DNA of 22,734 nucleotides from a virus. The notes beneath the pieces were generated by a model. That model saw nothing but the letters and a program-made list of their open reading frames with translations. It was not told where the DNA came from and searched no databases. Below, piece after piece: positions 1 to 22,734 of the stretch (position 1 is its first letter; each line of letters starts with the position of its first letter). Made by a program: the position numbers and the translations under genes. Where the stretch lies: IMG/VR virus record IMGVR_UViG_3300049043_000010, positions 1 to 22,734 of that record; one strand, 5' to 3'.

Positions 1-1
1 C

Positions 2-94
2 ATCAAAACGGTGCTGTTTCATCGTTCTTTCCCGGTCGATACGCGGCACAACGTGAAGATTCACCGGGAGAACTTGGCGACATGGGCTGGCTAG
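2..94 (+). CDS. OleC-type acyl-AMP ligase, C-terminal end (partial)
   Basis: An open frame enters from the window edge and runs 30 residues to TAG. It contains [15 protein letters not shown], which resembles the extreme C-terminus of fatty-acyl AMP ligases of the OleC (beta-lactone synthetase) type, where a FPVDxRHNAKIxREKLAVWA pattern is usual. The catalytic adenylation core would lie upstream, outside the window. The gene is bacterial in character and has no link to the phage genes downstream. Together with the adapter-like sequence at 196, this suggests it belongs to a different DNA molecule joined to the phage read. The match rests on one short motif recalled from the family, so confidence is moderate. 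Confidence 0.5.
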
Positions 95-195
95 GCAGTT
101 GAAGGCTACTTTCTGACGAGCACGATCCAGCGTTCGCGGATCCAGAGCTGGATTGGGAGAGCAGCAGGACCCAGGTCCAGAAGATGGTGATGCCC

Positions 196-220
196 AGCAA
201 TACTAAACTGACCAGTATCC
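196..220 (+). other. Nanopore adapter-like sequence, copy 1
   Basis: The sequence begins AGCAATACTAAACTGACCAG and resembles the reverse complement of the ONT ligation adapter (AGCAATACGTAACTGAAC, followed by GAAGTACATT). By eye about 19 of 24 positions match, with two gaps. It is the weakest of three copies, all in the same orientation. It would mark the end of a first fragment (1-195). Confidence 0.5.
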
Positions 221-507
221 AAAACACAGGGCCAGACACACGTGGCGCAGCGGCAGTCCCACCCGTCCGCCGAAGACGAAGAGAAGACCCGGAGCCGCAG
301 ACCGACGCCCCTTCCGACGACCCCGGACGCCTGCCGGCGTGCGGTAGTCGCTCCCACCCATGCCCCCAAAAAAGAAAAAGCGGCGACAGCACTGCGTCCG
401 CGATGGCTTTGAAGTTTCCGGGAAGTCCTGGGTGCCGCTATGAAGCGGGTGTTGCTAAACCGCGGGAACGCAGAGGGCAGGTTCGCGAGGCCAAGCACAC
501 AAGTCCA
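221..507. other. GC-rich stretch with no assigned gene
   Basis: This stretch lies between two adapter-like sequences and is visibly richer in G and C than the phage part that follows. Frames are open on both strands because of the base composition. The + strand peptides are Arg/Pro-rich and do not resemble a family I recognise. One short reading starting at 360 begins MPPKKKKRRQ. There is no convincing ribosome binding site or domain. It is probably a short foreign fragment captured in the read. Confidence 0.4.
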
Positions 508-535
508 AGCAATACTAACTGAACCAAGGACATCC
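508..535 (+). other. Nanopore adapter-like sequence, copy 2
   Basis: AGCAATACTAACTGAACCAA followed by GGACATCC matches the reverse complement of the ONT ligation adapter at about 23 of 28 positions with one gap. The phage reading frame becomes recognisable immediately after it. This supports a fragment junction here: the phage insert would start near 536. Confidence 0.7.
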
Positions 536-538
536 GCA

Positions 539-1200
539 ATGGGTGCAAGAGAAGGCGCAGATGGGCGTAGATTCTTTTATACGCCAGCCGCTTTTGAGAT
601 GTGGCACGAAGGCTGGATGGAAGCCGGTAGACCGCTTCCCATGTACTTTCAACACAGCTGCAGACATGATGCCCGTAGGTGAGTGGTCAAAGTTCGATAT
701 TACTGACGAAGGCATGACCGGAACCGGGAAACTTTCCCTGAATACCACGGCGGGATCGGATCTGTACACGATTATGAAGGAATCGCCGCGCATGGTCGGC
801 GGTGTCTCTGTCGGCGCGTACGCTGACGAATATCAGATGGTTGATGAGAACGGCGAACCGACAGATGATCCTGACAGCTTCTTTCAAATTATGAAGGGAG
901 GATTGGCTGAGGTTTCAATCGTGATGAATCCTAACAATCCTAAGGCTGAGATCTCAAGACTTGAATACTGGATGGGTGATAAACCAAACCCCAGGACGAT
1001 TGAAAAAGCTCTGCGTGACGCTGGGCTTTCTCGAAAGGATGCAGCCGCTGCATCCGGCTTGTTGAAGTCGATCAGTAGAGCAGCGTGATGCTGCCGTGAC
1101 AACTTCTCAACCCGCTAATCCGAGTGAGTCGGACGCAGCGGTGAAACTGCTGGAAGCGCTCCAATACCGCGAGCTGCTGAAGGCAATCGCAACCCGATAA
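539..1200 (+). CDS. HK97-family prohead protease, 5' end probably missing
   Basis: Serine protease that cleaves the capsid delta domain during prohead maturation. The protein is readable across three frames: frame 2 from about 539 to 657 (RFFYTPAAFEMWHEGW, then GRPLPMYFQHS), frame 3 to about 1080, and frame 1 to TAA at 1198. The frame changes are single-base and look like sequencing errors. The His of the MYFQHS motif and the Ser of GGVSVGAY fit the catalytic His and Ser of the family. LAEVSIVMNPNNPKA and the C-terminal NPRTIEKALRDAGLSRKDAA are typical. The repaired C-terminus ends LLKAIATR. At about 220 residues it is near family length but seems to lack the first beta strands, consistent with the fragment junction at about 535. 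The gene ends 10 bases before the major capsid gene, its usual partner. Confidence 0.87.
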
Positions 1201-1205
1201 AGGAG
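1201..1205 (+). promoter_or_regulatory. Ribosome binding site of the capsid gene
   Basis: AGGAG lies 5 bases before the ATG at 1211, directly after the protease stop. It fixes the capsid start and suits a highly expressed gene. Confidence 0.7.
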
Positions 1206-1210
1206 CTATC

Positions 1211-2561
1211 ATGCTTGAAAAAGTCATTGAAAAACTGGATGCGATTGAAGCGTCTAACGCCGCAAAACTTGCTGAAACCGCTGAGGCTGTAAAGACTCAA
1301 GTCACCGAGGCTGTCCAGGCAGTTAAAGCAGAAACCGAGCAAAAACTTGCCGCTCTTGAGGCAAAGATTGCTGCTCCATCAATCATTCGTCCCATCCACA
1401 AGACTGTTCGTGGTGAGGCAAACCGTCGCTTCCGTGATGTACTGAAAGAGTACATGAAGGGTGGCAATCAGGTTGAGCGCGAAGTAAAGATCTTTGAATC
1501 GGTCGATCAGTTCGACGGGTACATTCGTGAAGCATCTGCGCTTACTGGTTCTGGTTACGATGTTGGTGGCCGTACCGCTTACGATCCCGTGTTCGCTGCT
1601 AAACGTCTTGCAAACCCGATGATGGATCTTTCCCGCATCGTTGCAACTGACGGTTCGGCTTACCAGTTCCGCGTTAAAACCGGCAACGCTGGCGCACAGT
1701 GGGGCTATACGGTTCAGAACAACGGCGCATCCACGACTGAGGCAACGTCGATCTGGCAAGTGATTCTTAAAGACTTGAACGCACAGTTCCCAATCCGTAC
1801 TGCTGCGCTTGATGATATTGATGGTCTTGAGCCCAACGTTGTTGACGACATGCTGATGGAATTCCAGCAGGCAATGGCAACCTCGATGATCCAAAACAAC
1901 GATCAATCGGGAACCGGAACCTCGGTATCGACTGGCGGCGCTGATGGTCTGCGCGGCTTAGATCAGTATGCTGGTGCAAATGCAACCTACACGGGCGGCA
2001 CAGTTTCCACAGCTTCTTTCGGAACCTCGGGAACCGCAACGAGCAACGGTCTGCATAACCTTGCAACGTATGACCAGTTAACCACCAACGCAAACACTGT
2101 CGGTGCAAATAACATCGCTTACAAAGACGTTGTTAACTTCATCTACAGCTTGCCACAGCAATACTGGACCCCGACCGCTCGCTTCATGATTAACCCAATC
2201 TTGTTGCAGGGCATCCGTGGTTTGGTTGACGATCAGAAGCGTCCCGTTTATATCGACGGTCTGAGCCGTGACGATGGCATCGTTGGCAAGTTGCTTGGCT
2301 TTGATGTTGTAGTCAACAAGTACGTTGACAATCCTTCTCAGCCGACAACCGGCGCGGCAGGCACAACGTCTTACTACCCGATGTACTTTGCTGACTTCCA
2401 GCAGTTCCATACGATCGTCATGCGTCTGAGCATGGTTCTGCGTCGCGTACGACCAGACGCTTCCAGGCTCGATCACGTTCTACGGCGAGACTCGCGCAGC
2501 CACATCTGTGCGCGATCCTAACGCTGGTGTACGTTATCGCTCGACCGGCACTGCGGCTTAA
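1211..2561 (+). CDS. Major capsid protein, HK97 fold (first copy)
   Basis: Builds the icosahedral shell. Residues 1 to about 60 form an Ala/Glu/Lys-rich coiled coil (EKLDAIEASNAAKLAETAEA), the delta or scaffolding domain that the upstream protease would remove. The shell domain starts around REASALTGSGYDVGGR and continues with WGYTVQNNG, QFPIRTAALDDIDGL and an alanine-rich A-domain segment. One frameshift near 2445 breaks the C-terminus. Removing one base restores YDQTLPGSITFYGETRAA and an end at STGTAA, giving about 449 residues, normal for a capsid protein with a delta domain. The sequence is otherwise intact, the longest clean stretch in the head module. It is directly followed by a second, shorter capsid-like gene. 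Confidence 0.92.
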
Positions 2562-2565
2562 TTCA

Positions 2566-2583
2566 AGAGGGCGAAAGCCCTCT
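2566..2583 (+). promoter_or_regulatory. GAAA-tetraloop hairpin between the two capsid genes
   Basis: A perfect 7-bp inverted repeat (AGAGGGC / GCCCTCT) encloses a GAAA loop, a stable GNRA tetraloop. It begins 5 bases after the first capsid stop. No T-run follows, so it is not a typical rho-independent terminator. It could stabilise or process the capsid mRNA, or reduce expression of the second copy. Confidence 0.6.
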
Positions 2584-2591
2584 CCCTCTAT

Positions 2592-2597
2592 GGAGAG
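2592..2597 (+). promoter_or_regulatory. Ribosome binding site of the second capsid gene
   Basis: GGAGAG lies 3 bases before the ATG at 2601, just outside the hairpin stem. It supports that start and hence the short N-terminus of the protein. Confidence 0.55.
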
Positions 2598-2600
2598 ACT

Positions 2601-3634
2601 ATGAGACAGGTAATTTTAGAAGGGCTTAAGCAGGCTCTCCACGAGGGCAAAGCCAAGGTGAACCTCGCTGAAGCCTCAGCCCTCACGGGCTCGGGCTCCG
2701 GCGTGGGTGGCCGGGTCTATAACGAAGATGTATTTGCAAGTCTGCGTTACTGGAACCCTTTCCGGGTTTACGCTAACCAGACGATGACCTCAGATTCTGA
2801 TATTCAGTTTGTTGTTAAGACTGGTAACGCCGCTAACTCTACAAACCCCTGGGGTTACACGGTAAACGCTAATCTCAGGTTCGCCAAACATCGCCACCAG
2901 CATTTGGCAGCTTCCTATGCGCGTCATCAGCGCTCAGATGCCTATTCGCGCAGCGGCGATGGATGACATTAATGGTCTAGATGCCGCGCTTGGCCGAAGA
3001 TCTTGCAATGGAATTTAGTCAGATTGAAGCCGCGTCAATGGCTATCAATAACGATCAAGCAGGCTCAGTAACAACAAGCACAGGCGCGACTAATGGCTTG
3101 CGCGGTCTCAAGATGTACGCAGGAACAGCGGGTTCTACGGCGGCCTATGGAAGCTCAGGAACTGCGATTACTAACGGTATTCATACGCTCAATACAGTCG
3201 GCTATGCTCATGCTGGCGGCATTGAATGGGAAAGCCTTGTGGATGTATGCTAACGCTCTTCCAGGCCAGTTTTGGAGAATGCCAGGAACTGCTTGGATGA
3301 TGCACCCCACAGCGCTGCAAACGCTTCGCAAATACACTCACGGCGGAAACTCCTATACGCTTGGTTGAAGCCGGCGAGGAAGGTGAAGGCCCAGGCTGTA
3401 AACATCATGGGCTGGCCGGTTATTGCTAATCCGTATTTGGACGCTCCTGCAATCGGCGCTTCTCCGATTTATCTTGCCAACTGGCCGCGATTTTTGTGGA
3501 TTGTTGACCATTCAGAAATGACGCTTCAACGCATGGAGCAGACGCAGCCTGGGACAATCACGATATACGCTGAAAAGCGTTTAGTTTCGACTGTGCGTGA
3601 TGTAACCGCTGGCGTTCGTTTGATCGGAACCTGA
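2601..3634 (+). CDS. Second major-capsid-like protein, lacking the delta domain
   Basis: Paralog of the upstream capsid protein. Shared blocks in the same order are EASALTGSG.GVGGR.Y, VVKTGNA....WGYTVNAN, TSIWQ, PIRAAAMDDINGLDA and NNDQAGSVTTSTGATNGLRG. The C-terminus has MGWPVIANPYLDAP and ERTQ-like beta strands, ending RDVTAGVRLIGT. Only about 22 residues precede the EASALTGSG block, against about 110 in the first copy, so there is no coiled-coil delta domain. Frameshifts near 2870, 3245 and 3365 split it into pieces; repaired length is about 344 residues. It may be a minor capsid subunit, a decoration or vertex protein, or simply a duplicated gene. The family assignment is sure, the role is not. 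Confidence 0.85.
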
Positions 3635-3635
3635 T

Positions 3636-4277
3636 ATGCCAAGCCAGCTACAAGGTAATTTCGGAGCGGGTTCGCGTAACCGTTCAACTGACTCGAAGGT
3701 CATTCAAAGTACCCGATCCGGTTACTCAATGGCTGACGTCTTGACGAAATCACTAACCAGCTTAATCTGTTTCAAGATAAGTCACAAGATGATTATCTTG
3801 GGCAATTGGAGTTGGCTACCCGCATGGCAATCGAAGATTATCTGGGTGTCCGATCTTCAACGTGACGTATCAGGCTTCGTATCTAATCTCGGGTTTGATG
3901 GCGGCTCCGGTTTCGCTGGATCTTCCCGAGGTCTCGCAAAATGGAGTAACGATCAACTGGGTAAAGTATTAAACGACCTAAACCCTCCGGTGCTTACGAC
4001 GATTGCGAGCTCACAGTATTACTATGATCCGACGGGAAACAAGTTGGTTCTTTTTGAAGTTCCTAATAACGTAAACACCTACATGACCGCTCCAATGCTT
4101 TGTCAGTACACACTACAAGGCAGTGTTATCGGGCAGTATCCCGTGGTCAAGCAAGCAGGGTTGATGTTGCTCACGCATTTCTACAATAACCGTTCGGCAA
4201 TCTCTGAGGCTAAGCAATATCAGCTTCCTTGGGCGATCGACCAGTTGTTGCGACCCTACCGCACTTTGGTGATGTAA
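3636..4277 (+). CDS. Head-tail connector, HK97 gp6-like
   Basis: Forms the ring that joins portal to tail. The N-terminal part is clear once the frame is shifted: DEITNQLNLFQDKSQDDYLG and LATRMAIEDYLG match the alpha-helical start of gp6-like connectors (short helices with a QDDY core). Later blocks are GVTINWVKYY, YYYDPTGNKLVLFEVP and the C-terminal KQAGLMLLTHFYNNRSAISE followed by LPWAIDQLLRPYR, which is diagnostic of the family (LLVAHWYENRE ... LLAPYR). At least three frame changes occur, near 3740, 3860 and 3975, and they cancel out. Repaired length is about 212 residues. The gene starts 1 base after the second capsid stop and ends in TAATG, overlapping the homing endonuclease start. Confidence 0.82.
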   Translation: MPSQLQGNFGAGSRNRSTDSKVIQSTRSGYSMADVLTKSLTSLICFKISHKMIILGNWSWLPAWQSKIIWVSDLQRDVSGFVSNLGFDGGSGFAGSSRGLAKWSNDQLGKVLNDLNPPVLTTIASSQYYYDPTGNKLVLFEVPNNVNTYMTAPMLCQYTLQGSVIGQYPVVKQAGLMLLTHFYNNRSAISEAKQYQLPWAIDQLLRPYRTLVM

Positions 4278-4912
4278 TGTTTTTATATTGGATTAGACTT
4301 CCGGAGCACACTGACATGTTTTAGCCAAGGAATACTGTCGGCATTGCTAATAATTTCAATCAAAGGATGTTTGCTCATCGCTCCTGTGCTAAAAAAAGCG
4401 GCAATGAAGTTATTTATAAGGTTATCCGTAAGTACGGATGGGAAAATTTAATCAAACAGATTGTCTTAATAGGAAGTAAAGATTACTGCGCCGAAATTGA
4501 AAAAAAACCCAGATTTCAACCTAAAATAGGTTGGAATTTAGCGATAGGCGGTTATTCTGGTGGATCGCATCTTAAAGGCACAAGAAAACAATCTGATGAG
4601 CATTTGAAAAAGCGATGCGCCGCTTTGGTTGGCCGGGTAAGACGGAATGCTAGGTCAAAAGCATAAAGATGAAGTAAAGGAAAAGTGCAGGAAAGCCAAT
4701 TTCAGGTAAAGTGTTATCTGATTGAAACCAAGAGAAAAATATCTGAGAAGAATTTCAGAAGATTGAAATAAATGGAGTTATTTACCCAAGCTGGAAATCG
4801 GCTAGCAAACAGCTTCATATACCAACAGGGTTCCTTGGCTTATCTTTTGGCTTCGACAAAAAGATCCGGCGGATCGCTTGCGATCAAAAAAACAATGTCG
4901 CTGGTGATGTGA
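4277..4912 (+). CDS. GIY-YIG homing endonuclease with NUMOD-type DNA-binding repeats
   Basis: Selfish DNA endonuclease. The repaired N-terminus begins MFLYWIRLPEHTDMFSQGY, giving the GIY-like YWI and YIG-like GYCG elements. Then come the catalytic Arg/His element NQRMFAH, the helix IRKYGWENLIKQIVLIG, the catalytic Glu segment CAEIEKK, and KIGWNLAIGG. NUMOD3-like repeats follow (LGQKHKDEVKEKCRKA, then ETKRKISEKNF), and a C-terminal NUMOD1-like helix (EINGVIYPSWKSASKQLHIP). About 210 residues. Three single-base insertions occur between 4315 and 4345, and further frameshifts near 4640, 4690 and 4765. The gene sits between connector and head closure, sharing TAATG with the first and TGATG with the second, so it is read as part of the late operon. 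Free-standing endonucleases like this spread between related phages. Confidence 0.86.
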
Positions 4913-5257
4913 TGGTTTTACGCGTCGATCAGATTACGGTTAACAACCTGTCATTTGCTGTCACTAACCTTGGTGAGCAGACAACTACAGAGACGCCGTG
5001 GTTTATAACGCGAGCAAAAACTAAAGATGTAAACAACCGATTACGAATTACTGAGCGATATCAGACAGTACGATAATTTGATAGAGTTTGTTGTAAATTA
5101 CACGCCCAACATACGAGAACGCTCTCAAGACGCTCAAGAAGCCTACTCAATTACTTACCGAGAAAAATCTTGGAGGATTGCAGAGGTATACGAGCATGAT
5201 GACAGGCAGTGGGTAACGCTTACCTGCTATAGAAACGAACCGACAACGGCAGTGTAA
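4912..5257 (+). CDS. Head closure / head-tail adaptor protein
   Basis: Expected to sit below the connector and close the head for tail attachment. The N-terminal frame reads MVLRVDQITVNNLSFAVTNL and ETPWFITRAKTKDVNNRLRI. A frameshift near 5066 leads to DNLIEFVVNYTPNIRERSQD, ITYREKSWRIAEVYEHDDRQ and a typical beta-strand C-terminus, WVTLTCYRNEPTTAV. The strand pattern (W-R-I-xxV then L-T-C) is like the SPP1 gp16 / HK97 head-closure fold, and gene order supports it. Repaired length is about 114 residues. The start overlaps the endonuclease stop and the stop overlaps the next start (TAATG). An in-frame extension upstream into the endonuclease gene is open, but no better start was seen. Confidence 0.65.
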
Positions 5258-5661
5258 TGGGTCAGAATTCAGCAGTCACTTATGCTCAGGCGATACAGAC
5301 TCAATTAACGTCTGTTTGTACACCAACGCCTGTGTATGCTGTGTTTAACCGTAACTTTGCAACAGAACCGACTTTTGTGGTGTGGCAACTTAGAGATGTG
5401 CATCAACCCGTTTATACCGGGCCGCAATCGGTGAAGGGTATTGATACACCAGTATTTCAGGCTTCCGTGTTTGCTCAACAGATGTCAAATTGTTTTTCTA
5501 AGGCTCAACAAATTGTTGATGCTTTGCATGGTTATCAAGGAACATTTGGCGCTTTGTTTTTCGTGGCAAAAGTAGATGTTGATTGGCTTTTCCACACATA
5601 CGACAATGACAACAAATTACACCAGATCGTTTTAGATTGCACTTTAGACATTCCTTCGTGA
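5257..5661 (+). CDS. Tail terminator / completion protein, DUF3168-like
   Basis: An intact 134-residue protein, one of the few without a frameshift. The segments FVVWQLRDVHQPVYTGPQSV, TPVFQASVFAQQMSNCFSKA and QQIVDALHGYQGTFG have the DUF3168 layout: a beta strand, the PxxQ-type strand, then a helix ending in LHGYxG. The C-terminal DVDWLFHTYDNDNKLHQIV fits the last beta hairpin. DUF3168 proteins (tail terminators such as gpU-like or gp17-like) sit between head closure and major tail protein, exactly as here. The assignment is by pattern and position, not by strict signature residues. Confidence 0.62.
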   Translation: MGQNSAVTYAQAIQTQLTSVCTPTPVYAVFNRNFATEPTFVVWQLRDVHQPVYTGPQSVKGIDTPVFQASVFAQQMSNCFSKAQQIVDALHGYQGTFGALFFVAKVDVDWLFHTYDNDNKLHQIVLDCTLDIPS

Positions 5662-5669
5662 GGTGAAAA

Positions 5670-6141
5670 ATGGCTCTCCCCAACAAAAGTTTTACCCGGC
5701 TTTTCAGCCTCTTTATACCGCCAGCCGGGGCTACACCAACTGCTTTGACTACTGCTTAACCTGAGCGTTTACGCGTCTGTTTCCGCGATTGCGGTTTCCG
5801 CACAGCTAGTCCCGGTGGAAGCGATTCCCGTCGTTTGGTCAGGATGACGCGGTTGCTAACTTTTCGGTTGCTGGTTCTCGGCAATCCGATAAGATCCCTG
5901 TTCAATCTGCGCCAACGTCAATGACAGTTGTTGCTGCTTGGAATCCGTCGGACACAAATCTGTTGTTACTTCGTGGCAGACGCTTACAATGGAACCATCG
6001 ACCGTACGTTTGTGATTTCTGCAACGGATGGCACTAACATATGTGAACTACGCCTTCAATGGCCGGGTATCGTCAGTGGACAGTTGATCCGGCGCCAGGC
6101 GCGGAGGCAAAGGTAACTTTCACGATACACCCGAGGGGTAA
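5670..6141 (+). CDS. Major tail (tube) protein
   Basis: Likely forms the tail tube. The ATG has a GAGGTG ribosome binding site 5 bases upstream. The N-terminus is MALPNKSFTRLFSLFIPPAG. After an early stop at 5758 caused by frameshifts, recognisable pieces in other frames are QSDKIPVQSAPTSMTVVAAW, NPSDTNLLLL, GTIDRTFVISATDGTN, YVNYAFNGRVSS and AEAKVTFTI. The block 'xAYNGTIDRTFVISATDGTN ... FNGRVSS' is the strand-turn-strand core seen in siphovirus tail tube proteins, near the residue that carries the tube loop. Repaired length is about 157 residues, ending with GAGGGGTAA. At least four frame changes make this one of the most damaged genes. Position between the terminator and tail assembly genes supports the call. 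Confidence 0.68.
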
Positions 6142-6146
6142 TCAAT

Positions 6147-6315
6147 ATGGCTGGTCAAACAACACTTGATGATCTTGTTGCGCTGATGGCAGAGTTTAGG
6201 GGCGACCTGCATGCAATGGCAAAAGGGCATCCCTTTACCCTTGGAAGAGGTGGATGCGCCGCCTTACAGGAAGCCAGTCCGGGCGGCGCTGAAGCTGTCT
6301 GCCTATCGGTGCTGA
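6147..6315 (+). CDS. Small unknown tail-module protein
   Basis: Starts ATG with GAGGGG upstream, immediately after the major tail gene. It reads MAGQTTLDDLVALMAEFRGD then LHAMAKGHPLPLEEVDAPPY and RKPVRAALKLSAYRC once one base is corrected near 6230. About 55 residues, helical at first and Pro-rich later, no membrane segment. Its place after the tube protein suggests a small tail or tail-assembly accessory protein, but I do not recognise the family. Confidence 0.45.
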
Positions 6316-6321
6316 GGGCTC

Positions 6322-6545
6322 ATGTCACGAGCAAGTGAAGACTTACTGAGCTATCTGGTGGCGCAAGCCCAAACTGGCGCTAAAAACTGGTTTGGGTATC
6401 CGCAACAAAACGCATTGTAAATATTGCGTTATGCCATCAGATCGCAGAAGCTCACGCACCCGACATGACACCAGATGAGGTTGTCGATTTCGTGGTTAAG
6501 CTGAATAATCTTATTTACCAACGAATTGTCACCAATGCAGTTTGA
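6322..6545 (+). CDS. Small unknown helical tail-module protein
   Basis: Reads MSRASEDLLSYLVAQAQTGA then KNWFGYPQQNAL. After one frame correction near 6420 it continues NIALCHQIAEAHAPDMTPDE and VVDFVVKLNNLIYQRIVTNA. About 73 residues, helix-rich, with a TPDEVVDFVVKL segment. The start has GAGGG 5 bases upstream. The end overlaps the next gene by 11 bases. The family is not recognised; the position suggests a tail assembly role. Confidence 0.45.
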
Positions 6546-7003
6546 AGTTAAAGGGATAAAAGAGTTTGAGCAGACTTTGCTTAGCGTTGCAGGCAGAGTT
6601 TGGTTCAACCGCTGCCAAGCGATCTTTAGTTCCTGCCCTTAGAAAAGCTGTTTCACCTGCAAAAGATTCAATAAAGGCAATTGCGCCGGTTGATACTGGC
6701 AGGATGAAAACGACTGTAAGGCATGGCGCAAAAGTGGCGACCCAGAAAGACAAAAAGCGAAAGTATTTAAACGAAAATACGGTTGCTTTTGGGTATGTTG
6801 ATGTTGGTGTTAAGTATTACGATGAAAAGGGGCAGTACAGGCCAGCCACAGAAGCTAGAGAATTTGGCACTGCGGATCAAGCTGCTACTCCTTTTATTCG
6901 TCGTGGATTCCAGAAGGTAATTCCTAATATGCTGGATATCTTAAAAAAAGATCTTGGCATTCAGTTAGAAAATTGGGCATCAAAACAAAGGGCTAAAAGA
7001 TGA
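6535..7003 (+). CDS. HK97 gp10-like neck/tail protein
   Basis: The N-terminus MQFEVKGIKEFEQTLLSVAG is in one frame. A frameshift near 6598 leads to the main frame, with LRKAVSPAKDSIKAIAPVDT followed by GRMKTTVRH. This 'AxxAPVDTGRMKxxV' motif is the signature of the HK97 gp10 family. The C-terminus contains EFGTADQAATPFIRRGFQKV, the second family signature (Q..A.PFxRPAF). Repaired length is about 155 residues, normal for the family. In most siphoviruses this gene precedes the tail terminator and tube genes; here it follows them. Its stop overlaps the next start (ATGA at 7000). Confidence 0.85.
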
Positions 7004-7459
7004 AACTACAAGAGAAACTGGGAGGTTTCCAGCGAACAAAATACAAAACAATAGATTTTAACGGCCACCAATTGCAAGTCTACATTCCGACTAGGAATGA
7101 GATGCAGTCTCTTGTCGAGAAGATTAAGAGACCTTCCGACCCAATGATTGAGGCTGAGTATCAAGATATCTAAAGTCTTTGTGGGAGGTTTGTTCACCTT
7201 CCGACGACGGTATTGAGATAAAAGATAACGACGTGATTGTGCAGGGCACAAGCATGAGAGTTTCGGCGAGGTACAAAGCCATCGCAAAAATGCGCGAAAT
7301 CGCAATGATTTCGTTGGTTGGGTTTAAAGAAGGTGATGACTTGTTTGCACTTTCTTATGAAGATATCTCGGAAACTTTATCTGAAGTAGATATCAAGCAT
7401 TTAGTTGAGTTAGTGCAAAAGACAGTAAATCCTGATTACGAGGAAATCCGAAAAACTAA
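7000..7459 (+). CDS. Tail assembly chaperone, G-like N-terminal part
   Basis: Starts at the ATGA overlap with the gp10-like gene: MKLQEKLGGFQRTKYKTIDF and NGHQLQVYIPTRNEMQSLVE. A frameshift near 7165 leads to DGIEIKDNDVIVQGTSMRVS, KMREIAMISLVGFKEGDD and the C-terminal ETLSEVDIKHLVELVQKTV, NPDYEEIRK. About 150 residues, comparable to lambda gpG. It lies between tail tube and tape measure, where G and GT chaperones wrap the tape measure during assembly. The end is uncertain: a TAA at 7457 would close it if the A-run at 7451 is one base short in the read. Otherwise the frame runs on to 7541, or the protein is continuous with the next segment. Confidence 0.6.
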
Positions 7460-7798
7460 ACTGGGTCGTTATATCAACAGATTAGGGCTGCGGCTATTTT
7501 TAACGGCCAAAACCCAGAGGTGTTTGATAGTCTTGATGTAGCGACCATAAGAGGTTTAGAATTGATGTGGCGCGACGGTTTAATCGGCGGAAGGCATAAC
7601 CTGATGCTGATGTCGCATTTAATGGCGATTGTCTGGAATATTGGGGCGGCTTTTTCGCGCAACACGAAAGCCAAGAAGCCTCAAGAGTTTTTCCCGCATC
7701 TGGAAGAATATTTTATTCCTCCAGAGTACATGACAAGACAAGAGCAAGATTTCCTCGGCGTTTACTTCACTACCAGGATTCCGCAAGGAATTTCTTGA
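7460..7798 (+). CDS. Tail assembly chaperone, T-like extension
   Basis: Protein-like sequence resumes in the -1 frame relative to the preceding segment: LYQQIRAAAIFNGQNPEVFD, VATIRGLELMWRDGLIGGRH, NLMLMSHLMAIVWNIGAAF, and a C-terminus with EYFIPPEYMTRQEQDFLGVY. About 110 residues. No convincing ATG, GTG or TTG with a ribosome binding site exists at the start, so this is probably the second half of a GT-type product. It could be made by ribosomal frameshifting, as in lambda, or by plain continuous translation hidden by a sequencing error near 7465. It ends 17 bases before the tape measure start, fitting a tape-measure chaperone. Confidence 0.5.
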   Translation, partial: TGSLYQQIRAAAIFNGQNPEVFDSLDVATIRGLELMWRDGLIGGRHNLMLMSHLMAIVWNIGAAFSRNTKAKKPQEFFPHLEEYFIPPEYMTRQEQDFLGVYFTTRIPQGIS

Positions 7799-7815
7799 CA
7801 TTTTAGGGGGAAATC

Positions 7816-9825
7816 GTGGCAGGTAAGATGATCGCGGGTTTGCAGGTTGGCCTTGGTGTTAGACTCCGCTGAGTTTAAAAAAGGCGCGGACAAAGCTAAG
7901 AAAAAGGCTCAAGAACTTGGGCAAAGCCTAGAGTCAACAGGCTCGCAAACCAAAAAATATTCTTCTGCGATCAATGAAGCATCTGACGCAAAGAAGAACT
8001 TTCAATATAACCTAAGAAATGTTGGTTATCAGGTACAGGATTTCTCTGTCACAAATGGCCGCGGAACATCTGCGACCCAAGCATTAGCACAGCAATTACC
8101 GCAATTATTAAGCGGTTTTGGCACGATGGGAGTTGTGCTAGGGGCTATTGCTGCTGTTGGTATTCCTGTGGCTGTAGCGGCTTTTACGGCGCTAAATGGC
8201 GACGTTAAAAACCTCGAAGATCAAATAACAGAAACTACAAATGCGGCAGAGGCGTTTGTTACTGCAAATAATAAAGCAGGGCAATCTTTAGAAGGTATTG
8301 CAGAGTCTTATCGTAAAGATGCCGCGCCAGCTCTGTAAGAACTTTACGATCAGCTTAAGGCTATTGCCACTATTGAATTAGATTCGCAAGTAAAGAAATT
8401 TACGCAATCAATCATCAATGAATATGCGCCAATGTGGAAGATGGCGCTGCCTCAGATTTTCAACATCTTTAGAGACTCTCCCGTTGAAAAGTTAGCAAAA
8501 GATCTTGGTTTGTCTACAGATGAAGCACAGAAATTATTTACAACAACTGCGCAGTTTAAAGAGGGTAAGAAGACTTTTGAGAGTTAACGTCTTTTGTAAC
8601 GTAGTCTTTCACTGGCTACAAAGCAAGCAACCGAAGAAGGGCAAAAGTTAAGAAACGATTTACTGCAAACATTTGTTAAGGTTGCCGAAGCCAAAGCCGC
8701 TAAATCAGACACAGAAAAGAAAGAAGAAAGTGATGCAAAAAGGCTTGCCGAGCGCGAAGCAGAGCGAAGAAAGGCTTACTTAGAGGATTAGATCAACAGA
8801 TCCGCAAACTTAAAGAAGGCGAGAATGCCGCTTTATTGTTTGAGGCGGCAAAGCAAGGCGGCTTCTGAGGGGTTGTTAAGGCAAAGCAAATTATCGCGTT
8901 TAAAGAGCGTGATGAAGCGCTTGAGCAGTCTATAGAGCGACGCAAGCAGTTTGAAGAAGAGAAAGAAAAGAAGAGGAAGAGGCAACCAAGGAATTTTACA
9001 AGTCACAAGAAGATGCCGTTAAAAATTACATCAAGACAATTGAGCGTCAAGAGCAAATTGAAAAAGATGCGTCTGATGTTGGGGAAAGAAGGTTTGCTCA
9101 GATTAAAAGGCAAATTGAATCAACGCGGACACCTTTAGAAGTCTACATAGATCAAATCAAAGAATACAACGAGTGGCTTGAGCAATTATGAGATTACTCA
9201 AGAACAATTCGCAAGGCTTACTGACAAAGCGTACGAAGACTTTAATAAAAAACTTGAAAAGACTGACGATATCTTAGAAGACCTACGAGATGGGTTTAAG
9301 AGTTCTCGGCGCAAGTATTGTTGACGCATTTACTTCTGGCAAAAATGCAGGAGAGATCTTTAGAAGCGTTTTGTTAGACATCTTTAAAAAGATGGCGACT
9401 AAACAATTTAATCAAATGTTTGATTTAATTTCGCCTAAAGGCGGTGGTTTGCTAGCTTATGCAAGCGGGTTTTTAGGTGGTGGCGCTAGTCTTTCTGATT
9501 TGTCTGCCACTGGTGGTGGAAGTAACTTTGGAGCTCTTGCGGCTAGTCGGGATTTATGGCCGACGGTGGCCCAGTGCAAGGAAATGAGGCTTACGTTATC
9601 GGGGAAAGAGGGCCGGAACTCTTTGTTCCTAATGCTAGCGGAACAATCGTTCCCAATCACATGCTTATGGGTGGAGGCCAAAACTGTTAACTACAATGGG
9701 CCTTACATTGCCAATATGCAAGCTATAGATACTCAATCAGCCGCTCAATTTCTGGCTAGGAATAAAATGTCTGTTTGGTCAGCCAACCAATCGGCTTCTA
9801 GATCTGATCTCCGCAATCGAGGTAA
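7816..9825 (+). CDS. Tail tape measure protein, lambda-like
   Basis: Sets tail length and is ejected ahead of the DNA. It starts GTG after AGGGGGA: MAGKMIAGLQVGLGVDSAEF (repaired near 7858), then a Lys/Ala-rich coiled coil. A hydrophobic segment, GTMGVVLGAIAAVGIPVAVA, lies around residue 100-120. The middle (8340-9290) is coiled coil rich in Glu/Lys (SDAKRLAEREAERRKAYLED) and broken by many frameshifts. The C-terminus carries the lambda tape-measure signature: GLRVLGASIVDAFTSG, DIFKKMATKQFNQMFD, then in another frame FMADGGPVQGNEAYVIGERG and PELFVPNASGTIVPNHM. About 665 residues, short for the family, implying a tail of roughly 100 nm by the usual 1.5 Angstrom per residue rule. The predicted stop is the TAA at 9823. 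Confidence 0.88.
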
Positions 9826-9827
9826 TC

Positions 9828-10508
9828 ATGAGTTTAACCACGATCCTTTCAATCTCTGAGTCGATTTCAATAAATGACCAGCGATTTGTCGGACAGGTTG
9901 TATCAAGAAACCAGCGAATCTCAACGTCTGAAATCATTACGGTTGTGCCATTTGCTTTTACGATGAAGCCGATGAATTATTTGCTTTATTCGCAAAACAG
10001 ATCATTACTCAATACCTTGCGTATACCAGATAAAGCCTTGGAGCAATACCTTAACTTTAGTACCACTGGTTGGACAAATTACATTAAATACCAAGGCGAT
10101 ATGACATCAGGTCAAATTGCCGCTTGCAACTGGCAAACAAGTTCAGCCGCTAAAAATTTAGTATTAGGCGATCTTCCAGCGATATCATCTTCAGCCTTTA
10201 TCGTAAAAGCAGGGGATTTTTGTCAGGTTGGCCGATACGCTTATATCGCAACGGCTAATGTGCAAAGAGGCGGCGGCTCTACAGTAACAATTCCGGTTCA
10301 TAGGAACCTTGTTGCGACTCTTGCGTCTCCTGTGCAATGCGTCATAGGAGAATTTGGCACGACAATATCTTTAGGCGGCAGCACGTATACAGGAACTACT
10401 TTCCCAGTGATTCTTAGGGATTACCCGACTTATACTTTGACCCCAATGACCAACGATTCGTTTATTCAATGGTCAGGATCTTTTGTCGCATTTGAAAGTG
10501 TTTTATGA
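9828..10508 (+). CDS. Minor tail protein, probable tail-tip component
   Basis: Intact 226-residue protein directly after the tape measure, the position of lambda gpM or of distal tail proteins. It begins MSLTTILSISESISINDQRF and contains TMKPMNYLLYSQNRSLLNTL, a central GQVGRYAYIA-like beta region and TVTIPVHRNLVATLASPVQC, ending WSGSFVAFESVL. It is beta-rich with no transmembrane segment or enzyme motif. The TTTILRDYPTYTLTPM part looks like a closing beta sandwich. Its stop overlaps the next ATG (ATGA). The structural role comes from position and fold impression only; no family name is claimed. Confidence 0.6.
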   Translation: MSLTTILSISESISINDQRFVGQVVSRNQRISTSEIITVVPFAFTMKPMNYLLYSQNRSLLNTLRIPDKALEQYLNFSTTGWTNYIKYQGDMTSGQIAACNWQTSSAAKNLVLGDLPAISSSAFIVKAGDFCQVGRYAYIATANVQRGGGSTVTIPVHRNLVATLASPVQCVIGEFGTTISLGGSTYTGTTFPVILRDYPTYTLTPMTNDSFIQWSGSFVAFESVL

Positions 10509-11101
10509 ACAACATAGCTCCCGGTACAAAATACAAACAATATTCGGTATGCGGATTTTGTAAGAATAACGAGCGCTAGCGGCACTTACAGATTAGCGAC
10601 TACTGCTTCGGCTATCACCGTCCCGGCAGTAGAATGCTCAACCGTTTTCTGCGTTGGGTTTGCTGGTAAGGGTTGGAGAGGCTACGAGAGACATCAAAAG
10701 CACTGCTAACGAAACGACATTCACTGTAGTCGGCATTGACACAGCAATGCTTGGTCTTGTTCTTGGTCAGCAGATCAAAGGCTCCGCAGATTGAAGCCTG
10801 GAAAGGCTTTTTTGATACAGACGGAAACCTAATTACAGGTGGCGGCTCCGGTGGTTTATATCAGTTCTTTAATGGGTACATTTCTTCCTTTACCATTTCT
10901 GAACAATGGATGGAAGAAGTAAGAGAGTTTGTAGGCATTATTTCAATGTCTGCGTCTTCAATTCAACTCATTTTGCAAAATCGCGTAGCTGGTAGATATA
11001 CCAACAACAACTCTTGGCAATTTTTTAACCCAACAGATCCAAGCATGAACAGAGTTCCGTTCATTTCAACAATCAATTATCAATTTGGCAAAACGGAATG
11101 A
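10505..11101 (+). CDS. Minor tail / baseplate hub-like protein (gpL-type position)
   Basis: Repaired N-terminus reads IRYADFVRITSASGTYRLAT then TASAITVPAVECS. After frame changes near 10540, 10660 and 10780 it continues DIKSTANETTFTVVGIDTAM, LGLVLGQQIKG and IEAWKGFFDTDGNLITGGGS. The intact C-terminal half has GYISSFTISEQWMEEVREFV and GRYTNNNSWQFFNPTDPSMN. About 197 residues. The pattern 'xANETxFTVVGIDTxMLG ... IEAWKGFFD.DGNLI ... LYQFFNGYI' is shared with gpL/DUF2163-like hub proteins that follow the distal tail protein. ATGA overlaps couple it to both neighbours. Confidence 0.62.
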
Positions 11102-11531
11102 TACGGATGCCAATCAGTTTGATAAAAAAGACATCATTGATATGTGCGTAGAGTTTCGAGACTCTGCTGATTTTGATGAAATCTATGCTACGACAAATAC
11201 TGAAAACGTAAATCGGCTTTTAGATCATATTTTTGCTGGCGCAGGCCGTATTTTTTATGAGCCGCAAAAAGGTTTTTTAATGTGTTTTATATCCCCTTCT
11301 ATCTGGGATCATGAAATATTGGTGCTAAACGAATTGGCTTGGTATGTAAAACCCAAGTATAGAAAAACGACGTTAGGTTATAGGTTGTTTAAAAACTATT
11401 TGGATTATGGCAATCAACTAAAGAAAGACGGAAGAATAAAGTATTTCACAATGACAAAATTAGATGTAAGCCCTGATTTTGATTACAAGCGCTACGGGTT
11501 TCGAGCCAAGGACATCAACTGGATTCAATGA
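11098..11531 (+). CDS. GNAT-fold N-acetyltransferase in the tail module
   Basis: Predicted acyl-CoA-dependent acetyltransferase; substrate unknown. The preferred start is the ATG at 11098, in an ATGA overlap. It needs one missing base near 11112 to give MIRMANQFDKKDIIDMCVEF; otherwise a TTG at 11085 opens the frame. GNAT features are the helix after strand 1 (DIIDMCVEFRDSADFDE), strand LNELAWYVKPKYRKTTLGYR (beta 4 plus the pyrophosphate-binding turn, where R/Q-x-x-G-x-G/A is relaxed to RKTTLGYRL), and the late strand/helix KLDVSPDFDYKRYGF, where YKRYGF is the classical GNAT C-terminal motif. About 145 residues. Similar genes occur in tail operons of other phages, and one may modify a host surface or virion component. 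Confidence 0.75.
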
Positions 11532-14500
11532 TGAAACTTTTTCTTGCGTTAGCGGCTTTGTTAGCCACTTCTCCAGTTTGGGCAATTGGCACTTATATTG
11601 CAGCTTCTATTTTGGGAGCTGCCGCAGCGGGAACATTTGCATATACCGCTATCGCATTCGCTGTTAATTTGGTTGTATCAACAATCATTTCCAAAACCTT
11701 GCGACCAGACGTCCCCGACGCATCAGGAAATTCTCCAAACCCTGGGAATCGCCAACAAATACCACCGGCTACAGATAATAAAATACCTGTGGTTTATGGC
11801 GAAGCATGGTTAGGCGGGACAGTAGTAGATCTAAGCATCACAAGCGACAATCAAACGCTGTATTACGTAATTGCACTTGCAGAGGTAACGAGCACAAACA
11901 CTGGTCAAACGCCAGATACCATTAGCTTTGGAAATATATATTACGGTGGGAAACTGGTTGCTTTTGCCGGTGATGGATATACAGTTGCATCCCTTACAGA
12001 CGAGTCTACCGGCGAAGTAAACACAGAAGTTGCTGGCTTGATCTCAATTTATCTTTATAGCAACGGGTCCACACAGCCAGCCAATTCCGCTTTATCGGCA
12101 ATTCAGATTATGCAAAGTCCAGGGCTTACATATCAATGGACTGCTGAAAAAGTCATGAGCAATTGCGCCTTTGCAATTGTGAAATTGAAATATAACGCTG
12201 AAGCGGGTATTACTGGAATACAACAAACAAAATTCAAGGTAATAAATTCAAGATACCGTCCAGGCGATTGTTTTTATGATTATTTAATTAACACTCGCTA
12301 CGGCGCGGCTATTCCTTTAGCGCAAATTAACACTGCAAGTTTAACAACGCTTAACAACTACTGTGACCAATCGTTCACATACACAACTTATGCTGGATTT
12401 TCTGTCACGCAAACGAGATTTAGGTTTGACGGCGTTTTAGATACTAATCAGTCAATTATGAATAACTTGCAGAACATGGCTTCTTGCTGTGACTGCTTGA
12501 TACGATACAACGAGATCTATGCTCAATGGGGTGTCATTACTCAAACCCCATCCTGATTCTGTGGCTATGGCGCTAAATGATTCAAATATCATTTCCGCTA
12601 TTCAGATTACGCCTATTGACTTGGCTTCTTCTTTTAATGTTATTGAAGTCAAGTTCCCCGACAAAAACAACCAAGACGCTTTTAATTCAGCCACATTTGA
12701 TCTTGCCGCTATTGATCCGTCTTTGTTGTTTCAAAATGAGCCAGTAAATAAAGAATCAATATCTCTTCCTTTGGTAAATAATGATGTAAGAGCTCAATAT
12801 CTTGCCAATAGATTCTTGAAAGCGGCTCGGGAAGACTTGCAGATTGAATGTGCTATAGGGTTTCCTGGATTGCAATTAGAAGCTGGTGACGTTGTCACGA
12901 TTACAAACGTAAATTACGGATGGGCGGCAAAACTTTTTAGATGTACAAAAGTAACCGAGTCTTTTGGTGATGATGGTTCAATTGCCGTTAAATTGCTTTT
13001 GCAAGAATACAACCCATCAATTTTTGATGATGTATCTATTACGCAATTTTCTCCTTCTCCTAATACAGGCATTGGAGACCCAATATTTTTTGGCACTATT
13101 TACGCTCCAGTGGTTGTTGCTGAATATCCAAACGATTGCCAATCCTTTATTTACAGTACAAGTAACAACATCAAGTTCTGGTATTACGCAATATGCAGAA
13201 GTTTGGTATTCCGCATTTTCTACACCAACTTCGGATCAGTTAATTTTTGCCGCCACAAGTGAAATACAAAGCAGTGGTACGCCTTGGTCTACGAGTACGG
13301 CGTTGCCGATAATTTCACTTACAAACATTCCGGCAGGGAATTGGTATTTCTTTTGCAGAATGGTCAATAGTCTTGGAGCATCTAAGTTTAGTTCTGCCAG
13401 CGCTATTCTTAGATGGAGACCGACGACTTTTCAGTTCACAGATAGATATGTTGCTGTTGCTTATGGTGATAGCAATACTGGTAGTAATTTTTCGCTAAAC
13501 CCAAGAAACCGTCTTTATTATGGTTTAAGAAATCAGAGTACAACAACACCTAGTGTCGTCGCTTCTGATTACACTTGGTATTTAGCTAATCCTGCTTTTG
13601 GGTCTTCTTATTACCTGTGTTATTCCAATCGTACTGGAAGAAAGTTTAGCTTTGATACAGGTTTGGCAAATTATGCTGCCGGATCTGGTGCTTTTGTTCC
13701 TACGCAAACCGCGATTTTTGATCCGACGATATGGTCTGCATTGGTTGACGGAACAAACATTATTGATTTAGATAAGGCTACTGGTCAGGTGCTTAAAACA
13801 GGCACATCTACAGTAGGATCAAATACAGGTGAAATCAATGTAGTAAATACGGTTGATGGTCGCGTTATTGGATCTCTTAAGCAATTTTTAGATTTTGGTG
13901 GCGCAAACACAATTACAAGCAGTGTCGCTACATTGACGGTTGATATTTATGGTCGCGTTGTAGGTTTTGAGGTTCCAGATAGCTTTTACTTTACAAAGCA
14001 GTCTTTTACCGCAACATCAGGACAGACTGTATTTTCTGTGACCAGAACCGCTGGTTACATTTCTGGTCAGTGTTTAGTCTTACAAAATGGATTGTTGCTA
14101 GACGCTTCTGAGTACACAGATACAGGAGGTTCGACGGGGACGGTTACGCTTTCCGTCGGCGCGACATTGAATGACATTATCACAATAATTTCATTTAAGA
14201 GTTCTAACGCATCCACAGGTGTTTACGCATCATTTACTAGAAACACAGCAAATCTTACAAATGCAAGCGAGTACACGGCATCTGGGTTTACCTTGGTTAG
14301 TGGATATGAATTATTGTTTTTAAATGGCACGGTGGTTAACGAGCAAGATTACAATATTGTCGATCAAACCATTACAGACTTTCCTGATACAACAACAGGT
14401 AAATTGACAATCATTCAATGGTCAGCAAACAACTTGACTGTGCCTAACGGAGATCCTGTAAACGTCATTGCAAATACAGTTATCGGGCAAACAACCTATT

Positions 14501-14667
14501 CATTTGCTTATGATGTAAACGCGTTTAATTTATACAATAACGGTGTTTTATTACTACAAGGCACTGATTACACGACAGCAACAAATACTTATGCGCTAGC
14601 AAATTCCCCGACAACAGTTTTAAATTTATTACTTCAACAAACATTCTCTAGAACAGGTGCGGTATGA
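11528..14667 (+). CDS. J-like central tail tip / host specificity protein
   Basis: About 1045 residues, the largest gene. The N-terminus MMKLFLALAALLATSPVWA looks like a signal peptide and is followed by a second hydrophobic stretch (SILGAAAAGTFAYTAIAFAV), a layout seen in J proteins with a fused gpI-like start. The J core begins KIPVVYGEAWLGGTVVDLSI and LYYVIALAEV, followed by a KFKVINSRYRPGDCFYDYL domain and a beta-rich hub region (GLQLEAGDVVTITNVNYGW). An FN3-like part (SGITQYAEVWYSAF) follows. The last third has three related beta modules starting near GQTVFSVTRTAGYISG, ASFTRNTANLTNASEY and GQTTYSFAYDVNAFNLY. Frameshifts near 12550 and 13130 are the only breaks. ATGA overlaps sit at both ends. 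Confidence 0.85.
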
Positions 14668-15488
14668 CACAAGCCTAGCAAATCTTCTCAGCTTGCTAAT
14701 AAGGTAAATACATCAGGTCAGATTGATGTAACAACCGCATTAAACGGAACCGTTCCTGTTACCTCGGGCGGCACAGGGCAAACGTCATTTACGGACGGTC
14801 AGTTGTTAATTGGCAATTCAACGGGCAATACTCTTGCAAAAGCCACATTAACGGCTGGTGCAGGAATTTCTGGTGACTAATGGTGGTGGGTCAATTACGA
14901 TTGCAACCACTGGAGGAGGCCAGCTAGCCTATGCTTTATAGTACTACAGGTTCTGGCACTTGGACCTGTCCTAGCGGGTAACAAAAGTCAAGGTTACTTG
15001 TATTGCGGGTGGTGGGGGAGGAAATGCCGCTGGTATAGGTGGATTTGGCGGCTGCGCCATAGGTATTTATGCGGTTACACCCAGGAACTTCTTATGCTTA
15101 TTCTGTTGGCGCAGGTGGTGCTGGAGCTTCTGGAACTACAACGGCTAGTAATGGCGCTTCTAGTAGTGTCACAGGTTTATGTTCAGCCACTGGGGGCAAT
15201 GGGGCTGCTTTCGCAACTGCGTATATAGGAACAAATGGGGTTGGCTCAAACGGAACTTTTTATAATCAATTTATGGGTAATGTAAATTTGACAACCTCAA
15301 CAAATCCCGGAGCTGGCACTTTATTTTATGATTTTATCGGCATTTATATGTTTAGTGGAAAAGTTAAAGATACAGGAACTACGGCTGCGGTGAGCTGGTC
15401 TTCCAGTTCTTTGTTTTGTCCTGGATCTCCAGGATATGGAGCAATCGGTGGCGTTGGAGGCGTTATTTTGATTGAATACATTGGATAA
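14664..15488 (+). CDS. Tail fibre protein with glycine-rich C-terminal domain
   Basis: Starts in the ATGA overlap with the tip protein. With one extra base removed at 14675 it reads MTQASKSSQLANKVNTSGQI, a common start of phage fibres, then the trimer-shaft style block DVTTALNGTVPVTSGGTGQT and LLIGNSTGNTLAKATLTAGA. From about 14945 a glycine-rich module begins (GTWTCPSGVTKVKV, then AGGGGG and GGFGGCAIG, YAVTPGTSYAYSVGAGGAG). The C-terminus is GYGAIGGVGGVILIEYIG. About 273 residues with frameshifts near 14675, 14875, 14930 and 15050. The glycine-rich module is the same type found twice in the later fibre gene and probably forms a polyglycine-helix or receptor-binding tip domain. Confidence 0.75.
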
Positions 15489-15569
15489 CTCTGATATAGT
15501 CAAAAAAACACAACATGATTAGCAACCCTTGCGAGTGGCGCGGGGTTAAGTCCAAGTAGCGGAGCTAAC
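15489..15569 (+). promoter_or_regulatory. Short intergenic gap, possible local promoter or leader
   Basis: This is the only gap of about 80 bases between phage structural genes. It has a TGATATAGT element near 15492 that could be a -10 box, but no clear -35. A weak AACCC/GGGTT inverted repeat spans 15524-15547. A 14-codon reading MISNPCEWRGVKSK (15515-15559) with no ribosome binding site is also present. A GGAG at 15561 serves the next ATG. Evidence for a promoter is thin. Confidence 0.25.
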
Positions 15570-16052
15570 ATGGCGATTTTTAGCAAAAATACGCTGACGC
15601 AAGTTAGCGGATTTGATAATCAAATCATTGCTGGTGAGTTGGTTTACAACCAAAAAACTTACTGGAATATTACGCTCAATAATGCAGATGGAACGCCAAG
15701 GAATTTAACCGGCGCTACCATTACAAGCCAAATTATCAGACGGCAGCTTTCAAACGTCCGAGATTCTCGATATGGGCTGACGTTTGACATAGCCGATTAC
15801 TCTCCTCCTCCTTCTCCTGTAAGCCTCACGATTGCGAATCAGAATCTTGCTGGCGGATCGTTTACGCTGGTCATAGATGAATCAGCGTGGTCTGTTCTTT
15901 CCACAGACACAGAGCTCGACATCAACGCTGCCAATCCCGTGGGATTTTCAGGAAACATAAAAGTAGCCATCCCTGCAAGCGGATCAACTCCGGCTCAAGA
16001 CATGATTATTTTCTTGCTCTTTCTGATCAGGTCTGACGGGGTGACAGATTGA
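15570..16052 (+). CDS. Small baseplate/fibre-adaptor-like protein, N-terminal BppU-like
   Basis: Intact 160-residue protein with GGAG upstream. It contains NQKTYWNITLNNADGTPRNL and TGATITSQIIRRQL, which matches the layout of phage proteins that begin with an Ig-like domain of the BppU N-terminal kind (YxxxxWxLxxxxGxPxDLTGATVxxxxR). Then follow a SLTIANQNLAGGSFTLVIDE strand pair and DMIIFLLFLIRSDGVTD at the end. These proteins are adaptors for tail fibres or measured constituents of the baseplate. It overlaps the collagen-like fibre gene by 4 bases. Family assignment is by pattern; function is inferred. Confidence 0.6.
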   Translation: MAIFSKNTLTQVSGFDNQIIAGELVYNQKTYWNITLNNADGTPRNLTGATITSQIIRRQLSNVRDSRYGLTFDIADYSPPPSPVSLTIANQNLAGGSFTLVIDESAWSVLSTDTELDINAANPVGFSGNIKVAIPASGSTPAQDMIIFLLFLIRSDGVTD

Positions 16053-17965
16053 GCGACGTTAACTTAGTTGTCACATCTGGCAACCAGATTGCCCTCACGA
16101 TAGATCAAGGGATTATCGGCCCCACGGGACCCTACGGGCCTACTGGACCGGCAGGCGAGGGAATCGTTCTTAAGGGCGCGGTTGCAAACGTCGGAGATCT
16201 TCCTTCATCTGGAAACAATCCGGGCGATGCTTATATTGTCTCGTCCAACGGTCATTTGTAGGTGTGGAGCGGATCTGCGTGGGTAGACGCGGGACAATTC
16301 GTTGGACCGACGGGCCCCACCGGAGCCTCTGGTTTATCCATTACCGGCCCCACCGGGGCATCAGGCCCGACCGGAGCCGCTTCAACCGTACCGGGACCGA
16401 CGGGCCCCACGGGCTTGTCCATAACGGGTCCCACCGGAGCGGCATCAACCGTTCCGGCCCAACGGGCCCGCAAGGCGTCACAGGGCCTACGGGCGAGCAG
16501 GGCCCGACCGGAGCAGCTTCTACGGTTCCCGGCCCGACCGGACCGCAGGGCTTGTCGATTACGGGTCCGACCGGGTGACGGGCCACAGGCCCAGCGGGTG
16601 GTGGTGGTAGTGAATTACGGTCAAAGATGAAGGTACGCCGTTAACAACAAACGTTACTTCTTTTGACTTTGTCGGAACTGGTGTTACGGCGACAGCAGTG
16701 GGTGATGCTGTAACGGTCAACGTCTCCGCGGGTGCTCGGCCCGACCGGGCCCGACGGGCGCTGGCGGCGCTCTCGGTTACTGGGGTTCTTTCGAACTCCG
16801 ACACAACCCAAACGATTGCATCCACGACAACCGCTTATGCGATCACGCTTAATAATACCGACCCCAATAGTTCTGGCGTAAGTATTGTTTCCGGCTCAAG
16901 ATTAACGTTCGCTTATGCGGGTGTTTACAACATTCAGTTTTCGGCGCAAATAGATAGAACGTCGGGTTCGGGAACGGATGCGATTGAAATCTGGTTTGCA
17001 AAGAACGGCACGAATATTTCCGAGTCATCGACAAAAGTAACGATCACTGGAAGTGCGTCGCAAGCGAAAGAAGTGGCTGCGTGGAATTACATGCTGCAAG
17101 TCGCGGCAAATGATTATGTCGAGTTGTACTGGCAGGCCACAAACTAAACATCGCTCTTCAGCCTGAGCCGGGCAAGCGCCCTGTCCGTCCTGCTGTGCCT
17201 TCGGCTCATCCTGAACGGCGCAACAAGTGATGTTTACGCAGCTCGGACCCACCGGCAGTCAGGGAGCCACCGGCCCGCAAGGCGTGACCGGCCCCACTGG
17301 GAGTGCTTCCACGGTTCCCGGACCCGACGGGCCCGACGGGCGCGACCGGACCGACGGGGCGGCTTCGACCGTACCCGGACCTACCTGGATAGCGGGACCG
17401 ACCGGGCCGGCAGGGCGATGTTGGACCCACCGGCAGTCAAGGCCCCACGGGTGCGGCTTCTACTGTGGCGGGGCCGACGGGCCCGACGGGGCCCGGCTGG
17501 CGGGGGGATCTGAATATTCCGGTGTCAGTTGAAGGCACTCAGTATTACCGCTGCGGTTTCGTCATTTAAGCTTTAGAGGCTGAGGTGTAAACCGCTACCG
17601 CGGTTGGCAATGCGGTAACTGTCAATGTTCCGGGTGGTAGCGGATTCGGGCGGTTCGATCTGGACAGCTTCAATACAACAACGCCGGATCTTTTGGCGGC
17701 CTAGCGGATTTAACGTGGGACGAAACATGGGGCTTGCGTGTTCGGTCTGGTTACGATGTTAATTTTTACAACTTAAGTAATAGTAATTTTGTCGGCGTAA
17801 GAGCGTACATCGTCACTTGCAACAGATTACGAACTAGTCCTTCCTACAACAGCCGGTTCTAATGGTCAGGTTCTTACAACGAACGGAAGCGGCGTTACAA
17901 GTTGGACAAGTGTTTCTGGCGGTACTGGCATGAAGGCACTTACAGCGGCAATGATCTGGGGGTAG
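16049..17965 (+). CDS. Collagen-like tail fibre with Gly-Pro-Thr repeats
   Basis: Starts TTG overlapping the upstream stop: MSDVNLVVTSGNQIALTIDQ. The sequence GPTGPYGPTGPAG begins the collagen-like part. After a spacer (DAYIVSSNGHL, TAG at 16259, then VWSGSAWVDAGQF; the TAG reads best as a miscalled Tyr codon) comes a long GPTG / GPTGAASTVPGPTG array to about 16590. Next is TVKDEGTPLTTNVTSFDF, then a TNF/C1q-like globular domain (GVYNIQFSAQIDRTSGSGTD, AWNYMLQVAANDYVELYWQA). A second collagen array runs from 17240 to 17510. A second copy of the small module (AVGNAVTVNVPGG) and a shaft ending (YELVLPTTAGSNGQVLTTNG) follow. Roughly 635 residues, heavily frameshifted in the GC-rich repeats. Confidence 0.8.
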
Positions 17966-17966
17966 T

Positions 17967-18353
17967 ATGGCTGCACCTGAATCGAGTTCCACCAACCCTG
18001 ACGATCACGGGGTAAAACTGTAACAGTAAATTTGACCGCAAACAAACTTGCTGCTGACATCCGTTCTGAGAATGCGTCCTGCATCTGGAAAGGCATTAAA
18101 GGTAAATGCTTTGTATGTTGCAAATACAACCGGATCTAATGCAACAATTACGATTAACCGAATACTCTGCCGCCGCGTTAGGTGGTACCGCATTTCCTTA
18201 CGCTTCGGCTGTGGTCGCGCCAGCGAATGCCACTTTGGCCGTCATGGACAAAGACGCTCAACGTTCATTTGGAAGAGAATACAAGTTTAGGTGCAACGGC
18301 TAGCACTGCAAACGCCTTACAGATTGTTTTGTTCATACGAAGATATTAGCTAG
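17967..18353 (+). CDS. Small beta-rich phage structural protein
   Basis: ATG preceded by CTGGGGG. The repaired protein reads MAAPESS then an S/TLTITGVKTV segment, VNLTANKLAADI, SGKALKVNALYVANTTGSNA, TITINR, ALGGTAFPYASAVVAPANAT, LAVMDKDA, LEENTSLGATASTANALQIV and ends SYEDIS. About 128 residues. This is the pattern of a widespread small phage protein (LKVNSIYIANVDGxxA ... PADATLVVIDK ... YLEE ... CSYEEIS) usually placed among fibre genes and probably a virion decoration or fibre cap. Frame changes near 17995, 18070, 18165, 18260 and 18335. The stop overlaps an AGGAG that serves the next gene. Confidence 0.6.
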
Positions 18354-18360
18354 GAGTCGT

Positions 18361-20113
18361 TATGCCACGAGGTAACGGCGGGATTATCGGCCCAGCAAAC
18401 AGTACGCCGACTGACAGCTTCGGCCGAAGGCGTCTGGTCGCTTATGGAGCAGTTTCTTGCTCAAAGGCAAAGGTATATGGCCAGCCCCCACGCCTGCTGG
18501 CTACACCGTAGTCCAGACTCTTTACCGCTACGTCTACTTGGACTTGCCTGATCTGGGGTGACAGAGGTTGAGTATTTGGTAGTGGCTGGTGGCGGGGGTG
18601 GTGGTGGGGTGGTCGGTAGTGGTGGAGGGGCCGGGGGTTATAAAACAGGTACAGGTTTGTCCGGTAACTGCTGGAACAGAGTATACGATTACTGTTGGAG
18701 CAAGCGGGTACGGCCTCGGAATAGGGTTGGGGAATGGATCTGGTGGTCAAGGCGAAGTACTTCTTCCATTACATCAGGACCATCATCATTAGTTTCTACC
18801 ACTGGAGGTGGTTACGGTACTTATTCAAACGCAACTGCTGGAAATGGGTGGGTCTGGAGGCGGTGCGGCGGCAAATCCGCCCGGTACGCTCAAGCGGCTC
18901 GGAACAGGTGTACCCTGGAGAAGGAAACAATGGTGGAGGAACGAGTCCATTAAACAATAGCGGATGGCGGCGGTGGCGGTGGCGCAGGAGAGCGACGGGT
19001 GGGAAATGCAAGTCCGCCGTTGGTGGTAATGGCGGTGCTGGCACTGGCGGTCTTCTATTTCGGGTTCAAGCGTTACTGATGCAGGCGGTGGCGGGTGGCG
19101 GTGCTTTAAGTGGAACAGGCGGGTCTGCCGGGTCGGGTGGTGGTGGAGCTGGAAGTAGGGACCTGAGCTCTGCCGGCGGGGGATGGCGCTACGAATACAG
19201 GGGGCGGTGGTGGTGGTGGTGGTTTCGCGACCCGTAGTAACGGCACAGGCGGCACCGGCGGCTCCCGGCATCGTTATCCTCGAGTACAGCCGTACCAAAG
19301 CCAAACCGTATTTACGTTCAAAGGCACGACTCAGTGGACACGCCCTGACAGGTGCAACGAGCGTTGATGATCTGTGGTTGCTGGTGGTGGTGGCGGTGGT
19401 GGGGCGAATGCGCTCCAGTGGTTCTGGAAGGCGGCGGGCTGGGGCTGGTGGCTTTAGGAAGGGGACGGCATTAAGTGTCACCGGAGGAAACCGATTACAC
19501 TATTACTGCTCTGGGCGCATCTTGGTGCTGGTGGTTCAAACTGGAACATTATCTCCTGGCAGTTCAGGTAGCGATTCTCTGCTTTTTAGCACTATTACAT
19601 CTACTGGTGGCGGAGGCGGCTCAAGAAGTTCAGGAACGGCCGCAAATGGTTTAGCTGGCGGTTCAGGTGGTGGTGGAGCAGGAACGGGATCGGGGTAGGA
19701 ACTGGAAACACGCCTTCAACAAGCCCTTCTCAAGGCAACAATGGCGGCGGGTCAAGCTATAGCGCACCAGAGTACGGGTCGGGAGGGCGGCGGCGGCGAG
19801 GTGCGCAACAGGATCCTCGTCAGGCACTAGCACCGCTGGCGGCGCCGGTGGTGCAGGAACAGCATCTTCGAATTATGGGGTCATCGCGAGTAACTTATGC
19901 TGGTGGCGGCGGTGGAACGTATGGTGCTACAGCAATGGCTCCGGTGGCGCAGGCGGTGGTGGTAATGCAAATGCCGCTCCTGCAAACGGCAGCAATGGAA
20001 TTGCAAATACCGGAGGCGGCGGTGGCGGGGCTAGTTCAAATTTAGCCGCTGGTTACACAGGCGGCGCAGGCGGCTCCGGTATCGTAATCATCAAAATCAA
20101 TCAGATAACATGA
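18361..20113 (+). CDS. Long tail fibre with two glycine-rich modules
   Basis: Starts MPRGNGGIIGPANSTPT, with AGGAG 6 bases upstream. A short helix region (WSLMEQFLAQRQ-like) follows. The first glycine-rich module begins STWTC(PAG)VTEVEYLVVAGG and continues TVGASGYGLGIGLGNGSGGQ to about 19280. The second begins FKGTTQWT, then SVDDLVVAGGGGGGG, and runs to GGSGIVIIKINQIT. About 580 residues, almost all Gly, Ser, Ala and Thr with GGG and GGAG runs. Proteins with a TxTWTCPAGVTxVxYLVVAGGGGGG start are common as phage fibre or adhesin-type glycine-rich domains; they probably form a bundle of polyglycine II helices at the fibre tip. Many frameshifts occur because of low complexity. The stop overlaps the next ATG (ATGA). 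Confidence 0.78.
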
Positions 20114-20364
20114 CTACAAAAGTTTACAAGTTTCTTGGAATCGATACAGCCATGCACTTGCTTAGGCCGGGAGCCAAGTGGGAAATATCAAACAACGTCT
20201 TTACTCGGTGGGATGGATCCACGCCCTTGCCCAAGCATTGAAGAAGTGTATTGGGTTATTGATAAGATCAGAGAGTTTGAGGACAGCATCCCAACGATCT
20301 ACACCGACGAGCAATGAAAGAGATGGGCATAGCCAAAGAGGAATTTGAACGTGCAGTTGCATAA
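20110..20364 (+). CDS. Small unknown phage protein
   Basis: ATGA overlap start: MTTKVYKFLGIDTAMHLLRP, then GAKWEISNNVFTRWDGSTPC. With frame repair near 20225 and 20317 it continues PSIEEVYWVIDKIREFEDSI, PTIYTDEQ, and KEMGIAKEEFERAVA. About 84 residues. The N-terminal part contains FTRWDGSTPCP; the rest is helical and acidic. No membrane segment. I do not recognise the family, but similar small genes sit between fibre and oxygenase genes of related phages. It overlaps the oxygenase start. Confidence 0.5.
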
Positions 20365-20958
20365 CTTATTCCCCATCCCTATTGGCTTTGCTGAACTAGG
20401 TCGCCCCTTGTCAGATGAGGAGTTGTCTTCTTCATCCGTGAGTTACAGACAGACACATGGGCAATACGACAAGCACGAACAAGCTTTGTCTTGCGCGATC
20501 CAGCCCTGACATCATTACGTTCATTCATTGAAAGATTCAGTCTCCGAATACTTCAAATCCACGGTCAATCCCAAAGCACGAATGTAGGTTGGAAGAGCTG
20601 ACGCAAAGCTGGTGCAACGACTCAGATCTAAGGCCAGTACCAACCACAAAACACGCTCATCCTAACAGTTACATATCAGGTGTGTTCTATGCGGAGACCA
20701 ACCCTGATGACAGAATCTATTTTTACAAAGACGGTTGGCAGCAGATTAAATTCCCGCCCGACCAGTGGAATCCATATAACTCAGAGTCATGGTGGTTCGA
20801 GGCGTATGCAGGCAGGCTGATTCTCTTTCCTTCGTCACTCACGCACATGGTTCCAGAGGTCAAGGGCGAGGACACGAATATCATTATCGTTTAACACCTT
20901 CCCTGTCGGTGTCGTCGGGGAAGAGATGGACTTAACCGGACTAAAGTTGGAGGCTTAG
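20351..20958 (+). CDS. 2OG-Fe(II) oxygenase, TIGR02466-type
   Basis: Predicted 2-oxoglutarate- and iron-dependent hydroxylase; substrate unknown. The start is GTG at 20351 (MQLHNLFPIPIGFAELGRPL); a frame change lies between about 20420 and 20560. Family core: ELTQSWCND, KHAHPNSYISGVFYAETNPD (first metal ligand in HAHPNS), RIYFYKDGWQQIKFP, GRLILFPSSLTHMVPEVKGE (second metal His in LTHMV, with the FPSxxxH motif). The C-terminus, VSFNTFPVGVVGEEM, needs about five missing bases near 20893. The expected 2OG-binding Arg after the second His is not clear; NIIIV occupies the place where RIxLSFN is usual, possibly a sequencing error. About 200 residues, normal for the family. It lies just after the fibre genes. 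Confidence 0.8.
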
Positions 20959-21333
20959 ATGGCGCATTTTTGCCGCATTGATGAAAACGGTATCGTCCAG
21001 CAGGTTGTCGTAGCAACCGAGATATGGCAGACGCTAGCGGTGTTGAGAAAGAGCATATCGGCGCAGCGCACCTAGAGAAGATTCTCGGTGGAACGTGGAA
21101 GGCAGACGAGCTACAACGGCATCAGGAAGAACTACGCAGGGCGTGGGTGAACACCGACCGAGCAGACATTGACGCTTTTTGCTCCCGCCTAAGCCATTTG
21201 CTAGTTGGCTTCTGAATGCAGAACGCTCAAGTGGAGGCTCCAGTAGCGATGCCAACAGACGGCAAGACGTATTCGTGGGATGAACAGAGTAACGGAGTTG
21301 GAATCGAACCGACACAAAAGGCATACGACATGA
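20959..21333 (+). CDS. Conserved phage protein with WKxxSYNG repeat-type C-terminus
   Basis: Begins MAHFCRIDENGIVQQVVVAT, the usual start of a small conserved phage protein encoded among fibre genes. A repaired middle reads GTWKATSYNGIRKNYAG, and the end reads AMPTDGKTYSWDEQSNG. The typical form of the family is GTWxQTSYNGxxRKNYAGIGYTYD ... PFPSWLLN ... P.P.DGKxYxWDE...W. Here frame changes near 21020, 21110, 21145, 21185 and 21235 hide it. About 125 residues. It may be a fibre-associated or fibre-assembly protein; direct evidence is lacking. The exact end is uncertain and set from the ATGA overlap pattern at the next start. Confidence 0.6.
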
Positions 21334-22357
21334 CACTAAAGATTTGCGTTTACGCAATCTCAAAAAACTGAAAGAGCAATTTGTAAAAAAGATTTTGTCG
21401 TACTCAGCGAAAGATGCTGACCTTATTTTGATAGCCGACACAGGCTCTACAGCAACACTGCAAGCCTAGCCAGAGAATGTGGCGCTACGGTCTACGACAT
21501 ATCGGTTAAGCCGTGGCGTTTTGATATGGCGCGAGATACGGCACTATGTTTGATCCCCTGAATTACGATGTTGTATCTCTCTAGATCTCGACGAGGTTTA
21601 GAACCCGGATGGCGCGAGGTAAGAGAAAGCGTCTGGAAGCCCGAAAACGACCGATTGAGATACAAGTTCGATTGGGGCATAAACATTCTTTTCTTTTATG
21701 AAAAGATCCACCATCGTCAGGGATACCACTGGCACTATCCGGTTCACGAGTATCCCGAGGCCAGATCACAGGACAAAAGAAGTCTATGCCCAAACAGACA
21801 AGCTCTTATAAACCTCACCATCCTGATCCCACAAAGTCGAGAGGGCAGCACCAGACTTTGAGAATGGCTGTTAAAGAATACTGAAATGCTGAGAAACGCT
21901 TTTTACTTTGCTAGAGTTAATGTTTTACCGTCTCTGGATGAGGCTATAGAGGCTCTAAACACTTATTTGAATATGCCGAAGCAACGTGGCCAAATGAGCG
22001 GTGTTATGCGATGAGATTGCTAGAAGGCCTACGACCACAAGCAAAACCCTTGGAAGCCTTAAACGGGACAGAATGGCCATAGCTTAAAGCGCCCGGAGAG
22101 CCTTGGGGTGGATGCGGCAATGTCGTATTACATGAAATCAATGTGGAAGCAAATGTTCTTCACTACAATGGCGCTAGAGATTAAAGATAAGCAATTGGTA
22201 TATACCTGCGACCCTGAAGTATGGGGGTATAAGCCTTATACTTGGCAGCAATTGCTGCTTATAATCTTGGGCTAAAAGACGAAGCGATACGATACGGGCA
22301 AGCGGCGGTAGATTTATCGCCAAATGATGAACGACTCGCTAGGAATCTTGAATATGA
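21330..22357 (+). CDS. Glycosyltransferase (GT2-like) with C-terminal TPR-like region
   Basis: Predicted GT-A fold sugar transferase. The start MTLKICVYAISKNEEQFVKR (one base repaired) is the nucleotide-sugar binding strand. DADLILIADTGSTD is the next conserved block. A DxD-type metal site is visible as DLDEV followed by EPGWRE around 21590. Then NDRLRYKFDWG, ILFFYEKIHHRQGYHWHYPV, and an HEYP motif. The C-terminal half has TPR-like helices: YAMRLLGKAYDHK, MSYYMKSMWKQMF, IAAYNLGLKDEAIRYGQAAV, DLSPNDERLARNLEY. About 340 residues. Proteins with this layout are common in tailed phages next to fibre genes and may glycosylate virion or host-surface molecules. Many frameshifts; the end is set by an ATGA overlap and is approximate. 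Confidence 0.8.
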
Positions 22358-22646
22358 TGGGACTGAAACGCCGCTTAACATTGCTTTCGGTGTTCCTCGC
22401 TGCATTCGGTTGGTTCTTCCGTGTGGTTTGGGAGGTCTAGCAAGAACTACAGCGTGATCTTAGACTAGAAAAAGGTTTGCCTCACGCTTATGTTTTAAAG
22501 CCGGATTACGAGAAAGACACCAGCGACATAAAAAACATGCTTGCTAAGATTTTTGACAACCACAATCACAACAACAAAGTGATGGATGACAAGCCCACGA
22601 AATTGCGTTATTAAAAGCCCAAGCGGGAATTAAACTCGAAGAGTGA
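22354..22646 (+). CDS. Small single-pass membrane protein, possible lysis-module protein
   Basis: Reads MMGLKRRLTLLSVFLAAFGW and FFRVVWEV, one N-terminal transmembrane segment (about residues 7-25) after a positively charged start. A TAG at 22437 is probably a miscalled codon, as the frame continues QELQRDLRLEKGLPHAYVLK then DIKNMLAKIFDNHNHNNKVM. One frame correction near 22600 gives AHEIALLKAQAGIKLEE to TGA. About 97 residues. An inner-membrane anchor with a helical soluble tail at the end of a structural operon fits an i-spanin-like or holin-like protein, but no family signature was seen. Confidence 0.5.
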
Positions 22647-22704
22647 AGCGCAGCACCAGCCAAAGAGCTGAAAAGGCTATCGGTGAAGATGGTTTACTCT
22701 ATAT
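22643..22704 (+). CDS. Start of an unknown gene, possibly an endolysin (truncated)
   Basis: A GTGA overlap at 22643 opens 20 codons, MKRSTSQRAEKAIGEDGLLY, before the adapter-like end of the window. The pattern loosely resembles the start of GH24-type phage lysozymes (MKxSxxxxxxIxxxEGLxLxAYxD) and would fit a lysis module after a membrane protein. Too little is present to be sure. Confidence 0.3.
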
Positions 22705-22734
22705 AGCAATACGCAACTGAACCAAGTACATGAA
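22705..22734 (+). other. Nanopore adapter-like sequence at the 3' end
   Basis: AGCAATACGCAACTGAACCA followed by AGTACATGAA matches the reverse complement of the ONT ligation adapter (AGCAATACGTAACTGAAC then GAAGTACATT) at about 25 of 28 positions, in the orientation expected for a read's 3' end. The three bases that differ are compatible with raw read error. This is not phage DNA. Confidence 0.85.

Follow-up and report, generated by a model that had tools for sequence, protein, structure and literature searches.

The gene that follows the major capsid gene in the phage DNA analysed here probably encodes another functional protein of the shell, one that is dedicated to the pentamers (vertices) and goes back to an old duplication of the major capsid gene. 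We call the two genes and their products MCP1 and MCP2. The window, i.e. the whole stretch of DNA that was analysed, is a complete IMG/VR record of 22,734 bases and contains a siphovirus-like head and tail module: the end of a prohead protease gene, two capsid genes, a head-tail adaptor, and neck and tail genes. The features on which the argument depends are the following.

543..1088, plus strand: prohead (head maturation) protease, C-terminal part, Peptidase_S78 family (Pfam PF04586, E 3e-8)
1211..2561, plus strand: MCP1, major capsid protein with N-terminal delta (scaffold) domain (PF05065, E 2e-18)
1211..1528, plus strand: MCP1 delta domain, residues 1-106, up to the invariant E107 of EASALTGSG
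2566..2583, plus strand: terminator-like hairpin AGAGGGC-GAAA-GCCCTCT between MCP1 and MCP2
2592..2597, plus strand: Shine-Dalgarno-like GGAGAG for MCP2 (from the sequence; conserved in relatives of the window's clade)
2601..3634, plus strand: MCP2, second capsid protein of HK97 fold, most of the delta domain missing (its pieces match MCP1)
2601..2669, plus strand: residual leader of MCP2, 23 residues in the window's clade, homologous to the end of the MCP1 delta region
3636..4277, plus strand: head-tail adaptor, the next gene 3' of MCP2 (phrog_40, head-tail adaptor Ad1, E 7e-7)

The head module is confirmed by the head-tail adaptor that adjoins MCP2 downstream. A cultured freshwater relative, phage P19250A (KX815270; genome 38,749 bases), infects a Methylophilaceae bacterium of the LD28 group, and a full-length protease gene is found there at the same position (L147:3787-4596; PF04586 E 4e-9, phrog_3244 E 2e-12). 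The OM43 phage Venkman was reported to be syntenic to P19250A (PMC8163748). The tandem pair is present in P19250A in the order protease-MCP1-MCP2, with MCP1 orthologs 58% and MCP2 orthologs 55% identical; gene 0005 is the MCP and gene 0006 is MCP2, but the latter is annotated only as 'hypothetical protein', and the openly accessible papers propose no function for it.

Reading frames are interrupted across the entire window, including those of MCP1, MCP2, the protease and the tail genes. Aligned over 6.35 kb to the longest-aligning relative (L026), the window shows 45 gap openings, which are distributed along the entire aligned part, whereas relatives compared with one another mostly show 5-19, and at most 60, per about 12 kb. 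Since the rate in the window is far above the rate between relatives, the frame breaks are best read as sequencing errors (indels). Positions 1-540 have no similarity to the related loci that were fetched, while the bases that follow align to the relatives' protease; this segment also gave no match in phage and plasmid collections, and it is possibly a chimeric or foreign read end. Several other elements lie downstream of the capsid genes: immediately past the adaptor gene in the head-tail module, an inserted homing endonuclease fragment at 4367-4666 (phrog_314, E 2e-8); an acetyltransferase-like gene at 11085-11531 (phrog_1249, E 8e-7) in the tail module, preceding a gene with similarity to tail fibre J; tail-fibre-like frames at 16049-17500 with collagen-like GPTGPTG repeats, interrupted by frame shifts; and, 3' of the tail genes, a putative 2OG-Fe(II) oxygenase at 20589-20894 (PF13759, E 4e-13) and a weak TPR-like piece at 22242-22457.

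The MCP1 frame is open from position 1211 on, as an earlier note on this DNA had it, but the reading frame proposed there (1211-2521, 436 aa) has the wrong C-terminus: a frame break near 2440 shifts the last ~39 codons, and the true stop is at 2559-2561. MCP2 starts with an ATG at 2601, 39 nt past the MCP1 stop, and runs to 3634 over several frame breaks. The intact proteins of relatives have 449 aa (MCP1) and 342 aa (MCP2). In one of these relatives (L006) an intact MCP1 of 449 aa is followed 38 nt on by an intact MCP2 of 342 aa, and residues 1-410 of its MCP1 are identical to those of the window.

The earlier note was correct in seeing common capsid blocks in the two adjacent genes. Intact MCP1 and MCP2 of relatives align over 348 columns with 41% identity (E 6e-75), a profile-profile comparison gives a probability of 100 (E 5e-82), and within one genome the identity is 37-41%. 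Both proteins belong to the HK97-type MCP family according to PF05065 and TIGR01554 (major_cap_HK97), intact MCP1 with 79.6 and 92.5 bits and MCP2 with 75.6 and 69.6 bits, respectively, at curated cut-offs of 24.2 and 27.5. The TIGR01554 match starts at model position 87 in MCP2 as opposed to position 10 in MCP1, both extending to 381, so that MCP2 is without the N-terminal part. An AlphaFold2 model of MCP2 is of moderate quality (pLDDT 63, pTM 0.69) and finds 6tb9 as its best match in the PDB (E 3.6e-11), followed by HK97 proheads and other HK97-fold shells; MCP2 is thus predicted to have the HK97 fold. The MCP1 model (pLDDT 40) is poor except for the delta helix and parts of the C-terminal half.

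The difference in length is found at the N-terminus, where 103-112 residues precede the invariant E of EASALTGSG in MCP1 and 22-41 in MCP2; roughly the first 80 residues of MCP1 are absent from MCP2. This bears out the earlier claim that the second copy is without the long coiled-coil scaffold part. The delta region of the MCP1 model consists of helices 2-54 and 59-84 followed by a strand, at low overall confidence, and only MCP1 combines a long N-terminal delta domain with the linked S78 protease upstream. The earlier note also described MCP2 as a pre-matured subunit. This is no more than partly right, since MCP2 has its own leader of 22-41 residues and does not start exactly at the mature end. 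The leader (ILxGIKxALxxGEATVNL) corresponds by homology to the final stretch of the MCP1 delta region (in BLASTP of the P19250A pair the alignment begins at MCP2 residue 4 and MCP1 residue 66), meaning that the long coiled coil was lost from MCP2 and not the whole pre-cleavage segment. The leader may itself be processed by the protease, because the residue before the invariant E is K or R in 34 out of 48 MCP2 clusters; in the window's own clade it is A. The idea that K/R before E107 is a cleavage site kept in MCP1 and lost in MCP2 was rejected, as the corresponding figure for MCP1 is 37 out of 48. In some distant relatives (L333-L338, L332 and L307) the tblastn match to MCP2 spans ~1.23 kb as compared to the usual ~1.03 kb, which suggests an extra segment in these proteins.

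The pair is kept throughout the family. Five scans of viral contigs and one scan of genomes, with the best 80 loci taken per scan, gave 305 loci with the two genes in the same order and 3 further loci in which the pair carries frame breaks of its own; the genome scan contributed two loci, both with the pair. One copy alone was seen at 25 loci, all of them cut by the contig end, and among the best 80 loci per scan none had room for both genes and lacked MCP1 or MCP2. Removal of duplicates left 181 distinct segments with both genes intact, falling into 48 clusters below 90% identity, and neither copy is lost in any of the clusters. The tandem arrangement, which the earlier note proposed to look for in related phages, is therefore present in every relative that could be checked. 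It is not an effect of the search, since presence of MCP2 was no criterion in the MCP1 scan, nor that of MCP1 in the MCP2 scans; beyond the best 80 loci per scan there could be distant relatives with a single copy. Two contigs of this lineage (L181 and L182) are binned into Nitrosotalea and Alphaproteobacteria genomes, a placement that is likely due to mis-binning.

In trees of 91 pairs and of the 48 clusters MCP1 and MCP2 are each monophyletic, the MCP2 clade having a support of 1.0. Two separate clades indicate one old duplication that predates the sampled family, and the monophyly of both indicates that their roles had diverged by the time the family radiated. The median dN/dS is 0.05 for MCP2 and 0.06 for MCP1; MCP2 is under strong purifying selection, and both proteins are therefore in use.

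The changes that separate the paralogs are unevenly distributed. The MCP1 and MCP2 consensus sequences agree best in the N-arm, at 75% identity; the spine/P part has 59%, the A-domain half 42-49% and the E-loop 40%. The MCP1 core columns that are missing in MCP2, 26 in number, without exception fall in the inferred A-domain half, and none is found among the 178 columns of the N-arm, E-loop and P-domain (the short C-terminal tail was left aside in this count, and the domain borders were assigned by hand from homology to HK97). In proteins of the HK97 fold it is the A domain that points towards the five- or six-fold axis, while the P domain and the N-arm make contacts between capsomers. Inter-capsomer surfaces that are kept together with an axis surface that is changed would be in keeping with a subunit adapted to a different capsomer symmetry; the divergence of the E-loop fits this reading less specifically.

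A second point concerns the dose of MCP2. A hairpin is present in 174 of the 181 gaps between MCP1 and MCP2, with a T tract in 81, while shuffled gaps gave 25 out of 905 and no T tract; GC-rich hairpins in the stretches upstream of MCP1 number 16 out of 180. Hairpin sequences are unrelated between clades. The stem in the window (2566-2572 / 2577-2583) has a z-score of -3.8 and was reached in none of 200 shuffles. Because a terminator-like hairpin separates the genes so regularly, we suggest that MCP2 may be produced in a smaller dose than MCP1. The hairpin is what would be expected if MCP2 were transcribed at a lower level by read-through, which is no proof that it is. A second possible stem, 2580-2585 / 2592-2597 (CTCTCC with GGAGAG), would cover the ribosome site of MCP2 and compete with the hairpin. 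We do not claim a two-stem switch over this site, since its pairing bases are kept in the window's clade only and the arrangement is unclear in P19250A and in divergent members.

Several features favour a vertex subunit: the pair is always kept, MCP2 is under purifying selection, the two clades are old and separate, a hairpin lies between the genes and the core deletions are in the A-domain half. T4 gp24 and the Ccm protein of SaPIbov5 are precedents with the same anatomy. On the other side, the E-loop has diverged as much as the A domain, the structure models are weak with borders assigned by hand, and the hairpin of the window's clade is without a T tract, and phage late transcription may ignore terminators. 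Moreover, phages of HK97 size normally build their pentamers from the same MCP (PMC13185644).

A mixed shell is the strongest of the rivals: MCP1 and MCP2 would assemble together into hexamers and pentamers with no fixed place for either, or as heterodimers, in the manner of two-component Family 2B encapsulins. Two-component HK97-fold shells with variable composition and irregular tiling do exist (PMC12407261), and the N-arm and spine residues that contact neighbours are kept in MCP2. We nevertheless regard this arrangement as unlikely, as the hairpin points to unequal doses, the core deletions are concentrated in the domain inferred to face the axis and a 38 kb genome requires a shell of uniform size. 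It is somewhat less likely still that MCP2 is present in a few copies and not in all pentamers, either as a minor shell protein of the portal vertex or as a subunit that controls size or maturation. Attachment of T4 gp24 at the vertices has been suggested to trigger the protease (PMC9958956) and the pentamer paralog of SaPIbov5 sets the shape of the capsid (PMC8569155), but no feature specific for portal contact was found in MCP2, and such a role would in part overlap with that of a vertex protein.

We consider it improbable that MCP2 has left the shell and now serves, e.g., as a decoration protein, an internal protein or a protein outside the virion. Encapsulins show that the HK97 fold has been put to other uses outside phages; however, all main elements of the fold are kept in MCP2, distant orthologs retain 55-60% identity, and its gene is located between those of the MCP and the head-tail adaptor. 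A decaying duplicate, the pseudogene alternative raised in the earlier note, is hardly credible. The MCP2 frame of the window is indeed broken several times and the breaks could be taken as genuine, but the gene is intact in all 181 distinct segments at a dN/dS of 0.05, and the gap openings extend over the whole aligned window, at a rate far above that between relatives. MCP1, the protease and the tail genes are broken too. For the family as a whole the intact MCP2 orthologs refute decay.

For the vertex subunit, which we prefer, the following mechanism can be proposed. Equipped with the delta domain, MCP1 would form the hexamers and would also nucleate the procapsid and hold it together. MCP2, having no coiled-coil scaffold, would be unable to start a shell alone and would be recruited to the five-fold corners through the conserved N-arm and P-domain contacts with neighbouring MCP1, its dose being lowered by the terminator-like hairpin. 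If the head is T=7, as a genome of ~38 kb suggests (the HK97 and P22 class, PMC13185644), about 55 copies of MCP2 and 360 copies of MCP1 would be expected. The presence of MCP2 in the virion, its lower dose, its vertex position and the T number are all what we infer from the above. As to the broader statement, i.e. that the HK97-type head of a whole lineage of aquatic siphophages with ~38 kb genomes is made of two paralogs, both of them obligatory, with MCP1 providing scaffold and hexamers and MCP2 pentamers that ride on the MCP1 scaffold, and with the dose set by a leaky terminator, we would put the chances at about even.

It is useful to compare MCP1 and MCP2 to known shells built of two proteins. 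T4 gp24 has a leader of 10 residues compared to 65 in gp23, forms only pentamers and originated by gene duplication (PMC9958956, PMC5694885). MCP2 is likewise a duplicated capsid paralog with a shortened leader, and its position would be at the vertices. In other respects the systems differ: T4 has a genome of ~145-170 kb, a prolate head, a separate scaffold core and paralogs that are ~20% identical, as opposed to a genome of ~38 kb, a scaffold that is the delta domain of MCP1 and paralogs that are ~41% identical. MCP2 matches HK97-type families only and not the T4 gp23/gp24 family, so it may work like gp24 without being a gp24. In SaPIbov5, Ccm has a delta domain of 87 residues compared to 128 in the phi12 CP, occupies only pentamers while CP is in the hexamers, and cannot assemble alone (PMC8569155). 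Ccm is also an HK97-like capsid homolog with a shorter delta domain; it is, however, encoded by a satellite that reshapes the head of its helper and is 24% identical to phi12 CP, whereas MCP1 and MCP2 are both genes of the phage itself, in tandem and always kept. What MCP2 shares with gp24 and Ccm is that it is an MCP paralog with a shortened leader in the same particle system. Family 2B encapsulins also have two HK97-fold proteins per shell (PMC12407261), but these are cellular compartments of variable composition and irregular tiling that have no portal, protease or delta domain. The closest solved relative by both sequence and fold is the MCP of the Rhodobacter capsulatus gene transfer agent (6tb9, 6tba), for which one MCP sequence was found per solved capsid entry.

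The earlier note was right that HK97-like phages normally use one capsid gene, yet shells of two proteins are known (T4 gp23/gp24; phi12 CP with Ccm). A 2026 review attributes the single coat gene of ~40 kb phages to genome economy and treats T4 as a rare exception (PMC13185644), and in the openly accessible literature we found no small tailed phage for which two MCP genes or MCP paralogs are reported. The principle is known from T4 and from a satellite; what is new is its occurrence in a small phage, in tandem, with a delta-type scaffold in one copy only and with retention throughout the lineage. MCP2 is probably a protein of the shell corners only, a role that has been proven in few phages and is unexpected at this small size.

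A widespread lineage of the ~40 kb class, with a cultured representative, always retains a second capsid paralog that has no scaffold. This lineage is a natural test of the purpose that the delta domain serves in pentamers and in hexamers, and of how quasi-equivalence may be given up through gene duplication. If the proposed roles are true, the gp23/gp24 principle would have arisen independently in a small phage. A gene now labelled hypothetical is probably a head protein in many genomes of aquatic phages.
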